In this document: piece by piece, positions 1-44,957 of the stretch
Position numbering within the stretch: position 1 is the first letter of the stretch
Layout: each line of letters starts with the position of its first letter
Source: Azospirillum sp.
GTDB lineage: Bacteria > Pseudomonadota > Alphaproteobacteria > CACIAM-22H2
Direction: 5' to 3'
Assembly (NCBI GenBank): GCA_020249045.1
Contig: JADCGK010000010.1
Coordinates: 1-44,957, forward strand
Length of the DNA stretch: 44,957 nucleotides
Position numbers and translations under genes: made by a program
The notes under the pieces: generated by a model
The model's input: only the letters and a program-made list of their open reading frames with translations
Database searches by the model: none
Told to the model about the DNA's origin: nothing

Positions 1-78
1 CTCGCCGGCTTTCCCGCCGGCCGCGTGCAGCTTCAGGATCTCGATGATCTTCTCTTCCGTGAACCGGCTCTTCTTCAT
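1..78 (-). CDS. IS3-family transposase OrfA, N-terminal fragment
   Basis: The 26 visible residues start MKKSRFTEEKIIEILKLH and continue to a Gly/Lys-rich turn. This matches the first helix of the IS3-family OrfA helix-turn-helix, which binds the element's inverted repeats; OrfB, the DDE recombinase, would follow off the window. The ATG (78-76) has a GAGGAGC Shine-Dalgarno sequence about 6 bases upstream. Only the N-terminus is seen, so the subgroup and whether the copy is intact cannot be judged. Confidence 0.8.
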   Translation of the reverse strand, partial: MKKSRFTEEKIIEILKLHAAGGKAGE

Positions 79-128
79 CGTCCGCTCCTCTGTCAGGGCG
101 GACTCTAACCCCTACTGGGGGAAATTCA
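1..128 (-). mobile_element. End of an IS3-family insertion sequence (cut by window start)
   Basis: The first 78 bases encode the start of an IS3-type OrfA on the minus strand. Upstream of it is a short leader, then a likely terminal inverted repeat that reads TGAATTTCCCCC on the minus strand, so the element ends near base 128 with the CA expected of IS3 ends. A small CCCC-TACT-GGGG inverted repeat lies just inside the tip (109-120). The boundary agrees with the point where the interrupted subtilase frame resumes. The other end, the second inverted repeat and the target duplication lie outside the window, so the exact edge is inferred. Confidence 0.75.
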
Positions 129-960
129 CGGGCTCAGGCCAGCCAATCTCGGTGCTCGGGTTTGGAATGCCAATCCGGTCTTGTGGCCGGAAACTGTTCG
201 CGGCTTGATTGTCCATGCTGCCTCGCATTCGGATGCGATGCTTTTACGAGCAGGACCCGGCGGATCGAAGATCGGCAGACGTAAGGTGTTTAGGATGTTT
301 GGTTACGGTGTGCCGAATCTTGGTGACGCGATAGAGAGTGCAGCAAATCGAGCCGTCGTTATCCATCAAGCAGAGATTCAGCCGTTCCGGAAGGATAAGA
401 AGGAAGGAAAAATAAATGAATTGAAATTTTTCGCGTTACCTATCCCATCCTTGGAGCTTTCACACGAGTTTCCGGCAGCGCAGTTTCGGCTCAGGGTTAC
501 GCTGTCATATTTTATCGAGCCGAACCCCGGGGGGCGGACGTATCGTGGAAAATACGGTTATGCCTCCCACAGGTTGGGCTTTCGGATACAAGTGCCGGGT
601 GAATCCGAAGCTGCGTTTCGAGCGCGTCTTCAAGATCAGGCTGCGGCGGAGGACGATGTTCTGGCTGCTGCATCCGAACAGGCGCCCCAGTACGGCGAAG
701 GCTGGACTATCGGAAACCAAATCCGTAACGCCTCCACTGTTCAATCAGACTGGATAGACGAAGACGGCGCGAAGCTGGCCTATCGTCGGTTGCTTGCGGT
801 CTACCCAATGAGCGGTTGGTGGAAGAATCGGCCAAAGCTTGATCGTATTGAGTCGAAGGCCCGTTTCTCCTTGATTGTCTCTCTAGAAGCCGATCAAGCG
901 ATTGACATCTATACGCCGGTAAAGGCTGTCGTTGAAACCGCTACTCAGATTACCGCTTAG
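129..960 (+). pseudogene. 3' part of an IetS-like subtilisin (S8) protease, split by the IS
   Basis: The frame is open from the IS edge onward without needing a start codon. The stretch before the first possible start (TTG at 181) reads as in-family sequence (ANLGARVWNANPVLWPETVR). In this subtilase family the segment follows directly after the catalytic Ser helix (GTS-AT). The C-terminal domain typical of IetS-type proteases then follows: GYGVPNL, an EIQPF-like strand, LRVTLSYFIEPNPG, and a GESEAAFRAR motif. IetS proteases pair with an AAA ATPase (IetA) and were described as plasmid-stabilising toxin-antitoxin-like pairs. Here the catalytic half is separated by the IS or lost. Base composition is lower in GC than the downstream genes, with A-rich codon runs around 390-430, suggesting acquired DNA. 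IetS-type assignment is from remembered family patterns. Confidence 0.7.
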
Positions 961-998
961 CACCGATACATCGGTTGTCGGTTATTGCCGTATCGCGT

Positions 999-1664
999 TC
1001 AGACGTTCAGCGCGTAGCGGTTCTTGCCGGCGTTTTTGTCGAGCGGGGCGAAAACGTTCAGCAGCAACGCGAGAGGGTCTTGCGCCGCCTCGTCGCGATC
1101 GACGGGCAGTGCCAGCGGGCTTTGCTTCTCGCCGAAGAAATCCTCGAGTTGCGCTGGGTCTGCCCCGAAGCCCGCGACGTAGCGTTCGGACACCATCGAA
1201 ATCGATACGCGCGTGTAGCTCATGGAAAAACTGTTGCCGTCGGCCGACATCGACACGGAAAGGCTCTCGATCTCGATGCTCAGCGACACGCGCTCGCCCG
1301 CGGCGTAGCCCATCGGCACGCGCGGCGGGGCGGCCGCTTGGGCGGCCGCGTCGGCCGAAACCCGGCGCTGCAACTCGTCGCCCATGCGTGCCAGCGTTTC
1401 GGGCGACACGCCGAACTTGTCGAGCAGTTTCATCGCCTCGGCGGTGGCTTGGCGCGCCGCGCGGAACAATTCATCGCCGAAGTTTTGCGCGTCGCGCCAG
1501 TCGTCGCGAAGGCGGCCGGCGCGGGCCTCGCCTTCCTTGCGCGCGCTCTCGACGCCGCGCGCGAATTCGGCGGCGGTGCCCTCGGGCTTCGCGGGGGCGG
1601 CGAACGGGTTGAACAGCGACGAGCCGCGCAGCGCGGCGTTCAGCGATCCCAAAACATCCATCAT
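999..1664 (-). CDS. Hypothetical protein with alternating beta-strand motif
   Basis: A 221-residue protein that I do not recognise. The start at 1664 (MMDVLGS) has a GGAG Shine-Dalgarno sequence 7 bases upstream, which decides it over the longer frame to 1694. Residues ~35-100 are charged and helical, rich in Ala/Glu/Arg. Residues ~125-165 form a striking alternating pattern (RVSLSIEIESLSVSMSAD, then SFSMSYTRVSISM) typical of amphipathic beta strands. The C-terminus is mixed and charged. There is no signal peptide or membrane segment. It sits between the IS-damaged subtilase and a BASS transporter on the same strand; the 64-base gap to the transporter contains the 12-bp palindrome TTTTAGCTAAAA (1708-1719), which could serve as an AT-rich promoter element. 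Confidence 0.7.
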   Translation of the reverse strand: MMDVLGSLNAALRGSSLFNPFAAPAKPEGTAAEFARGVESARKEGEARAGRLRDDWRDAQNFGDELFRAARQATAEAMKLLDKFGVSPETLARMGDELQRRVSADAAAQAAAPPRVPMGYAAGERVSLSIEIESLSVSMSADGNSFSMSYTRVSISMVSERYVAGFGADPAQLEDFFGEKQSPLALPVDRDEAAQDPLALLLNVFAPLDKNAGKNRYALNV

Positions 1665-1728
1665 GGCGGTTCTCCGCGAAAACCGGGCTTCCACCCCGTT
1701 CTGGGGCTTTTAGCTAAAATTGTTTATA

Positions 1729-2676
1729 TCAGGCCTTCGCGGGTCCGTCAATTGATGCGGCTTTGGCGTAAAGCGACCAGGCAAGGCTTGGCACGATATA
1801 GATGGGAAACTGCGCAGCGGCGACGAACAGCACGATTTCGGGGGGTACGGGCGGCGGCAGGATCGCGAGCAGAAGCCCGTTGTTGCGGAATCCGGCGACG
1901 ATCGCCAGCGTGGCGCCGGTCGTCGCACCCGCCCGCCAGAAAAGCCCGGCCGTCGCCGCTTGCAGCGTCAGGTTCAGTGCGAATGCGGCCAAAACGAACG
2001 CCGCCAAGCGGCCCGGATCGGCGAACGCCAACGCCGCGATGCCATCCATCACCGCGATCGCGAACACGATCATCAGCACGACGCCGATGCCTTCGAACGT
2101 GGTCTTGTGCGCGTCCATCCGCGCCGTGCCGGCCATGCGGCGGATCGCGAAGGCCAACGCCGCCGTGCCCGCGACCACCGCGACCGAGCGCAGCAGGAAG
2201 GCCAGGGTCGACACTGACCCGAGATCGAGCCCGATCGCCGCGGCGAGCAACGGGATGGTGAGGGCCGCCGCCAGCGTGCCGCCGATCACGCCGACGAGCG
2301 CGAGCCCGCCATTGAGGCCCGTCACGGTCGCGAACATCGCGCCGAACAGCAACGGCGGGGCGGCCGCGCTCACCGTCAAGGCCGCGGCGAGATCGCCCGG
2401 CAGCGCCAAAAGCGCCGCGGCGGCGTAGGCCAGCACCGGGCAGACGACGAGCGCCCACAGCCACGTCGTGCCCAGCAGCGCCAGCCGACCGAACGCGGCC
2501 CCGATCGACTCGGGCGCGACGCGCAGCATCGACACGAGCAGCAGCAATACGACCGACGGGGCCAGCACCGGTTTGAGCGCGGCGGCCAGGGCCGGCCAAA
2601 CGAGCCCCGCGACGAGCCCGAGCGGCATGGCCCAGCGTGCGTGCCGGGCCAGGAAGGCGAGGGACGCTTCCAACAT
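1729..2676 (-). CDS. BASS-family (bile acid:sodium symporter-like) membrane transporter
   Basis: A 315-residue, very hydrophobic protein with about ten membrane segments, the length and segment count expected of the bile acid:Na+ symporter (BASS/SBF) family in the inner membrane. Family-like features are small-residue helix breaks in the middle (SAAAPPLLFGAMF) and the conserved late segment AIVAGFRNNGLLLAILPPPV. BASS members co-transport organic anions such as bile acids, pantoate or 2-keto acids with sodium; the substrate here cannot be read from sequence. The start ATG at 2676 has AAGGAA about 5 bases upstream. It is divergent from the DoeA-like gene (62-base gap), so the two could share regulation and substrate, but that is inference. 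Confidence 0.7.
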   Translation of the reverse strand: MLEASLAFLARHARWAMPLGLVAGLVWPALAAALKPVLAPSVVLLLLVSMLRVAPESIGAAFGRLALLGTTWLWALVVCPVLAYAAAALLALPGDLAAALTVSAAAPPLLFGAMFATVTGLNGGLALVGVIGGTLAAALTIPLLAAAIGLDLGSVSTLAFLLRSVAVVAGTAALAFAIRRMAGTARMDAHKTTFEGIGVVLMIVFAIAVMDGIAALAFADPGRLAAFVLAAFALNLTLQAATAGLFWRAGATTGATLAIVAGFRNNGLLLAILPPPVPPEIVLFVAAAQFPIYIVPSLAWSLYAKAASIDGPAKA

Positions 2677-2738
2677 TCTTTTCCTTGCTCGAGGGACCCG
2701 GCGGGTTCCAAGCTAGCAAGCGAGGGGAGGGCGGGTCG

Positions 2739-3911
2739 ATGGAACTTTTGTTCACGCGCGCGGAATACGAAGGTCGCGTCGCCAAAACCAAAGCGGCGAT
2801 GGCCGCGCGCGGGCTCGATGCGTTGGTCGTGGCGAGCCCGGCCAATCAGTTTTGGCTGACGGGCTACGACGGGTGGTCGTTCTACACGCCCCAAGCGGTG
2901 GTCGTGACGCTCGATCGGGCCGAGCCGGTCTGGATCGGGCGAAAGATGGATTCGGTCGGCGCGCAGTTCACCGCCTATCTCGCGCCGGAGAATGTGATCC
3001 CGTATCCGGACAATTACGTCGCCTCCACCGAGCGCCATCCGCTGCAATTCGTCGCCGCATGGCTCGCGGCCGACGGTCAGGCCAAAGCGCACATCGGCGT
3101 GGAGATGGACGACTACTACTACACCGCCCGCTGGCACGCGCATCTGACCGCCGGGTTGCCCGACGCGAAATTCGCCGACGCGTTCCTGCTGGTGAACTGG
3201 CTGCGTCTGCGCAAAAGCCCGGCGGAAATCGAATACATGCGCCAAGCCGGCCGCATCGCCGCGCATGCGATGCGCGCGGCGGTCGACGCGGCGGCGCCCG
3301 GCGTGCGCCAATGCGACGTGATGGCAGAACTCTACAAAGCCCAGATCGGCGGCACGCCCGAATTCGGGGGCACGTTCCCGTGCAAGCCGCCGAACGCGAT
3401 GGTCGGCGAATTGTGCGCGGCACCGCATTTGTCGTGGACCGAGGCCAAGCTCGCGGCTGGCGATCTTTTCTACATCGAGATGGGCGGGGTGCGGCATCGC
3501 TACCACGCGCCGCTGTCGCGCTGCGTGCATCTGGGCCCGCCGCCCGGGAAGATGCGCGACACGGTCGCGGTCATCGTCGAGGGCCTCGAGGCCGTGCTCG
3601 CGGCGGTCAAGCCGGGCGTGGCGCTCGAAGCCTTGGAGGCCGCCTGGAAGAAGGTCATCGCGCGCCACGGCGTCGACAAGGATAGCCGCATCGGCTACCC
3701 GGTCGGGATCGGCTACCCGCCGACCTGGGGCGAACTCACCTGCTCGATCCGTGGCGGCGACCGCACGGTGTTGGAACCGGGCATGACGTTCCACTGCATT
3801 CCGGCCTTGTGGTTCGAGAAATACGGGCTGGTCGTCAGCGAATCCTTCGTCGTGACCGCGACCGGCGCCGAATGTCTGGCCGATTGCCCGCGGACGCTGT
3901 TCGTCAAATGA
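2739..3911 (+). CDS. doeA: DoeA/EutD-like ectoine hydrolase, M24 (creatinase-fold) family
   Basis: A 390-residue pita-bread-fold protein with an N-terminal creatinase-type domain (~1-150) and a C-terminal M24 domain. The metal ligands of true aminopeptidases are replaced: the region reads FYIEMGGVRHRYHAPLSR, followed by RIGYPVGIGYPPTWGE and LEPGMTFHCIP. This is the pattern of DoeA, which opens the ectoine ring to N-acetyl-diaminobutyrate, and of creatinase. Length fits DoeA (about 390-400). Start ATG 2739 was chosen for its GGGGAGGG Shine-Dalgarno sequence; the longer open frame overlaps the divergent transporter. The stop overlaps the next gene's ATG (ATGA), so the two are translationally coupled. 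No doeB, doeC, doeD or eutABC partner is in the window, so the real substrate could be another small amide. Confidence 0.68.
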   Translation: MELLFTRAEYEGRVAKTKAAMAARGLDALVVASPANQFWLTGYDGWSFYTPQAVVVTLDRAEPVWIGRKMDSVGAQFTAYLAPENVIPYPDNYVASTERHPLQFVAAWLAADGQAKAHIGVEMDDYYYTARWHAHLTAGLPDAKFADAFLLVNWLRLRKSPAEIEYMRQAGRIAAHAMRAAVDAAAPGVRQCDVMAELYKAQIGGTPEFGGTFPCKPPNAMVGELCAAPHLSWTEAKLAAGDLFYIEMGGVRHRYHAPLSRCVHLGPPPGKMRDTVAVIVEGLEAVLAAVKPGVALEALEAAWKKVIARHGVDKDSRIGYPVGIGYPPTWGELTCSIRGGDRTVLEPGMTFHCIPALWFEKYGLVVSESFVVTATGAECLADCPRTLFVK

Positions 3912-4393
3912 CGGCCGCGCCGTTCGCAAGCCACGCCGAACCGGTCCGGCCGGAATGGATCGACTACAACGGGCATATGAACGTGGCCTATTACGTGGTC
4001 GCGTTCGACAACGCGACCGACGCGTTCTTCGACGCGCTGGGGTTCGACGCCGCGTGGCGCGCGCGCACCGGCCGGTCGTTTTTCGCGGTCGAGGCGCATG
4101 TCCGGTATCTGGGGGAATTGCGGCTCGGTCAACGTCTGGCGGTCGAAACGCGCCTGCTCGCCGCCGACGCCAAGCGCCTGCACTATTTCCATACCATGCG
4201 CGCCGAGGGGGCCCGACCGGTCGCCGCGACCTTCGAATGCCTGTCGGTGCACGTCGACATGGCCACGCGCCGGGCGGCGCCGTTCGACGCGGCGGACCTC
4301 GCGCACGCCCAGGCCGCGGCGGCCGCGCACGCGCTTTTGCCGCCGCCCGAAGGCGTGGGCCGCGCGGTCAGCATGCGCGCGTCGCGGACGTAG
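3908..4393 (+). CDS. Hot-dog (4HBT) acyl-CoA thioesterase, betainyl-CoA-thioesterase-like
   Basis: A 161-residue single hot-dog-fold protein. The active-site region WIDYNGHMNVAYYVVAFDNA is the 4HBT signature, with the Asp of DYNGHMN as expected catalytic residue. The second half (ADAKRLHYFHTMRAEG, then SVHVDMATRRAAPF) resembles the thioesterases encoded beside carnitine dehydrogenase that release betaine from betainyl-CoA. The start codon overlaps the stop of the upstream DoeA-like gene (ATGA). Together the pair suggests breakdown of a compatible solute, but no carnitine dehydrogenase or CoA transferase is nearby, so the substrate remains open. Confidence 0.75.
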   Translation: MTAAPFASHAEPVRPEWIDYNGHMNVAYYVVAFDNATDAFFDALGFDAAWRARTGRSFFAVEAHVRYLGELRLGQRLAVETRLLAADAKRLHYFHTMRAEGARPVAATFECLSVHVDMATRRAAPFDAADLAHAQAAAAAHALLPPPEGVGRAVSMRASRT

Positions 4394-4443
4394 ACCCGGG
4401 CCGGCGGATCGCGCTAAAAAGGCACAAGCTAGGGGGAAGTTCC

Positions 4444-4617
4444 ATGCGTCAAGCCGTCTCCGCCGTTCCGGCGATCCGTCTCGAAGCGTTGCGCGCCGCG
4501 CTCGCCGCCGCCGCATTCGGTCTGTTCGTGCTCGCGGGCGTCGGGTTCGTCGGCGCCCAAACCGTGCACGACGCCGCGCACGATTCGCGCCACTCCTTCG
4601 CTTTCCCCTGCCACTGA
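4444..4617 (+). CDS. cbtB: Cobalt transporter small subunit CbtB
   Basis: A 57-residue protein with one membrane helix (ALAAAAFGLFVLAGVGFVG) and a histidine-rich C-terminus ending HDSRHSFAFPCH, the hallmark of CbtB, whose tail is thought to bind Co2+. CbtB works with CbtA in cobalt uptake for cobalamin synthesis. The start ATG 4444 has a strong AGGGGGAAG Shine-Dalgarno sequence. The gap to cbtA is 10 bases, so the two form one operon. Only 50 bases separate it from the thioesterase gene, too little for a B12 riboswitch, which often precedes cbtBA. Confidence 0.9.
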   Translation: MRQAVSAVPAIRLEALRAALAAAAFGLFVLAGVGFVGAQTVHDAAHDSRHSFAFPCH

Positions 4618-4627
4618 GCCGCGCAGG

Positions 4628-5305
4628 ATGATCGCGCGTCTGTTCTGGGTCGCGTTGGCCGCCGGCGCCGCCGCGGGTGCCTTCGCTTCGCTCGCCCAGG
4701 CGGTCGGAACTTGGCCCTTGATCGCCGAGGCCGAGCTTTACGAGGCCGGCCACGCCGACGAAGCGGCCGACACCGCCCGCGCGCTCTGGTCGGTGGCCTT
4801 CAATCTTCTCGCCGGCTTGGGCTTCGCGCTGCTCGCCAATGCGGGCATGCTGCTCGCACGCGCCTACCGGCCCGTGGCGCTCGATTGGCGGGCGGGCGCA
4901 ATCCTGGGCCTCGCGGGCTTCGTCGCTTTCGCTTTCGCGCCGGCGATGGGGATCGCACCGGCCCTGCCGGGCATGGCCGAAGGCGAACTCGCCGCGCGCC
5001 AAGCGTGGTGGATCGCGACCGCGGCGGCCACGCTGGGTGGGATCGCCGCGCTGGCCGGTGCTGCGGGCGCGCGGTGGCGGATCGCGGGCGTCGTCGTTTT
5101 GGCCTTGCCCCATTTGATCGGCGCGCCGGAGGGCACGTTGGGCCTGGTCGATCTTTTCGCGCGTGCCGAACCGGTGACCGAGATGGGCTTGCCCGCGGAC
5201 GTCGCGCGCGGCTTCGCGCTCGCCTCGCTCGCCGCGGCGGCGGCGTTCTGGGCCGCACTCGGGCTCGCCTCGTCCTGGCTGCAGCGCCGCTTGTTGCCTA
5301 TCTGA
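4628..5305 (+). CDS. cbtA: Cobalt transporter CbtA
   Basis: A 225-residue inner-membrane protein with about six hydrophobic segments, the usual CbtA size and topology. The N-terminus (MIARLFWVALAAGAAAGAFA), the EAELYEAG loop after the first helix and the late APEGTLGLVDLFA region fit the family. It follows cbtB directly, which is the diagnostic arrangement. CbtAB is predicted to import cobalt; no cobalamin biosynthesis gene is in the window. The stop overlaps the end of the convergent HtrA-like gene by 8 bases. Confidence 0.88.
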   Translation: MIARLFWVALAAGAAAGAFASLAQAVGTWPLIAEAELYEAGHADEAADTARALWSVAFNLLAGLGFALLANAGMLLARAYRPVALDWRAGAILGLAGFVAFAFAPAMGIAPALPGMAEGELAARQAWWIATAAATLGGIAALAGAAGARWRIAGVVVLALPHLIGAPEGTLGLVDLFARAEPVTEMGLPADVARGFALASLAAAAAFWAALGLASSWLQRRLLPI

Positions 5306-6290
5306 GTTTCAGCTGATCGCGCCGGTCGACCGACGGGATCGCGTGCGCGCGCACGCGGCCCGCGCGCTCGGTCTCGAATTCTACGGTCGTGCCGGCCGGG
5401 CCTTGCGCCCAGGTCGCGCGATAGAAATCGATCAACGTTTCGGCCCGCGCGCCTTTGACGCCCGCGATCGCGTCCCCGCGCATCAGGCCCGCGCGCTCCG
5501 CGGGGCCGCCGGGCGTCACGCGCGCGACAACCAAGCCGTGCGGCGTTTCCTCGAGCGTCATGCCGAGCCAAGGACGCACCGGCGCGCGCGAGCGACCGGC
5601 GGCGACCAAATCGGCCAGGATGGGATCGAGGGCCGCGGCCGGCACGAACATGTTGCCGGGCACGAGCGGCCCGCCCTCGGCGCGCATGCCCATCGCATCG
5701 TTGACGATCAACGAGCCCACGCCGAGCAGGCGGCCGGCGGAATCGACGAGTGCTGCGCCGCTCCACAACGGATTTGGCGGGGCGGCGAAAATCGCGCGCT
5801 CGACCATGTACTCCCAGTTGCCGGCGAAGGGCCGCCGCGCGACGATGCGCGCGGGGCTGGCCGTGCGCGCCGCATCGAAGGGTACGATCAGCGCCACGTC
5901 GCCTTGCGCGCCCGCGTCGGCCGGCGCGCGCGCCAGGGGCTTTGCCACGCGCGCCGCGATGCGGCTGCGCAGCAGGCCGAACCCGGTGTCGTGGTCGTAG
6001 CCGACGATCGCCGCGTCCACGACCGTGCCGTCGGGCAGCGTGATGTCCGCACTCTCGGCCTCCACCATCAAATACCCGATGGTCAGCAGCAGGCCGCCTT
6101 CGTCGATCAGAATGGCCGACCCGTCGCGCTCGCGGCCCAGCGTGGCGGCCGTCCGCGCGTCGATGGGGACGTAGGTTTTGAGGCGGAAGACGGCACCCAG
6201 CACGTCCTCGGCCGAAACCTGCGCGCGCGCGGGCGTTCCCAAAAGGGCGCATGCCGCCAGGGCGGCCAGCAAGGTTCGGCGCATCGGCAT
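5298..6290 (-). CDS. HtrA/S1C-like periplasmic pseudo-protease with PDZ domain
   Basis: A 330-residue protein with a signal peptide (MPMRRTLLAALAACALLGTPARA), a trypsin-like domain (~28-215) and one PDZ domain (~240-315). The fold markers are recognisable (DGSAILIDEGGLLLT, GYDHDTGFGLLRS, APPNPLWSGAALVDS, a GLVVARVTPGGPAERAGL PDZ core). However, the segment that should hold the catalytic His (LTNxHV in HtrA) reads LTIGYLMV, the position of the catalytic Asp reads DTGFG, and the GNSGG loop has become LWSGA, keeping only Ser177. It is therefore unlikely to hydrolyse peptides and may act as a binding or scaffold protein in the periplasm. The neighbours give no clear partner. Confidence 0.75.
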   Translation of the reverse strand: MPMRRTLLAALAACALLGTPARAQVSAEDVLGAVFRLKTYVPIDARTAATLGRERDGSAILIDEGGLLLTIGYLMVEAESADITLPDGTVVDAAIVGYDHDTGFGLLRSRIAARVAKPLARAPADAGAQGDVALIVPFDAARTASPARIVARRPFAGNWEYMVERAIFAAPPNPLWSGAALVDSAGRLLGVGSLIVNDAMGMRAEGGPLVPGNMFVPAAALDPILADLVAAGRSRAPVRPWLGMTLEETPHGLVVARVTPGGPAERAGLMRGDAIAGVKGARAETLIDFYRATWAQGPAGTTVEFETERAGRVRAHAIPSVDRRDQLKLR

Positions 6291-6366
6291 ACAAGGGAAG
6301 TGGGGCGTCGCCGGCGGTTCGCCAAGCCCCCTTCGGCGCGCATTCGTTCGTGCTAAGAGGGCGTCG

Positions 6367-8574
6367 ATGGATGTCCCCCTTTCCGATTCGCCGCCCGGTT
6401 ACATGCGCGGGCTGAACCCGCCGCAGCTCGACGCCGTGCGCACGCTCGACGGACCGCTGCTGGTGCTGGCCGGCGCGGGTACGGGCAAAACCCGCGTGCT
6501 GACCACCCGCATCGCCCATCTGCTGGTCCAGCGCAAAGCCTTCCCGGGGCAGATCCTCGCCGTGACCTTCACCAACAAGGCGGCGGCGGAGATGCGCGGG
6601 CGCGTGGGGGCGATCATCGGCGATACGGCCGAGGGCATGTGGCTGGGCACCTTCCACGCGCTCGCCGCGCGGATCTTGCGCCGGCATGCCGAACTCGCGG
6701 GGTTGCGCAGCAATTTCACGATCCTGGATCAGGACGATCAGATCCGCCTCGTCAAACAACTGCTTCAGGCCGAGGGCATCGACGACAAGCGCTGGCCCGC
6801 GCGCGTCGTGCACGGCGTGCTCGAGCGCTGGAAGGACCGCGGGCTGACGCCCCAGCGCGTGACGGCGGACATGTCCGCGGACGTCGCCAACGGCCGCGCG
6901 GTCGACATCTACGCGCAGTATCAGGATCGGCTCAAAACCCTCAACGCCGCCGATTTCGGCGATCTGCTGCTGCACACGCTGACGATCTTCCAGAACGAGC
7001 CCACGGTGCTCGCCGAATATCACCGGAAGTTCAAATACATCCTCGTCGACGAATACCAGGACACCAACGTCGCCCAATATCTGTGGCTGCGGATCCTCGC
7101 CCAAGGCCATCGCAACATCTGTTGCGTGGGCGACGACGACCAGTCGATCTACGGCTGGCGCGGTGCGGAGGTCGGCAACATCCTGCGTTTCGAGCAGGAT
7201 TTCCCCGGCGCCAAGGTCGTGCGCCTGGAACAGAACTATCGGTCGAGCGAACACATCCTGTCGGCGGCCTCGGCGTTGATCGCGCACAACAAGGGGCGCC
7301 TGGGCAAGACGTTGTGGACCGCCGACAAAGGCGGGGAGAAGGTCGTCGTAAAATCCGTGTGGGACGGCGAGGAGGAGGCGCGCTTCGTCGGCGAGGAGAT
7401 CGAGGCCCGCCAGCGCGAAGGCATCGCGCTTTCGCAGATCGCCGTGCTGGTGCGCGCGGGCTTCCAGACGCGCGAGTTCGAGGAGCGTTTCGTGACGCTC
7501 GGGCTGCCCTATCGCGTCGTCGGCGGCCCGCGCTTCTACGAGCGCCAGGAAATCCGCGACGCGATCGCCTATTTCCGCGTGACGGTCCAACCCGACGACG
7601 ATCTCGCCTTCGAACGCATCTTCAACGTGCCCAAGCGCGGCCTGGGCGAGGCGGCGTTGCGCACGTTGCGCGCGCACGCGAATGCCCGGCGCATTTCCCT
7701 GCACGCGGCCGCGCAAGACCTCGCCGCGAGCGACGAGTTCAAGCCCGCCGCACGGCGCGCCTTGACCCGGCTGGTCGAGGATTTCGCGCGCTGGCGCGCG
7801 GCCCTCGACACCGCCGAGCATCCCGATCTGGTGCGCGCGATCCTCGATGAAAGCGGCTACACCGCGATGTGGCAAGCCGACAAAAGCCCCGAAGCGCCCG
7901 GACGGCTCGAGAACCTCAAGGAACTCGTCGGCGCGATCGAGGAATTCGACGCGCTGCCCGCCTTCCTCGAACACGTTTCGCTGGTGATGGAGAACGTCGA
8001 ACAAGCCTCCGGCGAAATGGCGAGCCTGATGACGCTGCACGCCGCGAAGGGCTTGGAATTCGACGTCGTGTTCCTGCCGGGCTGGGAGGAAGGCCTGTTC
8101 CCGCACCCGCGCGCGCTCGACGAGAAGGGCGAGGAGGGGCTCGAGGAGGAGCGGCGCCTCGCGCATGTCGGTCTCACGCGCGCGCGCAAACGCGCCTTCG
8201 TGACCTTCGCGGCGAACCGGCGCATGTACAACAACACTTGGCAGTCCTCGTTGCCGTCGCGCTTCGTGTCCGAATTGCCCGGTGCCGACGTCGACGTGCA
8301 GGCCGAAACCGGCCTATGGGGCTCGGGCGCGGATTTCGCCGACGACCCCTTCGCGCGCCGTCCGCGGGATTTCGGCGCGCGCCGGGGCACGTTGCTGGAA
8401 GCCAAGGCGGTGGCGGGCGTGCGGCCGGCGCCCGAATTTGCCCCCGGCATGCGGGTGTTCCACGAGAAATTCGGCTACGGCCGCATCGTGGCCGCCGAGG
8501 CGGGCAAGCTCGAAGTCGAGTTCGAGCATACCGGCCCGAAGAAGGTCATGGACAGTTTCGTTCGGAAGGCTTGA
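6367..8574 (+). CDS. uvrD: DNA helicase II, UvrD/PcrA
   Basis: A 735-residue SF1A helicase that unwinds DNA 3'-to-5' in nucleotide excision and mismatch repair. Walker A is at residues 35-42 (AGAGTGKT), Walker B about 225 (ILVDEYQDTN), motif III about 255 (GDDDQSIYGWRG), and motif V about 553 (LMTLHAAKGLEFD), followed by QSSLPSRFVSELP. The C-terminus carries the Tudor-like domain (FHEKFGYGRIVAAE) used by UvrD/PcrA to contact RNA polymerase. Start ATG 6367 has AGAGGG 6 bases upstream. prmA follows after 4 bases, so the two are co-transcribed. Confidence 0.96.
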   Translation: MDVPLSDSPPGYMRGLNPPQLDAVRTLDGPLLVLAGAGTGKTRVLTTRIAHLLVQRKAFPGQILAVTFTNKAAAEMRGRVGAIIGDTAEGMWLGTFHALAARILRRHAELAGLRSNFTILDQDDQIRLVKQLLQAEGIDDKRWPARVVHGVLERWKDRGLTPQRVTADMSADVANGRAVDIYAQYQDRLKTLNAADFGDLLLHTLTIFQNEPTVLAEYHRKFKYILVDEYQDTNVAQYLWLRILAQGHRNICCVGDDDQSIYGWRGAEVGNILRFEQDFPGAKVVRLEQNYRSSEHILSAASALIAHNKGRLGKTLWTADKGGEKVVVKSVWDGEEEARFVGEEIEARQREGIALSQIAVLVRAGFQTREFEERFVTLGLPYRVVGGPRFYERQEIRDAIAYFRVTVQPDDDLAFERIFNVPKRGLGEAALRTLRAHANARRISLHAAAQDLAASDEFKPAARRALTRLVEDFARWRAALDTAEHPDLVRAILDESGYTAMWQADKSPEAPGRLENLKELVGAIEEFDALPAFLEHVSLVMENVEQASGEMASLMTLHAAKGLEFDVVFLPGWEEGLFPHPRALDEKGEEGLEEERRLAHVGLTRARKRAFVTFAANRRMYNNTWQSSLPSRFVSELPGADVDVQAETGLWGSGADFADDPFARRPRDFGARRGTLLEAKAVAGVRPAPEFAPGMRVFHEKFGYGRIVAAEAGKLEVEFEHTGPKKVMDSFVRKA

Positions 8575-8578
8575 GACG

Positions 8579-9463
8579 ATGGCGACTCTCTGGCGGCTGA
8601 CGGTGATGGGCGACGCGCGCTCCCAAGGTGCGTACGTGGCGGTGCTGGAGGAGGAGGCGGGTGCGGTCACCGCCTTCGAAACCGCGCCCGACGGGCCTTG
8701 GAAAATCGAAGCCTTCTTCGAGACGCGCCCGGATTTGGGCCGACTCGCGCCGCCGATCTTCGCCGCGGCGAAGGAGCTGGGCCGTCCGGTGCCTGCCCTC
8801 GACGTCGAGGAAATCGCCGAGCGCGACTGGCTCGCGGAGAATCAGGCCTCCTTCCCGCCGCTGCGCATCGGCCGCTTCTTCGTCCATGGCAGTCACGTGA
8901 CCCAAAAGCCGCCGGCGGGCGCTTGGGTCGTGGCGCTCGACGCATCGATCGCGTTCGGCTCGGGCGAGCACGCGACCACGAAGGGCTGCCTTGCGGCGAT
9001 CGAAGCGATCGCCAAGCGGCGCAAACCGGGCCGCGTGCTCGACGTCGGCACGGGGTCGGGCATTCTTGCGATCGGCGCGCTGCGCGCGGGCGCGCGCCGC
9101 GTGCTCGCGTGCGACATCGATCCGCCGTCGGTGGCGCTCGCGCGCGAGAATTTCCGCGTCAACGGCGTGGGCGCGCGCGCTACGGTCCGGCATGCGGCCG
9201 GGATCGCCAAGCTGGGGGCGACCCGCGCGCGTTTCGATCTGGTGCTCGCCAATATCCTCGCGCGGCCTTTGACCCAGCTCGCCACGGCGCTCGCGCGCGC
9301 CGTCGCACCGGGCGGGTATGTCGTACTGTCCGGATTGTTGGCCGAGCAGGAAACCTGGGTGACGCGGGCTTACCTTGCGCGGGGCTTGCGGTTCGTGGGC
9401 CGGGCCGCCGCCGGGCCGGACACGGTCGGCTGGCGCACGCTGGTTTTCCGGCGGCGGGGCTAA
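8579..9463 (+). CDS. prmA: Ribosomal protein L11 methyltransferase PrmA
   Basis: A 294-residue SAM-dependent methyltransferase that methylates ribosomal protein L11. It has the PrmA N-terminal domain, the family-specific segment ALDASIAFGSGEHATTKGCL, SAM-binding motif I at about residue 154 (VLDVGTGSGILAIGA), and the NPPY-equivalent DLVLANILARPL. The start lies 4 bases after the uvrD stop. The stop overlaps the end of the convergent DUF1737 gene by 4 bases. Confidence 0.93.
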   Translation: MATLWRLTVMGDARSQGAYVAVLEEEAGAVTAFETAPDGPWKIEAFFETRPDLGRLAPPIFAAAKELGRPVPALDVEEIAERDWLAENQASFPPLRIGRFFVHGSHVTQKPPAGAWVVALDASIAFGSGEHATTKGCLAAIEAIAKRRKPGRVLDVGTGSGILAIGALRAGARRVLACDIDPPSVALARENFRVNGVGARATVRHAAGIAKLGATRARFDLVLANILARPLTQLATALARAVAPGGYVVLSGLLAEQETWVTRAYLARGLRFVGRAAAGPDTVGWRTLVFRRRG

Positions 9464-9666
9464 AGCTCCGACAGCGCCATTCCCGGATCGTAATCCCGGT
9501 CCGGCACTTCCTTGGTGATCGCTTGGCCGCAGATCACCATCCCGCGCGTCGAGTCGAACGTCAGCGTCGGGCTGCCGTAAAGCTGCCAGCCTTCGTTCAA
9601 GGCTTTGGTGACGCGGTGGCAGAACGCGGAATCGTCCTTGCCGGTCAGATAGCGGTAGACCTGCAT
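9460..9666 (-). CDS. DUF1737-type small protein
   Basis: A 68-residue soluble protein. Its sequence (MQVYRYLTGKDDSAFCHRVT, then LNEGWQLYGSPTLTFD, then a VICGQAITKEV segment) matches the small conserved DUF1737 family, whose function is unknown. The stop overlaps the prmA stop tail-to-tail. The start is 11 bases downstream of another small gene on the same strand, so the two probably share a transcript. A longer open frame upstream exists but runs through that neighbour and was rejected. Confidence 0.8.
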   Translation of the reverse strand: MQVYRYLTGKDDSAFCHRVTKALNEGWQLYGSPTLTFDSTRGMVICGQAITKEVPDRDYDPGMALSEL

Positions 9667-9677
9667 CGTGCGTCCGT

Positions 9678-9926
9678 TCAGTGCTTGACGCCGCGCATGC
9701 GGGCCATCAGTTCCTGCTGGAAGACCCCGCCGTCCTTGCGCGTCTTGCCCTTCAGAAACTCGCCCACGACCTTCTGCGCGGCTTCGCGGTCGTAGATTTC
9801 CCCGCCCTCGGCGACGACCTTGGCACGCTCCAAAACCTTGGGGTCGAGCTTGCGCCGGATGGCGGCGGCCTGCTGTGCGATCTGGCGCATGACAGCTTTG
9901 CGGTCGTCGGGCGGTGCGGGCGGCAT
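9678..9926 (-). CDS. Small hypothetical protein
   Basis: An 82-residue, highly charged, mostly helical protein that I do not recognise. It begins [20 protein letters not shown], is rich in Lys, Arg and Glu, and has no signal peptide or membrane segment. It lies just upstream of the DUF1737 gene and probably forms a two-gene operon with it. Its 5' end approaches the divergent fusA promoter region. Support comes from the clean spacing and codon bias rather than homology. Confidence 0.55.
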
Positions 9927-10018
9927 TCGAAAAACCTAGCCGATTCTTGGGGCTAGAGCCAGTCCGCAGCGCCCGGCCCGGCGCCGGATGCCGCCCCCCT
10001 GGCGCACGGGGTTCGGGG

Positions 10019-10047
10019 TTGCCATATCGCCCCCGCACGGGTATAAG
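10019..10047 (+). promoter_or_regulatory. Sigma-70-type promoter of fusA
   Basis: TTGCCA (10019-10024) and TATAAG (10042-10047) each match the sigma-70 hexamers at five of six positions and are separated by exactly 17 bases. The predicted transcript starts near 10054, giving a leader of about 130 bases before the GTG start of fusA. This is the best consensus promoter I saw in the window, fitting a strongly expressed translation factor. Confidence 0.7.
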
Positions 10048-10186
10048 CCCGGCGCCGTTTTCACGGACGTTTCGCCCGCGCGACCGCCGCCCTCGGAGTG
10101 GGCCGGCGCCCGCGCGGTTTCGCTTTACCCAGACCCCGGCCCGCCCTCCGACCCGGAGGCGTCGGCCGGCTCAAACGGAGGCTGTC

Positions 10187-12262
10187 GTGCCCAGAGCTAC
10201 ACCGGTCGAGAAGATCCGCAACATCGGCATCACCGCGCATATCGACGCGGGCAAGACCACCACGACCGAGCGGATCCTCTATTACACCGGCAAGTCCCAT
10301 AAGATCGGCGAGGTGCACGACGGCAACACCACGACCGACTACATGGAGCAGGAGCGCGAGCGCGGCATCACGATCACGTCCGCCGCCGTGACCGCCGAGT
10401 GGAACGGCCACCGCATCAACGTCATCGACACGCCCGGCCACATCGATTTCAACATCGAAGTGAACCGCTCGCTGCGCGTGCTCGACGGCGCGGTGTTCGT
10501 CATCTGCGGCGTCGCCGGCGTGCAGCCCCAATCCGAAACGAACTGGCGTCTGGCCGACCGCTACAACGTCCCGCGCGTCGTGTTCGTCAACAAGATGGAC
10601 CGCACGGGCGCCGACTTCTACAAAGCCGTCGACTCCATGAAGGAGAAGCTCGGCATCGTCACCGCCGTTTGCCAGATCCCCATCGGCGCGGAAGGCGAGT
10701 TCAAGGGCATCGTCGATCTCGTCCGCATGAAGGGCGTGATCTGGTTCGGCGACGAACTGGGCGCCAAGTTCAGCGACATCGATATTCCGGCCGACCTGGT
10801 CGACAAGGCCAAGGAGTTCCGCCAGCAGCTGCTCGACGCCGTCGTCGGCGTCGACGACGCGGCGATGGAGGAGTATTTCGAGAAGAACGACGTCTCGGAA
10901 GAGACGCTCAAGCGTTGCCTCAAGAAGGGCACCGTGTCGGGCGCGTTCCGTCCGGTGTTCTGCGGCTCGGCCTTCAAGAACAAGGGCGTGCAGACGCTGC
11001 TGGACGCGGTGGTGGATTATCTGCCCTCGCCCGCCGACATCCCCGGCATGCGCGTCATCACCGAGGAAGGCCAGCCCGAGCGCTTCAAGCCCGCCAAGGA
11101 CGAGGAGCCGTTCTCGGCGCTCGCCTTCAAGATGATCAACGACAAGTACGGCAATCTCACCTTCGTGCGCGTGTACTCGGGCGTCCTGCGTTCGGGCGAC
11201 ACGGTGCTCAACACCACGAAGGGCGAGAAGGAACGCATCGGCCGCATGTTCCAGATGCACGCCGACAAGCGCGACGAGATCAAGGAAGTCTACGCCGGCG
11301 ACATCGTCGCCTTCGTGGGCCTGAAGGATACGGGCACGGGCGACACGCTCGCCGCCCCGGAAGATCCCGTGGTCCTCGAGCGCATGGCCTTCCCCGTGCC
11401 CGTCATCGACATCGCGGTCGAACCGAAGACCAAGGAAGCGGTCGAAAAGATGGCGATCGGCCTGCAGAAGCTGGTCGCCGAGGATCCGTCCTTGCGCCTC
11501 AAGACCGACCACGAATCCGGCCAGACCATCCTGTCCGGCATGGGCGAACTCCATCTCGAAATCATCGTCGACCGTCTCAAGCGCGAGTACGGCGTGGAAG
11601 CCAATATTGGCTCCCCGCAGGTCGCCTATCGCGAGACGATCGCCAAGACCCACATCGAGACCTACACCCACAAGAAGCAGTCGGGCGGTTCGGGCCAGTT
11701 CGCCGAAGTGAAGATCAAGTTCGAACCCCTGCCGCGCAACGGCGGCGTGGTGTTCGAGGACGAGATCGTCGGCGGTTCGGTCCCGCGCGAGTTCATCCCG
11801 GCCGTGGAAAAGGGCATCAAGGTGCAGTGCGAGCAGGGCGTGCTCGCGGGCTTCCCGACCGTCGACTTCAAGTACTCGCTGCTCGACGGCAAGTACCACG
11901 ACGTCGACTCCTCGGCGCTGGCCTTCGAAATCGCCGCCAAGGCCTGCTTCCGCGAAGGCATGCGCAAGGCCCAGCCGATCATCCTGGAGCCGATCATGGA
12001 CGTCGAGGTGACGACGCCGCCCGACCATGTCGGCGACGTCGTGGGCGACTTGAACCGCCGCCGCGGCATCATCCAAAGCCAGGATACGGCCGCGACGTCG
12101 GTCATCATCCGGGCGCACGTGCCGCTGTCGGAGATGTTCGGCTACATCTCGGATCTGCGGTCGATGTCGAAGGGCCGCGCGTCCTTCACGATGCAGTTCG
12201 ACCACTACGAGCCCGTGCCGCGCAACATCGCGGACGAGATCATGGCCAAGAACGCGGCCTGA
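10187..12262 (+). CDS. fusA: Elongation factor G
   Basis: A 691-residue translocation GTPase, the normal EF-G length. G1 is at residues 17-25 (AHIDAGKTT), G3 about 81-85 (DTPGH) and G4 about 135 (NKMD). Domains II-V follow, including [12 protein letters not shown] and a late [20 protein letters not shown] segment. Start is GTG 10187, preceded by CGGAGG; this gives [14 protein letters not shown]. It stands alone, not in an rpsL-rpsG-fusA-tuf cluster. The switch regions differ from the usual alphaproteobacterial form: [15 protein letters not shown] rather than GAATMDWMEQEQERG, and [16 protein letters not shown] rather than HVDFTIEVERSLRVLD. It may be a second EF-G or a lineage variant. It has its own promoter and terminator. 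Confidence 0.95.
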
Positions 12263-12287
12263 TCCGGGGCTTCACCGGCGTGGACGG

Positions 12288-12320
12288 ACGGCGCGGGAGG
12301 ATATCCTTCCGCGCCGTTCG
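12288..12320 (+). terminator. Hairpin terminator after fusA
   Basis: A 15-bp stem (12288-12302 with 12303-12317) is perfect except for one G-U wobble. In RNA the top GGAU/AUCC pairs would open into a small loop. It begins 25 bases after the fusA stop and is followed by only a short T-containing stretch, typical of GC-rich genomes with weak U-tracts. It most likely ends the monocistronic fusA transcript before the small secreted-protein gene. Confidence 0.55.
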
Positions 12321-12345
12321 CGTTTCGGGGTAGCCTTCGGGCGGG

Positions 12346-12678
12346 ATGAAACGCCTCGCCGCCTTGCTGCTGCTCGCCGCCGGCCCCGCTTTTGCGGCCG
12401 ACGTGCAGACGACCGCGCGCGAAGTGCGCCTGTCGGGCGAGGTGCGCGCCATGCACGTGGACCTGATCGCCAAAGCGATCGCCGATTTCATCGTCGACTC
12501 GCGGCCCGCCCATCTGCGCTTGTCGGTGCGCGACGTGCGCGGCGAGCAGGCCGCCATCGCTTCGGTCGCGCGGATGATCCGCGCGACCCGCGCGGCGGGA
12601 TTGCCGGTCGAGGTCGACGAGTCGGGGCCTTGCGCCGATCCCGCCTGCCGGATCCTGATCGACGCCGCGCGTTACTGA
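12346..12678 (+). CDS. Small secreted protein of unknown function
   Basis: A 110-residue protein with a clear signal peptide (MKRLAALLLLAAGPAFA, cleavage near residue 17-18). The mature part is about 92 residues, with alternating short strands and helices and two cysteines six residues apart near the C-terminus (CADPAC), which could form a disulphide in the periplasm. I do not recognise the family. It lies between the fusA terminator and convergent rsmD, overlapping the rsmD stop by 7 bases. Confidence 0.65.
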   Translation: MKRLAALLLLAAGPAFAADVQTTAREVRLSGEVRAMHVDLIAKAIADFIVDSRPAHLRLSVRDVRGEQAAIASVARMIRATRAAGLPVEVDESGPCADPACRILIDAARY

Positions 12679-13277
12679 GTTCCGCGCAAAAACCGGAACA
12701 GCGATTTGCCGTAGCGCCGTTCGTCCTCGAGCGTCCAGCCGGGCGGTGGGGCGAACGCCTCGCGCTCGCCCGTTTCGACGACGGCGACCGCGCCGTTCGC
12801 GAACCAGCCTTTGGCGTGGAGGGCGGCGAGCGCCTTCTCCGCCAAACCCTGGCCGTAGGGCGGATCGAAAAACGCGAGCGTGGCGGGCGTCCAAGGGGCA
12901 GGCGGGGCGGCCGCGGGGTTGCAGGCGTCGCCGGTCACCACGCGCGCTTGGGCTTGCGCCTTGCACGCCGCCGCGTTGGCTTCGATCAGACGCCGCGCCG
13001 GCGCCGCCGACTCCAAGAACAGGCAGGTCGCGGCACCGCGCGAGAGGGCCTCGAGCCCCAAGGCCCCCGTGCCCGCGAAGACGTCGAGAACGGCGGCCCC
13101 TTGCAGCATCGACACGCCGCCGGGGGCAAAGCGCCCATGGCCCAGGATGTCGAACAGGGATTCGCGCTGGCGTTCGCCGGTGGGCCGGATCGCGGCGTCG
13201 GCGGGCGCCGCGAGCTTGCGGCCGCGCCAGCGCCCCGCGACGATCCGGATCGATCCCGCGCCCGCGCCGCGCGTCAC
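12672..13277 (-). CDS. rsmD: 16S rRNA (guanine(966)-N2)-methyltransferase RsmD
   Basis: A 201-residue SAM-dependent methyltransferase that modifies G966 of 16S rRNA. The N-terminus RIVAGRWRGRKLAAP and the RPTGERQRESLFDIL motif are RsmD signatures. The SAM site is VLDVFAGTGALGLEALSRG (63-81) and the catalytic DPPY motif is at 138-141. GTG 13277 is chosen because it overlaps the rluB stop (GTGA), showing translational coupling, and gives the normal length. It is the last gene of the amidotransferase-rluB-rsmD operon. Confidence 0.92.
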   Translation of the reverse strand: MTRGAGAGSIRIVAGRWRGRKLAAPADAAIRPTGERQRESLFDILGHGRFAPGGVSMLQGAAVLDVFAGTGALGLEALSRGAATCLFLESAAPARRLIEANAAACKAQAQARVVTGDACNPAAAPPAPWTPATLAFFDPPYGQGLAEKALAALHAKGWFANGAVAVVETGEREAFAPPPGWTLEDERRYGKSLFRFLRGTQ

Positions 13278-14062
13278 GAGGCCGGCCGTCCGCCGAGCTT
13301 CAGCGGCGCACCCGCAAGCGCGCCCAACACCTTGCGCAGTTCGCCCGGGCCCACCTCCTCGATGTCGCCCTTGCCGAGCTTGTCCAGTTCGAAGACGCCG
13401 TAGTGGGTCCGGATCAGGCGATTGACCTGCAGGCCCATCGATTCGCAGACGCGGCGGATCTCGCGGTTTTTGCCCTCGGCCAACGCGAAGGTCAGCCACG
13501 CGTTGGACGCGTCGGGCCGGCCTTCGAGCCGGGCGTCGATCGACCCGTAGGTGACGCCATCGATCGTCGTGCCGTTCTTCAGCGCCGCCAAGCGCCGCGG
13601 ATCGACCACGCCGTAGACGCGAACCCGGTATTTCCGCGCGATGCCGGTCGCCGGCAGTTCCAAATGGCGCTTGATGGCGCCGTCGTTGGTCAGCAACAGC
13701 AGACCTTCGGAATTGAAGTCGAGCCGGCCCACCGGCATCAGCCGCGGCAATTCCGGCGGCATGCCGTCGTAGATCGTCGGCCGGCCGCCCGGATCGCGCG
13801 TGGCGACCAACACGCCGCGCGGCTTGTGGAAACGGAACAGGCGCGGCCGCTCGGGCTTGGCCAGTTTCTTGTTGTCGACCAGGATTTCGTCCGCCGCCGT
13901 GACGTTGTGCGCGGGCGTGGTCAGCCGCTTGCCGTTGACGAAGACGCGGCCTTGGGCGATCAGCGCTTCCGCTTCGCGCCGCGAGCACAGCCCGGCGCGC
14001 GCGATCGCCTTGGCGATGCGCTCGCCTTTGGGGGCGTCGTCCTTGGGCGTCTGCTCGCTCAT
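13274..14062 (-). CDS. rluB: 23S rRNA pseudouridine synthase, RluB/RsuA family
   Basis: A 262-residue protein with an S4 RNA-binding domain (~12-60) and an RsuA-type pseudouridine synthase domain. The catalytic Asp is D115 in VGRLDFNSEGLLLLTNDG. Other signatures are LFRFHKPRGVLVA and EGKNREIRRVCESMGL. RluB modifies the 23S rRNA helix 80 region; RsuA and RluE are alternatives within the same family, and length and domain order favour RluB. Its ATG overlaps the upstream amidotransferase stop (ATGA) and its stop overlaps the rsmD GTG, so all three genes are coupled. Confidence 0.88.
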   Translation of the reverse strand: MSEQTPKDDAPKGERIAKAIARAGLCSRREAEALIAQGRVFVNGKRLTTPAHNVTAADEILVDNKKLAKPERPRLFRFHKPRGVLVATRDPGGRPTIYDGMPPELPRLMPVGRLDFNSEGLLLLTNDGAIKRHLELPATGIARKYRVRVYGVVDPRRLAALKNGTTIDGVTYGSIDARLEGRPDASNAWLTFALAEGKNREIRRVCESMGLQVNRLIRTHYGVFELDKLGKGDIEEVGPGELRKVLGALAGAPLKLGGRPAS

Positions 14063-14775
14063 GACCGGCACGCGGCGACGAAGGCTTGGAAGATCGCCCG
14101 GTCGCCCGGATCGATCGCGTATTCGGGATGCCACTCGACGCCCAGACAAAAGCGCTTGCCCGGCGCTTCGATCCCTTCGATCACGCCGTCGGGCGCGCGG
14201 GCGTTGACGATCGTATCCGGCCCGACGGTCTTGACCGCCTGATGGTGCGCGGAGTTGACGTCCATCCGCGCGCGTCCGCCGTTCGCACGGTGCAGCAGCG
14301 TTCCGGGCACCACATCGACGATGTGCCCCGGTTCGGTGCGCGGGTTGGGCTGTTCGTGCGGCAGGCAGCCCGGCACTTCGTCGGGAATGTGCTGGATCAA
14401 CGTCCCGCCGAGCGCCACCGCCAGCAACTGCTCGCCGCCGCAAATGCCCAGGATCGGCAAGTCCCTGTCCAGGGCGCCCTTCACCATCGCGATTTCGAAG
14501 GCCGTGCGCCGGTCCTTGGTCTTGACGGTCGCGTGCTTTGTCGGCGCACCGAACAGCGCGGGATCGACGTCGAATGCCCCGCCGGTGACCAAAAGTCCGT
14601 CGATCCGGTCGAGATAGGCGGGCGCCAATTCGGGCTCGTGGGGCAGGGCGAGGGGCAAGCCGCCGGCCTCGGCCACGGCGGCGCAGTAATTCTGCCGCAA
14701 CGCGTACCAAGGCATTTTGGACCAGCCGCCGGCCGGTTCGCTGTCCAACGTGATGCCGATGAGGGGAAGGGACAT
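14059..14775 (-). CDS. Gamma-glutamyl hydrolase-type class I amidotransferase (C26, PuuD-like)
   Basis: A 238-residue cytoplasmic hydrolase. The nucleophile elbow is LGICGGEQLLAVALGG with Cys112, and the catalytic His/Glu are H216 and E218 in GVEWHPEY. This matches the peptidase C26/PuuD family, which cleaves gamma-glutamyl bonds, for example gamma-glutamyl-GABA in putrescine breakdown. No other puu gene is nearby; it is coupled to rRNA modification genes instead, so the substrate is uncertain. It is the first gene of the operon, divergent from tadA with a 47-base gap. Confidence 0.85.
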   Translation of the reverse strand: MSLPLIGITLDSEPAGGWSKMPWYALRQNYCAAVAEAGGLPLALPHEPELAPAYLDRIDGLLVTGGAFDVDPALFGAPTKHATVKTKDRRTAFEIAMVKGALDRDLPILGICGGEQLLAVALGGTLIQHIPDEVPGCLPHEQPNPRTEPGHIVDVVPGTLLHRANGGRARMDVNSAHHQAVKTVGPDTIVNARAPDGVIEGIEAPGKRFCLGVEWHPEYAIDPGDRAIFQAFVAACRS

Positions 14776-14822
14776 GACGCAAATCTCTTAGCACGCGCGC
14801 GATTCCCGGGTAAACGGAACCC

Positions 14823-15266
14823 ATGGCCGGTTTCATGGAATTGGCGTTGGCCGAGGCGCGAAAGGCGGCGGCCGCGGACGAAGTGCCGGTGGGGGCGGTC
14901 GTGGTCGACGCGGCCGGCACCGTGCTCGCCGCGGCGCATAACCGCGTGGAGCGCGACAAGGACCCGAGCGCGCATGCCGAATTGCTCGCCATCCGCGCGG
15001 CCTGCGCCGCACGCGGCGAGCCGCGCCTGCCGGACTGCGATCTTTACGTCACGCTCGAGCCGTGCCCGATGTGCGCGGGCGCGATCTCCTTCGCGCGGCT
15101 GCGGCGCGTCTATTGGGGCGCATCCGATCCCAAAGGCGGCGGCGTCGAACACGGCCCGCGCGTGTTCGCGCATCCCACCTGCCATCACCGGCCCGAATTG
15201 TTCGGCGGTCTTGCGGAAACCGAGGCGGCCGAATTGCTGCGCGATTTCTTCCGCGCCCGGCGTTAG
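14823..15266 (+). CDS. tadA: tRNA-specific adenosine deaminase TadA
   Basis: A 147-residue zinc deaminase that converts A34 to inosine in tRNA-Arg(ACG). Zinc and catalytic residues are present: H51 and E53 in the HAE motif, and C81/C84 in EPCPMCAGA. The length is normal for TadA. It is divergent from the amidotransferase operon and overlaps the end of the MBL hydrolase gene by 4 bases. Its substrate, tRNA-Arg(ACG), is also encoded in this window at 21422. Confidence 0.95.
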   Translation: MAGFMELALAEARKAAAADEVPVGAVVVDAAGTVLAAAHNRVERDKDPSAHAELLAIRAACAARGEPRLPDCDLYVTLEPCPMCAGAISFARLRRVYWGASDPKGGGVEHGPRVFAHPTCHHRPELFGGLAETEAAELLRDFFRARR

Positions 15267-16297
15267 CGCGGCCGGAACCGCCACACGCCTTCGGCGTCGC
15301 GCGCGCGCGCGAGCTTGCCGCGCGATTCCAGCAGGTGCAGGTGCGCGAGCGCCTCGCCGGTGGCCAGGCCGATATTCGACGGGCCGATCTCGCGCCGGAA
15401 CAGCAGCTTGAAGCAATCGATCGCGCGCAGGCCTTCGGGGGCTGCGCGCGCGGCGTCGATCAGCACCTCCAGGCGTTGCTCGTGATGGGCGCGGATGTCG
15501 GCGATGCGCGCGGGCAAGCCGCGATAGGGCTGGCCGTGCGCGGGCAGCACCAGCGTATCGGCGGGAATGGCGGCGAAACCGTCGAGCGAGTCGAGATAGT
15601 CGCGCAAGGGATCGGCGAAGGGCTCGGCCGGCCAAACGCCGATATTGGGCGTGATGCGCGGCAGCACGATGTCCCCGCCGATCAATACGCCCGAAGCGCG
15701 CGCCCACAAGCACGCATGCTCCGGGCAATGGCCGCGTCCGATGATCGGCAGCCACTCGACGGATCCCACGCGGACGGGCACGCCGCCCGCGATGCGCCGG
15801 TAATGCGCGGGCAGATCGGGCACGCCGCGGCGGTAGAGATTGTCGGGCGTCGCGAACTGCCCGATTCCGTCGGCGCCCACGCCGTTGGCGCGGTAGAACG
15901 CCACCTTGTTCGCGACGTCCTCGGGCGAGCCTTGGGCGTGGATCGCGCGCGCGGTGTAGTACTCGCCCAGAGTCGTCCACAGCTCCACGTTCCAGCGGCG
16001 GCACAGCCATGCGGCCAGGCCCATATGGTCGGGATGGAAATGCGTGCAGATCACGCGCGTGACGGGCTTGGCGTCGAGTTGGGTCGCGAAGACCGCCTCC
16101 CAGGCGAGTTTGGCGTCCTCGCGCGCGAGACCGGTATCCACGATCGCCCAACCATCGCCGTCGGCGAGCAGCCAGACGTTGATGTGGTCGGGCGGAAACG
16201 GCAACGCGAGGCGCACCCATTTGACGCCGGGCGCCAGCGCGCGCGCTTCGCCGGTCGCGGGCGCTTCGACATCCTCGTAGGTCATGCTCGCTGTCAT
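15263..16297 (-). CDS. Metallo-beta-lactamase-fold hydrolase
   Basis: A 344-residue MBL-fold hydrolase. The metal-binding motif THFHPDHMG supplies H86, H88, D90 and H91. Further ligands fit GRGHCPEH and the [10 protein letters not shown] aspartate, and PAHGQPYRG gives the last His. The C-terminal ~80 residues hold a winged-helix-like segment ([19 protein letters not shown]), as in LACTB2 or glyoxalase-II-like MBL proteins. The substrate is unknown; thioesters and RNA ends are typical. The start at 16297 overlaps the purD stop (ATGA), so it is translated from the purD transcript. Confidence 0.85.
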
Positions 16298-17559
16298 ACG
16301 ACGCGCCAGCCGATGTCGCGCCGGCAGAACCCGCCGGGCCAATCCACCTTCGCCACCGCGGCATAGGCGCGCGCTTGCGCCTCCTTGGCCGTCGCACCGC
16401 GCGCGCAGACACTGAGCACGCGTCCGCCGTCGGCGAGAAGCTTGCCGTCGGCGGCCTTCGTGCCAGCGTGGAAGATGGCGGCACCCGGTGCCGCCGCCGC
16501 CTCGGCGAGGCCTTTGATCTCGGTCCCTTTGCGCGGCGCGTCGGGATAGCCTTGCGCCGCCATCACCACGCACAACGCCGTGTCCGCATGCCAGCGCAGA
16601 TCGAAGCGCGCGAGTTCGCCCTGTTGGCTTGCGATCAGCGCGGGCAGCAGATCGGATTTGAGGCGCAGCATCAGCGTCTGGCATTCCGGATCGCCGAAAC
16701 GCACGTTGAATTCGATCAGCTTCGGGCCGTCCTTGCCGATCATCAGGCCCGCGAACAGCACGCCTTTGAAGGGGGCCCCCTCCTTCGCCATGCCGACGAG
16801 CGTCGGGCGGACGATCTCGGCCATGATCCGCGCCTCCATGCCCGCATCGACCAGCTTGGTCGGCGAATAGGCGCCCATGCCGCCGGTATTGGGGCCGGTA
16901 TCGCCGTCGCCCACGCGCTTGTGGTCTTGCGCGGACCCGAAGGGCAGCGCATGCGCGCCGTCGCACAGGGCGAAGAAGCTGGCTTCCTCGCCCTCCAGGA
17001 ATTCCTCGATCACCAGTTCGGCGCCCGCCTTGCCGAATTTGCCGGCAAGCATCGCTTCGTCGATCGCGGCGAGCGCTTCGTCGAGCGTCGCGGCGACGAC
17101 CACGCCCTTGCCCGCGGCCAGGCCGTCGGCCTTCACGACGAGGGGCGCGCCTTGCGCGCGCGCGTAGTCGCGCGCGGCGCGCGCGTCGGAAAAACGCCGG
17201 TAGGCGGCGGTCGGGATGCCGTGCCGCGCGCAGAAATCCTTCATGAATCCCTTGGAGCCTTCGAGCCGCGCCGCCGCCATCGACGGTCCGAAGGCCGGCA
17301 CCCCGGCTTCGGCCAGGCGGTCCACCAGCCCCGCGACCAGCGGCGCTTCGGGGCCGACCACGACGAAGTCGATCTTCCGGGCGCGCGCGAAGGCGACGAT
17401 CCCGGCCGTATCGTCCGCCGCCACGTCCACGCACGCGGCCACCTGCGCGATCCCGGGATTGCCGGGCGCGCAGTGGAGTTCGTCGCATAACGGCGAGGCC
17501 GCGATGGCCCAGCACAGCGCGTGTTCGCGTCCGCCCGATCCGACGACCAGAATCCGCAT
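16294..17559 (-). CDS. purD: Phosphoribosylamine--glycine ligase PurD
   Basis: A 421-residue ATP-grasp enzyme making glycinamide ribonucleotide in purine biosynthesis. It begins [19 protein letters not shown], the PurD signature, and carries [16 protein letters not shown] (ATP-grasp), [10 protein letters not shown] and [13 protein letters not shown], which holds the Mg-binding Glu/Asn. The length is normal. It is divergent from xseA with only about 40 bases between them, so the promoters overlap. The MBL hydrolase is coupled downstream. Confidence 0.96.
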
Positions 17560-17600
17560 GATCGAAAACCGTCTCCCTGGTTGGCGCGGGCGCTTGTATC

Positions 17601-19082
17601 ATGCCGCCCATGGACTCCCCGCGCGGCAATTTGCCGGAATACACCGTTTCCGAGCTTTCGCAAGCGGTCAAGCGCACCGTCGAGGACGCGTTCGAAATCG
17701 TGCGCGTGCGCGGCGAGATTTCGGGCTTCAAACGGCACTCGTCGGGCCATCTTTATTTCGCCCTGAAGGACGCCGACGCGGCCATCGACGGTGTGTGCTG
17801 GCGCGGCTCGGCCGCCCGGCTCGGGCTCAAGCCCGAGGACGGGATGGAGGTGATCGCGGTCGGCCGTCTGACGACCTATCCGGGCCGCTCGAAATACCAG
17901 ATCGTGGTCGAGCGCATGGAGCTTGCGGGCCAGGGCGCGTTGTTGAAGTTGATCGAGGACCGCAAAAAGCGCCTCGCCGCCGAAGGTCTGTTCGATTCCG
18001 CGCGCAAGCGCCCCTTGCCTTATCTGCCCGGGGTCATCGGGATCGTCACGTCGCCGACCGGCGCCGTCATCCGCGACATCCTGCATCGTCTGGCCGACCG
18101 TTTCCCGCGCCGGGTTTTGGTGTGGCCGGTCGCCGTGCAGGGCGAGGGCGCCGCCGAGCAAGTCGCGGGCGCGATCCGCGGCTTCAACGCCTTCGCGCAG
18201 GATGGGCCGATTCCGCGCCCGGACGTGCTGATCGTGGCGCGCGGCGGCGGATCGATCGAAGATTTGATGGCCTTCAACGAAGAGATCGTCGTGCGCGCGG
18301 CGGCGGAAAGCGAAATCCCGCTCGTCTCGGCCGTCGGCCACGAGACGGACACCACCTTGATCGACTTCGCGTCGGACAAGCGCGCGCCCACGCCGACGGC
18401 GGCGGCCGAAATGGTCGTGCCCGTACGCCAGGAATTGATGGCGCGGCTGGCGCGCGACGCGGCCTCGCTCGAGGCGGGGCTCGAACGCGCCTTCGCCGAA
18501 CGGCGCGCGCGCTTGGGTGCCGCCGCGTTGGGCGATCCGACGAGGTTGATCGAGGAACGCGCGCAACGTCTCGACGAACGCGGGGAGCGATTGAAACTGG
18601 CCGGCGCCGCCGCCGTCGAGCGTCGCGGCCGGCAGGTCGCCGAGTTGGGTGCGCGGCTGCCGGACCCGAAAACCCAGCTCGAACGCGCGCGCGGCGCGCT
18701 CGCGCGGTTGGGCGGCGCCTTGGCGGCGGGAGCGAGCGCATGGCGCGGGGCCGTGACGCGCGAAGCGCAGCACGTCGCCGACTTGCTCGCGCGTGCCAAG
18801 CGGGCGGCCGCGCGCGGGCTCGAGGCGCGGACGGCGGCATTGGGTCGCGCTGCGGATCTGCTCGAAAGCTATTCCTACAAGAATACGCTCGCACGGGGCT
18901 TCGCGCTGGTGACCGACGCCGGCGGCACGCTCGTCGCCAACGCCGCCGCCGCGCGCAAGGCGGGGGATGTGACGCTGCGTTTCGCCGACGGCGAAGTCGC
19001 CGCCAACGTCGCCGACGGGGCGTCCCCGCCCAAGCGCGCGGCCAAACCTGCCGCACCGGGCAAGCAGGGTTCGTTGCTGTGA
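17601..19082 (+). CDS. xseA: Exodeoxyribonuclease VII large subunit
   Basis: A 493-residue protein with an N-terminal OB-fold (YTVSELSQAVKRTVED through YQIVVERMEL) and the ExoVII catalytic domain (GVIGIVTSPTGAVIRDI, RGGGSIEDLMAFN, SAVGHETDTTLIDFASD). A long Ala/Arg/Glu coiled coil spans about 275-420. With XseB it degrades single-stranded DNA. Either ATG 17601 or ATG 17610 may be used: neither has a clear Shine-Dalgarno sequence, and the second gives MDSPRGNLPEY. The stop overlaps the GTG of the M23 gene (GTGA). xseB is not in the window. Confidence 0.93.
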   Translation: MPPMDSPRGNLPEYTVSELSQAVKRTVEDAFEIVRVRGEISGFKRHSSGHLYFALKDADAAIDGVCWRGSAARLGLKPEDGMEVIAVGRLTTYPGRSKYQIVVERMELAGQGALLKLIEDRKKRLAAEGLFDSARKRPLPYLPGVIGIVTSPTGAVIRDILHRLADRFPRRVLVWPVAVQGEGAAEQVAGAIRGFNAFAQDGPIPRPDVLIVARGGGSIEDLMAFNEEIVVRAAAESEIPLVSAVGHETDTTLIDFASDKRAPTPTAAAEMVVPVRQELMARLARDAASLEAGLERAFAERRARLGAAALGDPTRLIEERAQRLDERGERLKLAGAAAVERRGRQVAELGARLPDPKTQLERARGALARLGGALAAGASAWRGAVTREAQHVADLLARAKRAAARGLEARTAALGRAADLLESYSYKNTLARGFALVTDAGGTLVANAAAARKAGDVTLRFADGEVAANVADGASPPKRAAKPAAPGKQGSLL

Positions 19083-19888
19083 AGCGTCTGCTGGTCGCGG
19101 CGTTGGTCTTGGCCGCGCCCGCGCGCGCGGCCGAGCTCGAGATCCAGGGCCAACTCGTCCAAGGCGGTTTCGCGGTCGTACGCGCGGCTCCCGGCGCCAA
19201 GGCGAATCTCGAAGGGCGGGAATTGCGCGTGTCGCCCGACGGTCGGTTTCCGATCGCCTTCGGACGCGACGCGGGGCCCCGCGCCACGCTCGCCGTCGAA
19301 TGGCCCGACGGACGCAAGGAAACGCGCGTGCTGTCGATCGTCCCGCGCCGGTTCGACATCCAACGCATCGACGGACTGCCCGAAACGATGGTCACGCCCG
19401 AGCCTGCGCTGCTCGATCGCATCCGCGCCGAAAATGCGCGGATCGCGCTGGCGCGCGCGGTGGACGGGCCGACGCCGCATTTCCTCGAAGGCTTCGTGTG
19501 GCCGGCTGCGGGACGCATCTCGGGCGTCTATGGCAGCCAGCGGATATTGAACGGCCAGCCGCGTCAGCCGCATTTCGGCATCGACATCGCAGCCCCCTTG
19601 GGCACGCCGGTCGTCGCAGCGGCCTCCGGGACGGTCGTTTTCGCGGAGGCCGACGTCTATTTCACCGGCGGCACGCTGATCCTCGAACACGGCTCCGGCG
19701 TCAGCACGACCTATTCGCACCTGTCGCGGATCGACGTCGCGCCCGGGCAAAGCGTGCGCGCGGGCCAAATCGTCGGCGCCGTCGGGGCGACGGGCCGGGC
19801 GACCGGCCCGCACCTCGATTGGCGCGTGAACCTGTTCGATATCCGAATCGATCCGCTGTTGGTCCTGCCGCCGAAACCCGCGGAGTGA
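19079..19888 (+). CDS. M23 (LytM/peptidase M23) family cell-wall protein
   Basis: A 269-residue secreted protein: signal peptide (VKRLLVAALVLAAPARA), a linker domain of beta strands (~20-130), and a C-terminal M23 domain. Zinc ligands H165 and D169 are in PHFGIDIAAP, and a second His lies in TYSHLSRIDVAPGQSV (H214). The usual HxH motif reads GPHLDW, so the third zinc ligand His is replaced by Asp247. Related proteins with HLDW exist, so it may still bind metal, but activity is not certain. It probably acts on peptidoglycan cross-bridges in the periplasm. Translation is coupled to xseA through a GTGA overlap. Confidence 0.85.
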   Translation: MKRLLVAALVLAAPARAAELEIQGQLVQGGFAVVRAAPGAKANLEGRELRVSPDGRFPIAFGRDAGPRATLAVEWPDGRKETRVLSIVPRRFDIQRIDGLPETMVTPEPALLDRIRAENARIALARAVDGPTPHFLEGFVWPAAGRISGVYGSQRILNGQPRQPHFGIDIAAPLGTPVVAAASGTVVFAEADVYFTGGTLILEHGSGVSTTYSHLSRIDVAPGQSVRAGQIVGAVGATGRATGPHLDWRVNLFDIRIDPLLVLPPKPAE

Positions 19889-21106
19889 TCAGCGGACGTA
19901 GACGTGGACCTCGTTGGACTGCGCTTGACCCGACGTCGTCGAAGACAGAGTCATGCGCTGCGAGGACAAGCCCATGTCCGCGAGCGTGCGCATCACGGTT
20001 TCGGCCTGACGACGCGCGGTCGACGCGGCCAACGCGGCTTGGCTTTGCCCGCCGCGCGTCGGCGCGACGGCCACGAGGTCGAAATTCGCGGCCGGGCTGC
20101 GTTCGAGCGCGCGGCTGACGGCGGTGTAGAGCGCCTGCTCGTAGGCCGGATTGGCGCGGTCGAAACGGATCACCATCAGCGGGCGACGACCGGCCGCGGC
20201 CTGCGCGGGGTTGCCGGCTTGCGGCGACGCGCCCGGGGCGACGCCCAGGATGGCCGGGCTTCCGTCGGGCGGGGCGACGTTGGTGAACGCGCGGTTGCTG
20301 AGGCCGGTGCCGAACAATTCGCCGTTGCGGATGGCGAGCGACAGGGCGGTCAGGTTCGAACGTTCGCGCGCGATATAGGTCGATTGCCGGCCGATATCCT
20401 CGTTGAGTTCGTTCAGCAGACGGTCGATCGACACGACGGTCCGATTGACCTCGTCCTCGACGAGGGCGAGTTGCCGGTGATCCTCCTCGACGGCGCCGGA
20501 GAGCGTATAGGCCGCGCGCGTCGAATCGAGCAGGAAGGCCGCCATCGCCGCGTCGGCGGCGACTTGGCTCGACATCTGCGACATGCGCCCGATTTCGGCC
20601 GACATGCGGTCGAGTTCGCCGGCGGCTTGGTTCCACTGGCCCTGCAGGATCGGATTGCCGGGCGTGGTGCCGACCTGCAGGCGCGCGTTGATGCCCGCCA
20701 CGGTCGCGAAATAGCGTTGCGAATTGGAGACCGCGTCGGCGCGCATTTGCTGCACGGCCGAAGCGCGTTGCTGGACGGCGCCTTGCAGGTTCTGCACTTC
20801 GCTGCGCATCTGCACCGCGCGCTGACCGATCGCCGTGGTTTGTCCGCCGGGCAGACGGCCGGTGTCCGGCATGCCCATGGCGCCCGTGGCGCGCAGCGGT
20901 TCCACGCCCAACACGGCGCGCTGTTCGGCCGCCGACGGCGGAATGTCCTGACGGAAGGTCGGTGCCGCCGCCGCGCGCGGCTCGTCGCCGCCCAGCGAAG
21001 GCCACAGCGCTTCGGTCATGTAGTTGCAGCCACTCAACCCGAAGGCGACGGCGCCGACGGCGAGAAAGCGGAAAGGACGGGCATACAGCGGGGGCGCTAC
21101 GGTCAT
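19889..21106 (-). CDS. Envelope lipoprotein with OmpA-like C-terminal region
   Basis: A 405-residue predicted lipoprotein; start 21106 gives MTVAPPLYARPFRFLAVGAVAFGLSGCNYM cut at Cys (lipobox LSGC). Residues ~100-280 are a helical, Gln/Arg-rich stretch (about QMRSEVQNLQGAVQQR and LVEDEVNRTVVSIDRLLNEL) likely to form coiled coil. The last ~100 residues (LMVIRFDRANPAYEQAL, FDLVAVAPTRG, ARRQAETVMRTLADMGL, NEVHVYVR) follow the strand-helix pattern of an OmpA/peptidoglycan-binding domain, though the conserved Asp and Arg of that domain are not clear. It may tether the outer membrane to the wall. No good Shine-Dalgarno sequence is visible for the chosen ATG. Confidence 0.65.
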   Translation of the reverse strand: MTVAPPLYARPFRFLAVGAVAFGLSGCNYMTEALWPSLGGDEPRAAAAPTFRQDIPPSAAEQRAVLGVEPLRATGAMGMPDTGRLPGGQTTAIGQRAVQMRSEVQNLQGAVQQRASAVQQMRADAVSNSQRYFATVAGINARLQVGTTPGNPILQGQWNQAAGELDRMSAEIGRMSQMSSQVAADAAMAAFLLDSTRAAYTLSGAVEEDHRQLALVEDEVNRTVVSIDRLLNELNEDIGRQSTYIARERSNLTALSLAIRNGELFGTGLSNRAFTNVAPPDGSPAILGVAPGASPQAGNPAQAAAGRRPLMVIRFDRANPAYEQALYTAVSRALERSPAANFDLVAVAPTRGGQSQAALAASTARRQAETVMRTLADMGLSSQRMTLSSTTSGQAQSNEVHVYVR

Positions 21107-21231
21107 GGGCGTCGTTCGTCGTTGGGCGATTCGGCCCTTGCGGGACGGATCGGGGTAAATCGAAGCGGCGAGCAAGAAACGCACCACCGCACGGCTTTCC
21201 GGGACCGGACATCCCGATAAACCGGCGGTGG

Positions 21232-21260
21232 ATCGTAGCCAAGCCGGCCCCCCCGCACAA
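21232..21260 (-). promoter_or_regulatory. Candidate promoter of the envelope lipoprotein gene
   Basis: On the minus strand, TTGTGC (21260-21255) and TACGAT (21237-21232) are 17 bases apart. The -10 matches four of six consensus positions and the -35 matches the first three. Transcription would start near 21226, about 120 bases upstream of the lipoprotein ATG. Confidence 0.4.
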
Positions 21261-21344
21261 GGCGGAATTCATCCCGGTTTTCCACAGGCTTGCGACCTTC
21301 GGCGGTGGGCGGAGAGGGGGGTCTCAAAAGGGGTCGTTTAGCGC

Positions 21345-21373
21345 TTGCGGTGGCAGACCGAATCCCCTAGTGT
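21345..21373 (+). promoter_or_regulatory. Candidate promoter of tRNA-Arg
   Basis: TTGCGG (21345-21350) and TAGTGT (21368-21373) are separated by 17 bases and lie about 50 bases upstream of the mature tRNA 5' end, a normal distance for a tRNA transcript with a short 5' leader. The -10 is weak. Confidence 0.45.
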
Positions 21374-21421
21374 CCGCGCCCGTTTCCCCTTGGGGGCCAC
21401 TCCCCTTCCGTGGAAACGCGC

Positions 21422-21498
21422 GCGGCCGTAGCTCAACTGGATAGAGCATCTGACTACGGATCAGAAGGTTAGGGGTTCGAATCCCTTCGGCCGCGCCA
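21422..21498 (+). tRNA. tRNA-Arg (anticodon ACG)
   Basis: A complete 77-base cloverleaf. The acceptor stem GCGGCCG pairs with CGGCCGC (21488-21494), followed by discriminator G and an encoded CCA (21496-21498). The D-arm is GCTC...GAGC, the anticodon stem TCTGA/TCAGA holds loop CTACGGA (anticodon ACG), and the T-arm is AGGGG-TTCGAAT-CCCTT. A34 is the substrate of TadA, encoded at 14823, allowing CGU, CGC and CGA to be read. No integrase or repeated 3' end was seen next to it. Confidence 0.97.
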
Positions 21499-21613
21499 TT
21501 CCGCTCTCCGATGACAGTTTCGACCTGCCCGCCGCGCGATCGCGCGCGACGGCACTTGCGTACCTCGCGCGCCGTAGATCCCATTTTCCGTGCCGAAAGC
21601 GCATAATGCGGCG

Positions 21614-22951
21614 ATGACGCAAATCGTTTCCGCGCGGAAACCCAAGACCCAAATCGTCGTCGTCGGCGGCGGGGCGGGTGGTCTCGAACTCGTGCGCCGG
21701 TTGGGCGCGCATTTCGGGCGCGATCTGTTCGACATCATCCTGATCGAACGCAACCACACCCACATCTGGAAGCCCTTGCTTCACGAGGTCGCGGCCGGCT
21801 CGCTCGACGCCAATCTCGACGAGGTCGGCTACCGCAGCCACGGCCATCGCTGGGGCTACCGGTTTTTCCTCGGCAGTCTGGAAAGCATCGATCGCGAGCG
21901 CCGGCGCGTGCGCGTCGCCGCGATCCGCGATGAACGCGGCGAGATCCTGATCGACGCGCACGAGATCCGCTACGACTACCTCGTGCTCGCCGTCGGCGCG
22001 ATCGCCAACGATTTCGGGATCGAGGGCGTGCGCGAGCATTGCATGTTCCTCGACGACCGCGCGCAAGCCGACCGCTTCCGCCAGCGTCTGCTCGACCATT
22101 GTCTGCGGGTCTCGCGCGGCCAGATCGCCGATCCGGCGGCCGATCTGCGCGTGGAGATCGCCATCGTCGGCGGCGGGGCGACGGGCGTGGAGTTGGCAGC
22201 CGAGCTTTACAACGCGGCCGCGGGGCTGCGGCATTACGGGCTCGAAACGTTCGACGAAAGCCGCTTGCGCGTGACGCTGATCGAGGCTGGCCCGCGCCTG
22301 CTGCCCGCCCTGCCCGAAGGGCTCGCCGCCGCCGCGCGCGCCGAACTCGAAAATCTCGGCGTGCGCGTGCTGACGGGGACCAACATCGTCAAAGCCACAC
22401 GCGAGGGCGTGGAAACCTCGACCGGCGAGCGCATCCCGGCCGATCTGCGCGTTTGGGCCGCGGGCGTGCGTGGGGCGGAATTCCTGCGCGAGATCGCGGG
22501 GCTCGAAACCACGCGCAACTGCCAGCTCGCGGTCCAGCCCACGCTGCAGACGACACGCGATGCGCGCGTCTTCGCGATGGGCGATTGCGCCCATCTGATT
22601 CCCGACGGGGAAACCCGCCCGATCCCGCCGCGCGCGCAAGCAGCCCATCAGATGGCGGCGACGGTGTTCGCCAATCTGCGCAAGCTGATCGAGGGCGGCG
22701 GCCCGCTCGAGAACTTCGTCTATCGCGACAAAGGCTCGCTCGTGTCGCTGTCGCGCTATTCGACCGTCGGCAGCCTGATGGGCAATCTGGTGGGCGGTCG
22801 GATGGCGATCGAAGGGCGGCTCGCGCGGCTGGTCTACATGTCGCTCTACCGCATGCACCTGATCGGCATCCACGGCTGGATCAAAGGTTTGGCGCTGATC
22901 GCCATCGGTCACGTCAACCAGGTGATCCGGCCCCGGCTCAAACTGCATTGA
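21614..22951 (+). CDS. ndh: Type II NADH:quinone oxidoreductase (NDH-2-like)
   Basis: A 445-residue flavoprotein of the NDH-2 family, which passes electrons from NADH to quinone without pumping protons. The FAD-binding motif is at residues ~14-30 (IVVVGGGAGGLELVRRLG) and a second Rossmann motif, for NAD, about 175-190 (AIVGGGATGVELAAEL). The family segments HIWKPLLHEVAAGS, VFAMGDCAH and QAAHQMA are present. The C-terminus is amphipathic (LARLVYMSLYRMHLIGIHGW), the usual membrane-surface anchor. ATG 21614 is chosen; a GTG at 21590 is possible. Its TGA overlaps the next ATG. Confidence 0.88.
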   Translation: MTQIVSARKPKTQIVVVGGGAGGLELVRRLGAHFGRDLFDIILIERNHTHIWKPLLHEVAAGSLDANLDEVGYRSHGHRWGYRFFLGSLESIDRERRRVRVAAIRDERGEILIDAHEIRYDYLVLAVGAIANDFGIEGVREHCMFLDDRAQADRFRQRLLDHCLRVSRGQIADPAADLRVEIAIVGGGATGVELAAELYNAAAGLRHYGLETFDESRLRVTLIEAGPRLLPALPEGLAAAARAELENLGVRVLTGTNIVKATREGVETSTGERIPADLRVWAAGVRGAEFLREIAGLETTRNCQLAVQPTLQTTRDARVFAMGDCAHLIPDGETRPIPPRAQAAHQMAATVFANLRKLIEGGGPLENFVYRDKGSLVSLSRYSTVGSLMGNLVGGRMAIEGRLARLVYMSLYRMHLIGIHGWIKGLALIAIGHVNQVIRPRLKLH

Positions 22952-23412
22952 TGGCGTTGCGGATCGCCGAAGGCGGGCTGGACGATCCGCGCGTCGTCGC
23001 GTTGCTGGAAACGCACGTCGCGCGCGCGCGGGCGGAGACGGCCGTGGGTAGCGCGCATGCGCTCGACGTTTCGGGCCTCAAACGGCCGGAGATCCGATTC
23101 TGGACCGTCCTTGACGATGGGGGCCCGCTGGGCACCGCGGCCTTGCGCCGGATCGATGCGACACATGGCGAGGTCAAGTCGATGTTCGTCGCCGACGCGG
23201 CGCGCCGCACGGGTGCGGGCTCGGCCGTGCTGCGCCATCTGCTGGCCGAAGCAAAGACGATGGGTCTTGCGCGCGTGAGCCTCGAAACCGGATCGTGGGC
23301 ATATTTCGCGCCGGCGCGCGCGTTCTACGCGGCGCACGGTTTCGTCGCCTGCGGGCCCTTCGAAGGCTACGGCCCCGACCCCAACAGCGTTTTCATGACC
23401 CGCGCGCTATAG
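22951..23412 (+). CDS. GNAT-family N-acetyltransferase
   Basis: A 153-residue acetyltransferase using acetyl-CoA. The core is visible: GTAALRRIDATHGEVKSMFV (beta4), then the acetyl-CoA loop RRTGAGSAVLRHLLAEAK, then YFAPARAFYAAHGFVACGPF. This pattern is close to PhnO/YiaC-like GNATs with unknown small-molecule substrates. It is coupled to ndh (TGATG overlap) and ends convergent with argO (6-base overlap). Confidence 0.88.
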   Translation: MALRIAEGGLDDPRVVALLETHVARARAETAVGSAHALDVSGLKRPEIRFWTVLDDGGPLGTAALRRIDATHGEVKSMFVADAARRTGAGSAVLRHLLAEAKTMGLARVSLETGSWAYFAPARAFYAAHGFVACGPFEGYGPDPNSVFMTRAL

Positions 23413-24045
23413 CGCGAAGGCCTCCGCCCCCGCGATCGCGACACCCGCAAGGCCCGCGGCGAGGGCCAGCATCGTCGCGGCGACGCCCAGGTCGAGCGCG
23501 CGCCACGCCGCGGGCTTGGCGAAGACCGGTGCGAGCGCGCGCGCGCCGTAGCCCAGACCCGCGAACCAGACGAGGCTGGCGGACGCCGCGCCGACGACGA
23601 AGGCGACCGGCGCATCGGGCGCGCGCGCGGCCCCAACGGCGCCGACCAGCAGCACGGAATCGAGGTAGACGTGCGGGTTCAGGAACGTGAACCCCGCCGC
23701 GCGCAGCAAGGCGCCGCGCAAGGTCAGGCCCGTGCCCGCCGTCTCCGTCAACGCCGCCGAGCCCATCGCCCGGCGCAGCGAGAACGCCGCGTAAACCGCA
23801 AGGAACGCGGCGCCCGCGCCCGCGAGCACGCGTTCGAGGCCGGGCAACGCCCCGACGGCGCGCGCCAGACCCGCGACACCCAGCGCCATCAGCAACGCGT
23901 CGGCCGCCGCGCAGAACGCCACGATCGCGCCCACGTGCTCGCGGCGCAGCCCTTGGCGCAGCACGAATGCGTTCTGCGCCCCGATCGCGACGATCAGGGC
24001 GGCGGATAAAGCGAAACCGGCGGCGAAGGCGGAGACGTCGAACAT
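23407..24045 (-). CDS. argO: LysE/ArgO-family amino-acid exporter
   Basis: A 212-residue inner-membrane protein with about six membrane helices. The N-terminal motif SAALIVAIGAQNAFVLRQGL and the central TFLNPHVYLDSVLLVG are LysE/ArgO signatures. ArgO exports arginine and LysE lysine; the gene order with a divergent argP supports this role. Start 24045 (MFDVSAF) is preferred to an upstream in-frame start that would extend into the promoter. The shared 72-base gap would hold the ArgP operator and a TATAGC -10 for this gene with only a poor -35, as expected for an activator-dependent promoter. Confidence 0.88.
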   Translation of the reverse strand: MFDVSAFAAGFALSAALIVAIGAQNAFVLRQGLRREHVGAIVAFCAAADALLMALGVAGLARAVGALPGLERVLAGAGAAFLAVYAAFSLRRAMGSAALTETAGTGLTLRGALLRAAGFTFLNPHVYLDSVLLVGAVGAARAPDAPVAFVVGAASASLVWFAGLGYGARALAPVFAKPAAWRALDLGVAATMLALAAGLAGVAIAGAEAFAL

Positions 24046-24117
24046 GGCGTCCGTTTGCGCCCGATCCGCGCTATAGTCCAACGCGTTTTTCTAAGCGGAA
24101 TTAAGGAACGCTAAATC

Positions 24118-24990
24118 ATGCTCGACTACGACGCGTTGGCCGCGCTGGCGGCCGTCCTGCGCGAAGGCGGGTTCGACCGGGCCGCCGCCGCGTTGGGCGT
24201 GACGCCTTCGGCCGTGTCCCAGCGCGTGCGCGCGCTGGAGGAACGCGTGGGCGCCGCGTTGATCGCGCGCGGGCGGCCGCCGCGGCCGACCAGGGCGGGG
24301 GCGCGGCTTTGCGCGCATTTCGAGCGCGTGCGGCTGCTGGAATCGGAACTCGGCGCGCCGGGCGACGACGCCGCGCCGGCGCTGCGCGTGGCGGTCAACG
24401 CGGATTCGCTGGCGACGTGGTTTCCGGCCGCCGCCGCCGCTTTCGCGCGCGCGCAGAAAGCGACGCTCGACGTGGTGCTCGACGACGAGGGCCACACGGC
24501 CGAGCGGTTGCGCAGCGGCGATGCGCTTGCGGCCGTCACGTTGGACGCCGAGCCCGCGCCCGGTTGCCGCATCCAGCCGCTCGGCGCGCTGCGCTACGTC
24601 GCCGCCGCGAGTCCCGACTTCGTGCGTCGGCGGTTCGCGCACGGGGTCACGGCCCGCACGTTGGCGGCCGCACCGGTCTTGCGGTTCGATCGGCGCGACG
24701 AGCTGCAGATGCGCTGGGCGCGCGCGTGGTTCGGCACAAACGCGTTGGGACCGGCGCATTTCGTGCCGGCCACGCAAGGCTTCGTCGATTGTTGTGCCGC
24801 TGGCCTCGGTTGGGCGATGCATCCGCGCGCGCTGATCGCGAACGCGCTGGCGCAAGGTCGGCTCGTCGAATTGGCGCCGCGCAAGCCCTTCGATGTGGCG
24901 CTGCATTGGCAACAGGTGCGCCTACCTTCCGCACCGCTCGAAGCGCTCGCCCGCACGGTCCGCGCGGCGGCGGGGCGGGCGCTGGTCTAG
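24118..24990 (+). CDS. argP: LysR-family regulator ArgP
   Basis: A 290-residue LysR-type regulator. The HTH is at ~3-60 (LAALAAVLREGGFDRAAAAL, then GVTPSAVSQRVRALEERVG) and the effector domain follows. HTH wording, length and divergence from argO identify ArgP (IciA), which in other bacteria activates argO when arginine is high and is held inactive by lysine. A clear AAGGAA Shine-Dalgarno sequence lies 9 bases before ATG 24118. The C-terminus (GLGWAMHPRALIANALAQG) is the family's usual segment. Confidence 0.9.
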   Translation: MLDYDALAALAAVLREGGFDRAAAALGVTPSAVSQRVRALEERVGAALIARGRPPRPTRAGARLCAHFERVRLLESELGAPGDDAAPALRVAVNADSLATWFPAAAAAFARAQKATLDVVLDDEGHTAERLRSGDALAAVTLDAEPAPGCRIQPLGALRYVAAASPDFVRRRFAHGVTARTLAAAPVLRFDRRDELQMRWARAWFGTNALGPAHFVPATQGFVDCCAAGLGWAMHPRALIANALAQGRLVELAPRKPFDVALHWQQVRLPSAPLEALARTVRAAAGRALV

Positions 24991-25547
24991 CGGGCCGCGC
25001 GCGGCGCGGCGGCGCGCGGTGTCTCGGCAGCGTCGCGCCAGACGTTCGGCATCACCGTGAAGTCGACGACCGCCGCGTTGCCGAGCGGGCCGGATTCGCG
25101 CAACACGATATGGATCGCACGATCGCCCTTCGTGTAGGTCAACGTCGTCTCGGCCGAACGCAGGCTCGACAACTCGATCCAGCCGAAGCGCGGCATTTCC
25201 TTGGCCAGATATTGGTAGCTTTCCGTCAGCCGCATCGAGAAATTGACCGTCACGCGCCCGAGCCATGCATCGTCGTCGCCGGTGACGAATAGCCGACCAA
25301 GGTCGATCGTCGCGTTGTCGGGGATCGCGATGTCGGTAAAGCGCGAGAAATCGGTGGAGCGGGGGGCGTCGCGGGACGCGGCTTGGCGTTCCGCATCGGA
25401 GGAAACCGCCGGAACATTGTGCGCGCAACCGACGGTCAGCGCGAACACCGCGAGCGGCATCGCCAAGGACCGCAGCACGGCGCCGCCACGGCGCGCGCGA
25501 GGGGGGCGTGCGCCACCGGGATGCTCGGGGGGAGCGACCGGTTCCAT
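24987..25547 (-). CDS. Lipoprotein linked to a flagellar block
   Basis: A 186-residue predicted lipoprotein. The N-terminus is long and Arg/Pro-rich before a hydrophobic stretch and lipobox (MPLAVFALTVGC), then a Ser/Arg linker and a compact domain from about residue 65 (FTDIAIPDNATIDLGRLFV, then WLGRVTVNFSMRLTESYQYL). I do not recognise the domain. The ATG lies 4 bases after the stop of the FlaF-like gene, which supports this start and coupled translation. Its 3' end overlaps argP tail-to-tail. Confidence 0.65.
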   Translation of the reverse strand: MEPVAPPEHPGGARPPRARRGGAVLRSLAMPLAVFALTVGCAHNVPAVSSDAERQAASRDAPRSTDFSRFTDIAIPDNATIDLGRLFVTGDDDAWLGRVTVNFSMRLTESYQYLAKEMPRFGWIELSSLRSAETTLTYTKGDRAIHIVLRESGPLGNAAVVDFTVMPNVWRDAAETPRAAAPRAAR

Positions 25548-25551
25548 CCGA

Positions 25552-25998
25552 TCAGCCCTTGCTCGCGGGCGGCGGGGCCTGCAACCCGGCGATCACGTGC
25601 GCGTTGATGGCGATCAAACTTTCGACGGCACCTTTGGCGCGCGATCCCGACGCTTGTGCGGAGATGGCGCACAAAAGGACATACAAGTCCCCGAGGGTCG
25701 TTTTGATGTCTGCCGGAAGCGCGTTGCCATCGGCGTTGAGATCGCGCGAAAGCGCCTCCCAGACTTCGTGGTTGTGCCCCAGTGCGTCGCGCGCCCAGGC
25801 GACCTTCATGTGGTCGTCGGACCCGATCCACGTCTTCGCGAGCGTCAGCTTCACGTTGACGTACGCCAGCAGGCACGCCTCCCGCTCCCGCGGCGTCATT
25901 TTTTCGAGTTCGGATTGCGAGAACATTTTCTGCATCGACCGCCGATCGGGTGAAGGGCCGCGGTCGACGGCATCCCGGTCGATCCCGCGAATCGACAT
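25552..25998 (-). CDS. flaF: FlaF-like flagellar regulator
   Basis: A protein of about 148 residues. The region MTPREREACLLAYVNVKLTL, the ALGHNHEVWEALSRDLNADGN pattern, LPADIKTTLGDLYVLL, and the C-terminal AVESLIAINAHVIAGLQ parallel alphaproteobacterial FlaF, which links flagellin synthesis to secretion. Similarity is by pattern and is diverged. The start could also be ATG 25935 or TTG 26022; 25998 is a compromise without a strong Shine-Dalgarno sequence. AT-rich DNA just upstream (TTGTATTTATACATT on this strand, about 26037-26023) may be the promoter. fliG lies directly upstream on the same strand. Confidence 0.55.
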   Translation of the reverse strand: MSIRGIDRDAVDRGPSPDRRSMQKMFSQSELEKMTPREREACLLAYVNVKLTLAKTWIGSDDHMKVAWARDALGHNHEVWEALSRDLNADGNALPADIKTTLGDLYVLLCAISAQASGSRAKGAVESLIAINAHVIAGLQAPPPASKG

Positions 25999-26093
25999 CG
26001 CCGCCGAATCGGCAATGGACAATGTATAAATACAAGAGTAACCGGGCCTCGGAAAGAAAAATTTACGGCGCGCAGGGTCGCTTTGGGCGGCGT

Positions 26094-27119
26094 CTAATAA
26101 ATGAGGTCGTCGTCTGCCGACGCGCCGGCCCGCAAGATGAAAATCTTTTCTTGATCGATGAGCGCCTTCGCGGTCGCGAGGATGCGGTTTTGCGCCTCCG
26201 CCACGTCCCGACTGCGCACGGGCCCCAGCGCCTCGATCTCCTCCTTCAGCATTTTTCCGGCCCGCGCTGACATGCAGGTCATGATCGTGTCGGACAATTC
26301 CTGGGAGGCGCCTTTGAGCGCGAGCGCAATGGCGGATTTGTCGACGCTCTGCATCAGCGTTTGGACGCCGCCCGGTGCGAGCTTCAGCAGATCCTCGAAC
26401 TTGAACATCAGTTCGCGGATGCGCACGGCCGATTCCGCGTTGCGTTCCTCCAGATTGGAGAGGAATTTCGCGCTGGTGCGGCGATCGAAGCTGTTGAAGA
26501 TGTCCGACATCGCTTCGTGATTGTCGCGGCGGGTCGTTTTTCCCATCGTCGACATGAATTCCTGACGCAAGGTCCGCTCGACGTCCTCCAGCACCTCCTT
26601 GCTCACCGATTCGAGGCGCAGCATGCGCATGATCACCTCGAGCGCGTAGGGCTCGGGAAACAGCGCGAGCGTCTTCGCCGCTTGCGTCGCGGAGATGCGC
26701 GTGAGCACCACCGCGACCGTCTGCGGGTATTCGTTGCGCAGGAAATTCGCGAGCAGCCCTTCGTTGACGTTCGCGAGCTTTTCCCAGAACGTCCGGCCGA
26801 CGGGGCCGCGGATCTCGTCGAGGATTTCGCCCGCGCGGCGTTTGTCGAGCACCTTGCTCAAGAACCGCTCGGTCGTGTCGAAGGTTCCCGCGAGCGCGCC
26901 GGTCGCCGTCAGCATCTCCGAAAATTCGACGATCAAGCGCTCGATCACCGCCGCGTTGACCGATCCGAGGGCGGCCATCGCCAGCGACAATTCCTTGATT
27001 TCGTCGTCGCTCATATGGGCGAACAGCTTGGGCGCGACCTCTTCGCCGAGCGCCAACATCAGAATGGCGGCCTTCTGAATACCGGTCAGATCCCGGTAAT
27101 TGTCTGTTGTTCGAGCCAC
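26094..27119 (-). CDS. fliG: Flagellar motor switch protein FliG
   Basis: A 341-residue protein forming part of the rotor C-ring, the normal FliG length. It opens RDLTGIQKAAILMLALGEEV and contains LRNEYPQTVAVVLTRISATQ (middle domain EHPQ-like motif), MFKFEDLLKL and the C-terminal KGASQELSDTIMTCMSARAG segment that contacts stator MotA. GTG 27119 is chosen because AGGAA lies 7 bases upstream; a longer in-frame N-terminus to 27191 looks non-coding. Most alphaproteobacteria have fliG beside fliF and fliN; here it stands with a FlaF-like gene and lipoprotein instead. Confidence 0.94.
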   Translation of the reverse strand: MARTTDNYRDLTGIQKAAILMLALGEEVAPKLFAHMSDDEIKELSLAMAALGSVNAAVIERLIVEFSEMLTATGALAGTFDTTERFLSKVLDKRRAGEILDEIRGPVGRTFWEKLANVNEGLLANFLRNEYPQTVAVVLTRISATQAAKTLALFPEPYALEVIMRMLRLESVSKEVLEDVERTLRQEFMSTMGKTTRRDNHEAMSDIFNSFDRRTSAKFLSNLEERNAESAVRIRELMFKFEDLLKLAPGGVQTLMQSVDKSAIALALKGASQELSDTIMTCMSARAGKMLKEEIEALGPVRSRDVAEAQNRILATAKALIDQEKIFILRAGASADDDLIY

Positions 27120-27267
27120 GTAGCGGTTCCTGCGTCGGCTGGGTCGCGCAGCGACCCGATGCTCTTCGGCCCTGACGGGACGCCCGTTCATTCCATAAAA
27201 ATTAGGCAGCGTCTAGTTTGTGATGCAGTTTGGTTCGCATTCTGCGCGTAGCGGAGTAACGCGGCCG

Positions 27268-27296
27268 TTGACGCTGTAATATGACGATGGCTAGTT
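27268..27296 (+). promoter_or_regulatory. Promoter of the unknown gene divergent from fliG
   Basis: TTGACG (27268-27273), a near-perfect -35, is followed after 17 bases by CTAGTT (27291-27296), or after 18 by TAGTTA. Transcription would start near 27303, about 24 bases before the ATG at 27327. I saw no sigma-54 or sigma-28 flagellar promoter match here. Confidence 0.6.
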
Positions 27297-27326
27297 ATAG
27301 GGGTCTTTAAGGACTTGTTCGCCCGC

Positions 27327-28544
27327 ATGCTTCTCGAAACACCCCCACCTGGTCGTAAGCGCGGCGTCCGTCCGAACTCTTCGCCTTTGTTGGATCAAAT
27401 CTGCTTCGGCGGATCGGCGGTCGCGTTGAATTTGATCCGCCAGGCGGAACTGCCCGCCGAGAGTCGACTATTCCGCTGTGCGGCACTGAACTCGACGGTC
27501 ATTTTCAAATATCCGAATTTTGATCAAGACATCTCCGACCACGACCTATCGGGGCAGGGGATGCTGGACGGCGCGGGCGAGCCGGTCGTTCCGCGTGCGC
27601 GCGGCGGCGGGCGTCCGATCGAAACCGCGATTTTCGTGCCGCACGACCCGCAGGATTTGCCGGCCGGGGGCTACGGCATCTATTTGCGTCAACGCGACTT
27701 CGAATCCCTGCTGAAACGGCATGTCGGGCTCGACGTCTCCGCGAGCGATTCCGCCTACGAGCAGGACGTCGCCGTGCTCGGCGCGATCGACCGCGTTCCG
27801 TCCCTCGATCCCTTCCTGCTGAAGAGCGCGCTGTCGTTTTGCGCGGACCGGGTCTCCAGCTCCTATTTCTCGATCTCGTCCGAGGAGGAGGCGGCCGTCC
27901 GCGAGGTCATCGCCGAAAAGCTCCGCCCGATCGTGGCCAAGGCGCTCGCGCTCAATGCGCCGGAGATGATCCACGAGCGTACCGAGGGATTTCTGGACTC
28001 CCTTTGGAATCCGGATCTGCCCGAGGCGGGGATGTTCCTCGGATCGCTCGGAATTCCCAGCGAAAACGCACGTTCGGTCATCGACGGCTGGAAGGGCATC
28101 GCCTACTACAAGGTGAATTTCGATCGCGCCAAGACAGGGATCATCGCGCTCGTGCATTGGCTCGATTCGTCCGCGGCGTTGCCGCTGGAAGGGCGAACCG
28201 ACCGCGTACGCAGCGAGCGACTGACGATGTTCCGCGCGAAGGTGCGCGAAAAGATCAAGACCGTGGCGCAACAGATGAACCAGGTGTTCAAGCGCTACAA
28301 CGAAAGCCATGGGCAATTGATGTCGGACGGCAAGGCCGCGCCCTTCCGCACGTTCCTCGAGAACGTCGATCGCTATTATTGGGTTCTCGGCTATTGCTCG
28401 ATGTCGCTGCGCCATTGCGCGAGCATCTTCAACCGGCACACCGCCAACGGTGCCAAGCCCCAGCTCAACTACGCCGAACTCGAGGAAATGCTCGGGCGGA
28501 TCAATACGACCCTGAGCAGCCAGTCGGACGGCAAGTTGATTTAG
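27327..28544 (+). CDS. Hypothetical protein divergent from fliG
   Basis: A 405-residue soluble protein that I do not recognise. The start ATG 27327 lies 13 bases after AAGGA; the TTG at 27315 is too close to it. The N-terminal ~130 residues look like mixed alpha/beta (GGGRPIETAIFVPHDPQDLP, GGYGIYLRQRDFESLLKRH). The C-terminal half is strongly helical and charged, with VREKIKTVAQQMNQVFKRYN and a cluster of aromatic residues and cysteines (RYYWVLGYCSMSLRHCASIF). No signal peptide, membrane segment or enzyme motif is clear. Its divergence from fliG suggests, but does not prove, a flagellar or motility role. Confidence 0.75.
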   Translation: MLLETPPPGRKRGVRPNSSPLLDQICFGGSAVALNLIRQAELPAESRLFRCAALNSTVIFKYPNFDQDISDHDLSGQGMLDGAGEPVVPRARGGGRPIETAIFVPHDPQDLPAGGYGIYLRQRDFESLLKRHVGLDVSASDSAYEQDVAVLGAIDRVPSLDPFLLKSALSFCADRVSSSYFSISSEEEAAVREVIAEKLRPIVAKALALNAPEMIHERTEGFLDSLWNPDLPEAGMFLGSLGIPSENARSVIDGWKGIAYYKVNFDRAKTGIIALVHWLDSSAALPLEGRTDRVRSERLTMFRAKVREKIKTVAQQMNQVFKRYNESHGQLMSDGKAAPFRTFLENVDRYYWVLGYCSMSLRHCASIFNRHTANGAKPQLNYAELEEMLGRINTTLSSQSDGKLI

Positions 28545-28648
28545 CCAGCCGGGCCCCGTCGCGGGGAAACGGCGCATACGGCGGTAGCGCGCGGGATCGT
28601 CCCCCGCCCGGCCCGGCGCACAGTCCCCCTTGCGCAAAGCGCCCGGCC

Positions 28649-28666
28649 CGGTCACAAATCTGAAAT
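28649..28666 (+). promoter_or_regulatory. Candidate Pho box (PhoB site) upstream of the phosphonate importer
   Basis: The 18-mer CGGTCACAAATCTGAAAT matches the Pho-box consensus (two CTGTCAY repeats around AWAW) at about 15 of 18 positions counting Y and W as matched, in the correct orientation for the downstream operon. It lies 74 bases before the start of the substrate-binding gene, and a weak -10-like CATAAC (28675-28680) follows 8 bases later, similar to the layout of PhoB-activated promoters. A nearby GCGCCGG-ACGC-CCGGCGC hairpin (28691-28708) lies in the leader. Confidence 0.5.
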
Positions 28667-28739
28667 GGAGGCCCCATAACCTCCCCCGCGCGCCGGACGC
28701 CCGGCGCACGAGGCAAACCCCATTTCGGCGAGGCGAGAC

Positions 28740-29786
28740 ATGATCGACATCTTCAAGCGCGGCCTTCGGCCGCTGGCGGTCGCGGCGACGGCCGTCGCCG
28801 CGTTGTTCGCGGCGCAAGCCGCCGACGCGCAGCAGCGCACGCGCATCACGGTCTACACGGCGCTGGAGAACGACCAGCTCGCCCCCTACAAGGAAGCGTT
28901 CGAACGCGCCCACCCGGATGTCGAGATCGCCTGGGTCCGCGATTCGACCGGTACCATCACCGCCCGTTTCCTGGCCGAGCGCGAGAACCCGCGCGCGGAC
29001 GCGATCTGGGGCTTGGCGCTGACTTCGATCCTTATGTTCGAACAGCAGAACCTGCTGGCCGAGTATTCGCCCCAAGGCTTCGCCGCGCTGAAGCCCAGCT
29101 TCCGCGACGCCGCCGCGCCGATCACGTGGCATGGCATGGACGCCTTCGCCGCGGCCATCTGCTACAACTCGGCCGTCGCCCGGCAGCGCAACCTGCCGCC
29201 GATCCGCACTTGGGCCGATCTTCTGAACCCCGCCTTCCGCGGCCAGATCGTGATGCCCAACCCGGCGTCGTCGGGCACGGGCTATCTGACCGTGTCGGCG
29301 TGGCTGTCGATCATGGGCGAGGCGGGCGGCTGGGACTACATGTCCAAGCTGCACGACAACGTCGCGGTCTATACGCACTCGGGTTCGGCCCCGTGCGTGC
29401 AGGCCGCCCGCGGCGAAGCGGCCGTCGGCATTTCCTTCGACATGCGCGCCGCGCGCGAGAAGACGCAAGGCGCACCGGTCGACATCGTCGTGCCCACGGA
29501 CGGCGTGGGTTGGGAAATGGAGGCCTCGGCCATCGTTCGCGGCACGCGCAACATGGCCGCGGCGCAGAAGCTGATGGATTTCTCGGCCTCGCTCGCGGCC
29601 AATCAGCTCTACGCGCGCTACTACAACATCCTCGCGCACCCGGGCGCGACGGGTGCCGCGCAGAACTACCCGGCGGAGACCGAAGCGCGCCTGATCCGCG
29701 CCGATTTCGCCGCCATCGCCGCGATGCGCGAACGCGTGTTGGCCGAGTGGACGCGCCGTTTCGACGGCAAGTCGGCTCCGCGCTGA
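28740..29786 (+). CDS. phnS: 2-aminoethylphosphonate ABC transporter, substrate-binding protein
   Basis: A 348-residue periplasmic protein with a signal peptide ending near AAQAADA (residue ~30). The mature sequence begins RITVYTALENDQLAPYKEAF and contains WVRDSTGTITARFLAERENP, WGLALTSILMFEQQNLL and NPASSGTGYLTVSAWLSIMG. These are features of the PhnS/AepX family of iron-type solute-binding proteins that bind 2-aminoethylphosphonate. It heads an operon with matching ATPase and fused permease genes, the standard PhnS-T-U2 order. A perfect palindrome follows the gene and may let it be expressed above the membrane components. Confidence 0.8.
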   Translation: MIDIFKRGLRPLAVAATAVAALFAAQAADAQQRTRITVYTALENDQLAPYKEAFERAHPDVEIAWVRDSTGTITARFLAERENPRADAIWGLALTSILMFEQQNLLAEYSPQGFAALKPSFRDAAAPITWHGMDAFAAAICYNSAVARQRNLPPIRTWADLLNPAFRGQIVMPNPASSGTGYLTVSAWLSIMGEAGGWDYMSKLHDNVAVYTHSGSAPCVQAARGEAAVGISFDMRAAREKTQGAPVDIVVPTDGVGWEMEASAIVRGTRNMAAAQKLMDFSASLAANQLYARYYNILAHPGATGAAQNYPAETEARLIRADFAAIAAMRERVLAEWTRRFDGKSAPR

Positions 29787-29812
29787 ACGTCCGGATCGGC
29801 GTCGATCGGGGT

Positions 29813-29840
29813 CGGGGTGGCGGACGCGTCCGCCACCCCG
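29813..29840 (+). repeat. 28-bp perfect palindrome between phnS and phnT
   Basis: CGGGGTGGCGGACG is followed directly by its exact reverse complement, without any mismatch. In RNA it would form a very stable hairpin of about 12 GC-rich pairs with a tight loop. It has no T-run, so it is better read as an mRNA-stabilising or partial-termination element that raises the binding protein above the permease. Both arms lie in the non-coding gap of 79 bases. Confidence 0.75.
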
Positions 29841-29865
29841 CTTCGTTCCGGCCAAAGGCGGTATC

Positions 29866-30927
29866 GTGGCCCATCTCAAGATCGAAAACCTGACCAAACG
29901 CTTCGGCGGCTTCACGGCCGTGCGCGAGGCGAGCTTCGAAGTCGCGCAAGGCGAGTTCGTCTGTCTGCTGGGCCCTTCGGGCTGCGGGAAGACCACGCTG
30001 TTGCGGATGATCGCCGGTTTGGAGACCGCCAGCGCCGGCCGCATCCTGCAAAACGGCGCGGAGATGACCCACCTGCCGCCCTCCAAGCGGGATTTCGGCA
30101 TCGTCTTTCAAAGCTACGCTCTGTTCCCCAATCTGACCGTGTCCGACAACGTCGCCTACGGGCTGCGTTCCAAGGGTGTCGCGCGCGCCGACATGGCCAA
30201 GCGCGTGGACGAGTTGCTGACGCTCGTCGGCCTGCCCGGCGAAGCGCGCAAATACCCGGCGCAGCTTTCGGGCGGCCAGCAGCAGCGCGTGGCGCTCGCC
30301 CGGGCGCTCGCCATCCAACCCGGCCTTCTGCTGCTCGACGAGCCGCTTTCCGCGCTCGATGCGCGCGTGCGCCAGCATCTGCGCCATGAGATCCGCGCGC
30401 TGCAACGTCGCCTGGGCGTCACGACCATCATGGTCACGCACGACCAGGAGGAAGGCCTGACGATGGCCGATCGGATCGCGGTGATGAACGCGGGCGCCAT
30501 CGAGCAATTCGCGGCACCGGCCGAGCTTTACGCGCGGCCGGCCACGCCGTTCGTCGCCGACTTCGTCGGCACCACCAATTTCCTGCCGGCGACGTTCGTG
30601 GCTCCGGGCCGGGTCGCGGCGGCGGGCCGCGAATTGGCGGCCGACACGCCCGCGGGTCTCGCCCCGGGCGCCAAGTTGCGCATTTGCGTACGGCCCGAGG
30701 ACGTGGCGGTGCGCGACGTGGGCCCCGGCGCGCCCAACCGGTTGGAGACGAAGGTGGGCGAACTCGTCTTCATGGGCGCTTTCAGCCGCGCGCGGCTCGA
30801 CGCCGGCGGCGGCGTGGCGCTGCAGGCCGATTTCTCGGCGAACCTGCTGCGCGACCGGGCGATCGCCGAGGGCGTTTCGCTCGCCGTGGCGCTGCCGCCC
30901 GAACGCTTGCGCGTCTTCGCGGATTGA
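29866..30927 (+). CDS. phnT: 2-aminoethylphosphonate ABC transporter, ATP-binding protein
   Basis: A 353-residue ABC ATPase. Walker A is LLGPSGCGKTTLLRMIAG (~34-51), the signature is LSGGQQQRVALARAL, Walker B is LLLLDEPLSALDAR, and the H-loop follows in MVTHDQEEGLTMADRI. The C-terminal ~120 residues are a TOBE-type domain. Start GTG 29866 has AGGCGG a few bases upstream. It is similar to PotA/FbpC-type ATPases, and its placement between PhnS- and PhnU-like genes points to AEP import. The stop overlaps the permease start (TTGA). Confidence 0.85.
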   Translation: MAHLKIENLTKRFGGFTAVREASFEVAQGEFVCLLGPSGCGKTTLLRMIAGLETASAGRILQNGAEMTHLPPSKRDFGIVFQSYALFPNLTVSDNVAYGLRSKGVARADMAKRVDELLTLVGLPGEARKYPAQLSGGQQQRVALARALAIQPGLLLLDEPLSALDARVRQHLRHEIRALQRRLGVTTIMVTHDQEEGLTMADRIAVMNAGAIEQFAAPAELYARPATPFVADFVGTTNFLPATFVAPGRVAAAGRELAADTPAGLAPGAKLRICVRPEDVAVRDVGPGAPNRLETKVGELVFMGAFSRARLDAGGGVALQADFSANLLRDRAIAEGVSLAVALPPERLRVFAD

Positions 30928-32597
30928 TCTTGTTCAAGCGCTTCGACACCGATGCGATTTTCCAGCGCCTCGCGCTGCTCGCCGTCGCGGCCTTTCTGAT
31001 CGTCGTGCTCGCGTTGCCATTGGGCACGCTGTTCGAGAAAAGCTTCCGCGATCGCGACGGCGTGTGGGTCGGCCTTGCCAACTGGGTGCGCTATCTCGAG
31101 ACGCCGTCGCTGGTCGGCTCGCTGTGGAACACGATATGGGTCTCGGCGCTGGCGACGGCGATCGTGGTGCCGCTGGCCTTCGTCTACGCCTACGCGCTCA
31201 CGCGCACGACGATGCGCTGGCGCGGCCTGTTCCGCGCGGTCGGCCTCGTGCCGATCCTCGCCCCGTCGCTGTTGCCGGCGATTTCGCTGATCTACCTGTT
31301 CGGCAACCAGGGCTTCGCGCGCTGGATGCTGATGGGCGAAACCGTCTACGGCCCGATCGGCATCGTGATCGCCCAGGTGTTCTACTGCTTCCCGCACGCC
31401 TTTCTCATCCTTGCGACCGCGTTGTCGATCGCGGACAAGCGCCACTATGAAGCCGCCAGCGTGCTGGGCGCCGGGCAAACGCGGATCTTCCTGACCGTCA
31501 CCCTGCCGGGCGTGAAGTACGGGCTGGTCAGCGCCTTTTTCGTCGTGTTCACGCTCGTCGCGACCGATTTCGGCATTCCCAAGGTGATCGGCGGGCGCTT
31601 CAACGTGCTCGCGACCGACATCTACAAGCAGGTCGTCGGCCAACAGAATTTCGAGATGGGCGCCGTCGTCGGCATGGTGCTGCTGCTGCCCGCCATGCTG
31701 GCCTTCGCCGTCGACCGCTGGGTCGCCAAGCGCCAGGTCGCGTTGCTGACCGCGCGCGCGGTGCCCTACGAACCCAAGCCCAACGCCATCCGCGACCGGG
31801 CGTTGTTCGCGTTCTGCGCGCTGATCGCCGCCTGCATCCTGACGCTGCTGGGCGTGGCGGTGTGGGCGAGCTTCATCCAGTATTGGCCGTGGAACACCGC
31901 GCTGACCTTGCGCCACTACGTCTTCTCCAACGCCGACGCGTCGGGGTGGGAGGCGTATTGGAACTCCCTGCAGATGTCCGCACTGGTGGCGACCTTCGGT
32001 ACGGCGGCGATCGGCGTTGGCGCGTGGCTGGTCGAGAAAACCAAGGGCGCCGGGATCCTGCGCGGCGCGGTGCATCTGCTCGCGATGATTCCGCTCGCCG
32101 TTCCCGGCCTCGTGCTCGGCATCGCCTACATCTTCTTCTTCAACGCGCCATCGAACCCCTTGGGCTTCGTCTACGGCACGATGGCGATCCTCGTGCTCAA
32201 CACGATCGCGCATTTCTACACGGTGGCGCATCTCACTTCGCTGCAGGCCCTCAAGCAGATGGACCCGGAGTTCGAGAGCGTATCCGCCTCGTTGAAGGTG
32301 TCGGTCTGGCGCACGGCCTGGCGGGTGACGCTGCCGGTGGCGTCGCCCGCCGCGCTCGACGTGTGGTTCTACATGTTCGTGAATTCGATGACGACCGTGT
32401 CCGCCGTCGTCTTCCTCTACGGGCCGTTCACCAAGCTCGCCTCGGTTTCGATCGTCAATATGGACGAAGCCGGTTTCACAGCCTCGGCCGCAGCGATGGG
32501 GGTCGTCGTCGTGCTGACCTCGGGCTTCGCCAAAATCCTCCATTCGCTCCTGGCCGCCTACCTCGCCAAGCGCACCCAAGCCTGGCGGGCGCGATGA
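30924..32597 (+). CDS. phnU: 2-aminoethylphosphonate ABC transporter, fused double permease
   Basis: A 557-residue inner-membrane protein with about twelve helices, made of two fused permease domains. Each has the coupling-helix motif: EAASVLGAGQTRIFLTVTLP in the first and ESVSASLKVSVWRTAWRVTL in the second, which face the ATPase. Fused permeases of this size are characteristic of the PhnU2 AEP system. Start is TTG 30924, overlapping the ATPase stop (TTGA); TTG 30930 is an alternative. The last bases overlap the HAD gene start (ATGA). Confidence 0.85.
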   Translation: MILFKRFDTDAIFQRLALLAVAAFLIVVLALPLGTLFEKSFRDRDGVWVGLANWVRYLETPSLVGSLWNTIWVSALATAIVVPLAFVYAYALTRTTMRWRGLFRAVGLVPILAPSLLPAISLIYLFGNQGFARWMLMGETVYGPIGIVIAQVFYCFPHAFLILATALSIADKRHYEAASVLGAGQTRIFLTVTLPGVKYGLVSAFFVVFTLVATDFGIPKVIGGRFNVLATDIYKQVVGQQNFEMGAVVGMVLLLPAMLAFAVDRWVAKRQVALLTARAVPYEPKPNAIRDRALFAFCALIAACILTLLGVAVWASFIQYWPWNTALTLRHYVFSNADASGWEAYWNSLQMSALVATFGTAAIGVGAWLVEKTKGAGILRGAVHLLAMIPLAVPGLVLGIAYIFFFNAPSNPLGFVYGTMAILVLNTIAHFYTVAHLTSLQALKQMDPEFESVSASLKVSVWRTAWRVTLPVASPAALDVWFYMFVNSMTTVSAVVFLYGPFTKLASVSIVNMDEAGFTASAAAMGVVVVLTSGFAKILHSLLAAYLAKRTQAWRAR

Positions 32598-33289
32598 GCG
32601 TTCTGCCGGCGCGCATCTGCGCGGTCCTGTTCGACAAGGACGGCACGTTGGTCGATTTCGACCGCACCTGGGCGGGCACGATGATGGCCGGGGCGCGCGA
32701 TTTCGCGGGCGGGGACGAAGCGCTCGCCTTGCGCCTGTGCGAGGCGGTGGGATGGGATTCCGCGCGCGCCACGTTCGCGCCCGACGCGTTCTTCGCCAAC
32801 AATCCCAATGCCGCGATCGCCGCGCGTTGGCGCGCGCTGGCGGGCAAGCCCTTCACCGCCCACGACGCGGGTCGGCTCGACGCGATTTTCGCGCGCGCCA
32901 TCCTGGGCAGCGTCAGCCCGCTCGGCGACCTTGCCGCCGTCGTCGCGCGTTTGCGCGCGCGCGGGCTGGTGTTGGGCGTGGCGACCAACGACAGCCGGGT
33001 CTCGGCCGAACAGCAATTGCTCGCGCTGGGGGTGGGGGAGGCGTTCGTCTTCGTCACCGGTTACGACGGGCCATGTCCCCCCAAGCCCGATCCGACCGCG
33101 GTGCGCGAATTCGCGCGCTTGGCCGGCTGCCGGCCCGAGGAGATCGCCGTCGTCGGCGATTCCGACAACGACATGAAGCTCGCGCGCGCGGGCGGGGCGT
33201 TCGCCGTGGCCGTGACCGCCGACGAAGGCCATCGCGCCGTCCTTGCGCCGCTGGCGGACGTCACGATCGGATCGATCGACGAGCTATGA
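32594..33289 (+). CDS. HAD-superfamily phosphatase in the phosphonate operon
   Basis: A 231-residue HAD-IA hydrolase. Motif I is VLFDKDGTLVDFDRTW with D14 (nucleophile) and D16; motif II lies about GVATNDS, motif III about KPDPTA, and motif IV is VVGDSDNDMKLA. It resembles phosphoglycolate-phosphatase-like enzymes rather than PhnX, which has DWAGTT in motif I. Being translationally coupled to the AEP permease (ATGA), it probably acts on an imported or derived phosphate ester; whether it can split a C-P bond is unknown. It ends 6 bases into the convergent kinase gene. Confidence 0.85.
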   Translation: MSVLPARICAVLFDKDGTLVDFDRTWAGTMMAGARDFAGGDEALALRLCEAVGWDSARATFAPDAFFANNPNAAIAARWRALAGKPFTAHDAGRLDAIFARAILGSVSPLGDLAAVVARLRARGLVLGVATNDSRVSAEQQLLALGVGEAFVFVTGYDGPCPPKPDPTAVREFARLAGCRPEEIAVVGDSDNDMKLARAGGAFAVAVTADEGHRAVLAPLADVTIGSIDEL

Positions 33290-35176
33290 CCCCACGCATC
33301 GCGCGGCCGGGAACCGGACGGTCGCGACGGTGCCTTTGCCCGGCTCGCTGGCGAGTTCGAACGTGCCGTCGTGCAGTTCGACGAGCTTTTTGACGAGCGG
33401 CAACCCCAACCCCGTGCCTTCGAAGCGACGGGTCAGCGCGCTCTCGACCTGACCGAAGGGTTCGAGCGCGCGCGGAATGTCCTGCGCGCGCATGCCGATG
33501 CCGGTGTCCGAGACGACCAGGCACAGCCGGCCTTGCGCGTCGCGCGCGCAGGTCGCCCGCACGCGGCCGCCCGGCGGGGTGAACTTGACCGCGTTGGAGA
33601 GAAGATTGAGCGCGATCTGCCGCAGGCGCTGCTCGTCGGCGAGCAAATGGGGTGTAGCCTCGGGCACGTCCACTTCGATCCGCACCAGACCCGTCTCGGC
33701 CCGCGCCGCGACGAGTTTGACGCACGCGGCGAGCGTGCGCCCCACATCGACAGAACCCTCACGCAGTTCGACCTTGCCGGCTTCGGCCTTGGAGATGTCG
33801 AGGATGTCGTTGATGACCTGCAGAAGATGCGTGCCCGACGTGTGGATGTCCTTGGCGTAGTCGATGTAGCGGACTTCCCCGATCGGTCCGAAGATCTGCT
33901 GGTGGATGATTTCGGAAAAGCCGATCACAGCGTTGAGCGGCGTACGCAGCTCGTGGCTCATGTTCGCGAGGAACTCCGACTTCGTGCGGCTCGCCGCTTC
34001 CGCCTGATCCTTCGCGTCGCGGAGCGCGTCCTCGGCGTGCTTGCGCTCTGTCAGGTCCGCGAACAGCGTGACCCAGCCGCCGCCGGGCAGCGGCGTCCGG
34101 CGCGAGACGATGTAGCGCCCGTTGGCCCGCCAACCTTCGTCGGAGTAGGGATCGGGCCGCGACACCCGCGCGATGCGCCGCGCCATCTCCGCCTCGACGT
34201 TGGGGATCGGCCCGAAATCGCCGCGTTCGACCTGGAAACGGACCGAACGGTCGAACGTCGTGCCCACGCGCATCATCTCGGCGGGCACGTCCAGCATGGC
34301 GCGCGCGCGTTCGTTCCAGGCGATCAGAACCCGGTTCGAATCGTAAACGACGATGCCTTCGCCGATCGATTCGAACGTGCGCGCGAGAATCTGCGTCTGG
34401 CGCTCGATTTCGCCGCGATGCTCGCGCGCTTGCGTGACGTCGGTCACGGTCAGCACGTAGCCGCCGTCGGCCAGGCGTTGATCGCGGATCTGCAGCGTGC
34501 GGCCCTCGCTGGCGGGCACCTCGAACGTCTTGTCGCCCGGCAAGGCGTGCTGGCGCAGCCGCTCTTCGAGCCAAACCTCGCGCGGCACGCCGCCCAGGCT
34601 CGCCACGCCCGAATCGATCTGCGACGTCAGCACCTCGCGAAACGTCGATCCCGCGCCGATGCGCTCGGGCAGCTGAAGGATATGCCGGTAGGCGGCGTTG
34701 CAAAGCAGCATCCGGTCTTCGGCGTCGTAAAGGCAGACGCCCGTCGACAGCCCGTCGATCGCCCGCAGCAGCCGGGTCTCGACTTCGCGGGCGGCGACCC
34801 GTCCGGCGAGCTCGGCCACTTTGCGTTGGGATTCGGTCGCGTCGAGATGGAGAACGACCTGTCCGCCGTCGGGCAGCATCGTCGACACGACCTCCACCCA
34901 ACGGCCGTCGTGCAGGGGCCGCCGGTAGACGAACCCCCGGCGCGCCTCGAACGCGGCGATCCGTTCGGCCGCCGCACGGCGCGCTTCATCCGGGACGGAT
35001 TGCGCGAGACCGGCGAGGTAGTGAACGATCTTTTCGATCGCGTCGCCGGGCCGGGCGAAGCCTTCGGGCAGACCCATCACCCGGTGATAGGCCGCGTTGA
35101 AGGCCACGATCCGCAGATCGCGGTCGAGGATGGCGATGCCCGCGGGAAGCGCGTCGAGGATCGGATCGAGCTTCAT
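33284..35176 (-). CDS. Soluble sensor histidine kinase with three PAS domains
   Basis: A 630-residue protein with no membrane segment or signal peptide, so a cytoplasmic sensor. Three PAS-type domains (~1-115, ~130-255, ~265-385) precede HisKA with phospho-accepting His408 in ANMSHELRTPLNAVIGFSEI, and a HATPase domain (LLSNAVKFTPPGG as N-box, DTGIGM as G1, GTGLGLPLVKKL as G2). No receiver domain or cognate regulator is in the window, so it is an orphan. Its place tail-to-tail with the phosphonate operon may be coincidence. The closest pattern is the alphaproteobacterial PAS-7 kinase group. Confidence 0.9.
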   Translation of the reverse strand: MKLDPILDALPAGIAILDRDLRIVAFNAAYHRVMGLPEGFARPGDAIEKIVHYLAGLAQSVPDEARRAAAERIAAFEARRGFVYRRPLHDGRWVEVVSTMLPDGGQVVLHLDATESQRKVAELAGRVAAREVETRLLRAIDGLSTGVCLYDAEDRMLLCNAAYRHILQLPERIGAGSTFREVLTSQIDSGVASLGGVPREVWLEERLRQHALPGDKTFEVPASEGRTLQIRDQRLADGGYVLTVTDVTQAREHRGEIERQTQILARTFESIGEGIVVYDSNRVLIAWNERARAMLDVPAEMMRVGTTFDRSVRFQVERGDFGPIPNVEAEMARRIARVSRPDPYSDEGWRANGRYIVSRRTPLPGGGWVTLFADLTERKHAEDALRDAKDQAEAASRTKSEFLANMSHELRTPLNAVIGFSEIIHQQIFGPIGEVRYIDYAKDIHTSGTHLLQVINDILDISKAEAGKVELREGSVDVGRTLAACVKLVAARAETGLVRIEVDVPEATPHLLADEQRLRQIALNLLSNAVKFTPPGGRVRATCARDAQGRLCLVVSDTGIGMRAQDIPRALEPFGQVESALTRRFEGTGLGLPLVKKLVELHDGTFELASEPGKGTVATVRFPAARCVGS

Positions 35177-35207
35177 CCGCGTGCGGGGCCCCCGTCGACG
35201 ACCGGAT

Positions 35208-35717
35208 TCAGTAACGGATCAAGGAATCGAAGGCGATCGGCAGGCGCTTGCGACCTTCGAGGAAGACGAGTTCGATCAGGCAGGCGGCGGCGCGGACGTC
35301 GGCGCCCGTCTTTTTCAGCAATTCGATCGCCGCCCCCAGCGTGCCGCCGGTGGCGAGAACGTCGTCGAGCACGACCACGCGCGCGCCTTTCGGCACGGCG
35401 TCCTCCTGCACTTCGATCGTATCCTCGCCGTATTCCAGCGCGTAGGTGTGCGGGATCGTGCGCCCGGGCAGTTTGCCGCGTTTGCGCACCATCAGGAAGC
35501 CGACGCCCAAGCGCAGCGCCAGGGGCGCCGTCACCAGGAAGCCGCGGCTTTCGATCCCCGCGAGATATTGCGGCTTATGCGGCGCGACGATGTCGGCCAA
35601 GCGGTCGATCGTCGTCTTCCAGGCCTCGGCGTGGGCCAGAAGCGGGGAAATGTCGCGGAACATGATCCCCGGCTTGGGGAAGTCGGGCACGTCGCGGATA
35701 TGGGCTTTCAGATCCAT
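35208..35717 (-). CDS. apt: Adenine phosphoribosyltransferase
   Basis: A 169-residue purine-salvage enzyme joining adenine and PRPP to AMP. The PRPP-binding motif is [20 protein letters not shown], and the N-terminal [19 protein letters not shown] and [15 protein letters not shown] segments are Apt signatures. The normal Apt length supports the ATG at 35717. It is divergent from the DMGDH-like gene with a 105-base gap, and co-directional with the upstream histidine kinase without an overlap. Confidence 0.95.
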
Positions 35718-35822
35718 GGGGTCCCTCGGCGGAAGGCGTTAACCTAGCCAAAACCGGGGCATCGTCCATCCCAAAATCGGGTCTTTGCTGCTAATCTGGC
35801 GCCGACAAGGGGAGGAAGGAAT

Positions 35823-38225
35823 TTGACGGCAACGGTTCCGGCGGCCGCACGCGCGGTCATCGTCGGCGGCGGCATCGCGGGATGCTCGGTCGCCTATCAC
35901 CTGACAAAGCTCGGCTGGACGGATGTGGTGCTGCTCGAACGCGCCCGGTTGACCGCCGGCACGACGTGGCACGCGGCGGGGCTGGTGGGGGCCATGCGGC
36001 CCAACCGGGCACTGACGGCGATGAGCAAGTACGGCATCGATTTGTATTCGAAGCTGGAAGCGGAAACCGGTCAGGCGACGGGCTGGAAGAATTGCGGGTC
36101 GGTCAACGTCGCACGCACGCCCGAGCGCGTCGTCGCCTTCAAGCGCCAGGTGGCGCTCGCCAAAGGCTTCGGCGTGGACATCCAAGAGATCTCGCCCGCC
36201 GAGGCAGGCAAGCTCTGGCCCTTGATGCGCACGGACGATCTGCAAGGTGCGATTTGGCTACCGGGCGACGGCAAGGCCAATCCGGCGGATCTGTGCATGG
36301 CGCTGGCCAAGGGTGCGCGTATGGGCGGGGCCAAATTGTTCGAAGGGGTGGGCGTCACCGACTTCGAGCGCGCCAACGGCGCCATTTCGGCGGTAATGAC
36401 CGATCAGGGCCGGATCGCGGCCGATGTCGTCGTACTCGCTTGCGGGCAATGGACGCGCCAAGTCGCGGCGCAACTCGGGGTCGCCGTGCCGCTGCATTCG
36501 GCCGAGCATTTCTACATCGTCACCAAAAAAATCGACGGCGTGACGCCCGACCTGCCGGTCATGCGCGATCCGGATGGTTACATCTATTACAAGGAGGAGG
36601 TTGGCGGTCTCGTGATGGGCGGGTTCGAGCCCGTCGCCAAGCCCTGGGGCATGGACGGCATCCCCGAGGATTTCGCCTTCCGGCTGCTGCCCGAGGACTG
36701 GGACCAGTTCCAAATCCTGATGGAGAACGCGCTGCACCGGACCCCGTGTCTGGAGACGGCCGAAGTTCGCCAGCTGCTGAACGGGCCCGAGAGCTTCACC
36801 CCCGACGGGAACTTCATTCTGGGCGAGGCGCCCGCGCTGCGCGGGCTTTACGTGTGCGCCGGCTTCAATTCCGCGGGCATCGCCAATGCGGGTGGGGCGG
36901 GACGTTTGACCGCCGAATGGATCGCGGGCGGCGAAGCGCCGATGGATTTGGCCGACGTCGACATCCGCCGCTTCGCGGATTTCCAGGCCAACGGGCGCTT
37001 CTTGCGCGAACGCACGGTGGAAAGCCTGGGCCTGCATTACGTGATGCGTTGGCCGCGTATGGAATTGGAGAGCGCGCGGCCCTTGCGCCGCTCCCCGCTT
37101 TACGACCGTCTCGCCGCGAACGGCGCGCGCTTCGGCTCGAAGATGGGTTGGGAGCGTGCGAACTTCTTCGCGCCCGCCGACGCCAAGCTCGCCTATGGCT
37201 GGGCGCCCGCGTGGCTGCCCCACGCACAAGCCGAGCAGCACGCCGCGCGCACGGGTGTGGCCGTCGTCGATCAGGCGAGCTTCGCCAAGATCCTCGTCCA
37301 GGGCCGCGATTCGTGCGCCTTCCTGCAACGGCTGTGCGCGAACGATGTCGACGTGGCGCCCGGCCGCTCGGTCTACACGGCGCTGCTGAACTCGCGCGGC
37401 GGCTTCGAAAGCGACGTGACCATCGCCAGGCTGGCGGAGGACAAGTTCCTCTACATCACCGGCTCGGCCCAACTCACCCGTGATCTCGATTGGCTCGGCC
37501 GGCATATCGGCGATTCCTTCGTCACGCTGACCGACGCCACCGTCACCTGGACGACGCTGTCGCTGATCGGCCCCGGCGCCATGCCGCTGCTCGGCAAGTT
37601 GTCGCCCAATCTCGCGCCGCTGGCGCCGGGCGAAGTGCGTACGCTGGATGCCGGGTATGCGCGCGTGCTCGCCTCGCCGATGAGTTACGTCGGCGCGCCC
37701 GGCGTGGAGATGCTGGTGCCGACCGAGTACGCCGCGGGTCTCTACGACGAATTGAAGCGCGCCGAGCCCGCGTTGCGCGATCTCGGCTACTACGCGCTTG
37801 ACGCCTTGCGCATCGAGGCCGGGCGCCGTGCCTTCGGCCCCGAATTGGGACCGGACGAAACCCCGGTCGAAGCGGGCTTGATGCACGCGGTCGCGCTCGA
37901 CAAGCCCGGCGGTTTCCTCGGCCGCGAAGCGCTGATCGCCAAGCGCGAGGCGGGTATCGCCAAGCGGCTGTGTCTGTTCGCCCTGGAGGATCCCGCCGAT
38001 TGGCTGTGGGGCGGGGAAGGCATTCTGGCCGACGGCAAGCCGGCGGGCGAGATTTCGTCGGCGGGGTGGTCGACCGTGTTGGGGCGCTGCGTCGGGCTGG
38101 GTTATGTCCGCGCCGACCGCAATTTCGAGCGGGCGGAGATGCTGTCGTGGTCCTATGCGATCGACATTGCCGGCAAGGTCGTGAAGGCCAAAGCTCTCGC
38201 CCGCGCCGCCTATCCGCCGAAATAG
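35823..38225 (+). CDS. Dimethylglycine/sarcosine dehydrogenase-like FAD enzyme with GcvT domain
   Basis: An 800-residue two-part enzyme. The N-terminal DAO oxidoreductase has the FAD motif VIVGGGIAGCSVAYHLTKLG and a TTWHAAGLVGAMRP segment that in this family often carries covalent FAD. A linker leads to an aminomethyltransferase (GcvT) domain (~420-790) that takes the released methyl onto tetrahydrofolate. This is the architecture of DMGDH and SARDH, which demethylate dimethylglycine or sarcosine. The TTG at 35823 has AGGAAGGA upstream; it would give a normal family length. Substrate choice among N-methyl amines cannot be read. Confidence 0.85.
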   Translation: MTATVPAAARAVIVGGGIAGCSVAYHLTKLGWTDVVLLERARLTAGTTWHAAGLVGAMRPNRALTAMSKYGIDLYSKLEAETGQATGWKNCGSVNVARTPERVVAFKRQVALAKGFGVDIQEISPAEAGKLWPLMRTDDLQGAIWLPGDGKANPADLCMALAKGARMGGAKLFEGVGVTDFERANGAISAVMTDQGRIAADVVVLACGQWTRQVAAQLGVAVPLHSAEHFYIVTKKIDGVTPDLPVMRDPDGYIYYKEEVGGLVMGGFEPVAKPWGMDGIPEDFAFRLLPEDWDQFQILMENALHRTPCLETAEVRQLLNGPESFTPDGNFILGEAPALRGLYVCAGFNSAGIANAGGAGRLTAEWIAGGEAPMDLADVDIRRFADFQANGRFLRERTVESLGLHYVMRWPRMELESARPLRRSPLYDRLAANGARFGSKMGWERANFFAPADAKLAYGWAPAWLPHAQAEQHAARTGVAVVDQASFAKILVQGRDSCAFLQRLCANDVDVAPGRSVYTALLNSRGGFESDVTIARLAEDKFLYITGSAQLTRDLDWLGRHIGDSFVTLTDATVTWTTLSLIGPGAMPLLGKLSPNLAPLAPGEVRTLDAGYARVLASPMSYVGAPGVEMLVPTEYAAGLYDELKRAEPALRDLGYYALDALRIEAGRRAFGPELGPDETPVEAGLMHAVALDKPGGFLGREALIAKREAGIAKRLCLFALEDPADWLWGGEGILADGKPAGEISSAGWSTVLGRCVGLGYVRADRNFERAEMLSWSYAIDIAGKVVKAKALARAAYPPK

Positions 38226-38229
38226 CGGC

Positions 38230-38658
38230 TTAGCGCCGGTCCCATGTGCCGGTCCGTCGGCCTGTGGGGTCGCGGAACACAAGGTCGCCGTTCGCCTCCC
38301 GCTCGATCGTGCCGATCCGCCGGCCGGCGGCATCGCGCACGACGTAGCCCGCGCGCCCGTCGCTTTCATACGTTTCGATCCGCCGGCCGGTCGCGTCGCG
38401 CCGGACATAGCCGCCGCGCTCGTCCGATTCCAACGTGCCCAAGCGCCGCCCGGTTTCGTCGCGTTCGACGAAGCCGCCGCGCCGGTCGCTTTCCAGCGTG
38501 CCTGCGCGCCGGCCGGTCGCATCGCGTTGCACGAAGCCGCCTTGGCCGTCGCTTTCGAAGGTGCCGGTCCGGCGGCCCGTCGGATCGCGCTGGATGAAGT
38601 CCTGCGCGACGGCCGGAGCCGCGCACGCCAGGACGATCGTCAAAGCAAGGATACGCAT
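38230..38658 (-). CDS. Secreted protein made of 21-residue tandem repeats
   Basis: A 142-residue protein: signal peptide MRILALTIVLACAAPAVAQ, then five complete 21-residue repeats and one partial repeat to the end. The repeat is roughly (F/Y)VxRDATGRRxGTLESDxxGG, starting with FIQRDPTGRRTGTFESDGQ. The GRRxGT core is nearly invariant. I do not recognise the family; the short Gly-rich turns and alternating charged strands suggest a beta-solenoid or beta-hairpin repeat exposed in the periplasm or secreted. It is divergent from an alginate-lyase-family gene, so the two may be regulated together. The ATG 38658 was chosen for the signal peptide. Confidence 0.8.
   Translation of the reverse strand: MRILALTIVLACAAPAVAQDFIQRDPTGRRTGTFESDGQGGFVQRDATGRRAGTLESDRRGGFVERDETGRRLGTLESDERGGYVRRDATGRRIETYESDGRAGYVVRDAAGRRIGTIEREANGDLVFRDPTGRRTGTWDRR
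38233..38598 (-). repeat. Tandem 63-base coding repeat, 5.8 copies
   Basis: Five full 63-base units (38284-38598) and one partial unit encode the 21-residue repeats of the secreted protein. The units are diverged at both DNA and protein level (for example TLESDRRGG against TYESDGRAG and TIEREANGD), so the array is old rather than freshly amplified; divergence is greatest toward the C-terminus. Confidence 0.85.
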
Positions 38659-38724
38659 GTCGGGAGAACGTGCGGCCGCGCGGGCGCATTCCCCAATCCG
38701 GCCCCGACCGTCAAAGTCGGTGTC

Positions 38725-39816
38725 ATGACTTTGGCGCGACGCGATTTTCTGGCGGGACTTGGGATGGCGGGGGCGGTGGGGGCCTGTGCGGCCCCACCGG
38801 CCATATCCCCCGCGCCCTTGGTCAATCCCTACGATGCGGCGGGTCTGCGCGCGCGCAAAGGCCGGCGTGCGGCGGCCAACGCGGCTTGCACACCGGCACC
38901 GGCGCCGGGACGCGATCTGATCGTGCCGCAATTCTATACCGATCCGCCGGTGTTCAGCCGGATCGACCCCGTCCGCTTGGCGGCGCGCGACGCGGCCGTA
39001 TTGCCGCTGCAAACGCTCGTACGCGGTACGACCGACGCAGCCGACCGATGGGCCGCATCGGCGCCGGTCGATGGCCGGTTCGCCGCGTGCGCGGCGGCCT
39101 CGCTCGACGCGGCTGCGCGCGCGGATGCTTTTCTGGGTCGCGTCGATCCCCAAGGCGGCTACGAACGCAAATGGACATGGTGCGGTCTTGCGCTCGCGCA
39201 TCTGAAGCTCGTCCAAGCGCCCGAGTACGATGCCGCCGCCCAAGCGCGCGTGGCCGCGTGGCTGACGCGCGGCTTCGGCGCGATGCGCGGGACCTACGAC
39301 CGGCCGCCGGGCGGAACGCCGTCCACGCAACTCAACAATCACATGACGTGGGCCGGGTTGACGGCGATGGCCATCGGCCTGGCCGCCGGGAATCTCGACG
39401 CCTGGAATTGGGGTCTCGCACGCATGGAGCGCACCCTCGCGCAAGTCGACGCGGCCGGCTTCCTGCCGCAGGAGGTGCTGCGTGGGTCAAAAGCGTGGCA
39501 CTACCACGTCTTCGCGATGGGGCCGCTGGCGTTGGGCGCCGTGCTCGCCCGCGCCAACGGGATCGAATTGGCCGACGACCGGTTCCATCGCGTTGCCCGA
39601 CGCACGCTCGAAGGCTACGACAGCACCGCCGCCTTCGCCGCGCGCGCGGGTGCCGCGCAAGTTCCCTTCGGCGAGCGTCCGGACGTCGGTTGGCTCGAAA
39701 TCTACGCGGGCGCCTTCGGCGTCGAGGCCGCATTGCTTCCGTTACGCGGGCGCCGCCCGCAGCGCCAGCCGTGGCTCGGCGGGGACCTCACGCTTTGGCA
39801 CGCGCGCGACGTCTGA
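38725..39816 (+). CDS. Alginate-lyase-family (PF05426-type) exported protein
   Basis: A 363-residue alpha/alpha-toroid lyase. The N-terminus (MTLARRDFLAGLGMAGAVGAC) is a Tat-type RRDFL signal with a possible lipobox ending at Cys21. The lyase core is visible: NNH at 204-206, WGLARMERTLAQVDAAGFLP, and the catalytic RGSKAWHYHVFAMGPLAL with HYH at 259-261. This is the pattern of AlgL-type mannuronate lyases, which cleave polysaccharide uronates by beta-elimination. No alginate synthesis gene (alg8, algD, algG) is nearby, so the polymer may be another acidic glycan. It is divergent from the repeat protein. Confidence 0.82.
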   Translation: MTLARRDFLAGLGMAGAVGACAAPPAISPAPLVNPYDAAGLRARKGRRAAANAACTPAPAPGRDLIVPQFYTDPPVFSRIDPVRLAARDAAVLPLQTLVRGTTDAADRWAASAPVDGRFAACAAASLDAAARADAFLGRVDPQGGYERKWTWCGLALAHLKLVQAPEYDAAAQARVAAWLTRGFGAMRGTYDRPPGGTPSTQLNNHMTWAGLTAMAIGLAAGNLDAWNWGLARMERTLAQVDAAGFLPQEVLRGSKAWHYHVFAMGPLALGAVLARANGIELADDRFHRVARRTLEGYDSTAAFAARAGAAQVPFGERPDVGWLEIYAGAFGVEAALLPLRGRRPQRQPWLGGDLTLWHARDV

Positions 39817-39820
39817 TCCG

Positions 39821-40876
39821 TCAGCCGCGCGGGCGCAGATGTTCGGCGAATTGCCGGGCGCATTCGGCCCAGGAATAGTCGCGCGCGTGGGCGAGGGCGC
39901 GCTCGCGCGGGATTTCCAGCGCCGCAAGGCACGCCGCGCGCAAATCCTCGCGCATCGCGCCGCCGGAAAGCGCTTCGGGCCGGTCGCCGAGCACGTCGAG
40001 CGGTCCGGTCACCGGATAGGCCGCAACCGGCGTGCCGCAGGCCATCGCCTCGAGCAGCACGAGGCCGAACGTGTCGGTCTTCGACGGGAATACGAACACA
40101 TCCGCCGCAGCGTAGACTTGCGCGAGTTCGGCCTGCTGGAGGACTCCCAGATACGAAACCTCCGGATACTTGGCGCGCAAGCCCGCCAAAGCCGGGCCCT
40201 CGCCGACGACCCATTTCGAGCCGGGCAGGTCGAGCGCCAGAAACGCCTCGACGTTCTTTTCGACCGCGACGCGGCCGACATAGACGAAGATCGGCGGCTT
40301 GGTGCCCAGCTTGTCGCGCGGGCCGGGTTTGAAGATCTCGAGATCGACGCCGCGCGTCCACAGCACGACGTTGCGGAAGCCCCAGGATTCGAGGTCGTTC
40401 TTGACCGTGGGCGTGGGCACCATCACGCGGCTGGCCGGGCCATGGAAGCGGCGCAGCACGGCGTAGCTCCACGACAGCGGCGCCGATACGCGCGCGTTCA
40501 CGTATTCGGGGAAGCGGGTGTGATACGCGGTCGTGAACGGCAGGCCGCGCTTGAGGCAGGCTTTGCGCGCGGCCCAACCGAGCGGCCCTTCCGTCGCGAT
40601 GTGCACGGCATCGGCGGCGAAGGCGTCGATCAACCCGCCGACCCGACCCGGCCCGGCGAGCGACAGGCGGATTTCGGGGTAGGTCGGACAGGGGAACGTC
40701 GTGAAGCGGTCGGGCGCGATCAATTCGACCGTATGGCCCGCGCGTTCCAATTCGCGCATCGTTTCGGTCAGGGTCCGCACGACACCGTTGACCTGCGGGC
40801 GCCACGCGTCGGTCACGATGGCCACGCGCAAGGCGCGCGCGGCGGCTTCGATCGGACGGGCCAGGACGGCGGTCAT
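39821..40876 (-). CDS. agt: Agt-type glycosyltransferase (GT4) for glycolipids
   Basis: A 351-residue GT-B transferase. The N-terminal half contains VAIVTDAWRPQVNGVVRTL, APDRFTTFPCPTYPEIRL and HIATEGPLGWAARKACLKRG, typical of the Agt glycosyltransferases that place sugars on diacylglycerol. The donor-binding EX7E motif is present as TDTFGLVLLEA, with the first Glu replaced by Asp268 and Glu276 kept. Its ATG overlaps the plcP stop (ATGA), which is the known plcP-agt pairing used to replace phospholipids with glycolipids when phosphate is scarce. The sugar donor (Glc or GlcA) is not predictable. Confidence 0.82.
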   Translation of the reverse strand: MTAVLARPIEAAARALRVAIVTDAWRPQVNGVVRTLTETMRELERAGHTVELIAPDRFTTFPCPTYPEIRLSLAGPGRVGGLIDAFAADAVHIATEGPLGWAARKACLKRGLPFTTAYHTRFPEYVNARVSAPLSWSYAVLRRFHGPASRVMVPTPTVKNDLESWGFRNVVLWTRGVDLEIFKPGPRDKLGTKPPIFVYVGRVAVEKNVEAFLALDLPGSKWVVGEGPALAGLRAKYPEVSYLGVLQQAELAQVYAAADVFVFPSKTDTFGLVLLEAMACGTPVAAYPVTGPLDVLGDRPEALSGGAMREDLRAACLAALEIPRERALAHARDYSWAECARQFAEHLRPRG

Positions 40877-41748
40877 CGCGCGGCACCGACGGGGGCGGCC
40901 AGCATGTCAAGACCGCGCGCGCGCGCCCATTCGATCACGCGGAACGTCCCGTCCCGGTCCTCGACCAGCGCCGTGCAGCTTTCGACCCAATCGCCGTCGT
41001 TCATGTAGACGATCCCCCCGATATCGCGGATTTCCGCCTTGTGGATGTGGCCGCATACGACGCCGTCGAAGCCGCGCCGGCGCGCTTCCGCGGCCACCGC
41101 CTCCTCGAAATCGACGATGTATTTGACCGCGTTCTTGACCTTGTGTTTGAGCCATGCCGACAGCGACCAATACGGCAGGCCGAGCACGCGGCGCGCGCGG
41201 TTGAACCATTCGTTGGTCCACAGCGCGAAGGCGTAGGCGTGATCGCCCAGGAAGGCGAGCCAGCGCGCGTAGCGCACGACGCCGTCGAACGCGTCGCCGT
41301 GGATCACCAAATACCGCCGGCCGTCGGCGGCGACATGCACCGCCTCGCCGGTGACCAGGATGCCGCCGAAGTGATGGTCGAGATAGTCGCGCAGCGCCTC
41401 GTCGTGATTGCCGGGCACGTAGATCACGTCCGTCCCTTTGCGCGCCTTGCGCAGAACCTTTTGGACGACATCGTTATGCGCTTGCGGCCAATACCACCCG
41501 CGCTTGAGCCGCCAGCCATCGACGATGTCGCCCACGAGATAAAGCCGGTCGGATTCGTTCTCGCGCAGGAAGTCGAGCAGGAAATCGGCCTTGCAGCCGG
41601 CCGTGCCCAGATGGATGTCCGACAGGAAGATCGCCCGCCAGCGCGCGGTCCCGTCGTCCGGGCCGCCGCCGCCCGCGAGGCCGTCCGGCGCGCGCGCGAT
41701 GGCGTGCGTCGCGGCGTTGTCCACATGCTTTTCCACCGGTCCGGACAT
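40873..41748 (-). CDS. plcP: PlcP-type metallophosphoesterase (phospholipase C)
   Basis: A 291-residue calcineurin-like phosphoesterase. Metal ligands are DIHLG (D44, H46), GDIVDGW (D74), GNHDE (N114, H115), HGD (H150) and GHIHKAE. The intervening WPQAHNDVVQKVLRKARKGT and FLGDHAYAFALWTNEW resemble PlcP, which cleaves phosphatidylcholine and related phospholipids to diacylglycerol in phosphate-limited alphaproteobacteria. LpxH-type UDP-diacylglucosamine hydrolase is the nearest alternative; coupling to the Agt glycosyltransferase favours PlcP. Start 41748 (MSGPVEKH) is chosen because of the GAGAGG Shine-Dalgarno sequence. Confidence 0.8.
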   Translation of the reverse strand: MSGPVEKHVDNAATHAIARAPDGLAGGGGPDDGTARWRAIFLSDIHLGTAGCKADFLLDFLRENESDRLYLVGDIVDGWRLKRGWYWPQAHNDVVQKVLRKARKGTDVIYVPGNHDEALRDYLDHHFGGILVTGEAVHVAADGRRYLVIHGDAFDGVVRYARWLAFLGDHAYAFALWTNEWFNRARRVLGLPYWSLSAWLKHKVKNAVKYIVDFEEAVAAEARRRGFDGVVCGHIHKAEIRDIGGIVYMNDGDWVESCTALVEDRDGTFRVIEWARARGLDMLAAPVGAAR

Positions 41749-41786
41749 CCCGACCTCTCTTGCCGACGGGCGATTTCTTTTGCCGG

Positions 41787-41792
41787 TATAAT
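41787..41792 (+). promoter_or_regulatory. TATAAT box in the plcP/lipid-kinase gap
   Basis: A perfect TATAAT lies in the 121-base divergent gap between plcP and the lipid kinase, but no -35 is correctly spaced (TTGCCG is 21 bases upstream). The AT-rich sequence could serve as the -10 of either gene, since its reverse reads ATTATA. Confidence 0.3.
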
Positions 41793-41858
41793 GGCTTCGT
41801 GGTAGTCGTTTTAAGTGAATCTTCCGTGGCATATGCAATTAATGGAAGCATCTCCGAA

Positions 41859-41876
41859 CGGTCATACGAATGTCAT
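41859..41876 (+). promoter_or_regulatory. Pho-box-like direct repeat at the lipid-kinase start
   Basis: CGGTCATACGAATGTCAT contains two copies of GTCAT exactly 11 bases apart and matches the Pho-box consensus at about 14 of 18 positions. It overlaps the kinase start codon, so as a PhoB site it would more likely block than activate the kinase; plcP is on the other side, 111 bases away and in reverse orientation. The match could be accidental. Confidence 0.3.
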
Positions 41877-42757
41877 CCGACTCGGCCGCCGAGCGCCTTC
41901 TCGTCATCTACAACCCGATCGCCGGGCGCCGTCGCCGGCGTTTTCTGTCGCGCGTGCTCGAAGCGCTCGAGCGGCGCGGCCTCTCGGTGCGGCTCGAACC
42001 CACGCGCCGGCGGGGCGATGCGGAGGCCCTGGCGCGCGGCGCGCGCGCCGGCGGGGCGGACCGGGTCGTCGTGGCGGGCGGAGACGGCACGATCAACGAG
42101 GCGCTGAACGGTCTTGAAGGGCCCGTGCCGCCGCTGGGCATCGTGCCGCTGGGCACCGCCAACGTGCTGGCGCACGAATTGGGTCTGGGCGCGCGGGCCG
42201 AAGCGGTCGCGGCGGCGATCGCCGAAGGCAGTCCGCGCGCGGTGACGCTGGGCCTTGTCAACGGCCGGCGGTTTTCGATGATGGCCGGCGTGGGGTTCGA
42301 CGCGCATGTCGTGCGCGACGTATCGCCCCGACTCAAACGCGCCATCGGCAAGGGCGCCTACGCGCTTGAAACCCTGCGCCAGCTCCTCGTCTTCGCTCCC
42401 CGGACATACGACTTGCGGATCGACGGAGCGGCGCATCGCGCGGCTTCGGTCATCGTCTGCAACGGCCATTACTACGGCGGCAAATTCGTCGCGGCGCCCG
42501 CCGCCCGGCTCGACGCGCCGGAATTCCAAGTCGTGTTGTTCGGCCGCGCGGGACGGCTGGCGATTTTGCGCTACGCGCTCGCACTCGCCTTCGGCCGGCT
42601 GCCGGCCCTCGCCGACGTCACCATCCTGCCCGCCCGCACCGTCGAAATCGCGGGGCCGACGGGCGAACCCGTGCAGGCCGACGGCGACATCCTCGCCCAT
42701 CTACCCGCGCGTTTCGACGCGGTCCCCGAGGCGGCGAAGCTGGTCGGACCGGCCTAG
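41870..42757 (+). CDS. Diacylglycerol kinase-family lipid kinase
   Basis: A 295-residue lipid kinase of the DagK/YegS catalytic type. The ATP-binding GGDGTINE is at residues 70-77, followed by LGIVPLGTANVLAHELGL and the GVGFDAHVVRDV segment. It phosphorylates diacylglycerol or a related lipid (sphingoid or ceramide substrates are also known in the family). It is divergent from plcP, whose product is diacylglycerol, so it may return that product to phosphatidate. ATG 41870 is used; no strong Shine-Dalgarno sequence lies directly before it. Confidence 0.88.
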   Translation: MSSDSAAERLLVIYNPIAGRRRRRFLSRVLEALERRGLSVRLEPTRRRGDAEALARGARAGGADRVVVAGGDGTINEALNGLEGPVPPLGIVPLGTANVLAHELGLGARAEAVAAAIAEGSPRAVTLGLVNGRRFSMMAGVGFDAHVVRDVSPRLKRAIGKGAYALETLRQLLVFAPRTYDLRIDGAAHRAASVIVCNGHYYGGKFVAAPAARLDAPEFQVVLFGRAGRLAILRYALALAFGRLPALADVTILPARTVEIAGPTGEPVQADGDILAHLPARFDAVPEAAKLVGPA

Positions 42758-42758
42758 C

Positions 42759-44093
42759 TCAACGTCCGGCGATGGTGCAGCCGTCGAGCCGCAGCGTCGG
42801 CGCATCGGTGCCGTGGCGGAACACGAGATCGTCCGCCGGCGTCGCACGCATGAACATATCCAAGAGATTGCCCGCGATCGTGACCTCCGAGACGGGATAG
42901 GTCAGCGCGCCGTCCTCGATCATGAAACCGGCCGCACCTCGGCTGTAGTCGCCCGTGACGCCGTTCACGCCCATGCCGATGAATTCGGTGACGTAGAGCC
43001 CGCGCTTCACGTCCGCGATCATCGCCGCGCGCGAAACGGCACCGGCCTCCATGTAGAGGTTTGTGGCCGACGGCGAGGGCGGCGAGGTGGTGCCGCGTGC
43101 CGCATGACCGGTGGATTTGAGGCCGAGTTGCCGCGCCGAACGCAGATCGAGGATCCAGGTCGTCAACACGCCCTTGTCGATGATCGCGCGGCGTTGCGGG
43201 GCGATGCCCTCGCCGTCCACGGGTTTGGAGGCGAGACCCCGCTTGCGGAACGGATCGTCGACGATCGAAATGCCCGGGCCGAAAACCGGCTGGCCCATCT
43301 TGGTCTTGAGATAGCTGGTGCCGCGCGCGATCGACGCGCCGTTGATCGCGGTCGCGAGGTGACGCACGAGGCTCCCCGAGACGCGCGGATCGAGGATCAC
43401 CGGCAGCTTGCAGGTTTCGAGCTTGCGCGGGTTCAAACGGCGCACGACGCGCTCGCCGGCTTCGCGGCCGATCCGGGCGGGATCGTCCAGGTCGGCTCCG
43501 TGCAAGGCGCTCGACCAATCGTAGTCGCGTTCCATCGCGGTGCCTTCGCCCGCGATCACCGCCGCCGAGACCGAATGCGAGGATCGCGCGTATTCCACCG
43601 CCAGACCGTTGGTCGCGGCCAAGGCCACGCGGCTCGAACTCCATCCCGCTTCCGCACCTTCGGAATTCGTCACGCCCGCGACGGCGAGCGCCGCTTCTTC
43701 GGCCGCCGCCGCGCGCGCCATCAGCGTCTCGGCCGACGGCTCGACGGGGTCGACCAGGTCGAGATCGGGCAGTGTCTTGGCGATGTCGCCGGGCTCGGCG
43801 AGGCCGCAATGCGGATCCTCGAGCCCGGCCTTGGCCATCGCGATCGCGCGTTCGACCAGCCCGTCGAGCGCCTTGGCCGAGCGGTCGTTCGACGACACCA
43901 CGGCCTGACGCTTGCCCACGAACACGCGCAAACCGAGGTCGTGGCCTTCCGCGCGTTCGAGCTTTTCGAGTTTGCCCAAGCGGCGCGCGTGGCTGACGGA
44001 AACGCCTTCGACGAACAGCGCGTCGGCGGCGTCGGCGCCCGCGCGTTTGGCCTTGGCGACGAGATCGGCGAGGAGATCGAGCGTATTGGACAT
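42759..44093 (-). CDS. pmbA: PmbA/TldE, partner of the TldD metalloprotease
   Basis: A 444-residue protein of the TldD/PmbA family. Features include KLEKLERAEGHDLGLRVFVG, the VILDPRVSGSLVRHLATAIN segment and NLYMEAGAVSRAAMIADV, with the C-terminal GVNGVTGDYSRGAAGFMIED. TldE/PmbA lacks the HExxxH zinc motif of TldD and pairs with it to form the active heterodimer that trims small peptides such as microcin B17 or modified precursors. tldD is not in the window. The gene follows the bactofilin-like gene by 3 bases and probably shares its transcript. Confidence 0.9.
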   Translation of the reverse strand: MSNTLDLLADLVAKAKRAGADAADALFVEGVSVSHARRLGKLEKLERAEGHDLGLRVFVGKRQAVVSSNDRSAKALDGLVERAIAMAKAGLEDPHCGLAEPGDIAKTLPDLDLVDPVEPSAETLMARAAAAEEAALAVAGVTNSEGAEAGWSSSRVALAATNGLAVEYARSSHSVSAAVIAGEGTAMERDYDWSSALHGADLDDPARIGREAGERVVRRLNPRKLETCKLPVILDPRVSGSLVRHLATAINGASIARGTSYLKTKMGQPVFGPGISIVDDPFRKRGLASKPVDGEGIAPQRRAIIDKGVLTTWILDLRSARQLGLKSTGHAARGTTSPPSPSATNLYMEAGAVSRAAMIADVKRGLYVTEFIGMGVNGVTGDYSRGAAGFMIEDGALTYPVSEVTIAGNLLDMFMRATPADDLVFRHGTDAPTLRLDGCTIAGR

Positions 44094-44096
44094 TTT

Positions 44097-44957
44097 TCAG
44101 CGCATCCGGCGGAAGAGTTCCCGGGCGAAAGCGCCCAGGCCGAAGATATAGGCGGCGAACAGGATCCAGCCGCCGGCCATCGGGATATGGCCCGAAGCGA
44201 CCAGACCCGCAAGTCCGATCGCCATCGCGGCCATGCCGTGCCACGGGGCGTCGGGCCGTCCGGTCCGTGCGAACGCCAAGACGCCGAAGCCCAACGCCGC
44301 CGCCGCGATCAGGAATCCGAGTCCTGCGAAGACCACGAGCAGGAGAACGAGCGTCGCGGCCAGCGGTAAGCCCACGAACGTGAACGCCGCCAGCAGCGCC
44401 GCCGAGGGCACGCCCAGCAGCAAGCCCGTTCCCCACCCGGCGACGGCGATCGGCCGTGCCCGAATCGCCGCGGCACTCGCGTGCGTGAAGCCGGGGGCCA
44501 TGATCGCAAGGGCGAAGCCGCACAGCGCCACCGCGATCCAGAAGATCCAACGCAACGAACGGCCGATCCGGCCCAGCAGTGCTTCGAGCGAGTCCGCGAA
44601 CCCGCCCGGGGTATGGACGACCCCGCCCGCGATGCGTGCCGAGGGGTGGATATCGGGCGGCAGCGGCGACCAAACGGCCAGCACGCCGCCGATATCCGTA
44701 TGCGGGCCGATGCGCACGGCCTCGGCGGCGGCGATCTTCAGATCGCCGCGCACGCGAATATCGGCCGTCACGTCGAAACCGGTCAGCCATGCGCGCTGAT
44801 TGAACGCGCCGCCGACCGCGAGCGTATGCCCGATCAGGAACGCGTTGCGCGCGACGCGGGTCGCTCCGCCCACGCCGATCTGGAAGCCCACGGCGACCAG
44901 ATCCCCCGCGATTTCCGCCTCGACCGCGATGGCCGCCCCGGCGAGCGCCGCATCGCC
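44097..44957 (-). CDS. Bactofilin-like domain joined to membrane segments (partial, 5' end missing)
   Basis: The frame is open to the window edge, so the N-terminus is missing; 286 residues are visible. The first ~95 (EAEIAGDLVAVGFQIGVGGA through VRGDLKIAAAEAVRIGPHTD) form Gly/Val-rich beta repeats like a bactofilin or other polymer-forming beta-helix. After a linker, residues ~130-285 contain about four to five hydrophobic segments (RWIFWIAVALCGFALAIMAP, LLLGVPSAALLAAFTFVGLP, LVLLLVVFAGLGFLIAAAAL, WILFAAYIFGLGAF). This suggests a membrane-anchored scaffold. It lies just upstream of pmbA in the same direction (3-base gap), so it probably belongs to the same operon. Confidence 0.7.
   Translation of the reverse strand, partial: GDAALAGAAIAVEAEIAGDLVAVGFQIGVGGATRVARNAFLIGHTLAVGGAFNQRAWLTGFDVTADIRVRGDLKIAAAEAVRIGPHTDIGGVLAVWSPLPPDIHPSARIAGGVVHTPGGFADSLEALLGRIGRSLRWIFWIAVALCGFALAIMAPGFTHASAAAIRARPIAVAGWGTGLLLGVPSAALLAAFTFVGLPLAATLVLLLVVFAGLGFLIAAAALGFGVLAFARTGRPDAPWHGMAAMAIGLAGLVASGHIPMAGGWILFAAYIFGLGAFARELFRRMR

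Follow-up and report, generated by a model that had tools for sequence, protein, structure and literature searches.

A small, predicted exported 21-residue-repeat protein with distant YD/RHS-like features in Tagaea, and the PL5-type lyase gene beside it

Our analysis of a 44,957-nucleotide stretch of DNA (the window) suggests that a 142-residue repeat protein encoded there, here called REP, is a small, free-standing, exported envelope protein made of YD/RHS-like beta repeats, which would act independently of the neighbouring lyase and would most likely bind an acidic polymer or head group; we favour this reading, with a confidence that stops a little short of even. REP and the lyase are both real genes; since related species keep REP without the lyase, an obligate partnership is improbable. 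The source genome belongs to Tagaea (Alphaproteobacteria), and Tagaea sp. CACIAM 22H2 (G010) has a closely related locus.

The repeat gene and its parts are as follows.
38230–38658, minus strand: REP, predicted exported repeat protein of 142 aa (open reading frame and translation; orthologs in 7 other Tagaea species; purifying selection where tested)
38605–38658, minus strand: putative REP signal peptide, residues 1–18, cleaved between AVA and QDF (read by eye from the sequence; relatives retain the hydrophobic start as well as the AxA site)
38233–38601, minus strand: six 21-residue units, residues 20–142, with the consensus [GR]-[YFL]-[VI]-x-R-D-x-x-G-R-R-x-G-T-[IL]-E (core spacing, TRF, AlphaFold2)

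The REP reading frame runs from an ATG at 38658 to a stop at 38230, and its predicted signal peptide, identified by eye, is MRILALTIVLACAAPAVA, followed by QDF; REP would be exported through this segment. RD..GRR cores start at residues 24, 45, 66, 87, 108, and 129, defining six units with a spacing of exactly 21 residues and the unit core RDxxGRRxGT. Self-identity at an offset of 21 amounts to 65 residues, whereas none of 2000 shuffles exceeded 25, and TRF picks up the DNA array independently (period 63, 4.6 copies, 73% matches). These results confirm the original prediction of a 142-residue protein with 21-residue units after a signal peptide; the GRRxGT core, described there as near-invariant, is exact in five of the six units and reads GRRIET in the fourth. 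Arginine makes up 21% of the protein, but acidic residues come close to offsetting it and leave a net charge of no more than about +3, which speaks against the favoured reading. Ortholog pairs differ mostly at third codon positions, with dN/dS of about 0.08–0.17; the REP gene is therefore coding and conserved, and is under purifying selection in relatives.

The AlphaFold2 model of REP, obtained with three natural sequences, has a pLDDT of 82.7 and a pTM of 0.73, and contains twelve strands, two antiparallel strands per unit. The model upholds the beta structure that had been anticipated, and replaces the anticipated beta-solenoid with an antiparallel meander forming a single sheet. In the structure comparison, generic folds of the sheet or barrel kind score best (1zxu at Z 9.7, LolA-like folds at Z 5–6), and RHS effectors and teneurins appear at Z 4–5 among other sheet folds. 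The LURP/tubby-like and LolA folds that head the list were judged to be generic curved sheets without sequence support, and a sequence search of the PDB with REP gave chance-level matches only (E 0.46–0.48). Fold comparison alone does not decide RHS kinship or the presence of an RHS-type beta-sheet spiral.

On the favoured reading, each 21-residue unit would contribute two antiparallel strands, one short and the other longer, connected by the D-x-x-G turn, and three to six units would form one curved, arginine-rich antiparallel sheet. REP would work in the cell envelope, where its repeated arginine strand would bind a polymer or head group carrying negative charge; the ligand is probably an acidic glycan or a lipid head group or glycolipid, and an envelope role is likewise probable. 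The reach of the sheet would be set by unit number, which is six in the window and three in sister species. We regard as very unlikely an alternative in which REP assembles with itself into a fibre of the surface or matrix, in the manner of curli subunits, and has no specific ligand: a short exported protein consisting almost only of 21-residue strand-turn-strand units in variable copy number would suit such a role, but the strong charge and high arginine content are unlike curli repeats, which are Asn/Gln-rich, and AlphaFold2 models REP as one antiparallel sheet.

Most of what is known about YD/RHS repeats comes from toxin shells and adhesion receptors of very large size. Exported proteins of 80–140 residues containing little but such repeats would be the simplest YD/RHS architecture, and would offer an easy model for structure and ligand binding. 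What the evidence supports best for REP is distant kinship with YD/RHS repeats, and we do not claim formal membership. In particular, REP shares with YD/RHS repeats (TIGR01643, PF05593) tandem units with a period of about 21 residues and a conserved D-x-x-G-R core, which is a trait of the class, together with predicted export and beta-hairpin units. It differs from them in having only 3–6 units, no cocoon, no toxin or other domain, and R replacing the Y of YD, and the window REP falls below all YD/RHS thresholds.

Specifically, the window REP has no match among the family models searched (Pfam and NCBIfam, including YD_repeat_2x and RHS_repeat), whereas relatives in G003, G004, and G002 score 18.3, 19.2, and 18.8 bits against YD_repeat_2x (TIGR01643), above its cut-off of 15.8 bits. 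Relatives reach 19.1–20.9 bits against RHS_repeat (PF05593), with E of about 0.0005–0.002, and thus stay below the gathering cut-off of 22 bits. At E≤10, RHS_repeat matches six of eight REP family members, with a best E of 0.00049. Ten permuted copies, in which unit positions were shuffled alike with composition and period kept, give no RHS match, so residue order matters. The YD/RHS match of the family thus appears weak but order-specific; in whole-genome scans with the YD model, REP loci score about equal to a few unrelated frames. YD repeats are described as generally carbohydrate-binding in a passage of PMC6360184, which also cites a report of heparin binding by teneurin-1. By analogy, carbohydrate binding may serve as a lead for REP function, not as a test of it.

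The original prediction had paired REP with the divergently transcribed lyase. The features that bear on this pairing are as follows.
38659–38724, no strand: intergenic stretch of 66 bases between the REP and lyase start codons (sequence; promoter scan)
38725–39816, plus strand: predicted PL5-type polysaccharide lyase with Tat signal, 363 aa (Pfam PF05426, E 1.9e-24; TAT model; closest structures Smlt1473 and AlgL-type lyases)
39337–39342, plus strand: predicted catalytic Asn205-His206 of the lyase, corresponding to N167-H168 of Smlt1473 (alignment; invariant in 11 lyases; role from PMC8511899)
39481–39504, plus strand: Arg253 to Tyr260 of the lyase, Tyr260 corresponding to catalytic Y222 of Smlt1473 (alignment; invariant in 11 lyases)

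The lyase is predicted to be an acidic-polysaccharide lyase and to be catalytically complete. It scores 87 bits against the Pfam model Alginate_lyase (cut-off 22.2) and 20.5 bits against the Tat signal model (cut-off 16.7). Its alignment with Smlt1473 covers lyase residues 56–359 (E 2.5e-29), and N205, H206, R253, and Y260, the full PL5 catalytic set, are invariant across the 11 lyases compared. The window lyase thus shares the Asn-His pair, Arg, and Tyr with PL5 lyases, the nearest being Smlt1473 of Stenotrophomonas maltophilia (PDB 7fhu–7fi2), in which N167, H168, and Y222 have a catalytic role (PMC8511899), and AlgL-type enzymes (4ozv, 7sa8). In contrast to mannuronate-specific lyases, it falls below the NCBIfam equivalog cut-offs (at most 96.9 bits against the AlgL models, PRK00325 equivalogs, cut-off 429), and no alginate genes adjoin it; against the general polysaccharide lyase model of NCBIfam it scores 158.3, below the cut-off of 366. 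The label 'alginate lyase' should not be read as the substrate of the enzyme, because Smlt1473 cuts alginate, glucuronan, and hyaluronan in a pH-dependent manner (PMC8511899). A search of the source genome for AlgX (PF16822), the sole alg marker searched, gave no match at E≤0.001, and an alginate biosynthesis context was set aside on this one marker. In one relative (G018:C4:1565-2624), the PL5 lyase is in two pieces in different frames, reflecting a pseudogene or an assembly error.

Synteny indicates that the constant neighbour of REP in Tagaea is a different set of genes, of which the first is the glycosyltransferase.
39821–40876, minus strand: GT4 glycosyltransferase, possibly an agt-type lipid glycosyltransferase (Pfam; NCBIfam lipid-glycosyltransferase models below cut-off; synteny)
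40873–41838, minus strand: calcineurin-like phosphoesterase, possibly plcP-type, with a 4-base overlap with the GT4 gene; the coordinates are those of the open reading frame as listed, and the true start is probably further in (Pfam; gene order as in plcP-agt, PMC4796936, PMC9239053)
41870–42757, plus strand: YegS/DAGK-type lipid kinase (Pfam; TIGR00147 above cut-off)

A profile of the repeat protein was searched over 11 Tagaea genomes, all of one genus, and found REP in 8 of the 11 species and in all seven high-quality genomes. REP lies beside the GT4/phosphoesterase/lipid kinase block, on the same strand as GT4, in 8/8 REP-carrying species. Four species of one clade (G000, which is the window genome, G001, G006, and G010) have the lyase between REP and GT4 on the opposite strand. 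In the other clade (G002, G003, G004, and G005), no lyase is present there and REP directly follows GT4 on the same strand after a short gap. A whole-genome search at E≤1e-10 found no lyase in G002, G003, and G005 (94–98% complete genomes), and found one in G004, on an unrelated contig; that lyase sits amid housekeeping genes (open reading frame translations, named by eye), which give no clue to its substrate. In a tree of the block, the two species groups split with full support, so the adjacency of REP and the lyase goes back to a single clade and is worth about one event rather than repeated evidence.

In the original prediction, REP would hold an acidic polysaccharide that the divergent lyase trims; a fuller version of this reading has both genes controlled from the shared 66-base region. 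The head-to-head layout in the four species of one clade, a lyase that is predicted to be exported and to have the full PL5 catalytic set, and the description of YD-type repeats as carbohydrate-binding in the passage noted above all speak for a two-gene module, and we nevertheless consider it unlikely. REP is kept at the same place without an adjoining lyase in four species, three of which lack such a lyase altogether at the threshold given, and the adjacency amounts to about one event. Linkage across genomes, proposed as a check on the pairing, was not recovered outside Tagaea: no lyase lies within about 5–8 kb of REP relatives from other families. Absence of the repeats from relatives that keep the lyase, which had been named as contrary evidence, was found for more distant lyases, since lyase relatives of other genera are encoded in genomes where no repeat gene could be detected. 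Synteny thus rules out an obligate module as a general rule, and the description of the lyase as the only divergent partner of REP, 66 bases away (ATG at 38725 versus ATG at 38658), holds for the window genome and fails in related species. The case shows that a head-to-head gene pair which passes for a functional module in a single genome can fall apart once a dozen relatives are compared. On the favoured reading of a free-standing repeat protein, REP would need no lyase, and the lyase would be a separate PL5 enzyme that fills the gap between REP and the GT4/phosphoesterase/kinase block in one Tagaea clade only.

A promoter scan of the 66-base stretch found no sigma-70-like promoter, and a promoter of this type within it was rejected as a candidate. 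On the other side of REP, a DMGDH/sarcosine-dehydrogenase-like gene (window 35823–38225) is convergent to it; elongation factor G occupies that place in the 7 other REP-carrying Tagaea species, which points to a local rearrangement in the window species.

The block itself is possibly of plcP-agt type, judging from its gene content and order. Under phosphate limitation, the plcP-agt cluster exchanges phospholipids for glyco- and glucuronosyl-diacylglycerol (PMC4796936, PMC9239053). The window resembles it in that a metallophosphoesterase lies directly upstream of GT4 and overlaps it by four bases (Pfam, coordinates), with a lipid kinase alongside; it differs in lacking a supported Pho box and in having REP downstream, and the PlcP and Agt names are putative and come from Pfam and gene order, the NCBIfam models for the phosphoesterase and GT4 scoring below cut-off. 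If the assignment is right, it supplies a second context for REP, namely an envelope remodelled with acidic glycolipids. REP could then be an accessory of this locus, made together with GT4 in phosphate limitation and coating or stabilising membranes rich in glucuronosyl or glycosyl diacylglycerol. We hold this to be doubtful but worth weighing: the position of REP next after GT4, on the same strand and with a short gap, in the four lyase-less species, and the arrangement of the phosphoesterase, GT4, and lipid kinase as in plcP-agt (PMC4796936, PMC9239053) argue for it, but G009 has the block without REP, the naming has the basis just given, and outside Tagaea REP relatives lie away from genes of this kind. 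A Pho-box-like site with 2 mismatches is present at 41859–41876, on the lipid kinase start codon, but it is the single site found at up to 3 mismatches versus 0.84 expected, which is chance level; a Pho box in the window is not supported, a further point against the accessory reading. A similar 2-mismatch site occurs at the same place in G009.

In the four sister species without an adjacent lyase (G003, G004, G005, and G002; loci L027, L028, L030, and L031, respectively), the region between the GT4 stop and the REP start contains an inverted repeat that takes in the REP Shine-Dalgarno sequence together with the start codon. Its fold z-scores are −4.5, −2.6, −2.9, and −1.8, its stem sequence differs in G005, and it is missing from the window. 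A search of Rfam with this hairpin gave no match, and a known RNA family was set aside; translational control is possible.

Beyond the genus, REP appears to belong to a scattered, unnamed repeat-protein family in Alphaproteobacteria, undescribed as far as the libraries used show. A search with the REP profile over 385 genomes of the class turned up two more clear matches (G315 and G078) and one borderline match (G069), and the family of G315 includes three more genomes with relatives, among them G416, with five strict cores. Further relatives are found on Azospirillum plasmids and, where annotated at all, are hypothetical proteins. These RDxxGRxxGT proteins of Azospirillum plasmids and of the alphaproteobacterial family (G416, G407, G315) have, like REP, a signal peptide, 21–22-residue units, and an RDxxGR core; they differ from REP in their gene neighbourhoods, in having 2–5 recognisable units, and in being about 30–60% identical to it. 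No lyase or GT4 was found within stretches of about 5–8 kb around the relatives outside Tagaea (Azospirillum and another alphaproteobacterial family). A search for REP-like proteins in phages gave no match, and a phage origin of REP was rejected.

A broader scenario, in our estimate quite improbable, would make this unnamed alphaproteobacterial family of small exported YD-like proteins a minimal glycan- or glycolipid-binding sheet with its reach tuned by repeat number, tied to lipid remodelling in Tagaea and joined in one clade by a uronate lyase acting on the same acidic surface polymer.

In another alphaproteobacterial lineage, a locus at about 3.1–3.5 kb of G069:C26 (L066) encodes a small exported protein that has six strict YDKYGQKTGSF repeats with a 21-residue period and matches RHS_core at E 4.8e-6.
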